DNA from: Lysobacteraceae bacterium
GTDB taxonomy: Bacteria; Pseudomonadota; Gammaproteobacteria; Xanthomonadales; Xanthomonadaceae
Length of the DNA stretch: 64,000 bases
Direction: 5' to 3'
Assembly (NCBI GenBank): GCA_021299355.1
Contig: JAJTGG010000002.1
Span: 20,227-84,226 of the forward strand
A program made the position numbers and the translations under genes. Under the pieces are notes generated by a model. The model did not search any database. It saw only the letters and a program-made list of their open reading frames with translations, and was not told the DNA's origin. Below are positions 1-64,000 of this stretch, one piece after another. Each line of letters begins with the position of its first letter. Within the stretch, counting starts at the first letter, position 1.

Positions 1-807
1 CTGGCGGTCACGGCTCGCGCATTTCAGGGGATTAGCGACATTGTAAGGACAGCTGACTTTGGGGGCAGCTACCGCCATCTGCGCACTTTGCTCGGCCTGG
101 CGGCGCTGTTCGGCGATGAGTTGCCGCTCGGCCTGGGCAGCTTCTTTACGAGCTCTTGCGACTTCGACTTCGTCCATTTGTGCGTTTTGTTGAGCCTGGC
201 GGCGTTCCTCCAATAATTCGCGTTCGGCCTTTAGGATTTCCTTGCGGGCCCGGGCGACCTCGGCTTCGGCCAGTAGGCGCTCGCGTTCGGCTTCGGCGGC
301 AAACTGCGCATCGGCGGCGGCAATGCCGGCATCCTCGGCGGCGGCCATGGCGGCTTCATCCATACCCCCGCCATTGGCGGCAGGCTCGCCCAATGCATCC
401 GCTGCCGGCGCTTCGGCAGCGGCCTCGACGGCATCGTCGATGAATTCGAATGGACACTGGGCCTCGACAATCTGCCGCACCGTGCTTTCATCCAGACGGT
501 TGGCATCGAAAAAATAGGTGAAGCGGTCGCTAGGCTTGAAGTCCTTCACCAGGGCATTGACTTCCCGGGTTTTGGCAATCAGCGCGGGGGATTTTCGCAC
601 CTTCTCGGAAAGCATTACCACAGCTTCCACAACTGCGGTATCGCGCTCGGCCGCAGCCAATGTTGCCGACATGGGCGGCAGTGTTTCCTTGATGCGGCAG
701 ACCTCGGACTTGACTTCACCGTTCAGACGATCGGCTTCCTTGGTTTTGTCGGCACAGCCCGCGGCCAGAACTACGGCCAGCACGGCGATTGTTTTCAGAG
801 TGTCCAT
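1..807 (-). CDS. Putative lipoprotein with coiled-coil internal repeat (runs off the window's left edge; C-terminus missing)
   Basis: Not in the ORF track. Minus-strand translation from ATG at 807 stays open to base 1: MDTLKTIAVLAVVLAAGCADKTKEADRLNGEVKSEVC...; lipobox LAAGC; Ala/Glu/Arg-rich repeats near the left edge. Confidence 0.75.
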   Translation of the reverse strand, partial: MDTLKTIAVLAVVLAAGCADKTKEADRLNGEVKSEVCRIKETLPPMSATLAAAERDTAVVEAVVMLSEKVRKSPALIAKTREVNALVKDFKPSDRFTYFFDANRLDESTVRQIVEAQCPFEFIDDAVEAAAEAPAADALGEPAANGGGMDEAAMAAAEDAGIAAADAQFAAEAERERLLAEAEVARARKEILKAERELLEERRQAQQNAQMDEVEVARARKEAAQAERQLIAEQRRQAEQSAQMAVAAPKVSCPYNVANPLKCASRDRQ

Positions 808-822
808 CGTGGTTTTCCCCGT

Positions 823-1446
823 TCAGGATTTCGGACGCAGATGTTCTTCGATGCGGTAAATCGCCGGAATCACCATCAGGATGAAGATCAGCAGGATGGT
901 GCCGATGATGACTGCAATTGAACCGCCCAGCAGATACATGCGCTGCATGGCACCGGCAGCCTCTTCGGCATCATGGCGCGATATCACGTCCAAGATATTC
1001 TCGCCACAGAAAAATTCGCGGTTGAGATCCGGATTCTTGATGGCGGCCTCGGCGAAGTCATAGAAGTATTTTTCGACGAAACTGAAGTATTTGGAACGGG
1101 AAGAGGCTGAAAGACCGTTACCGACCAGCACATTGTAAGTCCCTGTCGGATCCGGACACTGGGCGGCCTTGATCGCCGCCTGCAGGTCCTTGCCGTACTC
1201 GTTCTCCACCGAAAGCCGCTCATTGGTGCCCTTGAAAGTATCGCTTGCGTCCTCCCCGGTGCTCCCACCATCCATGTTGGCGACCCTAGCAAAGGACTCT
1301 TCGAAGCTTTCATAGTCCTTGCTGCCGGAAAAAAGCGTGGATGAGAACATGACGATGCCGCCCACCAAGGCAACAAGCAAGACAAATGCCATGATGACCG
1401 AAACCACATTCACAATTCCGACACTATTAGCCCCCTCTCCGACCAT
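823..1446 (-). CDS. Hypothetical protein with two predicted TM segments (N- and C-terminal) around a ~140 aa middle domain
   Basis: 207 aa ORF; hydrophobic stretches VVSVIMAFVLLVALVGGIVMF and GSIAVIIGTILLIFILMVIPAIY; 15 bp upstream of the lipoprotein start, so likely co-transcribed. Confidence 0.7.
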   Translation of the reverse strand: MVGEGANSVGIVNVVSVIMAFVLLVALVGGIVMFSSTLFSGSKDYESFEESFARVANMDGGSTGEDASDTFKGTNERLSVENEYGKDLQAAIKAAQCPDPTGTYNVLVGNGLSASSRSKYFSFVEKYFYDFAEAAIKNPDLNREFFCGENILDVISRHDAEEAAGAMQRMYLLGGSIAVIIGTILLIFILMVIPAIYRIEEHLRPKS

Positions 1447-1453
1447 CCCTCGG

Positions 1454-1554
1454 CGGCTTTAGAGATGATTGGCCTCCCATGTCCCGCTCTGTCTAAACGG
1501 GACGGCTTTAGAGATTACTCCTATTCCTCTGATGCCCCGCTCTGCTTAAACTGG
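1454..1554. repeat. Imperfect tandem direct repeat (~49 + ~52 bp)
   Basis: Both copies start CGGCTTTAGAGAT and contain CCCGCTCTG-(C)TYTAAAC; first copy has inverted arms GTCCCG...CGGGAC. Confidence 0.7.
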
Positions 1555-1582
1555 CGGCCATAGTGCGGGGAATTTAAAAGCA

Positions 1583-1843
1583 ATGAACAGTCCGAACACG
1601 CATGTCCTGCGGATACTGAGCCATCCGGATACCTTCCGCAGGCCCTCATTGGTATTGAGCGCCCTGAAGATTTTCTTTCCGATGGATGTCGCAACGCAGT
1701 ATTTCCTTCTGCTTGAAAAAGGAAATGCCGCCGATGTGCAGTTCGGTAGAACCCGGAGCGATCTGGCGATTCTTCGCCGCGGTCTGCAGGCTCAGGGCTT
1801 CCTGATTGAAGTCATCGACCAGCAAAAGACTTCGGAAAACTGA
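1583..1843 (+). CDS. Small hypothetical protein (86 aa)
   Basis: ORF only; intergenic except for a short 3' overlap with the convergent RCC1 gene; no recognised family. Confidence 0.4.
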   Translation: MNSPNTHVLRILSHPDTFRRPSLVLSALKIFFPMDVATQYFLLLEKGNAADVQFGRTRSDLAILRRGLQAQGFLIEVIDQQKTSEN

Positions 1844-3041
1844 TTTCCACCGGCAGCCAGGGGCGCCCAGGGTCCCGCGCACCGAGCAGTTTGGCTTTGT
1901 TGCTGCCCCAGCAGTAGACTTTGTCGGCCATGGTCAAAGCGCACATTCCCCACTCGTTATAAGCCAGCTCGACCACGGGCGCTTCCAGCGCAACGGGCAT
2001 CGGGACCGGCACATTCGGGTAACGGGCGGGATCCTGGCCGGCCGAGCCGTGTTCGTTGTAACCCCAGCAGAAAACCCGGCCTGACGCATCCAGCGCGCAG
2101 TTATGCGACGAGCCACTGCTGAGCTGGACGATGTTTTCAAGGCCGGGGACGGGTCCGGGACTCAGGCGCTGGGCATCCTCGGCGGGGTTGCGCAGACCAT
2201 CTCCGAGCTGGTTTTGGATGTTCGTACCCCAGCAATAGACGCGCTTGCTGACCGCAATCGCGCAGGTATGCAGATAGCCCGGCGTGATCGTGGCCAATTT
2301 TTCGGGAAGATCCAAGACGCGCACCGATTGCATGCGGTCGGTGACGCTGCCGTCGCCAAGCGCACCCCTGCCATTGAAACCCCAGCAGTAGGCCGCGCCC
2401 GAATCACCGACGGCGCAGGCATGGTGCGGTCCGAAGCCGAGATGGATCGCCGGCTCGGGAAGCGGCATCGGTTCCGGACGACTAAAGGTTCTGAATACCC
2501 GGGCGCGCTGCCGGCTGTTGCTTCGGCCGATGGCGCCCCAACAGAACACCTTGCCAGCGGCATCCAAGGCGCACATGCCGTCAAAGCCGGACGCGATGTG
2601 GACGATAGCTGACAACCCGGGAACCGTCATCGGACGGATGACGGGTTGCGCCCTGGTGCCGCCGTCGCCCATCACACCCATGGCCGGATCGCCCCAGCAC
2701 AGCACCTGTCCGGCCGTGGTCAGGGCACAGCTGTGATCGGCACCGCCCTCCATCATGCTGAATGGCCGGTTGAAAGGTATCGCCTGCGGTTCCGGCTGCA
2801 GTGCGAAGCGAGAATTGCCGAGCTGCCCTTTCAGATTATTGCCCCAACACCAGAGCGTGCCGTTCTGATCGTTCCGACAGAGGTGGTTTTCACCTTGATT
2901 GAGCCGGTGCAAGGTCATGCTCAGGACTTTGCCTGAAGCGGGTATCGGCACTCGAGTCTTATCTTCAAGCCGTCTGGAATCCATCAGCATCGTGATGAAA
3001 GCCACCAAACATATGGCATAGATCAGCAGATGGCGCTTCAT
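1812..3041 (-). CDS. RCC1-repeat (beta-propeller) protein with N-terminal hydrophobic anchor/signal
   Basis: Repeated (V/L)(Y/F)CWG.N...(Q/A)LG(D/N)G units; N-term MKRHLLIYAICLVAFITMLM; start codon overlaps stop of upstream kinase (ATGA). Confidence 0.85.
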   Translation of the reverse strand: MKRHLLIYAICLVAFITMLMDSRRLEDKTRVPIPASGKVLSMTLHRLNQGENHLCRNDQNGTLWCWGNNLKGQLGNSRFALQPEPQAIPFNRPFSMMEGGADHSCALTTAGQVLCWGDPAMGVMGDGGTRAQPVIRPMTVPGLSAIVHIASGFDGMCALDAAGKVFCWGAIGRSNSRQRARVFRTFSRPEPMPLPEPAIHLGFGPHHACAVGDSGAAYCWGFNGRGALGDGSVTDRMQSVRVLDLPEKLATITPGYLHTCAIAVSKRVYCWGTNIQNQLGDGLRNPAEDAQRLSPGPVPGLENIVQLSSGSSHNCALDASGRVFCWGYNEHGSAGQDPARYPNVPVPMPVALEAPVVELAYNEWGMCALTMADKVYCWGSNKAKLLGARDPGRPWLPVEISFPKSFAGR

Positions 3042-4633
3042 CGCCGCGGCACCTGCACCAGAAACCCGATTTTCTTGAATGCCGGCTTCCGTCCGTGTCG
3101 GAGGATGCCACCGACCTGACGGGTTTTCTGGACCAAGCCATCAAGTCCGGTCGAGCCGATTTTATTGAAGTTGAAATACCGTTGAATGTCATTGTCACGG
3201 ATGCTGCCGGCAAAGAGGATCTGATCGGCTCTTATGCGCATTCGCAGGTCAATCCAGCATTGATCGGCACGGCTATGCCGAAGGATATTGGTCACCGACT
3301 CCTGGTAAAAGCGGTGGATGTAGGCATAGATTTCCGGCGGCACTTCGCTCCACGCGGGCGACTCCGGCGTGATGGTGAAATGGTAGCCGATTCTGGATCC
3401 GTGCAGGAGCTGGGCGATACGGCCGGAAGTAAGCTCTTGGCTGAGATAGGCGTAATTCATCGGTTGCCGGTCGAGGCTATTGAGCATGTTGCGGATACTG
3501 ACGGAGGTCGACTCCAGCATTGCCGAACCTTTTTCGAAGGCACGCCTTGCGTTGGCGCTTTCCAGTGAATTCTCGAGCGACCGGATATAGATGCTGGCGG
3601 CGACCAGCCCCTGTCCGACCTCGTCATGCAGATCGCGCACGACTTTATCCATCCGTTCGTTAATGACCAGATTCTGGGAATACACGATATCCTGCATGCT
3701 GCGGATCAGAAGATCCTCGCGCTTTTTGGAGTCCGCCAGACTTTCCTGTGTCTGGTTCAGGCGGTTGATGAAAAATGCGATGTAAAGGTTGAAGATGCAC
3801 AGGAAAATCAGATAACTGATGGCGCCGTGCCAGGTGCTGAGCGTCCAGCCGTTATGCTGGCTGGAGAGGATGAGTACCGCCGAAAGACAGCCGACCCAGG
3901 TGGTGACCACCCCGAGCCGGTAGGCCGTGACCGCAAGCCCACCGATCACCAGCAGCAGCACCAGATAGATGAAGGATAGGTTGTTCAGTATTTCGAATAC
4001 CGCCACACCCCCCCGATACAGCAGATACAGCAGAATCGGCATTGCCAACGCCATGGCGACCGACCCGCGCCTATATCCCGGATTATCAATGACATAGACA
4101 GCAAAGAACCCGAAGACGACCGCAGACAGGGAATAAATGGCCAGCGTGGCATAAGCGGCGCTGATCAGATAGAAGAAATCCCGCGGTTTGCTGAAATGCC
4201 CGAACACCAGCATGGCGGTGATGGTGGCCGCCGATATCGCGCCGATGAACAGCACATAGCGGGGGAAAATAGCCGGACGCTCACCTGCGGAGGATTTGAT
4301 ATCGCGGACCAAAAACCAGGCGGACAGGTAAGTCGTGGCGATGCCGACGAGGTGGGCCTGGTAGGCGATGGGGTCTAAGAAGTTATAAATTCCATAGCCC
4401 GGATTGATGGACACCATGGCGGCTTCCAGCAGGGCTGCGGGCAAATAGTAGCGGGCCGGAAGCCGCAGGATGACAACCAACCGCAGACCGAACAGCGTGC
4501 TGATGTAGATGCCTTCGATATCACCGCCGATAAAAACCAAAAGGCTCAGCGCCAGAACGGCGATGATACTACCCTTGCTCATGGTTTCCGTTTTTGCTTT
4601 AAAGGCGCGATTCATAGATACAGGGTGCAACAA
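3038..4633 (-). CDS. NarL/UhpB-type membrane histidine kinase (multi-TM sensor, HisKA_3-like H-box, HATPase-like C-terminus)
   Basis: About 8 hydrophobic segments; H-box VRDLHDEVGQGL; N-box YQESVTNILRHS; G2-like GSTGLDGL. Confidence 0.8.
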   Translation of the reverse strand: MLHPVSMNRAFKAKTETMSKGSIIAVLALSLLVFIGGDIEGIYISTLFGLRLVVILRLPARYYLPAALLEAAMVSINPGYGIYNFLDPIAYQAHLVGIATTYLSAWFLVRDIKSSAGERPAIFPRYVLFIGAISAATITAMLVFGHFSKPRDFFYLISAAYATLAIYSLSAVVFGFFAVYVIDNPGYRRGSVAMALAMPILLYLLYRGGVAVFEILNNLSFIYLVLLLVIGGLAVTAYRLGVVTTWVGCLSAVLILSSQHNGWTLSTWHGAISYLIFLCIFNLYIAFFINRLNQTQESLADSKKREDLLIRSMQDIVYSQNLVINERMDKVVRDLHDEVGQGLVAASIYIRSLENSLESANARRAFEKGSAMLESTSVSIRNMLNSLDRQPMNYAYLSQELTSGRIAQLLHGSRIGYHFTITPESPAWSEVPPEIYAYIHRFYQESVTNILRHSRADQCWIDLRMRIRADQILFAGSIRDNDIQRYFNFNKIGSTGLDGLVQKTRQVGGILRHGRKPAFKKIGFLVQVPRR

Positions 4634-4726
4634 GGCGGATGCCGCTGCTATAAGAATTATTCCTATTGGCTTTTGACATCAAGTCATGGATTATGGCGAC
4701 AGTGTTAATGGAATCTTAACTAAGGC

Positions 4727-5326
4727 ATGATACGGATTATCTTATTGGAAGACCATGCCATTGTCCGTGAGGGCGTCCGGTTTCTTCTCGACCAAGAAAC
4801 CGATATGTCCGTTATCGCCGAATTCGATTCTCCAGAGCAGCTATTCGACGCGTTGCCCGGACTGGATACGGACATCCTGATCACCGATCTGGATTTCGAG
4901 AAATTCAAAGGTATCGAGATTCTGCAGCATCCGTCTGCCATCACCAGCAAGTGCCGCACCATCGTACTGTCGATGCATGGCGAAGCGCATCTGGTCAAGC
5001 GCGCGATGGATCTCGGCGTATTCGGCTACGTCACTAAATCCCGCGGTGCGCGGGAATTGGTGAATGCAATCAACGAAGTGCACAATGGGCACTTCTACCT
5101 CAGCGACGACATACGCAACCAGATTGCCGCCACGCCACCGCATATCACCAAGCGCGAACGGGAAGTCCTGATGCTTCTGCTCAACGGCGAAACCGCGAAG
5201 GCTATCGGCGCACAGCTCGGTATTTCCGATAAGACCGTATACATCCATCGCGCCAGCCTAATGGAAAAATTCAGCGCCAAGACCCTTATCGAGCTCGGGC
5301 ACAAAGCCCGCGAAGCCGGCATCTGA
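4727..5326 (+). CDS. NarL/LuxR-family response regulator
   Basis: Receiver MIRIILLEDHAIVREGVRFLL...ITDLD...LSMH...YVTKS plus LuxR HTH ITKREREVLMLLLNGETAKAIGAQLGISDKTVYIHRASLMEK; divergent from the kinase. Confidence 0.9.
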   Translation: MIRIILLEDHAIVREGVRFLLDQETDMSVIAEFDSPEQLFDALPGLDTDILITDLDFEKFKGIEILQHPSAITSKCRTIVLSMHGEAHLVKRAMDLGVFGYVTKSRGARELVNAINEVHNGHFYLSDDIRNQIAATPPHITKREREVLMLLLNGETAKAIGAQLGISDKTVYIHRASLMEKFSAKTLIELGHKAREAGI

Positions 5327-5439
5327 CTGCCGACACGGCTGGCGGCGCGTCCGGATGTCCGCCGCAACAACATGCCTCTAGACCGCCGCACGCGGCCTGC
5401 CCCCGAGCCGGCACCCCCCGCGGCCTGATCGGCGCGATG

Positions 5440-5472
5440 AAAAAAAGCCGGCATGCAAATGCCGGCTTTTTT
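5440..5472. terminator. Bidirectional intrinsic terminator
   Basis: AAAAAAAGCCGGCATgcaaATGCCGGCTTTTTT between convergent genes. Confidence 0.9.
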
Positions 5473-5490
5473 CAGAATCGCAGCAATTAA

Positions 5491-6354
5491 TCAAGCCGCG
5501 AATAGCGCCTTCATTTTCTTCAGGGCATTGGCTTCCAACTGGCGGATGCGTTCGGCGGATACGCCGTATTCATCGGCCAGTTCGTGCAGTGTGGCCTTAT
5601 TCTTGGCCAGGAATCGCTTCTGCAGGATTTCGCGCGAACGCGCATCCAGAGCACCCAGACCTTCGCGCAGCAGTTCAAGCTGGTTGTCGTCGTGGCTGTC
5701 GCGCTCGTAGGCGGCGGCCGGATCGGCATTGGCAGCGACCAGATAGGCCGAGGGCGACGGCGGTGCGTGATCATTGTCGTCATCGTCCGGAGCATCGAAC
5801 GCAATATCCCGGCCGGAAAGGCGCGATTCCATTTCAAGCACTTCGCGTTCGGACACATTCAGATCCTTGGCGACTGCGGAAACTTCGGCGGCATTCAGCC
5901 AACCCAGACGTTTTTTCGATTTGCGCAGATTGAAGAACAGTTTGCGTTGGGCCTTGGTGGTCGCGACCTTGACGATGCGCCAGTTGCGCAGGATGAATTC
6001 GTGCATCTCGGCACGCACCCAGTGCACGGCGAAGCTGACCAAACGCACGCCCTGGTCGGGATCGAATCGCTTGACCGCTTTCATCAGGCCGATGTTGCCT
6101 TCCTGGATCAGATCACCCATACCAAGGCCATAGCCCTGATAACCACGGGCGACATGCACCACGAAACGCAGATGCGCCATCACCAGATGGCGGGCGGCTT
6201 CAAGATCGTCGTTGTCGCGGTAGGCCCGCGCCAAGGCCTGCTCGTCCTCGACGGACAGCACCGGCACGCGGTTGACCGCGTTGATGTAGGCATCCAATGA
6301 ACCCAGGGCGCTGGGAATCGGAAGGCTGTGGCTGATTAAGGCTTTGCTGGTCAT
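5491..6354 (-). CDS. rpoH: RNA polymerase heat-shock sigma factor sigma-32
   Basis: Region 2 LRFVVHVARGYQGYGLGMGDLIQEGNIGLMKAVKRFDPDQGVRLVSFAVHWVRAEMHEFILRNWRIVKVATTKAQRKLFFNLR (RpoH box). Confidence 0.97.
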   Translation of the reverse strand: MTSKALISHSLPIPSALGSLDAYINAVNRVPVLSVEDEQALARAYRDNDDLEAARHLVMAHLRFVVHVARGYQGYGLGMGDLIQEGNIGLMKAVKRFDPDQGVRLVSFAVHWVRAEMHEFILRNWRIVKVATTKAQRKLFFNLRKSKKRLGWLNAAEVSAVAKDLNVSEREVLEMESRLSGRDIAFDAPDDDDNDHAPPSPSAYLVAANADPAAAYERDSHDDNQLELLREGLGALDARSREILQKRFLAKNKATLHELADEYGVSAERIRQLEANALKKMKALFAA

Positions 6355-6379
6355 GGTCTCTTTACTCCTGACGGAAAGT

Positions 6380-6406
6380 TTAGCACTCTGGGCCTTAGAG
6401 TGCTAA
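6380..6406. promoter_or_regulatory. CIRCE element (HrcA operator)
   Basis: Exact TTAGCACTC-N9-GAGTGCTAA, ending 25 bp upstream of the rpoH ATG. Confidence 0.9.
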
Positions 6407-6487
6407 CCGCCCTGTAGAGTTCCCGTGAAGCCACCTTGGTCCACGCGCCACATAAACTATAATATTATTCAATATCAATGAGTTAAT

Positions 6488-7165
6488 TTATAACCGCCAG
6501 TCCATAGGAGGCTGCCCACGGCCCTGAAGATAGCGGTTGGCGGCGGAAAAGTGTCCGCAGCCCAGAAATCCACGGTGTGCCGAAAGTGGCGAGGGGTGTG
6601 GCGCCCGCAGAATGCAGTGGCGGTTGCGGTCGATGCGGACGCCCTTGGCCTGGGCATAGGCACCCCAGAGCATGAATACCAGTCCGTCGCGCTGCGCGGA
6701 CAGCGCACTGATGGCGCTATCGGTGAAAGCCTCCCAACCTTTGCCCTGATGCGAACCGGCCTTGCCGGCTTCCACGGTCAATACGGCATTGAGCAACAGA
6801 ACGCCCCGCTCCGCCCATGGCGTCAGGTTACCAGTGACGGGGCGCGGCAGACCGAGATCGCGCTCGATTTCCTTGAAAATATTCTGCAGCGAGGGCGGCG
6901 GCGGCACGCCGTCGGGCACGGAAAAACTCAGGCCGTGCGCCTGTCCAGACCCATGGTAGGGATCCTGGCCGAGAATGACCACGCGTACCGCCTCGAATGG
7001 CGTACGGTTGAAGGCATTGAAAATCAGCGGGCCGGGCGGATGGATGACTCGGCCTTTGGCTTTTTCGGTACGCAGAAATGTGCTCAGGCCACGCATCGGA
7101 GCCGATGCCAAAGCCGCGCCCAGATAGCGCTGCCAGGATTCGGACAGCTGACCCTCGGCACTCAT
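6488..7165 (-). CDS. ung: Uracil-DNA glycosylase
   Basis: VVILGQDPYHGSGQAHGLSFSVPDGVPPPPSLQNIFKE; HPSPLSAHRGFLGCGHFSAAN. Confidence 0.97.
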   Translation of the reverse strand: MSAEGQLSESWQRYLGAALASAPMRGLSTFLRTEKAKGRVIHPPGPLIFNAFNRTPFEAVRVVILGQDPYHGSGQAHGLSFSVPDGVPPPPSLQNIFKEIERDLGLPRPVTGNLTPWAERGVLLLNAVLTVEAGKAGSHQGKGWEAFTDSAISALSAQRDGLVFMLWGAYAQAKGVRIDRNRHCILRAPHPSPLSAHRGFLGCGHFSAANRYLQGRGQPPMDWRL

Positions 7166-7299
7166 CGCGAGCGCTGGCGATTCCGATCGATCAGATGAAG
7201 CAGATCCATGGCAAACAGCACATGACGGACCATCTTCGAGCCATCCACCATGACCGTGTGCGGATGCTGCAAATCCAATGGCAGGAAGGCAAGCGCCAT
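7162..7299 (-). CDS. Un-annotated small ORF, 45 aa: MALAFLPLDLQHPHTVMVDGSKMVRHVLFAMDLLHLIDRNRQRSR
   Basis: Below the ORF-track size cut-off; start overlaps ftsX stop (TGATG), stop overlaps ung start (ATGA); fills the whole inter-gene gap. Confidence 0.6.
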   Translation of the reverse strand: MALAFLPLDLQHPHTVMVDGSKMVRHVLFAMDLLHLIDRNRQRSR

Positions 7300-8222
7300 C
7301 ACCTGTCCACCGGTCGGGTCAGACGAAGATAGTGACCGGCGGCGAGACGAGCTCCGAAAACTCCAAGCAAGGTAGCCGCCGCCAGCACTACCGGCGGCAG
7401 AAAGAGCGGTAACGGCGTAAAGGCAAAGTCACTGCCATAACTTCGAATCAGGCCCAGAATTTCGGGGCTGATGGCAAAAGCCGCCGCCGCCAAAATGCCG
7501 AGCGCCAGCGCACCGGCCAGAAACCCGAGCAGACCGCCGGCATACAGGAGCGGCCGGCGGATATAGGCATCACCGGCACCGAGCTGCTGCATCACCACGA
7601 TTTCCTGTTCGCGCGTGGCGATATCCAAACGGATGTTGTTGGCGACCGCCAACACGGCACCGCTGACGAACAGCACGGTCAGCAGCAGCAGCAAACGCTG
7701 GCCGAAGGCCAACCAGGCATTGAGGCGGTTTTGCCAGATGCCATCATACTGCACGTACTCGGCTTCCGGAAGCGCCTGCAGTCGGCTCAACAGCGCTGTT
7801 TCATCATCGCGTGGCGTCACGATCATCACCGCCGGCAGCGGATTTTCGCCGAGCACTGCCACGGCTTTGGCCAAGGCACTGCTGTCCTTGAAATCGGCCA
7901 AGCCCTGTTCCGGTGTTTTCACGGTGACGGCAGCGACATCGGCATTGCCTTGGAAGCTTCCGGCAATGGCTTTGGCCTGCGTGACGCTGACCGCCGGCTG
8001 GAAGAAAACCTGGATGGCGCGCGAGGTCTGCACCTGCGATGCCAATTGATTCATCTGCAGCATCGACCAGGCCAAGGCCAGCGGCAGGGCCAGCGCGATG
8101 GCCATCACCGCCAGCGACAGCACACTGGAGAACGGTCGGCGCAGAAGCCGCGCGAAACTGCCGCGGAATGCGGCGGCATGCTGTGCCCGCCAGGCAGCGA
8201 AGGCGCTGTAGGAATTACTCAT
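7299..8222 (-). CDS. ftsX: Cell-division ABC transporter permease FtsX
   Basis: Four TM segments; LALPLALAWSMLQMNQL...VQVFFQPAVS-like ectodomain; downstream of ftsE; start MSNSYSAF overlaps ftsE stop. Confidence 0.93.
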   Translation of the reverse strand: MSNSYSAFAAWRAQHAAAFRGSFARLLRRPFSSVLSLAVMAIALALPLALAWSMLQMNQLASQVQTSRAIQVFFQPAVSVTQAKAIAGSFQGNADVAAVTVKTPEQGLADFKDSSALAKAVAVLGENPLPAVMIVTPRDDETALLSRLQALPEAEYVQYDGIWQNRLNAWLAFGQRLLLLLTVLFVSGAVLAVANNIRLDIATREQEIVVMQQLGAGDAYIRRPLLYAGGLLGFLAGALALGILAAAAFAISPEILGLIRSYGSDFAFTPLPLFLPPVVLAAATLLGVFGARLAAGHYLRLTRPVDR

Positions 8223-8907
8223 CGGCCAACTCCTCCGGCGAGATGTCATCCATCAGGCGGCCCTTGTCGATGACCAGCACGCGCTTTTTCATGCGTTTGA
8301 CCAGCGCCAGGTCATGACTTGCGATGACCACCGCTGTACCTTGTGCACACATTCCGACCAGCTGCTGCATGATGTCGGCGGCCAGGCCCGGATCGAGATT
8401 GCCGGTCGGCTCATCGGCCAACAGCAGGGTCGGCCGGGTCACCATGGCACGCGCGATGCCGACCCGCTGCTGCTCGCCGGTAGAGATGTCGGTGGAACGG
8501 TGGCCGGCACGCCCGGCAAGACCCAGGCTCTGCAGCGTCTGGTGCACGCGCTGACGGATGAGCGCGGGCGACATGCCGGCAATCTGCAACGGCAAGGCGA
8601 CATTGTCGAACACGGTGCGGTCCAGCAGCAGACAGTGATCCTGATGCACCAGGCCGAGGCGGCGGCGGTGCAGGGCGGCCTTGCCGCCGCGCAGATCGGC
8701 GAGATTGCGGCCGTCGAACCAGACTACGCCGGCACTCGGACGCTCGGACAGATGTGCCAGCTTGAGCAGCGTGCTTTTGCCGGCACCGGAATGTCCGGTG
8801 ATGAATAGCATTTCGCCGGCCTGAACGGAAAAACTCAGGTCATTCAGGGCGAGATGGCCACCCGGATATTTTTTGCTGACGCCGTCGAAGCGCAGAAGTG
8901 TCATCAC
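8215..8907 (-). CDS. ftsE: Cell-division ATP-binding protein FtsE
   Basis: Walker [10 protein letters not shown], signature [14 protein letters not shown], Walker [13 protein letters not shown]. Confidence 0.96.
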
Positions 8908-8944
8908 ACGCCTTCTTTGAGGATACCCCGCTTAGTGTGCCGTA

Positions 8945-10516
8945 TTACGGCTTCGGCGAGGAGGGGGTGAACCAAGATTTTATACGCGACAGAACAGACG
9001 GCTTGGCGGCCGGTGCTGTGACGAAAGACGAATGCATCTGGGCACGCGCTCCGGCATCCGCGGGCTTCCGGCGGCGGCGCGGTTTGCGCGCGGCGTCGCT
9101 GGCTGAGGCGGAAGCCGCTTCAACCGGCTTGTCGGCGGCCGGACGCTCGCTGCGCGGCTTGTCCGAACGGGGACGGTCCGAGCGCGGTCGGTCGCTGCGC
9201 GGCTTGTCGCCGCGCGGACCACCCGAGGATCGTCCGGATTTCGGGCCACCGCGTTTGTCGGCCGGGGCATTGGCACGCACTTCGTTGAATATGTCGGCGA
9301 TGCTTTCGCCGCTCGCGGCCTTCGGCAAGGGCTGGCGCGGAATGGCGACCAACAGTTCCGAGGTGACCGGCGCGGTCGGAATTTTCTGTTCGATGTAGCT
9401 TTCGATTTCCGGCAGGCCCTGGGCATACAGTTCGCAGGCAAAGCTGATGGCGTCACCCTCGGCGCCGAGGCGGGCGGTCCGGCCGATACGGTGCACGTAA
9501 TCGGCGGCATCGAAGGGCAGGTCGAAGTTATAGACATGGCTGACGCCGTCGATGTGCAGGCCGCGGGCGGCGACATCGGTAGCGACCAGGATTTCAAGTT
9601 CGCCGCGCTGGAACTTGGCCAGCAGCGATTGGCGCTTCTTCTGCGGCACATCGCCGGACAGCACGCCGACGCGGTAATGGGCTTTTTCCAAAGCGCGCGC
9701 AACGCGTTCGACCCAAACCTTGGTGTTGACGAACACCATGCTGCGGCCGCCTTCGACGCGCGACAGCAGGCTGATCAGCAGCGGAAGTTTTTCTTCCATG
9801 GCCGGAAAATACAGAAGCTGGCGTACGCGCGCGGCGGTCACCGTTTCGGTTTCCACCGACAGCTTCTCCGGATCGTTCATGTGTTCGTACGCGAGTTCGA
9901 GCACGCGGTGGCTGAGCGTGGCCGAGAACAGCAGGGTCTGGCGCTCTTCGCGGATCGGCAGTTTGCGCAGCAGGTAGCGCAGATCCTTGATGAAGCCGAG
10001 GTCGAACATGCGGTCGGCCTCGTCGAGGATGCAGACTTCGCAGGCATGCAGCGAGACCACGCCCTGCTTGACGTAATCGATCAGGCGGCCGGGCGTGGCG
10101 ATGATGATGTCGGAGCCCTGCTCGAGCATGACCTTCTGTTTGTCGTAATCGACGCCACCGTAAACCAGCGCAAATTTCAGGCCGAGGCGGGCGCCGAACT
10201 GCTCGGCATCCTTGGCGATCTGGATGGCCAGCTCGCGGGTCGGGGCCAGAATCATCGCGCGCGGATCGGCGGCGCGGCGGTTGGCCAGGGCCGGTTTGGT
10301 CAGCAGGCGGTTCATGCAGGCGATCAGGAAGGCCAGAGTTTTACCGGTGCCGGTCTGCGCCTGGCCGGCCACGTCACGGCCACTGAGGGCGAAAGGTAGG
10401 GTCATGGCCTGAATCGGCGTGCAACGGGAGAAGCCGGCCTGTTCCAGGCCATCGAGTAATGCGGGGGTGATGTCGAAATTGGAAAAGGCTATATCGGTCA
10501 GTGCTTTATCAGTCAT
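8945..10516 (-). CDS. rhlB: DEAD-box ATP-dependent RNA helicase RhlB with basic repetitive C-terminal tail
   Basis: [33 protein letters not shown]; divergent from trxA-rho; start MTDKALTD. Confidence 0.93.
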
Positions 10517-10676
10517 TTTTGGGTTTCCGCAGCGGTCTTGCCGCTTGCATTGCGCCCCCGGACGGCGCAAACTGCGCTATGAGAATTCGGGCGATTGGGA
10601 TTGTATTTGCGATGTGCACCCCTATTCTACCCTAAAGCCCGTGCCGACACGGCCAACCCCTGCAAGGAGCCCTTCT

Positions 10677-11003
10677 GTGAGCGATAAAGTCCACCATGTA
10701 ACCGACGCCAGTTTCGATGCCGACGTCCTGAAATCATCCACCCCGGTGTTGGTGGACTTCTGGGCCGAATGGTGCGGTCCGTGCAAGATGATCGGCCCGC
10801 TGGTCGATGACATCGCCGACAGCCACGCCGGCAAAGTGAAAGTGGTCAAGATCAACATCGACAACAACCCCGGCACCCCGCGCCAGTTCGCCGTGCGCGG
10901 CATTCCGACCCTGATGCTGTTCAAGGATGGCAAGGTTCAGGCCACCCAGGTCGGCGCCGTGGGCAAGGTCCAGCTCGCCGCTTTCGTGGACAGCAACATC
11001 TGA
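10677..11003 (+). CDS. trxA: Thioredoxin (GTG start)
   Basis: WCGPCKM motif; SD AAGGAG upstream of GTG at 10677; the track start at 10419 is an extension. Confidence 0.95.
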
Positions 11004-11016
11004 TTTCCGCACCTGG

Positions 11017-11036
11017 CCGGCGGCATCTGCCGCCGG
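11017..11036 (+). other. Strong GC hairpin after trxA, no U-tract
   Basis: CCGGCGGC-ATCT-GCCGCCGG. Confidence 0.7.
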
Positions 11037-11146
11037 TCGCTTGCCCTCGACGGGCAACAATGCTAATTTAATGGCGAACGCGCCACGCGCGGCCTGAATT
11101 TCCTCTCTCCCCCTTCTCCCCTGCTCGCACTCGCGAGGACCCCCCT

Positions 11147-12811
11147 GTGTCAGAAAACGAAAACACCTCCGGCGACGACGTTGCCAAAAAAACCCGTAAA
11201 CCCCGCATCACCAAAACCGCCAAGCCCAAGAGCGAAGCTCCGGCCGAGGTCGTGGTGCATGTCGATCCTGCACCGCCGCAATCGCCGCCGCCTGCGGCCA
11301 ACGCGCCTGCTGAAGCACCGTCGCACGAGCGCCAGAACGGCGACGGCGACAACGGCGGCGAAGGCCAGGATTTCCGGCAGAATCGTCACAATAATCCGAA
11401 CAACAACCGGCGTGACCGCTTCCAGAACCGCAAAGACCGGTTCCAGAACCGCGACCGCCAGCCACGCGCCGAAGGCGAGGGCAACAACGGCAATTACGAA
11501 GAGCGCCCGGCCTACCAGCCCCCGCAGCTGCCACCGGACTTTCCGAGCTATACACTGACCGAACTCAAGCGCATGCCGATGCCGAAACTGCTGGAAATGG
11601 CCGAGCAGCTCAATCTGCACGAAGGCGTGGCGCGTATGCGCCGCCAGGACGTGACCTTCGCGCTGCTGAAAGTACTGACTCGCCATCCGAACGGTGTGGC
11701 CGGCGAAGGCGTGCTGGAAATCCTGCCGGACGGTTACGGCTTTCTGCGCTCGGCCGATGCCAGCTATCTGGCCGGCCCGGACGACGTGTACATCTCGCCC
11801 AGCCAGATCCGCCGCTTCAACCTGCGCACCGGCGACGCGATCACCGGCCGCATCCGCAATCCGAAGGACGGCGAACGCTATGTAGCGCTGAACGTGCTCG
11901 ATACCATCAACGGTGAGCCCTTGGAACAGTCCAAGAACAAGGTGCTGTTCGAAAACCTGACGCCACTGTTTCCGCGCCGTCGTTTTGTGCTCGAGCGCGG
12001 CAACGGATCGACAGAAGACATCACCGGCCGCATCATGGATCTGATGGCGCCGCAGGGCAAAGGCCAGCGTGCGCTGATCGTGTCGCCGCCGAAAGCCGGC
12101 AAGACCATGATGATGCAGAATATCGCGCAGGCCATCATCAATAACCATCCGGAAGTGCACCTGATCGTGCTGCTGATCGACGAGCGTCCGGAAGAGGTCA
12201 CCGAAATGCAGCGCACCGTGCGCGGCGAAGTGATCAGCTCGACCTTCGATGAACCGGCCGCCCGCCACGTGCAGGTCGCTGAAATGGTGATCGAACGCGC
12301 CAAGCGTCTGGTCGAACATAAAAAAGACGTGGTGATCATGCTCGATTCGATCACCCGGCTGGCGCGCGCCTACAACATGGTGGTGCCGAGCTCCGGCAAG
12401 GTGCTGTCCGGCGGCGTCGACGCCAATGCCCTGCACCGTCCGAAGCGCTTCTTCGGCGCCGCGCGTAATGTGGAAGAAGGCGGTTCGCTGACCATCATCG
12501 CCACCGCCCTGGTCGACACCGGTTCGAAGATGGACGAAGTGATTTACGAGGAATTCAAAGGCACCGGCAACTCGGAAGTGCATCTGGACCGCCGCATCGC
12601 CGAGAAACGCGTGTTCCCGGCCATCAACATCAACCGCTCGGGCACCCGACGCGAGGACCTGCTGATCGATCCGGACATGCTGCAGAAGATCTGGATCCTG
12701 CGCAAGCTGTTACATCCGATGGACGAAATGGCGGCGATGGAATTCATGCTCGACAAGATGAAGACCACCAAATCCAACGACGAATTCTTCAGCGCGATGA
12801 AGCGCGGCTAA
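11147..12811 (+). CDS. rho: Transcription termination factor Rho with ~130 aa disordered N-terminal extension
   Basis: [78 protein letters not shown] start with GAGGA SD. Confidence 0.97.
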
Positions 12812-12832
12812 TCCGATTACCCTAGAGCGACC

Positions 12833-13381
12833 ATGAACGATTCCAGTGCACCGCAATTGAACCCTCTGCAAAAACTTATTTTCAGTTCACGCTGGCTGCA
12901 GCTGCCGCTGTATCTCGGCCTGATTGTGGCTCAGGGCGTTTATGTCGTCCTGTTCATGAAAGAGCTGTGGCACCTGATTTCACACGCCACCTCGCTGAGC
13001 GAGCAGTTGATCATGCTGGCCGTTCTTGGCTTGATCGACGTAGTGATGATTTCCAACCTGCTGGTAATGGTCATCGTCGGCGGCTATGAAACCTTCGTGT
13101 CGCGTTTGAATCTGCAAAGCCATCCGGACCAGCCGGAATGGCTCAGCCACGTCAACGCCAGTGTGCTGAAAGTGAAACTGGCCATGGCCATCATCGGCAT
13201 CAGTTCAATCCACCTGCTGAAGACCTTCATCGATATCGGAACGCTCGGCAGTGAAGGTTCGCGCTACACCGAAACCGGCGTGATGTGGCAGACCATCATT
13301 CATACCATCTTCATTATCTCTGCCATCGGCATCGCCTACACCGACAAGTTGATGGGCACGGCTATCGTCAAAAAACACTGA
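12833..13381 (+). CDS. UPF0114 (YqhA-like) integral membrane protein
   Basis: [54 protein letters not shown]. Confidence 0.88.
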
Positions 13382-13438
13382 GCTCCGCCCGCATTCCAGT
13401 CTAGCAGAGCATTTATACTCTACTAAAGTCGCCGCAGT

Positions 13439-15253
13439 GTGGCGAAATATTGGATTTCCATGCATGACTCCGGCTTGATTGATGCACTATGGTTTCTGCT
13501 GGCTTCGGTGCTGGCAGTTCCGCTGTTCCGCCGCTTCGGCCTGAGCGCGGTGTTGGGTTATCTCTTCGTCGGCCTGCTGCTCGGGCCTTACGGATTCGCG
13601 GTCATCAGCGATCCGGAGAGTACCCTGGCCATTTCCGAGCTGGGCGTGGTCATGATGCTTTTCGTGATCGGATTGGAGTTGTCACCGCCGCGCCTGTGGC
13701 AGATGCGGCACCGTATCTTCGTAGCCGGCGGCATCCAGGTGCTGCTCAGTGCTGCCCTGCTGTATGCCGTGTTGCTGGCCTTCGGGCTGTCCTGGCAGAG
13801 CGCTGTCATCGTGGCTTTGGCACTGGCGCTGTCATCGACCGCGGTCGTCTTGCAGCTGTTGGCCGAGCGCAAGCAGCTGAACTCGGCACACGGCAAAGCC
13901 GCATTCGGCATTCTGCTGTTCCAGGACATCGCAGCCATCCCGCTGCTGGCCGCCATTCCCTTGCTCGGTCATGCCCAGTCCAAGTCCGAACACTTCACCG
14001 GCGGCATGGCTTTAACCGCAATTCTCGTGCTGTTGCTGATGATTCTGTTAGGCCGGCATGTCATGCGCTATCTGTTCCGTGCCGTCGCCTGGACGCAGAT
14101 GCGCGAGATCTTCACCGCTATGGCCTTGTTGTTGGTCATCGGCACCGGATGGATCATGCATTCGGTCGGTCTATCGATGGGCTTGGGAGCGTTCGTGGCC
14201 GGCGTACTGATGGCCGATTCGGAATTCCGCCATGAAATCGAAGCCCAGGTGGAACCCTTCAAAGGCCTTCTGCTCGGGCTGTTCTTCATTTCGGTCGGCA
14301 TGACCGTGAATCTGACGACCGTTGCATCCAGCCCGCTTCTTATCGCCGCAGGCGTTCTGTTTTTGATGGCGATCAAGGCCGGTGTGCTGCTGATGGTCGG
14401 CAAATGGCAGAGCCGCATCGGCTTCCGCGAGTCCGCACTGCTGGCCGCGACTATGGCGATGGGCGGTGAATTCGCTTTCGTGGTGTTTGCCGACTCCGTG
14501 CGTTTCGGCTTGATTGATGCTCTGCTGCGCGACCGCCTTGTCGCCGTCGTCGGCATCAGCATGGCTTTGACTCCGCTGCTGCTCATGGCGATGCAGGCCT
14601 ATTTCAAGCGGCATCCTGTCGAAACCACAGCACCGGTTTACGACAGCATCGAGGACGGCCATCCACGCGTAGTCATTGCCGGCTTCGGACGGATGGGCCA
14701 GATCGTCGGCCGCATGCTCGGCGCCCGCAAGATTCCGTTCATCGCGCTTGAAAACAGTGTCGACCAGGTGGCGCTATCGCGCAAATTCGGCAGCATGATC
14801 TACTTCGGCGACCCGACCCGTCTGGAGGTGCTGCAGTCGGCACACATCGCCAGTGCTGAAATGCTCATCATCACCGCCGATGATCCGGAAACCAATCTTA
14901 AAATCGCACGATTGGCGAAACGGCATTATCCCAAGCTGCGCATCATCGCGCGCGCGCGCAACCGCCAGCATGCCTTCCGCCTGATGGACATGGGCGTCGC
15001 GGCCATCCGTGAAACCCTGCATTCCAGCGTTGAAATCGGCAAGATGGCCTTCATCGGGCTGGGTATCCGCCACGAGCGCGCCGAGGAATACGCCCGGCTT
15101 TTCCTCGAGCACGACGAGCACATCCTGGCCGAGCAGTATCTGGTCCATGACAACGAGGCCGCGCTGCTCGCCAGTGCCGAAGAGGCCTACCGCGAACTGG
15201 AAGCCTTGTTCGATGCCGACCGCCTTGATCGGCCGGACGGCGATCAACCCTGA
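13439..15253 (+). CDS. KefB/KefC-family cation:proton antiporter with RCK/TrkA-N domain (start may be 13460)
   Basis: CPA2 TM region GLLLGPYGFAVI...SSTAVVLQLL; Rossmann GFGRMGQIVGRML. Confidence 0.9.
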   Translation: MAKYWISMHDSGLIDALWFLLASVLAVPLFRRFGLSAVLGYLFVGLLLGPYGFAVISDPESTLAISELGVVMMLFVIGLELSPPRLWQMRHRIFVAGGIQVLLSAALLYAVLLAFGLSWQSAVIVALALALSSTAVVLQLLAERKQLNSAHGKAAFGILLFQDIAAIPLLAAIPLLGHAQSKSEHFTGGMALTAILVLLLMILLGRHVMRYLFRAVAWTQMREIFTAMALLLVIGTGWIMHSVGLSMGLGAFVAGVLMADSEFRHEIEAQVEPFKGLLLGLFFISVGMTVNLTTVASSPLLIAAGVLFLMAIKAGVLLMVGKWQSRIGFRESALLAATMAMGGEFAFVVFADSVRFGLIDALLRDRLVAVVGISMALTPLLLMAMQAYFKRHPVETTAPVYDSIEDGHPRVVIAGFGRMGQIVGRMLGARKIPFIALENSVDQVALSRKFGSMIYFGDPTRLEVLQSAHIASAEMLIITADDPETNLKIARLAKRHYPKLRIIARARNRQHAFRLMDMGVAAIRETLHSSVEIGKMAFIGLGIRHERAEEYARLFLEHDEHILAEQYLVHDNEAALLASAEEAYRELEALFDADRLDRPDGDQP

Positions 15254-18200
15254 TCTTTCTTGATCAGCAGACTGGCGATATCGACCCGCTCGGGCCGGTC
15301 CTGTAACAGATTGGCGGTTTCCGAAAAACCGCCCATGACCGCGAAATCATAGGCGCTGCGCCCGAGGTTGTCGCGCAGCTGACGGTCGGCGCCGGCACGC
15401 AGCAGGCGGCCGGCCAACTGGCTGTAGCCGCGTGCAGCGGCATGATGCAGGGGCGTGAATCCGCGCGCATCGAGGGCGTCGATTGCCGGCGTTTCCTGCA
15501 GTAGGCGTTCAAGCGCCGACAGCACCAGCCCTTCCTTGAGCGTCTGCAATTTCTGCAGGCTGGCGCCGCAGAGCAAGTGTAGCGCCGTCTGGCCGTGCTT
15601 GTCTGCGCCATCCGTGGGCGTGCCGGCACGCAAAAGGCTGTCGATTAACAGCACGGAATCCAGTTTCGCTTTCTCCGAAACCAGAAAACCCGACGCGGCA
15701 TGCAGGGCGGTCTGCGACTGCGCATCCCGTGCCTGAACATCGGCGCCGTATTCCAGCAGCATCGCCGTATGTTCCGTGCTGCCGAGTGCGCTGGCCAGAT
15801 GCAGAGGCGGAAAGCCGGCAACCGTCTGGTTGACATCCACGCCGGCGAAAAGCAGCTCCTGCAACACCTCCGTATGGGCCTGGCTGAGCGCGGCCCAGAG
15901 CGCATTGACGCCGCTGGCGGCGGCAATTCCGGCATCCGCGCCATGTGTCAGCAGAAGACGTACCATCGCGGTCTGTCCCTGACCACAGGCATGGATCAGC
16001 GCCGTTGATCTTTTACTGTCGAAGGCATTCACCGGCAATCCGAGTTCGAGCAGGCGCTTGACCGCATCGGCATCGCCGGCCAGCACCGCCGCCGGAACAT
16101 CCTGGCCGCACAAACGCCGACCGGGCAGATGCCAGTTCGGCCAGGACAGCCAGGCTACTGATGTGGTATTACCATTCAGAAGCGCCACGCCAAGCGCGCT
16201 TTGCCCATCACGGGCGCGTCGTTCGGGATCCGCGCCGGCGAGAATCAACGGTTTCAGCATGCCATCACGGCCCAGATGGGCGGCGTGATGCACTGCCGTG
16301 TACCCTGCGGCATCGGATGCATTGGCATCACATCCGCGGGCCAAAAGCTCATCCACGACGCGTTGCCAGCCCAAGCGCACCGCCAAAACCAGTGGCGATG
16401 CGCCGGCCACTACGCCGAACGGATCTGCGCCCTGCTGCAGCAACTGCAGGGCAGTCTGTTCATCGGCACGACGATGGAAATCATTGCGCAGACAGCATTC
16501 CAGATAGGCGGCCAATGTGCCCGAACCGCTGATCGGCACCGGCATGGCCATCAGGTAGCCGAGCAATCCGGCTAGATTCTGCGTACCTGCCATCAGCCGC
16601 CGGTAAACACTGCGGCCCTGGGCATCGCTGCCGAACACATTGGCGCCGCGCCCGAGCAGCCAAGAGACGATTTCCCGCCGGTCCTGCTGGCAGAAGGACA
16701 GCAGCATTTCAGCCAGTTCGCTGCCCACCGGTTGCAGGCCGGCAGCGAGAAGATCATCTGCGGCGGCGGTATCGCCCGAACCGAGCACGGCGAACAACTG
16801 TTGACCGCCACTGCTGCGGCGCTCAGGCAAGGGGGCTTCATTGAGATGTTCCGGCAGGGCGTAAGCCGGATCGATGCAGGCCACAGCCGACCAACGCCCG
16901 CCGGCCAAGGCATGGGCGAGCGCGCTTCGGCCCTGTGCATCCACCGCGGTGCGCGACAGCTTCGGTTGGGCCTGCAGGCGCTTGAGCACTTCAACCTCGC
17001 CGGCCTGTGCCGCCAGCATGAAGGCGCTGATGCCGGCATCATCCTGGGCATTGACCTGCGCGCCGAGCTCCAGAAGGGCGGACACCACTTCGGTCAGTCC
17101 GGCTTGTGCGGCCACCATCAGCGGTGTCATCTGTGCGGCATTGCGCACATCCACCTTGGCTTTGTGTTTGTGCAACAGACGGATGCCGATTTCATCATCC
17201 TCGGCGCCGGCGGCGGCAATCAACACCGGAACCGCGCCGACCGGTTCGACTTTCGCCTTGCGTTCCAGCATATAGCGGGCAACCCGCCAATTGGCGGCCT
17301 GGCAGGCCAAAGCCAGCGGCGTGAAGCCTTCCTTGTTTATCGCCTCGATACCGGCACCGGCATCCAGCAACAGGGCGGCCACGGCTGCGTCGGTACTTCG
17401 CATGGCATGATGCAGCGGTGTGTTGCCGTCCGAATCGGTGACATCGGTTCGGGCACCGTTGGTCAGCAGCATGGTGACCGCTTCCGACCGGCCATGCCAG
17501 CTGTCGCGGGTGGCGCTGAGCAGAGGATTCAATCCGGCATGGAATGCATTTACATCGACACCCTTGCCGATCAAAGCACGCATCAGACGCAGATCGCTGA
17601 GCGTGCCGGCGATCATCATCAGGCTGCGCTGGTCCTTGGCGCCGGCCGTCGGCAACTGATGCGGATTGGCACCGGCGTCAAGCGCCTGCAATGCCGCATC
17701 GACCTGGCCGTTGTGCACGGCCTGCAACAGGGCGATATCCGGATCGAGCGATGGCGCCGCTGATTTTGCGGAGGCGGGGACCTCCGCCGCTATGCTTTCA
17801 CCGGGCGCCACTGTTTTCGGCAGCGGGATGTTGACGGCCACCGCATGCCAAAGCAGCGCGAGCACACCGTAACCGAGCACCCATAGACTGGAGGCCTGCA
17901 GCCAGAATGCCCAACCGGCCCCGGCCAACAGCGCCGGTATGGCCAAGAGCAACAGCACGAAACCGGCCAAGGCCGAACGCCAGAATGCAAACCGCGGATG
18001 GCTGGCCTCGAAGGTGGGCCAGCCCTGCCGGAAGTCCTGCTGCCATTGCGCCCAGTTCGGCCAGATGCGCTGCAGACCCAGCACCACCACGCCGGCCGCG
18101 ACCGACAAGGCCAGCGCCGACAGCAGACTCTGGGTCTGCTGCACGGCCTGGATCGGCCAGATCAGCAGCAGGGCCAGGCCGCACTGCAAGAGCAGCCAGG

Positions 18201-18336
18201 CTCCGGCAACATGCGCGATCGATTTCAGCATCGGCAGAAAGCGCCATTGCTTCGGATGTGCGCCGGCTTTCAGCAGTTCTACCATGACAGTATGAAACAC
18301 GGCCAGCTTCACGGCCAGCAAAGCGAACTCAACCAT
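15244..18336 (-). CDS. Large membrane-anchored ankyrin-repeat protein (~1030 aa; corrected start)
   Basis: N-terminal hydrophobic segments then many ANK units (e.g. DSDGNTPLHHAMRSTDAAVAALLLDAGAGIEA). Track start 18609 reads through ycgL out of frame; ATG 18336 overlaps ycgL stop. Confidence 0.88.
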   Translation of the reverse strand: MVEFALLAVKLAVFHTVMVELLKAGAHPKQWRFLPMLKSIAHVAGAWLLLQCGLALLLIWPIQAVQQTQSLLSALALSVAAGVVVLGLQRIWPNWAQWQQDFRQGWPTFEASHPRFAFWRSALAGFVLLLLAIPALLAGAGWAFWLQASSLWVLGYGVLALLWHAVAVNIPLPKTVAPGESIAAEVPASAKSAAPSLDPDIALLQAVHNGQVDAALQALDAGANPHQLPTAGAKDQRSLMMIAGTLSDLRLMRALIGKGVDVNAFHAGLNPLLSATRDSWHGRSEAVTMLLTNGARTDVTDSDGNTPLHHAMRSTDAAVAALLLDAGAGIEAINKEGFTPLALACQAANWRVARYMLERKAKVEPVGAVPVLIAAAGAEDDEIGIRLLHKHKAKVDVRNAAQMTPLMVAAQAGLTEVVSALLELGAQVNAQDDAGISAFMLAAQAGEVEVLKRLQAQPKLSRTAVDAQGRSALAHALAGGRWSAVACIDPAYALPEHLNEAPLPERRSSGGQQLFAVLGSGDTAAADDLLAAGLQPVGSELAEMLLSFCQQDRREIVSWLLGRGANVFGSDAQGRSVYRRLMAGTQNLAGLLGYLMAMPVPISGSGTLAAYLECCLRNDFHRRADEQTALQLLQQGADPFGVVAGASPLVLAVRLGWQRVVDELLARGCDANASDAAGYTAVHHAAHLGRDGMLKPLILAGADPERRARDGQSALGVALLNGNTTSVAWLSWPNWHLPGRRLCGQDVPAAVLAGDADAVKRLLELGLPVNAFDSKRSTALIHACGQGQTAMVRLLLTHGADAGIAAASGVNALWAALSQAHTEVLQELLFAGVDVNQTVAGFPPLHLASALGSTEHTAMLLEYGADVQARDAQSQTALHAASGFLVSEKAKLDSVLLIDSLLRAGTPTDGADKHGQTALHLLCGASLQKLQTLKEGLVLSALERLLQETPAIDALDARGFTPLHHAAARGYSQLAGRLLRAGADRQLRDNLGRSAYDFAVMGGFSETANLLQDRPERVDIASLLIKKDQG

Positions 18337-18598
18337 CGCCGACGCCCCCGGCAACCAAGGGATCCAATACGCTTGGCGGAAACTGCAGGTGGAATCCCTG
18401 CGCATCGAGGTTGGCCCGCAGCACGGCGGCATCAACGCGCGGAAGGCGCTTTTCTGGCGCAAGTTCGAACTCGAGCACGAACTGCCAGGGCTGCAAAGGC
18501 GCGGCGATGGTTTCGGGCAGGGATGCGAAAGCGTCGGCTTTCGGCAAATACAGGTAGGTATCCGGTTTGCGCAGTGATTTGTAGACGAAAACGGGCAT
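18329..18598 (-). CDS. YcgL domain-containing protein
   Basis: MPVFVYKSLRKPDTYLYLPKADAFASLPETI..LQPWQFVLEFELAPEKRLPRVDAAVLRANLDAQGFHLQFPP. Confidence 0.85.
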   Translation of the reverse strand: MPVFVYKSLRKPDTYLYLPKADAFASLPETIAAPLQPWQFVLEFELAPEKRLPRVDAAVLRANLDAQGFHLQFPPSVLDPLVAGGVGDG

Positions 18599-18699
18599 AC
18601 GCGGTCCAAGGCCTTTGTCTCATTGTCCTCTACAACGCGCTTTCAGGAAAGCCTTTTATTATTTGGTACGCTATGGGAGTTTTCATCAAGGAATGCCAC

Positions 18700-21039
18700 A
18701 TGTCCGCCCGCCGTCTTTTGTCCCTTTCCGCCCTTGTTTTCAGTACCGCCGTTTGTGCGCAGACGCCGATCACACTCGACCAGGCCATGACCCATCCGGA
18801 TTGGATCGGCACACCGGTCGAACAGGCCTGGTGGTCGGCCGATTCCGGCAGCGTGTACTACCGACAGAAGCTGACCGGCAGCCCGGTGCGCGCCACCTAC
18901 CGCGTGGGCACGGATGGCGCCAGCCAACGCGTTGAGAATACGGGCTGGGCGCAGCTCGACGAAACCCAGCAGAGTTTCGACCGCAGCCGCCAGCGCGCGC
19001 TGTTCGTGCGTCAGGGCGATGTATTCCTGCGCCAGCTCGGCAGCAACAGCCTGACGCAGATTACCAAGAGCGCCGAACCTGAATCCAATCCGGTATTCGG
19101 CAGCGACGGCAGCGTCCTGTTCCAGCGCGGCAACGACTGGTTTGCTGCGCGGAACGGACTGATCGAGCCGGTGCTGCAGCTGAAGACGGAAAACGATCCG
19201 AAGAAAACTCCGCCGACCAGCGCCGCAAGCGCGCATGAGCTCCGGCTAATCGCTACCTTGGCCCGGCAAAAAGCCGAACGCGAGGCCTTGAACAAGGACC
19301 GCGATGACCGCCGTGCCGGTGACGGTAGCGGTGCGATGCCGGCCACCTACCTCGGCAGCAAGCTCGATATCTCCGGCAGCGCGCTGTCGCCGGACGGCCG
19401 CTATGCCCTGGTCACCACTACCGAAAAAGGTGCCGATGAAGGCCAGACCGGCAAGATGCCGAAGTACGTGACCGAAAGCGGCTTCGAGGAATTCGAAAAC
19501 GTACGCACACGGGTCGGCCGCAATATGCCGCTGGCGCAGAAACTCTGGCTGGTCGATGTGCGTACGCAGCGCGTGCGCGAACTCGATTTTTCGGCCCTGT
19601 CCGGCATCGCCACCGATCCACTGGCGGACCTACGCAAGGCCCAGAAACTCGATTCGCTGAAAGGCAACCGGGCGGTGCGCATGGAGACACCGGCGGTATG
19701 GAGCGCCGACGGCACGCAGGTTGCGTTGATGGTGCGCGCCATCGACAACAAGGACCGCTGGCTGGTCGGCGTCGATTTCACCGGCGGCAAACTGACCGTC
19801 CGTCACCGCCTGACCGATCCGGCCTGGATCAACTGGAGCTTCAACGAATTCGGCTTCCTGCCCGACAACCGCTTCTGGTATCTGTCCGAACAGAGCGGCT
19901 ACAGCCATCTGTATGTGGGTGAAGGCAAAGCTGCGAAAATGCTGACCGCCGGCAACTACGAAGCCAGCAGCGTGCAGTGGAATGCCGAGGGCAGCCAGGC
20001 CTACTTCCTGTGCAACCGGCGCTGGCCGGGTGATTACGAGGTCTGCCGCATCAATCGTGACGGTTCCGATCTTCGTGAAATGACCGCGCTTGATGGCGTC
20101 GAGGACTTCAGCCTGTCGCCGGACGGCAAACGTCTGGCCGTGCGCTACTCGGGCAGCTACCTGCCGGTGCAGCTGGCCGTGGTGGATGCCGGCAACGGCG
20201 AGACCCGGAAACTGACCGACACCCGCAGCGCGGAGTTTAAGGCGCGCAACTGGATCGAGCCGGAATACGTGCAGGTGCCGTCCAAACACGGCGCCGGGGT
20301 GATCTGGGCCAAACTGTACCGCCCGAAAAACGCCGAGGCCGGAAAAAAATACCCGATCGCGATGTTCGTGCACGGCGCCGGCTATCTGCAGAACGTAAGC
20401 GCACGTTACCCGGTGTATTTTCGCGAACAGATGTTCCACAACCTGCTGGTGCAACAGGGCTACGTGGTGCTCGACATGGACTACCGCGCCTCGGAAGGTT
20501 ACGGCCGCGACTGGCGGACCGCCATCTACCGGCAGATGGGCCATCCGGAGCTGGAGGATTATCTTGACGGCGTCGATTACATGGTCGCCAATCACCAGGG
20601 CGACCGGGCCAATGTCGGCATTTACGGCGGCAGCTACGGCGGCTTCATGAGCTTCATGGCGCTGTTCCGTGCCCCGGAGGCTTTCAAGGCCGGTGCCGCG
20701 CTGCGTCCGGTTACCGACTGGACATCGTATAACCATGAATACACTTCCAACATTTTGAACACGCCGGAGCTCGACCCTGAAGCCTATAAGAAGTCCTCAC
20801 CGATTGAGTATGTCGAAAACCTGAAAGGCGCGTTGCTGATCAGCCACGGCATGATGGACGACAACGTGTTCTATCAGGATTCGGTGCGGCTGTCGCAGCG
20901 TCTGATCGAAATGAAAAAGCATAACTGGACGATGGCCTCCTATCCGCTGGAACGCCACGGCTACGTGCAGCCGGAAAGCTGGTACGACCAGTACCGGCGG
21001 ATCTATGAGCTGTTCGAAGCCAATCTGAAAGCGAAATGA
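18700..21039 (+). CDS. S9 family peptidase (prolyl oligopeptidase / DPP-like), secreted (corrected start)
   Basis: Signal MSARRLLSLSALVFSTAVCAQ; GIYGGSYGGFMSFMAL nucleophile elbow; SHGMMDDNVFYQDS; ERHGY. Confidence 0.92.
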   Translation: MSARRLLSLSALVFSTAVCAQTPITLDQAMTHPDWIGTPVEQAWWSADSGSVYYRQKLTGSPVRATYRVGTDGASQRVENTGWAQLDETQQSFDRSRQRALFVRQGDVFLRQLGSNSLTQITKSAEPESNPVFGSDGSVLFQRGNDWFAARNGLIEPVLQLKTENDPKKTPPTSAASAHELRLIATLARQKAEREALNKDRDDRRAGDGSGAMPATYLGSKLDISGSALSPDGRYALVTTTEKGADEGQTGKMPKYVTESGFEEFENVRTRVGRNMPLAQKLWLVDVRTQRVRELDFSALSGIATDPLADLRKAQKLDSLKGNRAVRMETPAVWSADGTQVALMVRAIDNKDRWLVGVDFTGGKLTVRHRLTDPAWINWSFNEFGFLPDNRFWYLSEQSGYSHLYVGEGKAAKMLTAGNYEASSVQWNAEGSQAYFLCNRRWPGDYEVCRINRDGSDLREMTALDGVEDFSLSPDGKRLAVRYSGSYLPVQLAVVDAGNGETRKLTDTRSAEFKARNWIEPEYVQVPSKHGAGVIWAKLYRPKNAEAGKKYPIAMFVHGAGYLQNVSARYPVYFREQMFHNLLVQQGYVVLDMDYRASEGYGRDWRTAIYRQMGHPELEDYLDGVDYMVANHQGDRANVGIYGGSYGGFMSFMALFRAPEAFKAGAALRPVTDWTSYNHEYTSNILNTPELDPEAYKKSSPIEYVENLKGALLISHGMMDDNVFYQDSVRLSQRLIEMKKHNWTMASYPLERHGYVQPESWYDQYRRIYELFEANLKAK

Positions 21040-21043
21040 GAAG

Positions 21044-21066
21044 AGGCGCCGCAAGGCGCCTTTTCT
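21044..21066 (+). terminator. Intrinsic terminator
   Basis: AGGCGCCgcaaGGCGCCTTTTCTTT. Confidence 0.8.
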
Positions 21067-21086
21067 TTATGTCCAGGTAACCGGCT

Positions 21087-22959
<1,873 letters not shown>

Positions 22960-22973
22960 AGTGAAGGCCTAGC

Positions 22974-23378
<405 letters not shown>

Positions 23379-23473
23379 TTATAGGAAAATAACTTGGCGT
23401 TTCGCCAGAAAGGATGACAGACCCGCCCCGGGCCGGCCGGCACACTGAGCGAAACCCATACGGAGCACCACCC

Positions 23474-23737
23474 ATGATCGATCTCGCCGCCATTGATGAT
23501 TTGGCCCGCCGCCTCAGCAACCTGGTGCCGCCCGGCATGCAACAGGCCCGTGAAGACCTTGAACAGAACATCAAAGCCACGTTGCAGATGAGTCTATCCA
23601 AGCTCGATCTGGTCACCCGCGAGGAATTCGACGTGCAGCGTGCGGTGCTGTTGCGCACCCGCGAAAAGATGGACGCGCTGGAACGCACCATCGAACAACT
23701 GGAAGCCCGTCTGCGTTCGCAGGACGCCGACAAATAA
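23474..23737 (+). CDS. ubiK: Ubiquinone biosynthesis accessory factor UbiK (YqiC/BMFP family)
   Basis: MIDLAAIDDLARRLSNLVPPGMQQAREDLEQNIKATLQMSLSKLDLVTREEFDVQRAVLLRTREKMDALE. Confidence 0.88.
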   Translation: MIDLAAIDDLARRLSNLVPPGMQQAREDLEQNIKATLQMSLSKLDLVTREEFDVQRAVLLRTREKMDALERTIEQLEARLRSQDADK

Positions 23738-23758
23738 TCCATCCCCACGGGGTTTCCC

Positions 23759-25282
23759 ATGTCTCTTGCACTGGTCCACAGCCGGGCTAAATCCGGCGTG
23801 CAGGCCCCGGCTGTGCGCGTTGAGGTGTATCTCGCCGCCGGCTTGCCTGTCCTCAATATGGTCGGTCTGCCGGAAGCGGCGGTGCGCGAAAGCCGCGACC
23901 GTGTGCGCGCCGCCATCTCCTGCGCGCAGTTGGAGTTTCCCAATCGGCGCATCACGGTCAATCTGGCGCCGGCCGATCTGCCCAAAGACGGCGGCCGTTT
24001 CGATCTGCCGCTTGCGCTCGGCATTCTGGCGGCCAACGGCGCCATCGATCCGCAGGCGCTGAACGACTATGAATTCATCGGCGAGCTGGCACTGACCGGC
24101 GAACTGCGTGCCATTGATGGCGTATTGCCGGCCGCTCTCGCGGCCAAACAAGCCGGACGCCGGATGATCGTGCCGCTCGGCAATGCCGCTGAAGCCGGGC
24201 TGGCGCGCGGGGAACACCTGTATACCGCCCGCACGCTGATGGAGGTAGTGCATCATCTGCGTGGCGAGCGACCGTTGCCGAAAGCAGCCGGTGCTTTCGA
24301 TTTCATCGACGCCCCGATGCCGGACATGGCCGATGTCCGAGGTCAGCACAGCGCACGTCGGGCCATGGAGATCGCGGCGGCCGGTGGCCACCATATGCTT
24401 TTGATCGGCTCGCCCGGCTGCGGCAAAACCCTGTTGGCTTCGCGCCTGCCGGGCATTCTGCCGCCGGCCTCGGATGAAGAGGCCATCGAAAGCGCGGCCA
24501 TCGCCTCGGTGTCCGGCAAAGGCCTCGATCTGACCCGCTTCCGGCAACGCCCGTTCCGCAGCCCGCACCACACATCGAGTGCGGTTGCACTGGCCGGTGG
24601 CGGCACCCAGCCCAAACCTGGCGAAATCTCGCTGGCGCATCAAGGGGTGCTGTTTCTCGATGAATTGGCCGAATGGGACCGCAAAAGCCTGGAAGTGTTG
24701 CGGCAGCCCCTGGAATCGGGCACGGTCAGCATTTCACGCGCCGCCACCAGCGCGGAATTTCCGGCCCGCTTCCAGTTGGTGGCGGCGATGAACCCATGCC
24801 CTTGCGGCTGGTTCGGCGACAGCTCGGGCCGTTGTCGCTGCAACCCGGATGCTATCGAACGCTACCGCGGGAAGCTTTCCGGCCCCCTGTTGGACCGCAT
24901 CGACATTCACTTGGCGATGACGCGTCTGAGCCATGAAGAGCTGCATCTGAACGCGCCCTTGGGTGAGCCCAGTTCCGTCATCCGTCAGCGAGTGATTGCG
25001 GCCCGCGCTCTGCAGATGCAACGCAGCGGCGTCAGCAATGCCCATCTGTCCCAGGCCGATCTGAAAACACACTGCCAACTGAATTCAGGTAATCAGGAAC
25101 TGCTCGACAAAGCCATGAATTCACTCCAGCTGTCGGCACGGGCCACCTATCGGATTCTGCGTGTGGCCCGCACCATTGCCGATCTGGCGGCCAGCCCGAC
25201 CATTGGCACCCCGCACCTGGCCGAGGCCATTCAATACCGGCAACTCGACCGTGCCTTGAGCGTTCCAAAACGCCGTTCGTGA
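23759..25282 (+). CDS. comM: YifB/ComM-family Mg-chelatase-like AAA ATPase
   Basis: GLPEAAVRESRDRVRAAI; GSPGCGKTLLASRLPGILP; FRSPHHTSSAVALAGGG; MNPCPCGWFG. Confidence 0.95.
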   Translation: MSLALVHSRAKSGVQAPAVRVEVYLAAGLPVLNMVGLPEAAVRESRDRVRAAISCAQLEFPNRRITVNLAPADLPKDGGRFDLPLALGILAANGAIDPQALNDYEFIGELALTGELRAIDGVLPAALAAKQAGRRMIVPLGNAAEAGLARGEHLYTARTLMEVVHHLRGERPLPKAAGAFDFIDAPMPDMADVRGQHSARRAMEIAAAGGHHMLLIGSPGCGKTLLASRLPGILPPASDEEAIESAAIASVSGKGLDLTRFRQRPFRSPHHTSSAVALAGGGTQPKPGEISLAHQGVLFLDELAEWDRKSLEVLRQPLESGTVSISRAATSAEFPARFQLVAAMNPCPCGWFGDSSGRCRCNPDAIERYRGKLSGPLLDRIDIHLAMTRLSHEELHLNAPLGEPSSVIRQRVIAARALQMQRSGVSNAHLSQADLKTHCQLNSGNQELLDKAMNSLQLSARATYRILRVARTIADLAASPTIGTPHLAEAIQYRQLDRALSVPKRRS

Positions 25283-25325
25283 CTCATGGGCTGGCAATTC
25301 CCTTTCATATGGCTAAAATGACACC

Positions 25326-25670
25326 ATGAATAAGAATCATTCTCCCTTTGCGGTCGATGCCATGGTGGCACAGTCGGAAGCCGCCGCCGAACTGTTGAAG
25401 GCCATCGCCAACGCGCAACGGCTGCGCATCCTGTGCATGCTGATCGAGGGCGAGATGAATGTGTCACAGCTGAACCAGCGCTTGTCTCTCAGCCAATCCG
25501 CGTTGTCGCAGCATCTGGCGGTGCTGCGTGAAAAAAATCTGGTCAGTTTCCGGAAAAATGCGCAAACTGTCATCTACCGCGTTGCCGAAGGGCCGGCCAC
25601 CGCCATTATCCAGACCCTTCACGACACGTATTGTCCCGCCCATATAAACACCGCGCGCGGCCATACGTGA
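25326..25670 (+). CDS. ArsR-family regulator, YgaV/BigR/SqrR-like (two conserved-position Cys)
   Basis: AAELLKAIANAQRLRILCMLIEGEMNVSQLNQRLSLSQSALSQHLAVLREKNLV...IIQTLHDTYCP. Confidence 0.88.
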   Translation: MNKNHSPFAVDAMVAQSEAAAELLKAIANAQRLRILCMLIEGEMNVSQLNQRLSLSQSALSQHLAVLREKNLVSFRKNAQTVIYRVAEGPATAIIQTLHDTYCPAHINTARGHT

Positions 25671-25699
25671 TACCGAAATTTCTCAAAAGGATGTTCGCC

Positions 25700-26014
25700 A
25701 TGCCCCTATCCGTGCCGGTGAAAGAAGCCGCTGAACGTCATCAGAATGGCGCCACGCTGGTCGATGTGCGGGAGACCGATGAGTTCGAAGCGGTGTCGGC
25801 GCCCGGCGCGATCAACGTACCGCTGTCGCTGATCCAAAAGCATGGCAAAAAAGCGTTTACCAAAGCCGGTGTGGACCCTGAAACGGATGGCCTGCTCGTT
25901 ATCTGCCGCAGTGGCGGCCGAAGCGCAATGGCCTGCCAGCTCATCGGCGCACAGGCCATCAATGTCGAAGGCGGTATGCTGGCCTGGGTCACTGCCGGGC
26001 TGCCGACCTCCTGA
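25700..26014 (+). CDS. Single-domain rhodanese (sulfurtransferase)
   Basis: LVDVRETDEFEAVSAPGAINVPLSLI; active-site loop CRSGGRS; SD AAAAGGA. Confidence 0.92.
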   Translation: MPLSVPVKEAAERHQNGATLVDVRETDEFEAVSAPGAINVPLSLIQKHGKKAFTKAGVDPETDGLLVICRSGGRSAMACQLIGAQAINVEGGMLAWVTAGLPTS

Positions 26015-26409
26015 TGACGCACGTGCACGGCACGTGTCTTTGCGGCGCATTGACGTTTACCGCCGCGTTGCCCACGTTGTGGGTTGCACACTGCCACTGC
26101 ACGCTGTGCCAGAAAAATGCCGGTGCCGCATTCGTCACATGGGCCGGATTTTCCGAAGCGGATGTCACCATAGGCGATGATGCTGACGCATTGCGCTGGT
26201 ACAGCGCTACGGAAAACGCTTACCGCGGCTTCTGCGAAAACTGCGGATCGACGGTATTCTTCAAATCGGCACGTTGGCCTGGCGAACTGCACATCACAGC
26301 AGTGAATTTCACCGAGGCGCTAGACCGTGAACCACAAGCGCATGTGAACTGGGAAACGCACCAGCCTTGGCTGCATTTCAACGACGGCCTACCTCGTCAG
26401 CCGACATGA
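26014..26409 (+). CDS. GFA-family (glutathione-dependent formaldehyde-activating-like) protein
   Basis: HGTCLCGALTF; HCHCTLCQKNAGAAFVTWAGF; FCENCGSTVFF; TGATG overlap with the rhodanese stop. Confidence 0.9.
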   Translation: MTHVHGTCLCGALTFTAALPTLWVAHCHCTLCQKNAGAAFVTWAGFSEADVTIGDDADALRWYSATENAYRGFCENCGSTVFFKSARWPGELHITAVNFTEALDREPQAHVNWETHQPWLHFNDGLPRQPT

Positions 26410-26440
26410 AAAAAGGGATGGCCGGAGCCATCTCTTTTTT
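26408..26440. terminator. Intrinsic terminator
   Basis: AAAAAAGGGATGGCcggaGCCATCTCTTTTTT (stem with one mismatch). Confidence 0.85.
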
Positions 26441-26461
26441 AGGCCAAGCAAAAAGACTTTT

Positions 26462-26613
26462 TTAAGCATCGACTTGCGCGGCCGGGCTCGAATGCGGCAT
26501 GCAGATTCCCCGTAGAAGCTCCAGCGCATCCTCGTCCAAAAGCACCCGGGCTGCCGATTCGGGCTCAACCTGGATCTAAAGGCGGGTCAGAGGCTGTTTC
26601 TGGGCGAGGTCAT
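26462..26613 (-). pseudogene. Decayed small ORF (frameshift near start plus in-frame UAG)
   Basis: SD-ATG (AAAGGAGACCGCCATG) at 26613; best protein-like frame reads DLAQKQPLTRL*IQVEPESAARVLLDEDALELLRGICMPHSSPAAQVDA*. Confidence 0.45.
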
Positions 26614-26723
26614 GGCGGTCTCCTTTGCCAAGACCGTAGATCTCGAATTAATATTTGACAAATTAAATATATTAAAGAATAATATTAACAATTGTTATAG
26701 ATATAGGAATAACGGGGAAAATC

Positions 26724-27698
26724 ATGACAAAAGCACCGAAGAAAAAAGCCCAGCCGCGGTTTTATTACAAGGGTGACCGCCTGAAACCCCTGCGCGCCTT
26801 TTGCCAAACCGCCCGCCTGGGCTCGGTGTCGCGGGCGGCCGAGTCCCTGTTTCTCAGCCAACCGGCGGTGACCTTGCAGCTGCAGGCCCTGGAGCGCGAA
26901 TTCGGCACCCGCCTATTCGAACGCTTTGGCCGGCGCTGGACCCTGACCCAGGAGGGAGCCGCCTTGTACGATCTGGCCCGCCCCTTGGTGGAAGGGCTGG
27001 ACCGCATTGACAAGGACTTCCAAGAAAAGGTCGGTAATCAGGAAACGGCGGAGCTGCACATCGCCGCCGGGAGTTCGACGATTTTGTATCTTCTTCCTGA
27101 AATTGTGTCTAAATTCCGCGAAAACCACCCTAAAGTACAGTTATTTCTGCATAACGTGACAGGGCAGGACGGCCTCGGCCTGCTCCGCAATGACGGTTGC
27201 GATCTGGCGGTGGGTTCGGTGCTGGATGTGCCGGGCGATTTGGTCTACAACCCGGCCTACAGCTTCGACCCGATGCTGATCATGGCCAAAGACCATCCTT
27301 TGGCCAAAAAAGACAGTATCAAACTGGCCGATCTGTCGCCCTTCGGCTTGATTCTGCCGCCGAAACGCCTGAGCACCTGGCGGCTGGTGGATCTGGTGTT
27401 CCAGAAAAACCGGGTGCCCTACACCGTCGCCTTGGAAGTGGGCGGCTGGGAGGTGATCAAACAATACGTGGCCATGGGTCTGGGCATCTCAATTGTCACC
27501 GGCATCTGCTTGAATGCGCAAGATCAGGAACGTTTGGTGGCGCGCAACATGAAGGAATATTTTCCCTCGCGCAGTTATGGCGTGGTGATGCGTAAAGGCA
27601 AACTGCAGTCGCCGGCGGCACAGGCTTTTGCGGAGCTGGTCAAACCGGGCACGATTCCGTCATGCGGCCATTTCGAAAACGGCCACTCGGAACGCTGA
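26724..27698 (+). CDS. LysR-family transcriptional regulator
   Basis: HTH LRAFCQTARLGSVSRAAESLFLSQPAVTLQLQALEREFGTRLFER; co-inducer domain. Confidence 0.93.
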   Translation: MTKAPKKKAQPRFYYKGDRLKPLRAFCQTARLGSVSRAAESLFLSQPAVTLQLQALEREFGTRLFERFGRRWTLTQEGAALYDLARPLVEGLDRIDKDFQEKVGNQETAELHIAAGSSTILYLLPEIVSKFRENHPKVQLFLHNVTGQDGLGLLRNDGCDLAVGSVLDVPGDLVYNPAYSFDPMLIMAKDHPLAKKDSIKLADLSPFGLILPPKRLSTWRLVDLVFQKNRVPYTVALEVGGWEVIKQYVAMGLGISIVTGICLNAQDQERLVARNMKEYFPSRSYGVVMRKGKLQSPAAQAFAELVKPGTIPSCGHFENGHSER

Positions 27699-27701
27699 GG
27701 C

Positions 27702-28709
27702 TTATTGCGCGGGCGCACACACCGGATCGCGGCCGAGCATTTTATCCATGCGGCTCTGCACCTCGCACACCGGCGCAGAAGGGGGCTTCGGGCGTTTGGC
27801 CTCCTGTGCCACCAGCTGTGCTTTCTGCCATTCGGCGATACGGGCACGAATCTGTGGCAGCACCGCCTGGGCGGCGCGTTCGCCTTCCAGAATGGCCTGA
27901 TGCCGTTGTTCGAATTCGGCCGGACCGATGGCGGCCACACGCGGGCGGATGATCACTTCGGCGCGGGCCAACTCCTGCTCACCGAGTTTCTGGCCCATGA
28001 TCGCTACCGACTGGTTGACGATGCCGAGCATGCCATCGGGCGTCTTGCCGTTGGCTTTGCTGGAAATGTCGACGGCAATCACCAGATCGGCACCGAGTTG
28101 GCGTGCGGCATCCACCGGCACCGGGCTGACCACGCCGCCATCGACATAGGTTTTGCCGCCGATCTTGACCGGCTCGAACACCCCGGGAATGCTGCTTGAC
28201 GCGCGCACCGCCTGACCGGCGTTGCCGCGGTTGAACACCGTGCGCTGGCCGTTTTCCAGCTGCGTGGCCACGGCCGCGAACGGTTTGGGCAGACGCTCGA
28301 TCGGCTTGCCGCCGATCTGACCGTTCACGTAATCCTGAAGCTTCTGGCCTTTGACCACGCCGCCGGAAAAAAGACTGACATCGCGGATGGCCGACTCATC
28401 AAGCGCCACGGCGCGTTGCTGCAGACGGTAAGGATCCATGCCACTGGCATACAGCACGCCGACCACACTGCCGGCGCTGGTGCCGGCCACGACTTCAGGC
28501 CGGATGCCGTTGGCTTCCAATATCTTGATCACGCCGATATGCGCGAAGCCCTTCGCGGCACCGCCGCCGAGCGCCAGACCGATGCGGATTTTCGGCAAAG
28601 GTGCCGGCTTCGGTGCGGTGACTACCGTGGGCGGCACGGTCTTGGGCGGCGGCGTGCTGCTGCAGGCAGCCAGCAGCACCAAGGACAGAAAGAAGACGAA
28701 TCGGGACAT
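27702..28709 (-). CDS. Patatin-like phospholipase lipoprotein (RssA-like; corrected start)
   Basis: MSRFVFFLSLVLLAACSS lipobox; GLALGGGAAKGFAHIGVIKILE; GTSAGS; DGGVVSPVPVDAAR. Confidence 0.93.
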   Translation of the reverse strand: MSRFVFFLSLVLLAACSSTPPPKTVPPTVVTAPKPAPLPKIRIGLALGGGAAKGFAHIGVIKILEANGIRPEVVAGTSAGSVVGVLYASGMDPYRLQQRAVALDESAIRDVSLFSGGVVKGQKLQDYVNGQIGGKPIERLPKPFAAVATQLENGQRTVFNRGNAGQAVRASSSIPGVFEPVKIGGKTYVDGGVVSPVPVDAARQLGADLVIAVDISSKANGKTPDGMLGIVNQSVAIMGQKLGEQELARAEVIIRPRVAAIGPAEFEQRHQAILEGERAAQAVLPQIRARIAEWQKAQLVAQEAKRPKPPSAPVCEVQSRMDKMLGRDPVCAPAQ

Positions 28710-28802
28710 GCGCCGAAGTGTAGCATGCAGGCGAGCGACGGCATTTCCCCAAGCGGCCGGCACCGGCGTAAAATACAGCATCCATTCATCCAGAATCCGG
28801 CC

Positions 28803-29042
28803 ATGAGCACCGATATCCCGCCTGACCGCCTTGCCCTCGACAACCGCAGCCCGTATTTCAACGAGGCTGCGCTCGACCGCGGCATCGGCGTACGTTTCAA
28901 AGGCGTGGAATACACCAATGTCGCCGAGTACTGCGTATCGGAAGGTTGGATCCGGCTGCCGGTCGGCAAATCGCTTGACCGTCGCGGCAACGCCATGACC
29001 TTCAAACATATCGGCCCGGTGGAAGTCTGGTATCTGACCTGA
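28803..29042 (+). CDS. DUF3297 family protein
   Basis: PPDRLALDNRSPYFNEAALDRGIGVRFKGVEYTNVAEYCVSEGWIRLP. Confidence 0.8.
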   Translation: MSTDIPPDRLALDNRSPYFNEAALDRGIGVRFKGVEYTNVAEYCVSEGWIRLPVGKSLDRRGNAMTFKHIGPVEVWYLT

Positions 29043-29056
29043 GCCTGATCGGTTGT

Positions 29057-29093
29057 TAAAAAAATACCGCCCTTCCGGGCGGTATTTTTTTTT
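29057..29093. terminator. Bidirectional intrinsic terminator
   Basis: AAAAAAATACCGCCCttccGGGCGGTATTTTTTTTT. Confidence 0.93.
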
Positions 29094-29105
29094 CTGTGAG
29101 TGCTT

Positions 29106-30920
29106 TTATTTCTGTTTATCGATCCACTGCTGGACCCGGCGTTCAAGCAGGGCCATCGGCATGCTGCCGCCGGTCAACACTACGTCATGAAAGGCCTTCA
29201 AATCGAATTTCGGACCGAGCTGCTTTTTGGCGTTATCGCGCAGTTCGAGTATTTTATTCATGCCGACCTTGTAGGCCAGCGCCTGTCCGGGCATCACCAG
29301 ATAGCGTTCGATTTCAGCAACGACGTCGGTTTCCGGCATGCCGGTTTTATCCAGCATGTAGGCAATGGCCTGCTCGCGGGTCCAGCGCTTTTCATGCATG
29401 CCGGTATCCACCACCAGACGCACGGCTCGGAACATTTCCGCCTGCAGACGGCCGAGGTTATCGAGCGGCGCTTTTTGGAAACCGGCCTCCCAGGCCAGAC
29501 GTTCGGAATAGAGGGCCCAGCCTTCGGCATAGGCGGTAAACGGCAGCACCTTGCGGAAAATCGGCACGCCGGACAGTTCCTGCTGGATGGCAATCTGGAA
29601 ATGGTGTCCGGGAATGCCTTCATGATAGGCCAGCGTGCGCATTCCGAATTTGGCGACTTCACCGGTGTTGCGCAGGTTGATGTAGAAAACGCCGGGCCGC
29701 GAACCGTCGAAAGCGGGCGGGTTGTAGTAGGCGGCGGGCGCAGTGGCTTCGCGGAAAACCGGAACGCGTTCGACCTTGACGCCGGTTTTCGGACGCACGT
29801 TGAAATACGGCGTCAGGCCCTTGTCGATGTCGTCAATGATGGTCTGGAAATCATCGATGATCTGCTGACGGCCAGCATCGGTATTGGCATAAAGCTGGTC
29901 GGGGCGCTTGGAGATGCCCTGCACGCGCGCGCCGACCGAACCGAGGGTCAGGCCTTCCGCCTGCAGGATGATTTCCATTTCAGCTTCAATCCGCGCCACT
30001 TCGGAAAGACCGAGCTGGTGCACTTCATCCGGCGTCTTGTCGGTGGTGGTATGCATCTTTACGGCATAGGCATAAAACGCCTTGCCATCCGGCAGGGCCC
30101 AGACCCCGTGATTGCCCGTGGTTTTCGGCAGCAACTGTTCATAATAGGCAATGAATTTGCCATATGCCGGATACACTTTGTCACGGATGGCCGCCTCGGT
30201 TTCCGCCAGTATGGCTTTGCGCTGATCGGCGCTGATGGCTTTTTCTCCAGCCTTGTCGATTTTTTCGACCAACGAGGTATACAGGATGTTCTTGGTCGGC
30301 TCGGCCGCCGCGAATGCGCGCATTTCCTTCAACACCTTTTCCACAACGAAGGTCGGCGGCGTGATGTTCTCCCGTTCGCGGACCTGCAAGCCTTCCATGA
30401 CCTGCGCAACCATGACCGGGGCCTTGCCCAGACGTGCAAGATAGTCTTCCGCTTCGGACGGCGTACCTACCGGATGCTGCGTGGCCATGAAGGTCGGAAA
30501 TTCATTCTGAATGCCGAAAAGCTGGTTCAGCGGGTAATTGTGGTGCGCGTACTTCTCGCCCTCGACCTGCAGGGCCAGGAAATATTCGAGCATGTCGTAA
30601 TTCAAGGCGTCGGCCTCGTTCATGCCGGCACGGTCGTATCGGCGAAGCGTTTTCAGATCGGCGCGCACTTTTTCCTGCAGTTTCTTTTCCTGGGCCAGAC
30701 TCTGGTCGGTCAAATCGTCGCTGTACCAATCCATCCAGCTGGGCAGCATGCGCATCGAGCTCATCATCTGCGGATCCTGGAAACCGTACTCCATGAATAC
30801 CCGGTCATAGAACCAGTTTGGCTTGATGGGCTTGAACCAAATGCTGTGAATCAGCAACAAAGCCAAGGCGGCGAGCAATAGCAGGAATAGGCGGAAAACC
30901 CAGCGGAATGCGGTACGCAT
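29106..30920 (-). CDS. DUF885 domain-containing protein, N-terminal TM/signal
   Basis: GMRTLAYHEGIPGHHFQIAIQQEL; FTAYAEGWALYSERLAWE; YLVMPGQALAYKVGMNKILELR. Confidence 0.9.
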   Translation of the reverse strand: MRTAFRWVFRLFLLLLAALALLLIHSIWFKPIKPNWFYDRVFMEYGFQDPQMMSSMRMLPSWMDWYSDDLTDQSLAQEKKLQEKVRADLKTLRRYDRAGMNEADALNYDMLEYFLALQVEGEKYAHHNYPLNQLFGIQNEFPTFMATQHPVGTPSEAEDYLARLGKAPVMVAQVMEGLQVRERENITPPTFVVEKVLKEMRAFAAAEPTKNILYTSLVEKIDKAGEKAISADQRKAILAETEAAIRDKVYPAYGKFIAYYEQLLPKTTGNHGVWALPDGKAFYAYAVKMHTTTDKTPDEVHQLGLSEVARIEAEMEIILQAEGLTLGSVGARVQGISKRPDQLYANTDAGRQQIIDDFQTIIDDIDKGLTPYFNVRPKTGVKVERVPVFREATAPAAYYNPPAFDGSRPGVFYINLRNTGEVAKFGMRTLAYHEGIPGHHFQIAIQQELSGVPIFRKVLPFTAYAEGWALYSERLAWEAGFQKAPLDNLGRLQAEMFRAVRLVVDTGMHEKRWTREQAIAYMLDKTGMPETDVVAEIERYLVMPGQALAYKVGMNKILELRDNAKKQLGPKFDLKAFHDVVLTGGSMPMALLERRVQQWIDKQK

Positions 30921-31006
30921 GATATGTCCTCGGAAGCAAAGACCCATCCTAGCCTCCGCTCCCGGTCCTGTAAAGGCGCATTAGGTGCCAGTGCAGCAGA
31001 TAGCGT

Positions 31007-31594
31007 TCAGACACCGCGGTGTTTGCCCTGATACGGCGCGTACCAGGCCTTGATGGCGGCGATGTCGGCGGCCATGTTATCGCTGAGATGGAACACCCGG
31101 CCGACGCCGATGGTTTTGCTTGGATAATCGAAGTAAACGCATACCACCGGCACGTCGGCTTTTTTCGCGATTTTCCAAAATCCGGTCTTCCACTGCGTCA
31201 CCGCGCGGCGGGTGCCCTCGGGCGCAAGCACGAACCACATGCGATCGGCGGCAATCATCTGCTCGGCGACCTGATTGGCGATGCCGCCGGGATTGGCGCG
31301 GTTGACTGGAATGCCGCCCAGCCATTTGAGCAGGCTGCCCAGTGGCCAGAAAAACACTTCCTGCTTGCCCATGAACACGATATGCAGATCCATCGCCACT
31401 TTCGCAATCAGGCCATGGATGGCATCCCAGGCCGAGGAATGCGGCGCGCCGACCACCACCATTTTTTTCAGATCCGGCCATTCACCAACCATCTTCCAGC
31501 CGCTGATCGACAGCAGGCGTCCGGCCAAGCGGCGCAACCAGGGCGGCGTGTTGGCGGGCGGGGCGTTGGGCGGCAGCGGCAGTACGTTCGACAT
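31007..31594 (-). CDS. PlsC-like 1-acylglycerol-phosphate acyltransferase family protein
   Basis: GAPHSSAWDA (HX4D-like), GGIPVNRAN, APEGTRR. Confidence 0.85.
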   Translation of the reverse strand: MSNVLPLPPNAPPANTPPWLRRLAGRLLSISGWKMVGEWPDLKKMVVVGAPHSSAWDAIHGLIAKVAMDLHIVFMGKQEVFFWPLGSLLKWLGGIPVNRANPGGIANQVAEQMIAADRMWFVLAPEGTRRAVTQWKTGFWKIAKKADVPVVCVYFDYPSKTIGVGRVFHLSDNMAADIAAIKAWYAPYQGKHRGV

Positions 31595-32019
31595 CAGTCC
31601 TCACTGGCGCCGGGGGCCTGACGCTGCTGCTTGAGTGTGCCATGCGCCCTTTTGTTTTCCAAGCGCCGGCGCTGCGAGGCGCGCGTGGGTTTGGTGGCCA
31701 TCCGCGGCTTCGGCGGCTCCAGTACCGAGCGCACCAGCGCCGCCAGGCGTTGGCGGGCATCTTCGCGGTTCTGCTCCTGGCTGCGGAAGCGCTGGGCCTG
31801 GATGATGATTTCGCCGGATTCGGTAATGCGCTGGTCGCGCTTTTTCGCCAGGCGCTGCTTGACCGCATCCGGCAGCGCGGCGCAGGCCCAGATGAAAAAA
31901 CGCAGCTCGATGGCGGTCGACACTTTATTGACGTTCTGTCCGCCCGGACCGCTGGAGCGGATCGCGCGTTCGGTGATGTCCTGTTCGGGAATGACGATGC
32001 GCTCGTTGACCGCAATCAT
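31594..32019 (-). CDS. arfB: Alternative ribosome-rescue factor / peptidyl-tRNA hydrolase ArfB
   Basis: RSSGPGGQNVNKVSTAIELRF (GGQ) and basic C-terminal tail. Confidence 0.92.
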   Translation of the reverse strand: MIAVNERIVIPEQDITERAIRSSGPGGQNVNKVSTAIELRFFIWACAALPDAVKQRLAKKRDQRITESGEIIIQAQRFRSQEQNREDARQRLAALVRSVLEPPKPRMATKPTRASQRRRLENKRAHGTLKQQRQAPGASED

Positions 32020-32813
32020 GCCGGCACCGGCAAGCCGAAGAAGGCGCGGCCGGTGGCGGTGCTGGCGGCGGCGGTCTGTTCCGGGGTTTCACCGCGGTCA
32101 CGCGCCAGCTCTTCGACGATGTGCTTCAGGTACATCGGTTCGTTGCGGCGATGCGAAGGCATCGGTCGGACCGTGCGCGGCAGCAGATACGGCGCGTCGG
32201 TTTCAATCATCAGGCGGTCGGCCGGAATGTTCTTGACGATGTCGCGCAGATGGCCGCCGCGGCGCTCATCGCACAGCCAGCCGGTGATGCCGATGTAGAA
32301 ATCAGCATCGAGGCAATCGAACAGCTCTTCGCGCGTGCCGGTGAAACAATGCACCACGGCCGGGCCGATGCGGCCCTCGAATTCCTTCATCACACCCATG
32401 AAATCGGCATGGGCATCGCGCTGGTGCAGGAACAGCGGTTTGCCGAGCTCGGCCGCCAGCTCAAGCTGCCATTCGAACGCGCGGCGCTGTGCGGGGCGCG
32501 GGGCCAGATCGCGGAAATAATCCAGGCCGCATTCGCCCACCGCCCGCACCTCGGGATGGGCATGCAAGGCGCGCATTTCGGCCATGCCCTCGGCGGTCAC
32601 TTCCAGCGCATGATGCGGATGTACGCCGGCGGTGGCATACAGAAATCCGGGGTGCGCCTGTGCCAGCGCCAGCGCTTTCGGCGAGCCCTCGCGGGAGGCA
32701 CCGGTCACCACCATCTGCGAAATGCCGGCCGCACGCGCACGCGTCAAGACCTCGTCGAGATCGTGGTCGAAGCTTTCATGGCCGAGGTTGGCACCGATGT
32801 CGATCAATTCCAT
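32016..32813 (-). CDS. tatD: TatD-family DNase (corrected start)
   Basis: MELIDIGANLGHESFDHDLDEVL; GVHPHHA; GECGLDYFRD; ETDAPYLLPR. Confidence 0.95.
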   Translation of the reverse strand: MELIDIGANLGHESFDHDLDEVLTRARAAGISQMVVTGASREGSPKALALAQAHPGFLYATAGVHPHHALEVTAEGMAEMRALHAHPEVRAVGECGLDYFRDLAPRPAQRRAFEWQLELAAELGKPLFLHQRDAHADFMGVMKEFEGRIGPAVVHCFTGTREELFDCLDADFYIGITGWLCDERRGGHLRDIVKNIPADRLMIETDAPYLLPRTVRPMPSHRRNEPMYLKHIVEELARDRGETPEQTAAASTATGRAFFGLPVPA

Positions 32814-32874
32814 GCCACTATTGTACCGTTGCAGGCACACGGCAAGCGGTCCGGCGAGCGCATACAATAGCCGT

Positions 32875-35358
32875 ATGCCCGATTTCCCGATCCAGACCCT
32901 GCTGCCGGACATTCTCGATGCGCTGGCGAAACACCCGCGTCTGGTCCTGGAAGCGCCGCCCGGCGCGGGTAAAACCACGCAGGTTCCGCTGGCCCTGCTG
33001 AACGCACCCTGGCGCGATGGCCGGAAAATCCTGATGCTGGAACCCCGTCGCGTCGCCGCACGCGCGGCTGCCGGCTTCATGGCCCAGCAGATCGGCGAGG
33101 CGGTTGGGCAACGCATCGGTTACCGTATCCGTTTCGAATCCAGGGTTTCCGCGGCCACTGAAGTTGAAGTGCTGACCGAAGGTCTGCTGACCCGGCGCAT
33201 CCAGGACGATCCGATGCTGGACGATGTGGCGGCGATCCTGTTCGATGAATTCCACGAACGTCATCTGGCCGGCGACCTCGGTCTGGCCATGACCCGCGAC
33301 ATCCAACAGCAGCTGCGTCCGGATCTGCGGCTTGTGGTGATGTCGGCCACGCTCGACGGTGAGCGTCTGGCCACACAACTCGACGCACCGCGCCTGAGCA
33401 GCGAAGGCCGTAGTTTTCCGGTTGAAATCACACACTTTCCGGCGCGCAAAGACGAAGCCCTGGTCGCGCAATGCCGGCGTGCCGTGGAACAGGTCCTGCA
33501 GCAGCATCCGGGCGATGTGCTGGTGTTTCTGCCCGGGCGCCGCGATATACAGAGTCTGCAGGATGCGCTGATGCCCTTGGCCTCGGCGCAGCTGGAAGTG
33601 CTCGCATTGCATGGCGATCTTCCGGTTGAACAGCAGAGCCGCGTTCTGCTGCCGGCCGGCAACGGCATCCGGCGCGTGGTGGTGGCCAGCAATGTCGCCG
33701 AATCCAGCGTGACTTTGCCGGGCGTGCGCGTGGTCATCGATTCCGGGCTGGCGCGTGAACCGCGTTTTGATCCGAACTCGGGCTTCAGCCGCTTGCAGAC
33801 AGTAGCGATTTCACAGGCCTCGGCCGATCAACGCAGCGGACGCGCCGGACGCGTCAGTAGCGGCTGGAGTTACCGGCTATGGCCGGCCTCGCAACGCCTG
33901 GAACCGATGCGCCGCGCGGAAATCCAGCACGGCGAATTGAGCAGCTTGGCGCTCGAACTGGCGGCCTGGGGCGGAACGGAGCTGCCCTTCGTCGATCCGC
34001 CGCCGACCGGCGCCCTGCAAGCGGGGCGTGATTTGCTGATTGCGCTGGGCGCACTCGATGGCGATCGGCGCATCACCGCGCTTGGCCGACGCATGCTCTG
34101 CTTGGGTACGCATCCGCGCCTGGCCGCGATGTTGCTGGCCGTGCATGACGACAGCGAAAAAGCCCTGGCCTGCGATCTGGCCGCACTGATCGAAGCGCGT
34201 GATCCGTTGATCGGTTACCGTCGCGAGGATTGGCAGTCGCGTTGGCAGGGCTTGGCCGATTTACGCGCCCGCCGCCCGTTGCATGGCGCCAGCAGCAGCG
34301 GCCTGAAACTGATTGATGCCGCATCGGCACAATGGCGTCGCCGACTGCGCTGCAAAACCTTGCCGCCGGCATCGGTGCCGGCGCATGCACTCGGCGATGT
34401 GCTGCTGCATGCGTTTCCCGACCGCATCGGCAAACAACACGAACACGACCCGCTGCGCTATCAATTAGCTAGCGGCAAAATGGCGCGCATTCATGCCGAT
34501 AGTGCCCTGTATGGCGAATCCTGGCTGTGTGCCAGTGAACTGAAATTCGACGCCAAGGAAGCGTTGATTCTGCGGGCCACGCCGCTCGATGTGCACCGTC
34601 TCGAACAGGATTTTCCGGAACGCTTCATCAGTAGCGATAGCGTGCGTTGGGATGAGCGCAGCAATGCCCTGATTGCCCGCCGTGAACGTCGCTTTGATCA
34701 GATCGTGCTGTCCAGCCAGTCCGGCGGCAAAGTGGATCCCGAGCAGGCCGCCGCCGCGCTATGCGCCTTGGTGCGCCTGAAGGGTCTGCACATCCTGCCC
34801 TGGACCGAGAAGGCGCAGCAATTCCGGTTGCGGGTCTGCCGTCTGCGCGAATGGCTACCGGAACTGCCACTGCCGGATTTATCGGAACCGGCGCTGCTGG
34901 CCACACTGGAAGATTGGCTGCAGCCGGCGCTGCGCGGCAAATCGCGCCTGGACAGTCTGGACGCGGCAGCACTGGGCGATGCGCTTTACGGGCTTTTCGA
35001 TTGGAACACGCGCCAGCAGATCGACCGGCTGGCGCCGACGTCACTGAAGGTGCCATCCGGCATTGAGCGCACGATTGCCTATGCCGAAGACGGTCCGCCG
35101 GTATTGGCAGTCAAACTGCAGGAACTGTTCGGTCTGGCCGAATCGCCGCGCATTGCCGACGGCTTTGTGACGGTGATGCTGCATCTGCTTTCCCCGGGCG
35201 GCAAGCCGCTGCAGATCACCCAGGACTTGAAGAATTTCTGGAACAGCACCTATGCACAAGTGCGCAAGGAAATGAAAGGCCGTTATCCGCGCCACCCTTG
35301 GCCGGAAGACCCGTGGAATGCACCGGCCACCCACCGCGCCAAGCCACGGGGAACCTGA
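32875..35358 (+). CDS. hrpB: ATP-dependent helicase HrpB (corrected start)
   Basis: EAPPGAGKTTQVPLALL; LEPRRVAARAAA; DEFHERH; MSATLDGE; QRSGRAGR. Confidence 0.95.
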   Translation: MPDFPIQTLLPDILDALAKHPRLVLEAPPGAGKTTQVPLALLNAPWRDGRKILMLEPRRVAARAAAGFMAQQIGEAVGQRIGYRIRFESRVSAATEVEVLTEGLLTRRIQDDPMLDDVAAILFDEFHERHLAGDLGLAMTRDIQQQLRPDLRLVVMSATLDGERLATQLDAPRLSSEGRSFPVEITHFPARKDEALVAQCRRAVEQVLQQHPGDVLVFLPGRRDIQSLQDALMPLASAQLEVLALHGDLPVEQQSRVLLPAGNGIRRVVVASNVAESSVTLPGVRVVIDSGLAREPRFDPNSGFSRLQTVAISQASADQRSGRAGRVSSGWSYRLWPASQRLEPMRRAEIQHGELSSLALELAAWGGTELPFVDPPPTGALQAGRDLLIALGALDGDRRITALGRRMLCLGTHPRLAAMLLAVHDDSEKALACDLAALIEARDPLIGYRREDWQSRWQGLADLRARRPLHGASSSGLKLIDAASAQWRRRLRCKTLPPASVPAHALGDVLLHAFPDRIGKQHEHDPLRYQLASGKMARIHADSALYGESWLCASELKFDAKEALILRATPLDVHRLEQDFPERFISSDSVRWDERSNALIARRERRFDQIVLSSQSGGKVDPEQAAAALCALVRLKGLHILPWTEKAQQFRLRVCRLREWLPELPLPDLSEPALLATLEDWLQPALRGKSRLDSLDAAALGDALYGLFDWNTRQQIDRLAPTSLKVPSGIERTIAYAEDGPPVLAVKLQELFGLAESPRIADGFVTVMLHLLSPGGKPLQITQDLKNFWNSTYAQVRKEMKGRYPRHPWPEDPWNAPATHRAKPRGT

Positions 35359-35389
35359 TCGGCTGAATGCTCACTCGTTGCGGCCTCAA

Positions 35390-35417
35390 CAAAAACCCGC
35401 CGATGGGCGGGTTTTTT
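35390..35417. terminator. Bidirectional intrinsic terminator
   Basis: AAAAACCCGCCgatGGGCGGGTTTTTT. Confidence 0.88.
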
Positions 35418-35419
35418 AT

Positions 35420-35983
35420 TCATCCGGCTTCGCTGCGCCATTGCCCCGGCGCCAAGCCGTCAAGCCGGTGTGGGCCCACCGAGATGCGCACCAGGCGAAG
35501 ACAGGGCAGACCGACCGCGGCGCACATGCGGCGCACCTGCCGATTGCGGCCTTCCTTGATGGTCAGTTCCAGCCAGGATTCCGGCAGGCTCTTGCGGAAC
35601 CGTACCGGCGGATCGCGCGGCCACAGCCAATCGGGTGCTTTTTCGAGCAGGCGTGCGGTGGCAGGTTGGGTCGGTCCGTCGTTCAGCACCACACCAGCGC
35701 GCAGCTGGGCCAGATGGGTTTCATCGGCCACGCCTTCAACCTGCACCAGATAGGTTTTCGGCCATTTGAATTTCGGCGACGAAATTTGGGCGATGCGGGC
35801 GCCGTCGTCGGACAGCAGCAACAGGCCTTCGGAATCGATGTCGAGCCGTCCGGCGGCATACACATCCTGCGGCAAGCCGAACCCTGCCAGCGTCGGCCGC
35901 GGTGGCCTGCTTTGGTCGGTGAATTGCGTCAGCACGCCGTAGGGCTTGTTGAAAGCGATTAACATAAGCCAGTGTAACCGCAA
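35420..35983 (-). CDS. rluE: RsuA/RluE-family 23S rRNA pseudouridine synthase (start may be 35965)
   Basis: FNKPYGVLTQFTD; AAGRLDIDSEGLLLLS; TIKEGRNRQVRRMCAAVG. Confidence 0.9.
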   Translation of the reverse strand: MRLHWLMLIAFNKPYGVLTQFTDQSRPPRPTLAGFGLPQDVYAAGRLDIDSEGLLLLSDDGARIAQISSPKFKWPKTYLVQVEGVADETHLAQLRAGVVLNDGPTQPATARLLEKAPDWLWPRDPPVRFRKSLPESWLELTIKEGRNRQVRRMCAAVGLPCLRLVRISVGPHRLDGLAPGQWRSEAG

Positions 35984-36000
35984 AAAGAGCTGGCCCGCCG

Positions 36001-37758
36001 ATGATTTCCGTACATCCCCTGAAACGCCTGCGCCGTTTCGCCGAACCCTACCGCACGGCGATACGCCGTGGCGTGCTGTATTCGGTGCTGAACAAGGCGT
36101 TCGACGTGCTGCCGGAAATCCTGATCGGCGTCGCAGTCGATGTGGTAGTCAACCAGCGCGAATCGTTTCTGGCGCGCCTGGGCATTGCCGATCCGATGCA
36201 TCAGCTCTGGGTGCTGGTCGGTCTTACCGTGGTGGTGTGGGTCTGCGAATCGCTGTTTGAATACCTGCATCGTCTGGTCTGGCGCAATCTCGCGCAGAAT
36301 CTGCAGCATGATCTGCGCCTCGAAGCGTATTCACACATCCAGCGCCTGCCGCCGGACTTCATCCAGGAAGAGCGTTCCGGACGCTTGATGGCGGCACTGA
36401 ATGAAGACGTCAACCAGATCGAACGCTTCCTCAACACCGGCGCCAACGACCTGATTCAGGTCGGTGTGTCTTCGCTTCTGGTCGGCGCGGTGTTCTTTTC
36501 GCTCACCGCCAGCACCGCGGTGTTGGCCCTGCTGCCGATTCCGCTCATCCTGTTCGGCACCTTCTGGTTCCAGAAGCGCCTGTATCCGCGTTATACCGCG
36601 GCGCGCGAAGCCGCCGCGGGCGTGTCCAACCGGCTGGCCAATAACCTGCAGGGCATGAGCACCATCCAAGCCTATACCGCCGAAAACTTCGAGGCCGAAC
36701 ACCTGCGCGCGGCCAGCGACGGCTTCCGCAAACACAATCGCGATGCGATCCGCTATTCGGCGGCAATCACCCCGGTGATCCGCATGGCGATTCTGGCCGG
36801 CTTCGTGATGACCCTGCTGTACGGCGGCTCACTGGTACTCAAGGGTGAACTCGGGGTCGGCAGTTATTCGGCGCTGGTCTATCTGACCCAACGCCTGTTG
36901 TGGCCGATGACGCGTCTGGCCGATATGACCGATCTGTACCAGCGGGCTATGGCCTCGGTCGACCGGGTCATGGATCTGCTGGACATCGCGCCGACAGCCG
37001 ACGGAACGGTGGTGGTGAAAACACCCGTGCGCGGTGCGCTCACGTTCGATGCGGTCAGCTTCGCCTACGGCGCCACGCCGGTGCTGCACAGCGTCAGCCT
37101 GAACATTCCTGCCGGCGCCACTATCGCACTGGTCGGCGTTACCGGTAGCGGCAAAAGCACGCTGATCAAACTGGCCCTCGGTTTCATTGAAGCACAATCC
37201 GGTGAAATCCATTTCGACGGCGAGGATCTGCGCATGCTGTCGAAATCCTCACTGCGCGCCGCCATCGGTTACGTCGCTCAGGAATCGTTCCTGACCGACG
37301 GCTCTGTGGCGGAAAACATCGCGTACGGACAACTTCCTGATCCGGAACGGGTGCGCGCGGCGGCGATCGCTGCCGAAGCGCACGGCTTCATCAGCGCACT
37401 GCCGAACGGCTACGACAGCCCGGTCGGTGAACGCGGCAGTCTGCTGTCCGGCGGCCAGCGCCAGCGTATCGCGCTGGCCCGGGCACTGTACAAAAATCCG
37501 GCCCTGCTGATTCTGGACGAGGCGACTTCGGCGGTGGATAACGAAACCGAAGCGGCCATCCAGCGCTCGCTGACACGGCTGAATCACAGCCGATCCTGCC
37601 TGATCGTGGCGCACCGGCTGTCGACCGTGCGTTTCGCCGATTGCATCCACGTGCTGGATGGCGGCCGGATCGTCGAGTCCGGCACGCATGATGAGCTGCT
37701 CAAACAAAACGCCGCTTACACGGCGCTTTGGAAACTGCAGACCGGCGAAACGGTTTAG
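36001..37758 (+). CDS. ABC exporter (fused TMD-NBD)
   Basis: GVTGSGKSTLIKL; LLSGGQRQRIALARALYKNPALLILDEATSAVD. Confidence 0.95.
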   Translation: MISVHPLKRLRRFAEPYRTAIRRGVLYSVLNKAFDVLPEILIGVAVDVVVNQRESFLARLGIADPMHQLWVLVGLTVVVWVCESLFEYLHRLVWRNLAQNLQHDLRLEAYSHIQRLPPDFIQEERSGRLMAALNEDVNQIERFLNTGANDLIQVGVSSLLVGAVFFSLTASTAVLALLPIPLILFGTFWFQKRLYPRYTAAREAAAGVSNRLANNLQGMSTIQAYTAENFEAEHLRAASDGFRKHNRDAIRYSAAITPVIRMAILAGFVMTLLYGGSLVLKGELGVGSYSALVYLTQRLLWPMTRLADMTDLYQRAMASVDRVMDLLDIAPTADGTVVVKTPVRGALTFDAVSFAYGATPVLHSVSLNIPAGATIALVGVTGSGKSTLIKLALGFIEAQSGEIHFDGEDLRMLSKSSLRAAIGYVAQESFLTDGSVAENIAYGQLPDPERVRAAAIAAEAHGFISALPNGYDSPVGERGSLLSGGQRQRIALARALYKNPALLILDEATSAVDNETEAAIQRSLTRLNHSRSCLIVAHRLSTVRFADCIHVLDGGRIVESGTHDELLKQNAAYTALWKLQTGETV

Positions 37759-38717
37759 GGTTTCACGAAACGCAGGGTCATGCGGTCGCTTTCACCGATG
37801 GCTTGGTATTTGGCACGATCCTTATCGCCCTGGCCGTAGGTCGGCGGCAAGGTCCAGACACCGCCCGGATAATCCTTGGTGTCGTTCGGGTTGGCATTCA
37901 CTTCGCTGCGGGCATCCAGCTTGAAACCGGCCTGGGTCGCCAATGCGATGACTTGCGCTTCGGAAACGTATCCGGACCTGTCGTCTTCGGCCACGTCCTT
38001 GGCGGCGCGGTGTTCGACCACGCCGAGCGTGCCGCCTTTTTTCAGCACCGCGAAGAAACCGGCGAACATGCTTTCGGCCTGCTTGGCCATGCGCCAGTTG
38101 TGCACGTTTCGGAAGGTCAGCACGGCATCGGCCGAGCCGGGCGCGCCGAACTCCGGCTTGGCCGGATCATATTCATGTAGCGCGGCTTTGCCGTAGATTT
38201 CGGGCTTGGCGGCGAACTTGTCGCGCAGGGCCTGGTTCTGTTTCGCGTAATAGGCTTTCGAACTTTCCTTTTCGATCACGGCCGGGCTGGTGACTGCACC
38301 GGTGTAGCTGCCGTGTTTGGTGGCATATGGGGCGATGATTTCGGAATACCAGCCGCCGCCCGGCGAGATTTCGATGACCTTGCTGTGCGGGGTAATGCCG
38401 AAGAACATCAGGGTTTCCAGCGGATGGCGGTATTGATCGCGGGCCGTGTTTTTCGGATCGCGCCAATCGCCTTTAAGGATTTGCTGCAGCATCTCGCGGT
38501 GATGTGCGGCCATCATTTCCGGCGTCATGCCTTTTTCATGGTCCATGCCTTTGCCGTCCATCGGCATGTCGCAGGCCTTCTTGCCGTCGCCGTGATCCAT
38601 GCCGCACATCGCCTTGGGTGCGGTCTCGGCCGCGGGCGCGGCGGCATGGTCGTGTTGGGCAAAGGCGTTGGCAGTGGCCAGCAGGCCGGTAGCGGTAAGC
38701 AGATATAACGGTTTCAT
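37755..38717 (-). CDS. Exported class-I SAM-dependent methyltransferase with Met/His/Cys-rich N-terminal segment
   Basis: Signal MKPLYLLTATGLLATANAFAQ; HDH...MCGMDHGDGKKACDMPMDGKGMDHEKGMTPEMMAAHH; motif I VIEISPGGGWYSE. Confidence 0.85.
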   Translation of the reverse strand: MKPLYLLTATGLLATANAFAQHDHAAAPAAETAPKAMCGMDHGDGKKACDMPMDGKGMDHEKGMTPEMMAAHHREMLQQILKGDWRDPKNTARDQYRHPLETLMFFGITPHSKVIEISPGGGWYSEIIAPYATKHGSYTGAVTSPAVIEKESSKAYYAKQNQALRDKFAAKPEIYGKAALHEYDPAKPEFGAPGSADAVLTFRNVHNWRMAKQAESMFAGFFAVLKKGGTLGVVEHRAAKDVAEDDRSGYVSEAQVIALATQAGFKLDARSEVNANPNDTKDYPGGVWTLPPTYGQGDKDRAKYQAIGESDRMTLRFVKP

Positions 38718-38883
38718 GGCAATCCCCAGTTGAATGAACAAGGCAGACAGTCTAGCGAATTTCGCGGCTTTCCGTCAGGGCTGCGGTGGATGCAGTTTGC
38801 CGCCGGTAAAGATTTCATTGGGTTTTTGGAACTAGGCCACAGCACGACCTTCTTCGGACCTAAGACAACCAATTGGCGCGTAT

Positions 38884-39789
38884 CTAACGGGCCGGCTTTG
38901 CGGCCTCGCACGCCGGCGCGAAAGTCCAGCACAGGGCGTCGGGCAGAGCCGTGCGCCAGGCCGCTTCGTTGTGACCGGCTTTGGCGGCGGCGGCGAACTG
39001 CAGTGCCGAGGTGGCCGGCAACGTGGCCTTCCAGCGCACGGCCATCGCTTCGGCATCGGACAGCATGTCATCGCCCTCGGAGCCGCCGACATAAACGTAC
39101 ACGCGCTGTCCGGGCTGCAGAGGCGTTATTGCGGTCTCTTGGGCGATGGCGGGGGAAAACCAATAGCTGGGCGAAAAAACCAAGGCGCGGCCAAATACCT
39201 CCGGGTGGCGCATCACGGCCGCATGCGCCATCAATCCGCCCATGGAGCTGCCAACAATGACGGTGGTAGCGGCTTCCGTCTGTGTCCGGTAGCGTGCATC
39301 CACCGCCGGCTTCACTGCACCGATGAGATCGGCCAGATAGGCTTCACCCCTGGCGGGCGCGAACTCGGAATGAGACCACACGCTGAGCTCCTGCATGCGC
39401 GCTTCGCCGCCATGGTCGATGGCGACGGCAATCACCGCCAGACCATGCTTTTCATACAAGCCGTCGAGCACTTCATCAACGCCCCATTCACCGGCATAGC
39501 TGGTCGCGGCGTCGAATACATTCTGCCCGTCCATGAAGTACACGACCGGATAACGGCAGTCCTTGCAGTCGGCATAATCCGGCGGCAGGTACACGCGCAC
39601 GGTGCGGTCAACGCCCAGCGCCGGCAGCGCCAAGCCGAAGGTTTCGAAACGCTGCAGTTCGGCCACCGATGTGGGGCGCGGCTGTGCCTCCGGCGTCTGC
39701 TGGCGCATGAGCAGAAAGGCAACGGCAGCAGCAATCAATGCGCCGGCCAACAGGCCAACAAGGGCGTAGCGCAGTGCGGTGGATTTCAT
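38884..39789 (-). CDS. Alpha/beta-hydrolase esterase (esterase-D/IroE-like), membrane-anchored (corrected start)
   Basis: N-terminal TM; VGSSMGGLMAHAAVMRHPEVFGRALVFSPSYW. Confidence 0.87.
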   Translation of the reverse strand: MKSTALRYALVGLLAGALIAAAVAFLLMRQQTPEAQPRPTSVAELQRFETFGLALPALGVDRTVRVYLPPDYADCKDCRYPVVYFMDGQNVFDAATSYAGEWGVDEVLDGLYEKHGLAVIAVAIDHGGEARMQELSVWSHSEFAPARGEAYLADLIGAVKPAVDARYRTQTEAATTVIVGSSMGGLMAHAAVMRHPEVFGRALVFSPSYWFSPAIAQETAITPLQPGQRVYVYVGGSEGDDMLSDAEAMAVRWKATLPATSALQFAAAAKAGHNEAAWRTALPDALCWTFAPACEAAKPAR

Positions 39790-39797
39790 GGTCTGAT

Positions 39798-42107
<2,310 letters not shown>

Positions 42108-42161
42108 TTATTGTCGTTGATTTCAGGGGTTTTGGGAAATGACGTAGTGCAAAGTAATCAC

Positions 42162-43505
42162 TTACTTCCCGATACAGAAACTCGAAAAAATCCGGCCGAG
42201 CAGCGCGTCGGCATCCATGTGTCCGGTAATCGAACCGATGGCGTTGTGCGCGAGGCGCAGTTCTTCGGCGGCCAACTCGGCCTGGGCCTGATTGCACAAT
42301 CCTGTAGCAGCCGCGAGATGCGCGGCGGCCAGATCCAAAGCTTCAATATGGCGTGCACGGGCACTGAAACTGCCGGTCCCGCTTTCGCCGAATCCGGCGG
42401 CCTGCGCCAGCTCATGACGCAGCGCCTCCAGGCCTTCGCCGTTCTTGGCCGACAACCACAGATGCACGCCGTCATCGCGTTGTTCCCGGCCAATGGCATG
42501 CCCGCTCAAATCGGATTTGTTGTGTAGCCAGAGAATACGGGCGGCGCTGCCCTGCAAGGCTTCGGCCAAAGACGCGAAGGCGTTGCTGGTATCGTCGAGC
42601 ACGGCCAGCACCAGATCGGCCTTGGCCAGCTCACCGCGGGCGCGGCGGATGCCTTCGGCTTCCACGGTTTCTTCGGTTTCGCGCAGCCCGGCGGTGTCCG
42701 CCAAGGTCAGCCACAGGCCATCGACCTGGATGGTTTCACGCAGCACATCGCGGGTGGTACCGGCGATGTCGGTGACGATGGCGCGGTCTTCGCCGGCCAG
42801 GGCGTTGAGCAAGGACGACTTGCCGGCATTGGGCGCACCGACGATGACCACATGCAGGCCGTCCATCAGGCGCTTGCCCTGCTCGGCCTCAGCGCGCAGC
42901 TGCGCCAGATCGGTTTTACCGCGTTCCAGCAGATTGCGGATTTCCGGCGCGGCCAGAAAATCGATTTCTTCATCGGGAAAATCCAGCGCCGCTTCCACGT
43001 AAACGCGGGCGTGCACCAGCTGTTCAGCCACGGCATGGCAACGCTTCGAGAACACGCCGTCCAACGAACGGCGAGCGGCGCGGGCCGCGGTTTCCGATTG
43101 CGCGGCAATCAGATCGGCCACGGCTTCGGCCTGGGCCAGATCGAGTTTGTCGTTGAGGAAGGCGCGTTCGGTGAACTCCCCGGGGCGCGCATCACGTGCG
43201 CCCAAGCGGCGGCATTCGCGCAGAATGGCATTGAGCAGGGACGGATTGCCGTGCGCCTGCAATTCCAGTACGTCTTCGCCGGTATAGGAGTGCGGGCGCT
43301 GGAAATAAATCAGCACGGCGTCATCGAGCACTTCGCCGCTGCCCTCGCGCAGATGCGCGTGCAGCGCATGGCGCGGCTTCAGACTTTGACCGCACAGACT
43401 TTCACCGATTTCACGCGCTTTCGGCCCGGACACCCGGACAATGCCGACGCCGGCCGGACCGAAGGCGGTGGCGAGCGCGGCGATGGTGTCGGTCGTGGCC
43501 GTCAT
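42162..43505 (-). CDS. mnmE: tRNA modification GTPase MnmE
   Basis: DTIAALATAFGPAGVGIVRVSG; GAPNAGKSSLLNALAGEDRAIVTDIAGTTRD; C-terminal FCIGK. Confidence 0.97.
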   Translation of the reverse strand: MTATTDTIAALATAFGPAGVGIVRVSGPKAREIGESLCGQSLKPRHALHAHLREGSGEVLDDAVLIYFQRPHSYTGEDVLELQAHGNPSLLNAILRECRRLGARDARPGEFTERAFLNDKLDLAQAEAVADLIAAQSETAARAARRSLDGVFSKRCHAVAEQLVHARVYVEAALDFPDEEIDFLAAPEIRNLLERGKTDLAQLRAEAEQGKRLMDGLHVVIVGAPNAGKSSLLNALAGEDRAIVTDIAGTTRDVLRETIQVDGLWLTLADTAGLRETEETVEAEGIRRARGELAKADLVLAVLDDTSNAFASLAEALQGSAARILWLHNKSDLSGHAIGREQRDDGVHLWLSAKNGEGLEALRHELAQAAGFGESGTGSFSARARHIEALDLAAAHLAAATGLCNQAQAELAAEELRLAHNAIGSITGHMDADALLGRIFSSFCIGK

Positions 43506-43518
43506 CGCACGCGCCGGA

Positions 43519-45228
43519 TTATTTCGCCGGCGCGGGATGGTGACCGTGCGTGCCGTATTTCTTGGTCATCCACCATTGCTGGGCCAGACCGAGCAGACCG
43601 TTGGTCACCCAGTACAGCACCAAGCCGGACGGGAAGAAGGCCATCATCACGCCGAAGATCAGCGGCATGAAGGTCATCATCTTTTTCTGCAGCGGATCCA
43701 TGCCCGGCATCGGCGTCAGCTTCTGGGTCAGGAACATGACGATAAGATTCAGTGCCGGCAGGATGAAATACGGATCGGCGTCGGTCAGGTTCTGGATCCA
43801 GCCGATCCACGGCGCCTGACGCAGCTCGACCGATTCCACCAGCACCCAGTAGAGCGCCAGGAAAATCGGGATCGGAATCAGCATCGGCAGACAGCCGGCG
43901 GCCGGATTGATTTTTTCCTTCTTATACAGCTCCATCTGCGCGACCGCGAATTTCTGGCGGTCGTCGCCGTAGCGTTCTTTCAACGCCTCGATGCGCGGCT
44001 GGATGGCGCGCATTCGAGCCATACTCTGGTACTGCTTGGCCGAGAGCGGGAACAACACGGCCTTCAACACGATGACGATGGCGATGATGGCCCAACCCCA
44101 GTTGCCGAGCAGATCATGCAGCTTGGAAAGCAGCCAGAACAGCGGCTGCGCGAGGAAACTGAAAATGCCGTAATCCACGCTCAGATCCAGCGTCGGGTGC
44201 ACGGCGTTCATCGCTTTCTGCGCTTTCGGACCGACCCACAGGCGGTCTTCGCGGCTGTGGCTGGCGCCTGGCGCAATCACGGTTTCGCCGGAAATGCCGC
44301 GCACCAGATAATAGGCCTGCGACAGGGGGCCTTCGGTGGCCAGAGAGTAGGTCTGGGTATCGCCTTTGGCAGGCAACCAGACCGAGACGAAGTGATGCTG
44401 CAGCATGCCGAACCAACCATCGGTGATGGCTTTGTTCGGACTCTGGATCACGCCGTCATCATAGTAATCGGCAAAACTGATTTTTTCGTATTTGTCGGGC
44501 TCGCCGTACCAGGCAGAACCGATGAAGCTGAACGATTCCGGATTGGTGAAGCCGGCATGTTTCGGCGGCGGCGGCGGCGGGATGCGCTTGAGCTGTTCGT
44601 AGGCAAAGCCGGACCACGGCGCGGCGCCGGTGTTGCGCAGAGTCTGCTGCAGGGCGATCTCGAACTTGCCCCGTTGCAGCACCAGGGTTTTGGTCAGGCT
44701 GATGCCGCTGGCATCGGTCCAGACAAACGGTACCGACAGGCTGTCCTGGCCCTGCTTCAATTCATAACGGCGCTGGCCGTCTGCGGTGCTGAACTGCGCA
44801 TTATGGTTGGGCTCGGCGGCATGCGTGCGGGTCAGCCAGCCGGATTCGGCGATGAAGAAATCGGTGCTGCCGTTATCCAGCAACAACACGTTGGTGCTGC
44901 CCGGCTTTTTTTCCTTCGAATAGGTCAGCAGTTCGGCGCGCACGATACTCACGCCTTTCAGGTCCACGGTTAGGCGGAACACATCGGTGACGATTTCTAC
45001 GGTTTGTGCGTTGTTTGCGGCGGCGACCACCGGCAATGCCGGCGCTCCGGCCACGGGCGTGTCGGGCAATGCCGGCAACGCGCCGACGGCTGCCGGCACC
45101 GGTGCAAGCGCGGTGGGGGCGTTGACGGCCGGTGCCGGAGCTGTCGGCGCCGGGGTTTGCCACTGCTGGAACAACAGAAAAGCGACCGCCAGCCAGGCAA
45201 TCAGGAGAAAGGTGCGCGTTTGATTCAT
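43519..45228 (-). CDS. yidC: Membrane protein insertase YidC
   Basis: MNQTRTFLLIAWLAVAFLLFQQWQ; YGIFSFLAQPLFWLLSKLHDLLGNWGWAIIAIV; GCLPMLIPIPIFLALYWVLVESVELRQAPW. Confidence 0.97.
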   Translation of the reverse strand: MNQTRTFLLIAWLAVAFLLFQQWQTPAPTAPAPAVNAPTALAPVPAAVGALPALPDTPVAGAPALPVVAAANNAQTVEIVTDVFRLTVDLKGVSIVRAELLTYSKEKKPGSTNVLLLDNGSTDFFIAESGWLTRTHAAEPNHNAQFSTADGQRRYELKQGQDSLSVPFVWTDASGISLTKTLVLQRGKFEIALQQTLRNTGAAPWSGFAYEQLKRIPPPPPPKHAGFTNPESFSFIGSAWYGEPDKYEKISFADYYDDGVIQSPNKAITDGWFGMLQHHFVSVWLPAKGDTQTYSLATEGPLSQAYYLVRGISGETVIAPGASHSREDRLWVGPKAQKAMNAVHPTLDLSVDYGIFSFLAQPLFWLLSKLHDLLGNWGWAIIAIVIVLKAVLFPLSAKQYQSMARMRAIQPRIEALKERYGDDRQKFAVAQMELYKKEKINPAAGCLPMLIPIPIFLALYWVLVESVELRQAPWIGWIQNLTDADPYFILPALNLIVMFLTQKLTPMPGMDPLQKKMMTFMPLIFGVMMAFFPSGLVLYWVTNGLLGLAQQWWMTKKYGTHGHHPAPAK

Positions 45229-45294
45229 GAGTAGTTTCAGCAGGCGGCAGGGCAAGGTGCCAATTTTACTGTGTTTGGGTGCCGCGCGCCTGTT

Positions 45295-45651
45295 TTACAA
45301 GGGCGCCGGTGCTGTAATCGATGAAAACAGCTGTTCCAGCTCGGCGCGGACAGCGGCATTGCCGGCATCACGGGCACTGGGCTGGGCGACCAGTACATAA
45401 TCACCCTGGACTTTCGGACTGCTACGGAAACTTTCGCGGCACAGGCGCTTGAGCCGGTTGCGGGACACCGACAGGGGAACCGCCTTTTTCGGCACGGCCA
45501 GACCGAGACGGGCGGGCGTCGCGCCGGACAGGAAATACAGGCGAAAAAATACGCCCGAGTGTTTCAAGCCGGTTTTGAACACGGCTTGGAACTCGGGCGC
45601 AGCACGCAGGCGTGCGGATTTCGGAAACGGCTGTGGCGACGGATCGGCCAT
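45295..45651 (-). CDS. rnpA: Ribonuclease P protein component
   Basis: RLGLAVPKKAVPLSVSRNRLKRLCRESFR; between rpmH and yidC. Confidence 0.94.
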   Translation of the reverse strand: MADPSPQPFPKSARLRAAPEFQAVFKTGLKHSGVFFRLYFLSGATPARLGLAVPKKAVPLSVSRNRLKRLCRESFRSSPKVQGDYVLVAQPSARDAGNAAVRAELEQLFSSITAPAPL

Positions 45652-45682
45652 GGCCAGAGGCAGCCCGGAGGCTGCCGGAGCG

Positions 45683-45823
45683 TTAGACGCAGAGGCGTGC
45701 GCGGCCCTTGGCGCGGCGGCGGGCCAGAACCTTGCGACCATCGGCGGTTTTCATGCGGGCACGGAAACCGTGGTCGCGTTTGCGTTTCAGATTGCTGGGT
45801 TGGTACGTGCGTTTGGTGGCCAT
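45683..45823 (-). CDS. rpmH: 50S ribosomal protein L34
   Basis: [44 protein letters not shown]. Confidence 0.97.
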
Positions 45824-45950
45824 GACGGCACCTCGTTCATAAAGGGGGTGTAGTGAACTGGAAAGCATAACGGCTTCACGGGCTTGCCGTCAAGTCACGT
45901 AGCGCTTGGCAGAACCCGAGGCAACAGGCTAGACTGGTCAACCGAGTGAG

Positions 45951-45959
45951 TTATCCACA
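45951..45959 (+). promoter_or_regulatory. Consensus DnaA box upstream of dnaA
   Basis: TTATCCACA. Confidence 0.85.
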
Positions 45960-45975
45960 GAAGATTTAACCCCGC

Positions 45976-47286
45976 ATGAACGTTTGGTCGCAATGTTTGC
46001 AGCGCCTGGAGCAGGAATATCCGGCGGAAGATGTCCACACCTGGCTGAAGCCCCTGCAGGCCAGCCGGCACAGCGACGAACTGCAGCTGCTGGCACCGAA
46101 CGCGTTCGTGGTCGATCAGGTGCGCGAACACTACTTGCCGCGCATCCAGGAGCTCGCAAAACACTATTCCGGCACGGACCTGGCGGTGCGCATCCAGGTC
46201 GGGTCGAGTTCGAAAACGGCTGCGCCGGCCAAAGCCGCCGCCAAAAAGACGCCGGAACCCGATTTCCTGGGCAATGTCGACGGCCATTACACCTTCGACA
46301 ACTTCGTGGTCGGCAAATGCAACCAGATGGGCCACGCCATGGCCCTGCAGGTCGCCAAGAACCCGGGCAAGGCCTACAATCCTCTGCTGCTTTACGGCAG
46401 CACTGGCCTGGGCAAAACCCACCTGATGTACGCCGCCGGTAATTTCATGCGGGCCCACAACCCGGGCATGCGGGTGCTGTACCTGCGTTCGGAACAGTTC
46501 TTCAACGCCATGATGAAGGCCCTGGCCGACAAGACCATGGCGCAGTTCAAGAAGCAGTTCCAGCAGGTCGATGCGCTGCTGATTGACGACATCCAGTTCT
46601 TCGCCGGCAAGAACACCACCCAGGAAGAGTTCTTCCACACCTTCAATTCCCTGGTGGACGGCAAGCAGCAGATCATCCTGACCTGCGACCGCTATCCGCG
46701 CGAAGTCGAAAATCTCGAGCCGCGGCTGAAATCACGGCTGGGCTGGGGTCTTTCCGTAGTGCTTGAACCGCCGGATGATGAAACCCGGGCCACCATCCTG
46801 ATGGACAAGGCACAACGGCGCGGAATCGAACTGCCGGCGGATGTGGCCTGGCAGATCGCCAAACGCCTGCACTCCAGCGTGCGTGATCTGGAAGGCGCTT
46901 TGAACACCTTGGCGGCCCGTGCCAATTTCACCGGCCGGCCGATAACGCTGGAGTTCGCCCAGGAAACCCTGCGAGATTTGATGCGCGCGCAAGCCACCGT
47001 CATTTCTTTGAGCAATATTCAGAAAACCGTGGCAGACTACTATCAATTGAAGTTGTCCGATCTGCTGTCTGCGCGCCGTACGCGTTCGCTGGCGCGGCCG
47101 CGGCAGGTGGCGATGGCTTTGGCGAAGGAGCTGACCGAACACAGTTTGCCGGAAATCGGCGAGGCGTTCGGCGGGCGTGATCACACCACCGTGCTGCACG
47201 GCTGCCGGGTTGTTTCCGGGTTGCGTGAATCGGATGGCAAGATCCGCGAAGATTGGGATAAATTGGTCCGGAAATTGACGGAATAA
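45976..47286 (+). CDS. dnaA: Chromosomal replication initiator DnaA
   Basis: [47 protein letters not shown]. Confidence 0.98.
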
Positions 47287-47496
47287 GATTCGGAGCAAAC
47301 TGTGGATAAGGTGTGGTTGAATCTTCCGGTAAAAACTTATCCACAATCCACACACATGCGATAAGTGCAATCTTCACCACCCTTATAAGTTGAAATAAGT
47401 TATAAAAATCAATTATTTACTGAGTTATCCCGTACTTTTTCCAACTCTACCACCACCACCAGTTTGAATAATTAACTTAGTCATTGGAATCCCACT
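47287..47496. other. oriC: Probable oriC (dnaA-dnaN intergenic)
   Basis: Consensus DnaA boxes TGTGGATAA 47301-47309 and TTATCCACA 47337-47345; AT-rich 10-bp-phased repeat TTATAAGTTG/AAATAAGTTA; weak TTATCCCGT 47425. Confidence 0.85.
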
Positions 47497-48597
47497 ATGC
47501 GTTTTAGTCTCTCCCGTGAAGCGTTTCTGAAACCTCTGCAACAGGTCGTGAATGTGGTTGAACGTCGACAGACCTTGCCAGTACTCAGCAATCTGCTGGT
47601 GCAGGTGGAGAACGGGCAACTGAGCTTGAAAGGAACCGATCTGGAAGTCGAACTGGCGGCCCGATGCACCATCGATGACGGCCAGGATGGCGAGGTTACC
47701 GTTCCTGCACGCAAACTGTTCGACATCGTGCGCGCCCTGCCCGATGGCAGCAAAATCGTGCTCAGCCATTCCGGCGACAAAGCCACCATTCAGGCCGGAA
47801 AAAGCCGCTACACCTTGGCCACACTGCCCGCCCGGGATTTCCCGGAAAACGATCAGCTCGCCATCATCGAGCGCATCCGGGTGCCGGAAGCGGCATTGAA
47901 GGAACTGATCGAGCGTACCGCCTTTGCCATGGCGCAGCAGGATGTGCGTTATTACCTCAATGGTCTGCTGTTCGATTTGAAAGGCACGACATTGCGCTGT
48001 GTTTCCACCGACGGTCATCGTCTTGCCCTGTGTGAAACCGAACTGAGTGAAAGTGTCGAGAATCGCAAACAGATCATCATGCCGCGCAAAGGCGTGCTCG
48101 AGCTCCAGCGCCTGCTGGAAGACAGCAGCGACGACATCGAACTTGAGGTCGGCAACAACCATCTGCGCATCAGCCGCAGCGACGTCACCTTCAGCACCAA
48201 ACTGATTGAAGGCAAGTTTCCCGATTACGAGGCGGTCATTCCGATCGGTGCCGACAAGGAAATGCGCATCGACCGTGATTTGCTGCGCAACGCCCTGCAA
48301 CGAGCGGCGATTCTATCGAATGAAAAGTTCAAAGGCGTGAAGCTGGACATCAATCCCGGCGTACTCAATATCGTCGCGCATAATCCAGAGCAGGAAGAGG
48401 CTCAGGAAGAAATCAGCATTGATTCGGCCATTGAAGGCATCAGCATCGGGTTCAACGTCAACTACCTGCTGGAAGCGCTCTCCGCCCTGCGCGAAGACAC
48501 GGTACTGATCAAGCTCCGTGATGGCAATTCCTCCGCCCTGGTCCGCGAAGCCAGCCATGAGCGTAGCCGCCATGTGGTTATGCCTCTGCGTCTGTGA
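47497..48597 (+). CDS. dnaN: DNA polymerase III beta sliding clamp
   Basis: MRFSLSREAFLKPLQQVVNVVERRQTLPVLSNLLV; C-terminal HVVMPLRL. Confidence 0.98.
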   Translation: MRFSLSREAFLKPLQQVVNVVERRQTLPVLSNLLVQVENGQLSLKGTDLEVELAARCTIDDGQDGEVTVPARKLFDIVRALPDGSKIVLSHSGDKATIQAGKSRYTLATLPARDFPENDQLAIIERIRVPEAALKELIERTAFAMAQQDVRYYLNGLLFDLKGTTLRCVSTDGHRLALCETELSESVENRKQIIMPRKGVLELQRLLEDSSDDIELEVGNNHLRISRSDVTFSTKLIEGKFPDYEAVIPIGADKEMRIDRDLLRNALQRAAILSNEKFKGVKLDINPGVLNIVAHNPEQEEAQEEISIDSAIEGISIGFNVNYLLEALSALREDTVLIKLRDGNSSALVREASHERSRHVVMPLRL

Positions 48598-49682
48598 TGC
48601 ATCTGACTGAACTGCAGGCTGCCAACCTGCGTTGTTTCACCGAGTTCTCATTAACGCCCGTTTCGGGCGTTAATCTTTTACTGGGCGAAAACGGGGCGGG
48701 AAAAACCAGCATCATCGAAGCCATCCATATTCTGGGCTATGGCCGCAGCTTCCGTGGCCGCATCCGGGATGGCTTGATCAAACAAGGCGCAAGCGCCCTG
48801 CAGATCACTACCCGATGGCAGGACACACAGGGCGCCGCTCATCAGGCCGGGCTTTCGCACAGCGGCAATGATTGGCAGGCCCGACAGGATGGCGACGATG
48901 TCGACAACCTCAGCCAATTCTGCAGTCATTTCCCTGTGCTCAGTTTCGAGCCCGGGAGTCATGCCCTGATCTCAGGCCCCGCCGAAAACCGCCGTCGTTT
49001 TCTGGACTGGGCACTGTTTCACGTGGAACCGGGGTTCTATGCCCAATGGCGCCGCTACAATCGGGCCCTGAAGCAACGTAATGCTTTGCTGAAAACCCAG
49101 CCCAAGACCGAGACTCTGGCAGCCTGGGACCACGAGTTTGCCGAATCCGGCGAAGCCATCCATTTTTACCGGCAACACTATCTGGATCGCCTCAGCCCCG
49201 GGTTTCAGACCATAAGCCGGGAATTCCTTCCGGAGTGCGGCACGGCGACAATTAGCTATGTAGCCGGCTGGCGTCAATCGCAAATGAGCCTTCTGGACGC
49301 CCTGCGCTTGAACCGGGACCGGGACCTACAGACGGGGTTCTGTGGCGTCGGTCCGCACCGGGCGGACTGGCAGCCCGGCCTGGAAGGCCAGTTGCAGCAA
49401 GAGCATTTTTCACGCGGCCAGGCCAAACTGCTGGCCCTATCGGCACTCTTGGCGCAAGCCCAGCAGTTTCTGGCCGAGAAACACTTCTGGCCCATCCTGT
49501 GCTTTGATGATTTGGCCTCTGAGCTGGATTCCGACCACTTTAAACGGGTCCTGAGCTGGCTGTCCGGCACACAGACCCAAATTTGGATCAGCGGCACTGA
49601 AAGCCTGCCGATATACCCCCAAATTTTTCCGGCATTAAAGCTGTTTCACGTGGAACAAGGCCGCATTTCAAGCACACAATAA
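48597..49682 (+). CDS. recF: DNA replication/repair protein RecF
   Basis: LLLGENGAGKTSIIEAIHIL; SRGQAKLLALSALLAQ; CFDDLASELD; TGATG overlap with the dnaN stop. Confidence 0.96.
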   Translation: MHLTELQAANLRCFTEFSLTPVSGVNLLLGENGAGKTSIIEAIHILGYGRSFRGRIRDGLIKQGASALQITTRWQDTQGAAHQAGLSHSGNDWQARQDGDDVDNLSQFCSHFPVLSFEPGSHALISGPAENRRRFLDWALFHVEPGFYAQWRRYNRALKQRNALLKTQPKTETLAAWDHEFAESGEAIHFYRQHYLDRLSPGFQTISREFLPECGTATISYVAGWRQSQMSLLDALRLNRDRDLQTGFCGVGPHRADWQPGLEGQLQQEHFSRGQAKLLALSALLAQAQQFLAEKHFWPILCFDDLASELDSDHFKRVLSWLSGTQTQIWISGTESLPIYPQIFPALKLFHVEQGRISSTQ

Positions 49683-49724
49683 CTATAGGCGGCGGCCGAG
49701 GAATTGATGTATAATTGGAGTGTT

Positions 49725-52231
<2,507 letters not shown>

Positions 52232-52268
52232 ATATGAACTGCATCAGGGCGGCCGGGGCCGGCTACTT

Positions 52269-52294
52269 GAGTGAATCCGCGAGAGGATTTACTC
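52269..52294 (+). other. Imperfect 10-bp hairpin in the leader of the TPR gene
   Basis: GAGTGAATCC-gcgaga-GGATTTACTC (one mismatch). Confidence 0.5.
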
Positions 52295-52328
52295 TATCCC
52301 TCCGGCTGAACGGTATTAGGAAAAATCC

Positions 52329-53693
52329 ATGAACAAGCAAAAATTCTGGGTGGCTGCATCTGTCTCCCTCTTCCTGCTGACATCGCATGCGGCACACGCC
52401 CAATCGGGCGGCACCCGTGACCGCCTGAAGGCCGAGAAATGCTATGACACCAAAGGCAATCCGGTCAGCTGCGATGATCAGGCCAAAACCGATGCGGTTG
52501 CGCCGGTCGCAAAATACCCCAATGCCACTCGCCTTGAGCCGGTAATGCCGAAGACAAAAATCAAGAAAGAGTGGGAAGCCATGGTGAAAGCCTCCAACGC
52601 CAAGGATCCGGCCGTACTGAAGGCCGCCGCCGATGCGGTTCTGGCCGCTCCTGAAGCGTCCAATGAAGAAAAATCGGAGGCCTATTTCCAGAAGTACATC
52701 GCCCAAGTCACCGGCGATGCGACTAATTACGCCGCCATGTCGCAACTGGCCGAAGCCGCAGTCAAGCAGGGCGGCCTGAGCAACAACAAACATTATGATC
52801 TGATGCGCAACCTCGGCCTGTTGAAAATCAACGATAAGAAATACGCTGAAGCGCTGGAGTATCTCAACCGCTTCACCACGGAAACCGGAATTTCCGATGA
52901 TCTGCAGGTGCTCAAGAACAAAGGCAACGCCAATTACCGTCTGGCTAAATATCCAGAGGCGATTGCCACCCTGAAGACCGCCTACACCCTCGACAAGGGC
53001 GCCGATCCGAACATCGCCATCATGCTGATGGATTCCTACAACAAGACCGGCCAGAAGGCTGAAGCCAACCGCATCGCCGAGGAGGTTGCTAAGACCGCCA
53101 GTGCCGGTGCGGCGGCAGGCGACAGCAGCGCCCAGGTGAAACAGCTGCTGGTGCTGGCGAACGCCAAGCAATACGACAAAGCCGCTAAGATATTCGATGA
53201 TCTGTATGCCAAAGGCCAGATTGCCAGCTTGGCCGAATACGAAGCCGGATATGTGTCCTATTCCTATGTCACCGGCAAGGAAGCACAGGCCATCAAGATC
53301 ATCAACGAGGGCATGGGCAAGGGCGTGATCAAGCCTGATGCCACCGTCTACAACATTCTGGCCCAGTCCTATTACTACACCGACCAGCCGAAATCGGCCA
53401 TTGAGGCCTGGGGTAAGGCCGCCGAGCTGTCGGCCAAGGGCGAATATGACGTGCTTCAGGCCCGGGTCTATGCCGAAGAGGGCGAATATACCAAAGCCAA
53501 GACCGCCGCTCAGCGCGGGTTAAGTAAAGGTGTTGAGAATAGGGGTGACGCCTACCTGATCATCGCCGAGGCCGAATCCGAATTCGGGCTCGACAACCGG
53601 GCAGCGATGATCGCAGCTTTGAAAGAGGCGGCCAAGGACCCTGAAACCCAAACCGAGGCCAACAAGCGACTGAAACAGGCCGGTGCCAAGTAA
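52329..53693 (+). CDS. Exported TPR-repeat protein upstream of the Ton system
   Basis: Signal MNKQKFWVAASVSLFLLTSHAAHAQ; TPR-like KYAEALEYLNRFTTE, YPEAIATLKTAYTLDKG. Confidence 0.8.
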   Translation: MNKQKFWVAASVSLFLLTSHAAHAQSGGTRDRLKAEKCYDTKGNPVSCDDQAKTDAVAPVAKYPNATRLEPVMPKTKIKKEWEAMVKASNAKDPAVLKAAADAVLAAPEASNEEKSEAYFQKYIAQVTGDATNYAAMSQLAEAAVKQGGLSNNKHYDLMRNLGLLKINDKKYAEALEYLNRFTTETGISDDLQVLKNKGNANYRLAKYPEAIATLKTAYTLDKGADPNIAIMLMDSYNKTGQKAEANRIAEEVAKTASAGAAAGDSSAQVKQLLVLANAKQYDKAAKIFDDLYAKGQIASLAEYEAGYVSYSYVTGKEAQAIKIINEGMGKGVIKPDATVYNILAQSYYYTDQPKSAIEAWGKAAELSAKGEYDVLQARVYAEEGEYTKAKTAAQRGLSKGVENRGDAYLIIAEAESEFGLDNRAAMIAALKEAAKDPETQTEANKRLKQAGAK

Positions 53694-53802
53694 GCGCTTG
53701 GCAGTGCTTGGGAAACTGTTGTAAACTTCTAGGTTCCCGCATGTTTGCGGGTCACGGCGCAGACGCGTCATTGAACATCCATTTAAGCAGAGCCGCCGCC
53801 AC

Positions 53803-54456
<654 letters not shown>

Positions 54457-54509
54457 TTTGACCGCAGTACCGTTTTTTCTTCATTAACCAACTTATAAAG
54501 GTATTCCTT

Positions 54510-55262
54510 ATGTTGCAGGACCTCATTTTAACCGCTACTGCCGCCGCTCCCGCTGCGGGCGGATCGTCCAACAACGCTGAAGCCCTGCAGCAAATGGGTT
54601 TCAGCCACATGATTCAGAACATGGATCTGGTCGGCTGGGTGGTGCTCATTACCCTGATCATCATGTCGATCGGTTCATGGTGGTACACCGTGATGAATTC
54701 GATCAACAATGGCCGCATTGCCGCCAATGCCGACCGAATCATCGAGACCTTCTGGTCCATCAAGAGCCCGCGTGAAGCGCGCCAGTTCCTGGAAGAACAG
54801 AAATCCAATGAGCCGTTCTCGAAGATCGCTCTGGATTCCATCGAAGCGGCCTCCCACCAGGAAGGCAACGCCCTGGCCCAGAGCCTGAGCAAATCCGAGT
54901 TCGTCGACCGCGCCCTGCGCCAAGCCGTGACTCGTGAAAGCGCAAACATGGAAAACGGTCTGACCTGGCTCGCCACCGTCGGTGCCACCGCGCCATTCGT
55001 CGGTCTGCTCGGTACTGTGTGGGGCATTTATCACGCGCTGATCCGCATCGGCGCCACTGGTCAAGCCTCGATCGATGCTGTTGCCGGCCCGGTCGGCGAA
55101 GCCCTGATCATGACCGCCTTCGGTCTGTTCGTCGCGATTCCTGCCGTGGTGGCCTTCAACGCCTTCAATCGCAGCAACCGCAACATCTACTCGAAGTTCG
55201 ACACGTTTGCGCACGATCTGCACGATTTCTTCGCGACCGGTTCGCGCGTCGGCAGCAAGTAA
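54510..55262 (+). CDS. exbB: MotA/TolQ/ExbB proton channel protein
   Basis: GLTWLATVGATAPFVGLLGTVWGIYHALIRIGATGQASIDAVAGPVGEALIMTAFGLFVAIPAVVAFN. Confidence 0.96.
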   Translation: MLQDLILTATAAAPAAGGSSNNAEALQQMGFSHMIQNMDLVGWVVLITLIIMSIGSWWYTVMNSINNGRIAANADRIIETFWSIKSPREARQFLEEQKSNEPFSKIALDSIEAASHQEGNALAQSLSKSEFVDRALRQAVTRESANMENGLTWLATVGATAPFVGLLGTVWGIYHALIRIGATGQASIDAVAGPVGEALIMTAFGLFVAIPAVVAFNAFNRSNRNIYSKFDTFAHDLHDFFATGSRVGSK

Positions 55263-55289
55263 TCCCCTTTCCGTTCGAGGATTCCAGTC

Positions 55290-55727
55290 ATGGCTTTCAG
55301 TTCAAACTCCAGCGGTGGCCCGATGGCCGAAATCAACGTGACCCCCTTGGTCGACGTGATGCTGGTGCTGCTCATCATCTTCATGATTACCGCGCCGCTG
55401 ATGGCGCACAAAGTGAAGGTCGAGCTGCCAACAGCGTCCCTGGATAAAAAACCTGAAATCCTGGTACCGCCGGTCACCGTCGCCGTCAGCAGCAATGGCG
55501 ACGTGTTCTGGAACGATCAGCCAATGGGCAGTGTTTCCGATCCGCAAGGCCTGAAAAACCGGCTGGAGGTCAATCTGGCCACCAATCTGGCCAGGGAGCC
55601 GCAGCCGCAGGTCGATATTCGTGCAGACGAGGATACCAAGTACGAAAAGATCAAGACGGTCGTAACCATCATCAGGGAGTCCGGCATGCGCAAAGTCGGT
55701 TTCGTGTCGATGCCCGAGCGCAACTAA
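55290..55727 (+). CDS. exbD: Biopolymer transport protein ExbD (first copy)
   Basis: MAEINVTPLVDVMLVLLIIFMITAPLMAHKVKVELP. Confidence 0.95.
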   Translation: MAFSSNSSGGPMAEINVTPLVDVMLVLLIIFMITAPLMAHKVKVELPTASLDKKPEILVPPVTVAVSSNGDVFWNDQPMGSVSDPQGLKNRLEVNLATNLAREPQPQVDIRADEDTKYEKIKTVVTIIRESGMRKVGFVSMPERN

Positions 55728-55739
55728 GGAAGCAAGACT

Positions 55740-56144
55740 ATGGCATTCAGTTCCAACACATCCGGCGGCGCAATGTCCGACATGAACGTGACCCCCTTGG
55801 TCGACGTCATGCTGGTGTTGCTGATCATCTTCATGGTGACTGCCCCGCCGCTGTCGTATCAGATCCAGGTCGATCTGCCGCAGAAATCCACGGTTGATCC
55901 GCCGAAGGAAAAAGAGCCGCCGGAACCGATTGACATCCATGTCCAGGCGGGCGGCACCGTAGCTTGGAATGGCAGTCCGGTACCGATGGCGACTCTGCAG
56001 GCGCAGTTCAATGTGGAGGGTGCTCGTGACGTACAGCCGACCATCAACATCACCATCGACCCAGAAGCGGAATATGAAACCCTGGCGAAGGTGCTGGCAC
56101 GGACCAAGAATGCAGATCTTAAAAAGATCAGCTTCCAGGAATGA
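55740..56144 (+). CDS. exbD: Biopolymer transport protein ExbD (second copy)
   Basis: MSDMNVTPLVDVMLVLLIIFMVTAPPLSYQIQVDLP. Confidence 0.95.
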   Translation: MAFSSNTSGGAMSDMNVTPLVDVMLVLLIIFMVTAPPLSYQIQVDLPQKSTVDPPKEKEPPEPIDIHVQAGGTVAWNGSPVPMATLQAQFNVEGARDVQPTINITIDPEAEYETLAKVLARTKNADLKKISFQE

Positions 56145-56173
56145 GAAAGCGCCCCGCAAGGGGCGTTTTTTTT
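56144..56173 (+). terminator. Intrinsic terminator after exbD2
   Basis: CGCCCCgcaaGGGGCGTTTTTTTT. Confidence 0.9.
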
Positions 56174-56177
56174 CCAT

Positions 56178-57497
56178 ATGAAAATATCCATTCATGTCGG
56201 CTTGATTCTCATGTCGGCCGTGCTGGCAGGCTGTGTGGCCGTCAGCAAAAAACCGGACCTGGAGGCGCTGTATAGCACGGCCTACATGGATGAAACCGAT
56301 GCGCCGCTGATCGTCATCCCCGGCATCATGGGCAGTACCCTCATCGATGCCGCCGGAAAGGAAATCTGGCCGGTATCGGTCAATCATCTGGCCTTCACCC
56401 GTTACGATGATCTGATTCCCCGGGCAGATGACGGCATACGGGCCGGGCGCCTGTTCGATGAAATGGCGGGCATTGATTTCTACGGCAAGCTGGTCAGCGT
56501 ACTGGAAGGCGCCGGCAAATACCGTCGGGCGGCTCTCGGGCAGGCCGTCACCGATAAAAGCCAGCGCCGGATCTATGTATTCGCCTATGACTGGCGCAAG
56601 AGTAATTTCGAAGCGGTCGCCGGATTGCATGCCCTGATCGAGCAGATCCGCCGCGATTACCGTGATCCGGGTCTGAAGGTCGATATCATCGCCCACAGCA
56701 ACGGCGGCTTGATCGCCCGCTATTATCTGCAGTACGGCCCGCAAAGCGCGGAATCCCGCCCGGCCCCCAAGCCCTGGGCCGAAGGAGGCCAGCGCATCCG
56801 TCGTCTGGTGATGCTGGGAACCCCAAATCTCGGATCTATCATCAGCGTCAAGCGCCTGTATCAGGGCTACGACATGGGTCTTCGCACGGTGCCCTCCGAA
56901 ATTATGGCGCATTTCGCCACGCCGTTCGAAACCCTGCCCTTGCCCGGCACCGTTGCCCTGCTCGATGCCAATGGCACACCGGTATCGCTCGATCTTCATG
57001 ACGCGCGGCTCTGGCAGAATAACCGCTGGTCGGTCTTCTCGGAGGAAGCCCGGGCACACATGCACCCACAGGCGCTCGCAGCCGCCCAGACGGTCTTCCG
57101 AAAAAATCTGGAACAGGCCCGCGACTTCCAGGCGGCGCTTGCGGTACCCATGGACGACACACCGACAGAAGTGGCGCTGTTCGGTGGAGACTGCAGTCAG
57201 ACAGAATCACGGGCATTACTTGAAGGCGCCCCCGGCAGCTACCGTCTCGCCTTCAGCCAAGATCAAATCAAGAACCGCCGGCAGAACGTCAATTACCACG
57301 GACTGCTGTCGGCTCCGGGAGATGGTCTGGTTACCCGTGAATCGGCCTCGGCGCACAAGGCCTTCGAATATCTTTCGGCGCCCTCGCGTCAGGAGCTGTT
57401 TCCGGTGGCCCAGACCACCTTCTTCTGCGAACGCCACAGCCTGCTGACCGGCAATCCGTTCTTCCAGAACAATCTGCTGTATTTCATTTTCCATTGA
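56178..57497 (+). CDS. LCAT-like alpha/beta-hydrolase lipoprotein
   Basis: Lipobox LAGC; PLIVIPGIMGSTLIDAAGKEIWP; VDIIAHSNGGLIARYYL; LVMLGTPNLGS. Confidence 0.82.
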   Translation: MKISIHVGLILMSAVLAGCVAVSKKPDLEALYSTAYMDETDAPLIVIPGIMGSTLIDAAGKEIWPVSVNHLAFTRYDDLIPRADDGIRAGRLFDEMAGIDFYGKLVSVLEGAGKYRRAALGQAVTDKSQRRIYVFAYDWRKSNFEAVAGLHALIEQIRRDYRDPGLKVDIIAHSNGGLIARYYLQYGPQSAESRPAPKPWAEGGQRIRRLVMLGTPNLGSIISVKRLYQGYDMGLRTVPSEIMAHFATPFETLPLPGTVALLDANGTPVSLDLHDARLWQNNRWSVFSEEARAHMHPQALAAAQTVFRKNLEQARDFQAALAVPMDDTPTEVALFGGDCSQTESRALLEGAPGSYRLAFSQDQIKNRRQNVNYHGLLSAPGDGLVTRESASAHKAFEYLSAPSRQELFPVAQTTFFCERHSLLTGNPFFQNNLLYFIFH

Positions 57498-57611
57498 AAT
57501 CGATGTAATAAGCGCTTTATTCAGCACCCAAGCCCCGATATAATAGGCCTTTCCCCAGATTCGGGCTGCGGCCCAGACAGGTGTTTTGTGCGCAATCACG
57601 ATCTTGTGTTC

Positions 57612-58091
57612 ATGAAAAATTTTGCCCAAGTCATCGCCGCCCTGGTGTTGATTACCGTTGTCCTGATCTTCGCCGGCATCTATTTCAATGGAAAACGCCC
57701 CGCAGAAATCACGCCGGCGCAACAGGCCGCAACCCAGGCGCGCATTGCGCCGGTCGGTGCCGTGTATGCCGGCCAGACCGGTGCCGCGGCACAGGCGGCC
57801 GCCGTTGCCGCCGCCGCCGAGGCCGCCAAAGGCCAAGTCGCCTACGGTGGAACCCTTGATGGCGGCGAAATCTATGGCCAACTGTGCGCCGGTTGCCATA
57901 CCTCCGGCGCCGCCGGTGCACCGAAGCTGTTGAAAGCCGAGTGGGGCGCGCGTCTGGCCCAGGGCAACGATCTGCTCCATAAACACGCCATTGAAGGTAT
58001 CCGTGCCATGCCGGCACGGGGCGGCAATCCGTCGCTGACCGACGAGCAGGTCATCGCTTCCGTGGACTGGATGATCGGCAATCTGAAGTGA
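57612..58091 (+). CDS. Membrane-anchored cytochrome c5-like protein
   Basis: N-terminal TM; Ala-rich linker; CAGCH; conserved GIRAMPARGG. Confidence 0.9.
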   Translation: MKNFAQVIAALVLITVVLIFAGIYFNGKRPAEITPAQQAATQARIAPVGAVYAGQTGAAAQAAAVAAAAEAAKGQVAYGGTLDGGEIYGQLCAGCHTSGAAGAPKLLKAEWGARLAQGNDLLHKHAIEGIRAMPARGGNPSLTDEQVIASVDWMIGNLK

Positions 58092-58109
58092 TTGACCCGC
58101 TGAAGCAGC

Positions 58110-58136
58110 AACGCCGCCTCCGGGCGGCGTTTTTGT
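58110..58136. terminator. Intrinsic terminator
   Basis: ACGCCGCCtccGGGCGGCGTTTTTGT. Confidence 0.8.
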
Positions 58137-58154
58137 ATGCCTTATACTGGAACG

Positions 58155-58802
58155 ATGATGGCCTTTCCCGTCGCCAATGCTGAGATTTCGCTACCCGGTC
58201 CGGCGGGCGCACTACAGGCCTATGCCGAATTCCCATCGACGCACGATGCCGCAACACCGATAGCGGTCATCTGTCATCCGCATCCGCCAGACGGCGGCAG
58301 CATGCACAACAAGGTAGTCAGCACGATCGCGAAAGCATTTAACGACTGCGGTTACATCGCGTTGCGTTTCAACTTCCGCGGAGTCGGCTCATCCGAGGGC
58401 AGTTACGATCAAGGCCGTGGCGAATTGGCCGACTGCAGAGCCGTGATCGACTGGACGATCGCCCGGCGCCCGCAGTCCACCCTGGCCTTGGCCGGGTTCT
58501 CATTCGGTGCCTGGGTGGCATTGAAGGCCGCCGAGTCTTATTCGCCCGCGGTGATGGTTTCAATTGCGCCGCCGGTCGGGTTCCGCGATTTCGGCGATGT
58601 TCAAGCGCCACGCTGTCCGTGGTTGGCCATTCAGGGCGAAGCCGATGAAATCGTGCCCTCGGCCGGCGTACTGGCCTGGCTGCAGGCACAGCATCCCACG
58701 CCGGAGATTGTCTCGATGCCCGGAACCAGCCACTTTTTCCACGGCCAACTGGTACCGTTGCGGGAACACATCAAACACTTCCTGCAGGCGATTCCGTCAT
58801 GA
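58155..58802 (+). CDS. Alpha/beta hydrolase
   Basis: VICHPHPPDGGSMHNKVVSTIAKAF; RFNFRGVGSSEGSYDQG; AGFSFGAWVALKAA; GTSHFFHG. Confidence 0.92.
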   Translation: MMAFPVANAEISLPGPAGALQAYAEFPSTHDAATPIAVICHPHPPDGGSMHNKVVSTIAKAFNDCGYIALRFNFRGVGSSEGSYDQGRGELADCRAVIDWTIARRPQSTLALAGFSFGAWVALKAAESYSPAVMVSIAPPVGFRDFGDVQAPRCPWLAIQGEADEIVPSAGVLAWLQAQHPTPEIVSMPGTSHFFHGQLVPLREHIKHFLQAIPS

Positions 58803-59881
58803 AACAACGCAGCGCCGGCGAGCGCTATGCAGAAATGGTGTCCGCCGGCGAAATCCAGACCGACCCGGCGCAGCGCGAGGTCATCGCCTATCTTGAACTG
58901 CTGGCCGAAGGCCTGCGTAAAGTACAGCACCGGTCTTGGTGGAAGCGTTTTGTTGGCCGGCCGGAAGCGGTCAAGGGACTTTATCTCTGGGGCCGGGTAG
59001 GCCGCGGCAAAACCCTACTGACCGAACTGTTCCTGGAAGATCTTGGCGATATTCCGCATCAGCGCTGGCATTTCCACCGATTCATGAATCATGTCCATCA
59101 TGAGCTGGCCGGCATGCCGGATACCGCGGACACGCTGGCGGTCCTTGCCGACAGGCTCGCACGCGAATGCCGTCTGCTGGTTTTGGATGAGTTTTTCGTT
59201 TCCGATATCGGTGATGCCATGATCCTTCACCGCCTGCTCGATCAGCTGGTACGCCGACAAGTGACATTCATCACAACCTCCAACGTGCCGCCGGATGAAC
59301 TTTATCCGAACGGCCTGCAGCGCGCGAGCTTCCTGCCCTGCATCGCTTTGCTGAAGCGCGAGTGCGCGGTAATGGTGCTGGAAAGCGCGCAGGATTACCG
59401 GCTGCGGACACTGAGCCAGGCGCGGACCTATGCGCTGACGGCTGATGCCGACAGCCGGACGCTGCTTGCCGAGCAGTACCGGCGTCTGAGCGGACGCGCG
59501 CCGCTGGCGGGCTTCATCGAAATCAACCAGCGCGACATTCCCGTGCTTGCGCTGAGTCCGGGTGTGGCCTGGTTCGCATTCGATGCCCTGTGCGAGGGCC
59601 CACGCTCCAGCGCCGACTACATCGAAATCGCCCGTGACTTCCATACCGTTCTGCTGTCGGATGTGCCGTATTTCAATGAACGCAACGAAGATGCCGCGCG
59701 GCGTTTTGTCTATCTGATCGATGAGCTGTACGACCGTCATGTCAATCTACTGCTAAGCGCCGCCGCCGCTCCGATTTCGCTGTATGCCGGCCACCGACTG
59801 CAGCGTGAGTTCGAGCGCACCGCCTCACGCCTGATTGAAATGCAGTCGGAAGCGTATCTGGCCAGCGAACATCGGCCCTGA
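58799..59881 (+). CDS. zapE: Cell-division AFG1-family ATPase ZapE
   Basis: GLYLWGRVGRGKTLLTELF; HFHRFMNHVHHEL; LLVLDEFFVSDIGDAMIL; TSNVPPDELYPNGLQR. Confidence 0.95.
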   Translation: MKQRSAGERYAEMVSAGEIQTDPAQREVIAYLELLAEGLRKVQHRSWWKRFVGRPEAVKGLYLWGRVGRGKTLLTELFLEDLGDIPHQRWHFHRFMNHVHHELAGMPDTADTLAVLADRLARECRLLVLDEFFVSDIGDAMILHRLLDQLVRRQVTFITTSNVPPDELYPNGLQRASFLPCIALLKRECAVMVLESAQDYRLRTLSQARTYALTADADSRTLLAEQYRRLSGRAPLAGFIEINQRDIPVLALSPGVAWFAFDALCEGPRSSADYIEIARDFHTVLLSDVPYFNERNEDAARRFVYLIDELYDRHVNLLLSAAAAPISLYAGHRLQREFERTASRLIEMQSEAYLASEHRP

Positions 59882-59980
59882 CGGGACAGCACTGCGCACT
59901 CCGTCGCAGAGCGCCATCGACCTGCACCGGGCTGTTTTTCCTGTGATAGCATGATTGGAATTACCCGCGGAGAGCTCCCC

Positions 59981-61276
59981 ATGCGCCTGAAATCAACCGT
60001 TCTTGCCGTCGCTGCCGCCCTGTTGCCACCAACGGCTGCACACGCCTTCGATGTCGAGGCCTGGGCCAAGCCGGTTGATGCCAAGGTGCTGGAATGGCGC
60101 CGCGATTTCCATCAGTTCCCCGAACTCGGCAACCGCGAGTTCCGGACATCGAAACGCGTTGCCGAACATCTGCGCAGTCTCGGTCTGGAGGTGACCACCG
60201 GGGTCGCGCACACCGGCGTCATCGCCGTACTCAAAGGCGGCAAGCCCGGCAAGCGCATCGCCCTGCGCGCCGACATGGATGCACTGCCTGTCACCGAAAG
60301 TTCCGGTCTGCCGTTCCAATCCAAACAGACCGCCGAATTCCGCGGCGAGAAGGTGGGCGTGATGCACGCCTGCGGCCATGATTCGCACACCGCCATTCTG
60401 ATGGGCGTGGCCGAGGCGATGGCCAAACACAAAGCGGAGATTGCCGGCGACGTGCTGTTCATTTTCCAGCCGGCCGAAGAAGGTCCGCCGGACGGCGAAA
60501 CCGGCGGCGCCGACCAGATGCTGGACGAGGGCATTTTCAAGTCCTTCAAACCGGAAGCTGTGTTCGGCCTGCATGTCTGGTCCACGCTCAATGCCGGACA
60601 GCTCGGGTATCGTTCCGGCCCGCTGATGGCGGCTTCCGACCGTTTCAATATCGTGGTCAAAGGCCGGCAGACCCACGGTTCGCGGCCCTGGGGCGGCGTC
60701 GATCCGATCGTGGCGGCCGCTGAAATCGTGAGTAGTGCGCAGTCCATCGTGTCGCGCCGGCAGAATCTGACCAAGCAGCCGGTGGTGCTCAGTTTCGGCG
60801 CCATCAAAGGCGGTATCCGCTACAACATCATTCCCGATTCGGTGGAACTGATCGGCACCATCCGGACCTTTGACGACGAGATGCGTGCGCAAGTGTTCAA
60901 GGATCTGGCCAACGTCGCCGAACACGTGGCCGCGGCCCATGGCGCGACCGTCGTTTCCAAAATTCCGGATACCGTCGGCAATCCGGTCACCGTCAATGAT
61001 CCGGCCCTGACCGCCAAAGTACTGCCGAGCCTGCAGAAGGTCGCCGGTAAGGATGTCGTGGAAATGACGCTGACCACCGGTGCCGAGGATTTCGCCTATT
61101 ACGCCAAGGAAGTCCCGGGCTTCTTCTTCTTTGTCGGCGCTACGCCGAAAGGCCAGGATCCGAACACCGCCCCTAGCAATCATTCGCCGCAGTTCTTCCT
61201 GGATGAGTCCGCACTTCCGCTCGGTACCCGCGCGATGCTTCAGATCAGCCTCGATTATCTCGCCGGGACGCCCTGA
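59981..61276 (+). CDS. M20 family amidohydrolase with signal peptide (corrected start)
   Basis: MRLKSTVLAVAAALLPPTAAHAF; LRADMDALPV; MHACGHDSHTAILMGVA; FQPAEEGPP. Confidence 0.93.
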   Translation: MRLKSTVLAVAAALLPPTAAHAFDVEAWAKPVDAKVLEWRRDFHQFPELGNREFRTSKRVAEHLRSLGLEVTTGVAHTGVIAVLKGGKPGKRIALRADMDALPVTESSGLPFQSKQTAEFRGEKVGVMHACGHDSHTAILMGVAEAMAKHKAEIAGDVLFIFQPAEEGPPDGETGGADQMLDEGIFKSFKPEAVFGLHVWSTLNAGQLGYRSGPLMAASDRFNIVVKGRQTHGSRPWGGVDPIVAAAEIVSSAQSIVSRRQNLTKQPVVLSFGAIKGGIRYNIIPDSVELIGTIRTFDDEMRAQVFKDLANVAEHVAAAHGATVVSKIPDTVGNPVTVNDPALTAKVLPSLQKVAGKDVVEMTLTTGAEDFAYYAKEVPGFFFFVGATPKGQDPNTAPSNHSPQFFLDESALPLGTRAMLQISLDYLAGTP

Positions 61277-62097
61277 TGTTCGAAGACAGTCTTCTGGGTA
61301 AACCGGCCGAATACACCGGCCGCTATGACCCGCGCCTGCTGTTCCCGATGCCGCGCGCCGATGCCCGTGAAGTCCTGGGCATCCAGAAGCCGCTGCCGTT
61401 CATCGGTCAGGATATCTGGAATGCCTTCGAATTGAGCTGGCTGGATAAATCCGGTCGGCCGCGCGCGGGCCTGGCTGAAATCGTGGTACGTGCCGACTCC
61501 ACCCACATCATCGAATCGAAAAGCTTCAAGCTCTACCTCAACAGTTTCAACCAGACCCGTGTCGGCGACAGCGAGCGTTTGCGCCAGATGCTGGTACAGG
61601 ACCTGTCCGAGGCCTGCGGCGCGCCGGTGAGCGTGACCATCCTGCCAGCCACGGCCAATCACGCCTTCCCCATCGACCTGTTCAACGGTGAAGTGATTGA
61701 CGATCTGGAAATCGACATCAATGATTACGGCCCGCCGGAGCCGCTGTACCTTTCGGTCAGCGGCGACAACCAGATCAGCGAGTCGCTGGTCAGCCATGTG
61801 TTCCGATCCAATTGCCCGGTCACCAACCAGCCGGATTGGGCCAGCATCCAGATCCGTTATCTCGGCCGCCGCATCGAGCGTGAAGGCCTGCTGCGCTATC
61901 TGGTGTCCTACCGCACCCACAACGGCTTCCACGAAAACTGCATTGAACACATCTTCATGGACTTGATGCGCCAGTGCCGGCCGATGCAGCTGTCCGTTTA
62001 CGGGCGTTTCACCCGTCGTGGCGGGCTCGACATCAACCCCTACCGGTGTACCGAGGGCATGGGCATGCCGGGCAATATCCGCCTGATCCGTCAATAA
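61276..62097 (+). CDS. queF: NADPH-dependent 7-cyano-7-deazaguanine reductase
   Basis: WNAFELSWLDKSGRPRAGLAEIVVRADSTHIIESKSFKLYLNSFNQTR; YRTHNGFHENCIEHIFMDL. Confidence 0.97.
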   Translation: MFEDSLLGKPAEYTGRYDPRLLFPMPRADAREVLGIQKPLPFIGQDIWNAFELSWLDKSGRPRAGLAEIVVRADSTHIIESKSFKLYLNSFNQTRVGDSERLRQMLVQDLSEACGAPVSVTILPATANHAFPIDLFNGEVIDDLEIDINDYGPPEPLYLSVSGDNQISESLVSHVFRSNCPVTNQPDWASIQIRYLGRRIEREGLLRYLVSYRTHNGFHENCIEHIFMDLMRQCRPMQLSVYGRFTRRGGLDINPYRCTEGMGMPGNIRLIRQ

Positions 62098-62112
62098 CCA
62101 CGCAAAAACATC

Positions 62113-63894
62113 ATGAAAAAATACGTCTATGCATTCCTGGCCCTGATGTTGACTCCGGCCGCCCCGGCCGCTACCGTCAATTACCAATTACGCATTAGCA
62201 ACGCCGCCCAGCATACCGCCGAGGTCAGCGCCCGCTTCCCGGCCAGCGCCAAAGCCGACCCCATCGTGCAGTTGCCCAACTGGCGTACCGGCCGTTATGA
62301 AATTCTGCCCTTGGCCAATGGCCTGCGCCATGTCGCCGCGAAAACTGCTGATGGCAAGAGAGTGCCGATCCGCAAAACCGACAAGGCGACCTGGCAACTC
62401 GTTCTGCCGGCCGGCGTGCCCTACACGGTGTCGTATGAGCTGTATGCCAACGAGCTCGGCCTACGCACCCGGCACATCGATGATTCGCATGCGTATCTGA
62501 ATGCCAGTGCCGTGTTCGTGTACAGTCCCGAATTCCGCGCCGCGCCCGTCACCGTCAAGCTCGAGGTTCCGAAGGATTGGCAGTCGCGCTCAGGCATGCC
62601 TTCGGGCGACTGCAGCCACTGTTTCACTGCGGCCGATTACGATGTGCTGACCGACTCGCCGATCGAAACCGGCATCCACCGCTTCTACAAAACCACGGTG
62701 GATGGCAAGCCGATCGAACTGGTGATATGGGGCGATGGTAATCACGATGGCGAGGCCATGCTGAAGGATCTGGCGGCCATCAGCAAAAACACCAACGCCC
62801 TGTTCGGAAGCACCCCGTATGCGCGTTATCTGTATATCGTGCATGCCACCGACGGCGCACGCGGGGCCACCGAGCATCTGAACTCCACGGTCATCCAGAC
62901 CGAGCGCTGGAGTTTCCAGCCGCGCAGCGAGTACCTGAAGTTCGCCCGAACTGCTGCCCATGAATTCTTCCACACCTGGAATGTGAAAGCCTACCGCCCG
63001 GCCGAAATGGTGCCGTACGACTACCAGAAGGAAAACTATACCAACCTGCTGTGGATTGCCGAAGGCCACACCAGCTACTTCGAAAACCTGATTACTCTTC
63101 GCGCCGGCGTGCAGGATGAAAAGCAGTATCTGGGCGATGTTTCAAGTACGCTGGCTGCTTACCTGCGCACGCCGGGCCGTTTCGAGCAGAGCGCCAATGA
63201 GTCGAGCTTCGATGAATGGATCCAGCCGGACGGCGACCGTCATGCCAATGCCTCGGTCAGCATCTATCCGAAAGGCGAAATGATCGGTTTGGCCATGGAT
63301 CTGATGCTGCGCAAGGAAAGCGGCGGCAAAAAAAGTCTGGCCGACGTCCACCGCGGACTTTGGCAGAAACACAAAGTCGCGCAGGGCGGCTTTAGCGAGG
63401 CTGATGTATTGGCCTTGCTGCAACAGGTGTCCGGCCGCAGCTGGCAGGATTTCTGGAACCGTTATGTGATCGGCACCGAAGAACTGCCGGTGCTGGCACT
63501 GTTGAAGGACGCCGGCGTTGAATTCGTGGCTGACAAGAAATCCGATGACGGCAAGCCCTTTTATGCCTGGGGCCTGAGCGTGGCGCCGGGCGAGGACGGC
63601 GCGTTTGCAAAAGTGACGGCGGTGGAAAAAGACGGCCCGGCCTGGAACGCTGGCATTACCGCAGGCGATACGCTGATTGCAGTCAACGGCAACCGCTTGA
63701 GCGCGAAGAATTTCGCGGCACGCAGCCAGCAATTCGGCAGCGGCGTATTGAGCGTCGATTATTTCCGCCGGGATGCCAAGGCTAGTACCACGATCACGCC
63801 GAAAACCCAGGATGGCGCCGGTATGAAACTGCAGTTCACCGATAAGCCGACCACCGCACAGTTAGCCCTGCGCAAAGCCTGGCTTGGAAACTAG
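62113..63894 (+). CDS. M61-family glycyl aminopeptidase with PDZ domain
   Basis: Signal peptide; AAHEFFHTWNVKAYRP (HExxH); LLWIAEGHTSYFENL; PDZ-like GPAWNAGITAGDTLIAVNGNRL. Confidence 0.94.
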   Translation: MKKYVYAFLALMLTPAAPAATVNYQLRISNAAQHTAEVSARFPASAKADPIVQLPNWRTGRYEILPLANGLRHVAAKTADGKRVPIRKTDKATWQLVLPAGVPYTVSYELYANELGLRTRHIDDSHAYLNASAVFVYSPEFRAAPVTVKLEVPKDWQSRSGMPSGDCSHCFTAADYDVLTDSPIETGIHRFYKTTVDGKPIELVIWGDGNHDGEAMLKDLAAISKNTNALFGSTPYARYLYIVHATDGARGATEHLNSTVIQTERWSFQPRSEYLKFARTAAHEFFHTWNVKAYRPAEMVPYDYQKENYTNLLWIAEGHTSYFENLITLRAGVQDEKQYLGDVSSTLAAYLRTPGRFEQSANESSFDEWIQPDGDRHANASVSIYPKGEMIGLAMDLMLRKESGGKKSLADVHRGLWQKHKVAQGGFSEADVLALLQQVSGRSWQDFWNRYVIGTEELPVLALLKDAGVEFVADKKSDDGKPFYAWGLSVAPGEDGAFAKVTAVEKDGPAWNAGITAGDTLIAVNGNRLSAKNFAARSQQFGSGVLSVDYFRRDAKASTTITPKTQDGAGMKLQFTDKPTTAQLALRKAWLGN

Positions 63895-63956
63895 CCCGAC
63901 GTGCTGAGGTTACAGGTTTTGGCCACTACCATCTGCCGCACACTTGCTTTCAACTG

Positions 63957-64000
63957 ATGACCGAAGTCCGATTTACATTGGAGGGGGAATACGTCGAGCT
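63957..64000 (+). CDS. Partial CDS, likely S4-domain RNA-binding protein (YbcJ-like); runs off the right edge
   Basis: MTEVRFTLEGEYVEL... resembles the N-terminus of small S4 proteins; 44 nt only. Confidence 0.45.
   Translation, partial: MTEVRFTLEGEYVE

Follow-up and report, generated by a model that had tools for sequence, protein, structure and literature searches.

The window analysed here (the whole 64-kb stretch of DNA) contains an open reading frame for the heat-shock sigma factor RpoH, which scored 405 bits against TIGR02392 of NCBIfam (cut-off 323) and whose product is 98% identical to the RpoH of Arenimonas genomes (Table 1). The genes are arranged in the order ftsE-ftsX-ung-rpoH, and the ftsX-rpoH neighbourhood is conserved and shared with Escherichia coli. 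Read-through from ung into rpoH is possible. The host is an Arenimonas-like gammaproteobacterium (Lysobacterales), represented by a metagenome-assembled genome (MAG) of 1.66 Mb in 74 contigs that is 85% complete. Elsewhere in the window, a 409-aa open reading frame (1812-3041, minus strand) contains CWG..GQLG repeats that look RCC1-like by eye and has no NCBIfam match. A UhpB-like histidine kinase gene (3038-4633, minus strand) lies divergent from a gene for a UhpA-like response regulator (4727-5326, plus strand), both scoring below the curated cut-offs.

Table 1. Genes and sequence elements around the start of rpoH, in window coordinates.
Feature	Position	Strand	Basis or remark
rpoH, heat-shock sigma factor sigma-32, 287 aa	5491..6354	-	TIGR02392
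Probable Shine-Dalgarno AGGAG of rpoH	6365..6369	-	sequence
Extended -10 like element TGCTAAACT	6377..6385	-	CIRCE right arm (TGCTAA closes it) plus three bases
CIRCE operator (predicted HrcA site)	6380..6406	-	palindromic, given on the rpoH strand; kept in relatives
Sigma-E-type -10 element TCTAA	6395..6399	-	TC shared with the end of the CIRCE left arm; conserved spacing
Sigma-E-type -35 element GGAACTC	6417..6423	-	sequence; conserved spacing
ung, uracil-DNA glycosylase	6488..7165	-	next gene upstream of rpoH, same direction
ftsX-like permease	7299..8249	-	FtsX_Gneg best match, 234 bits, under cut-off 255
ftsE-like ATPase	8215..8907	-	FtsE best match, 255 bits, just under cut-off 265

The initial annotation had claimed an exact CIRCE operator 25 bp before rpoH, and this was confirmed. 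The site reads TTAGCACTC-TGGGCCTTA-GAGTGCTAA, a 9-9-9 inverted repeat of the form TTAGCACTC-N9-GAGTGCTAA that agrees with CIRCE at 18 of 18 arm positions, with a spacer of 9 and zero mismatches. Its distance from the ATG of rpoH is exactly 25 bases (6355-6379), which places it upstream of and near the start of a heat-shock gene, as expected of this operator. No other CIRCE match was found in the window and none in 100 shuffles, and base composition predicts only ≈1e-5 exact sites for the whole assembly.

The repressor that should act on such a site is encoded in the same genome, as the initial annotation had wished to see confirmed. The gene hrcA was found on another contig (C72) with a full match to PF01628 (218.6 bits, 7.3e-65); the open reading frame is 344 aa long from its likely ATG and grpE follows directly behind it. 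A scan of the rest of the assembly for CIRCE with up to three mismatches, likewise proposed at the outset, returned a single further site, which has one mismatch and lies upstream of groES in groESL (C45:18145-18171). The genome also encodes RpoE (contig C17; TIGR02939, 295.9 bits, cut-off 236).

What the initial annotation missed, while being right about the CIRCE site itself, is that this site overlaps two conserved promoter-like elements. The rpoH strand reads GGAACTC-N17-TCTAA, followed by TGCTAAACT. A GGAACTT-like -35 element, a spacer of 16–17 bases and a TC in the -10 element are the features of a sigma-E-type promoter, and all are found here together with rpoE in the genome; the -35 element of the window is one base off GGAACTT, the form seen in most relatives. 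The element TGCTAAACT in turn fits the TGnTAnnnT hexamer context of an extended -10 sigma-70 promoter. Motif spacing alone would place the transcription starts of rpoH at about 6389 for sigma-E and about 6370 for the extended -10.

Both elements are conserved among the relatives of the window RpoH, a set of 80 loci mostly named Arenimonas, Stenotrophomonas, Lysobacter, Luteimonas, Pseudoxanthomonas and Xanthomonas. GGAAC is found 16–17 bases from the TC of the left arm in 71 of the 80, and GGAAC or TGAAC at this distance in 31 of 35 loci sampled from the class and order, compared with ≈3% expected from shuffles. TGnTAnnnT is present in 79 of the 80 relatives. Its final T is not needed by CIRCE; three bases beyond the right arm, a T is found in 57/61 rpoH sites but in only 10/25 groES sites (p 3e-7). 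Thus the groES sites mostly lack this promoter-type T and the GGAAC element that the rpoH sites carry. The extended -10 mostly persists even where CIRCE has been lost (L010, L063, L072, L049, L070 and L074). A sigma-32-like promoter (CTTGA-N12-15-CCCC) was also sought upstream of rpoH and was found neither in the window nor in its lineage. In 15 of 81 relatives (0.7 expected) such a motif is present ≈120–210 bases before the gene (L008, L009, L012, L014, L019, L021, L023, L035, L064, L066 and others), which suggests autoregulation by sigma-32 there.

CIRCE or a close variant was found 19–40 bases before the matched rpoH start in nearly all of the 80 relatives. The Arenimonas sites are canonical or one base off, while the form TTAGCAGTC-N9-GACTGCTAA is common at rpoH in Stenotrophomonas, Lysobacter and Pseudoxanthomonas; here both arms are changed and the symmetry is kept. 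Under the canonical pattern the Stenotrophomonas sites had seemed to decay, an impression that was dismissed once they were recognized as the symmetric variant GCAGTC/GACTGC, and later search patterns therefore allowed C or G at these positions. Within Lysobacteraceae (L022-L083) the rpoH operator has moved symmetrically from GCACTC/GAGTGC to GCAGTC/GACTGC. The putative recognition helix of HrcA reads RNIL in the GCAGTC/GACTGC lineages and RNIM in Arenimonas, with one transition on the tree, which we note only as a lead. Some lineages mix the arm types at rpoH, with one of each kind, and the groES arms in the same genomes are canonical, hybrid or in some cases of the G type. Since both arm forms thus occur within genomes that have one HrcA each, that HrcA would have to read both.

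We then asked how the site is distributed relative to hrcA, using a strict composite pattern of CIRCE arms, start codon and RpoH N-terminal motif. This pattern recovers only 56 of the 80 known loci, and all counts obtained with it are therefore lower bounds. Among 199 genomes of Lysobacterales the site was found in 57 of the 89 that carry hrcA and in 0 of the 110 that do not (Fisher 4e-27), and by genus in 24/41 with hrcA against 0/28 without (7e-8); these values overstate the association because the samples are clumped by phylogeny. A sample of 369 gammaproteobacterial genomes from 271 genera gave 25 genomes in 20 genera with the pattern, and by tblastn the gene downstream was rpoH at every one of the 25 loci. 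The genomes behind these loci encode hrcA in 23 cases; the other two are MAGs (75% and 77% complete) whose family mates have the gene. The strict pattern is thus kept at orthologues and, in the Lysobacterales sample, absent without hrcA, as expected of a CIRCE operator, while relaxed matches persist in some Stenotrophomonas that lack hrcA.

The correspondence has exceptions on both sides. A few genomes carry hrcA without a site at rpoH (L010, L050, L072), and in Xanthomonas hrcA is present and the left arm is degenerate. Conversely, no hrcA could be detected in a small Stenotrophomonas cluster centred on S. acidaminiphila (L025, L049, L054, L067, L068, L070, L074), and the four of these searched for a canonical CIRCE at groESL (L049, L067, L068, L070) had none. 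On the rpoH tree, the loss of hrcA in Stenotrophomonas amounts to about two changes. In this cluster the right arm is kept and the left arm has decayed only partly, so that decayed sites stand next to two near-complete palindromes without detected hrcA (S. pictorum, strain PS02298). Two further records deserve mention: the genome of L015 (G082) contains two full hrcA genes, and L080, from a record titled Bacillus subtilis SK7B5, has a Stenotrophomonas-type rpoH according to the tree and thus comes from a mislabelled or contaminated assembly.

Could the palindrome be explained without HrcA? In an incomplete and fragmented MAG such as this one, the match might be suspected to be accidental or to stem from faulty assembly or binning, but hardly any exact site is expected by chance, and the same site at the same distance is found in independently sequenced Arenimonas isolates and in other genera. 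As the site is conserved, this explanation can already be regarded as refuted, with practically no probability left to it. The arms might also act at the RNA level, by folding the rpoH leader into a hairpin that serves, for instance, as a thermometer or stability element. They can indeed pair (-16.3 kcal/mol for the 55-base leader), and CIRCE hairpins have been proposed elsewhere to affect mRNA stability. With the predicted starts located within the left arm or beyond it, however, only one side of the stem would remain in the mRNA, and hybrid sites of the form TTAGCACTC-N9-GACTGCTAA break the pairing, yet occur in several lineages (L021, L023, L073, L084). Both points make a hairpin function very improbable, and the Shine-Dalgarno sequence moreover lies outside the stem.

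More of the data can be accommodated by supposing that the palindrome is kept for its promoter parts, the left arm as the sigma-E -10 and the right arm as the extended -10, and that HrcA is inactive on rpoH today. Promoters alone can account for the conservation of parts of the arms. The right arm with TGnTAnnnT persists after the loss of hrcA or of the left arm in the six loci named above for the extended -10, and the degenerate left arm of the hrcA-bearing Xanthomonas would fit as well. Four observations are left unexplained by promoter needs: the left arm has its TTAGCA half, Arenimonas matches at 18/18 positions, the two arms have changed symmetrically (C to G and G to C), and the strict pattern is lacking in all 110 genomes without hrcA. 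We therefore find this account unlikely, although it deserves more credit than a hairpin. By contrast, we consider it likely that 6380-6406 works as an operator at which HrcA covers the promoters of rpoH and thereby represses the gene. Because the arrangement recurs in many relatives that carry HrcA, the CIRCE at rpoH is very probably a real control switch.

The initial annotation had suspected that such wiring might already have been predicted in other proteobacteria, and rightly so: Rodionov et al. (2004; PMC545781, Table 8) list a predicted CIRCE in front of the Geobacter sulfurreducens rpoH, at -51 relative to the start codon. The connection of HrcA and CIRCE with rpoH is therefore not new. 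Like the site of the window, the Geobacter site is an exact TTAGCACTC-N9-GAGTGCTAA in front of rpoH, and its genome likewise encodes hrcA and has a CIRCE at groESL. The Geobacter case differs in belonging to a deltaproteobacterium, in the position at -51 and in the presence of a further CIRCE at hrcA-grpE-dnaK-dnaJ, and PMC545781 reports no overlap with a sigma-E promoter. The well-known control of groESL by HrcA uses the same operator, of which the host has its one-mismatch copy, but at the locus described here the target is the sigma factor gene itself. In the literature searched (HrcA with rpoH in Xanthomonas and Xylella, RegPrecise, rpoH promoter) we found no statement of a CIRCE at a gammaproteobacterial rpoH; the reviews and regulon papers on Xanthomonas and Xylella place HrcA at groESL and hrcA-grpE-dnaK-dnaJ and mention no operator at rpoH. 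Nor did this search return a description of the nesting in a sigma-E promoter or of the geometry conserved across the class, though Permina and Gelfand (2003), whose survey of beta-, gamma- and epsilonproteobacteria lay outside it, may list gammaproteobacterial cases.

The closest counterpart of the promoter is found in E. coli, where TGAACTT-N16-TCTGA lies upstream of rpoH in the same place behind ftsX, and no CIRCE is found there. This promoter, P3, is transcribed by RpoE (PMC8103513). It shares with the window the gene, the neighbourhood on the ftsX side and a sigma-E-type -35 element (TGAACTT in E. coli) with similar spacing to TC (16 bases, N17 in the window). A control search of E. coli with the Pfam HrcA model gave no match. 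To our knowledge HrcA is absent from this species, and its sigma-32 is controlled mainly after transcription.

The reading of the initial annotation, control of rpoH by HrcA, is thus supported by the conservation of the site and by its absence from all sampled Lysobacterales that lack hrcA. The idea that the two heat-shock regulators are wired in series holds as far as this control is concerned and needs refinement in one respect: the CIRCE overlaps both the sigma-E-type promoter and the extended -10 element, so that HrcA, sigma-E and probably sigma-70 would meet on the same DNA. On these sequence grounds we can outline how the switch might work; HrcA binding, repression, the use of the sigma factors and the start sites are all predicted, and the dependence on GroEL is suggested by analogy with HrcA in other bacteria, where inactivation by heat or unfolded protein through GroEL is established. 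At ordinary temperature a dimer of GroEL-folded HrcA would sit on 6380-6406 and cover the -10 region and start site of the sigma-E promoter as well as the extended -10 at 6377-6385, blocking both sterically. Under heat, or once GroEL is taken up by unfolded protein, HrcA would be inactivated, either directly or via GroEL. rpoH would then be derepressed together with groESL, sigma-32 would turn on further chaperone genes, and the rising level of GroEL would restore HrcA. Envelope stress would enter through sigma-E, only as far as HrcA allows.

For the Gammaproteobacteria that carry hrcA as a whole, we lean, with some reserve, towards a more general picture. In these bacteria CIRCE would be built into the P3-type sigma-E and extended -10 promoters of rpoH, and HrcA, as a relay for the availability of GroEL, would gate the basal and the envelope-stress transcription of sigma-32. 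E. coli would represent the same promoter ungated, and the Lysobacteraceae an operator shifted to GCAGTC/GACTGC. The genomes that have lost hrcA provide natural controls for the arrangement. If HrcA does occupy the sigma-E promoter of rpoH, a repressor tied to the cytoplasmic chaperones and an envelope-stress sigma factor would compete for one stretch of DNA, and in Gammaproteobacteria other than E. coli rpoH would gain a transcriptional feedback loop via GroEL.
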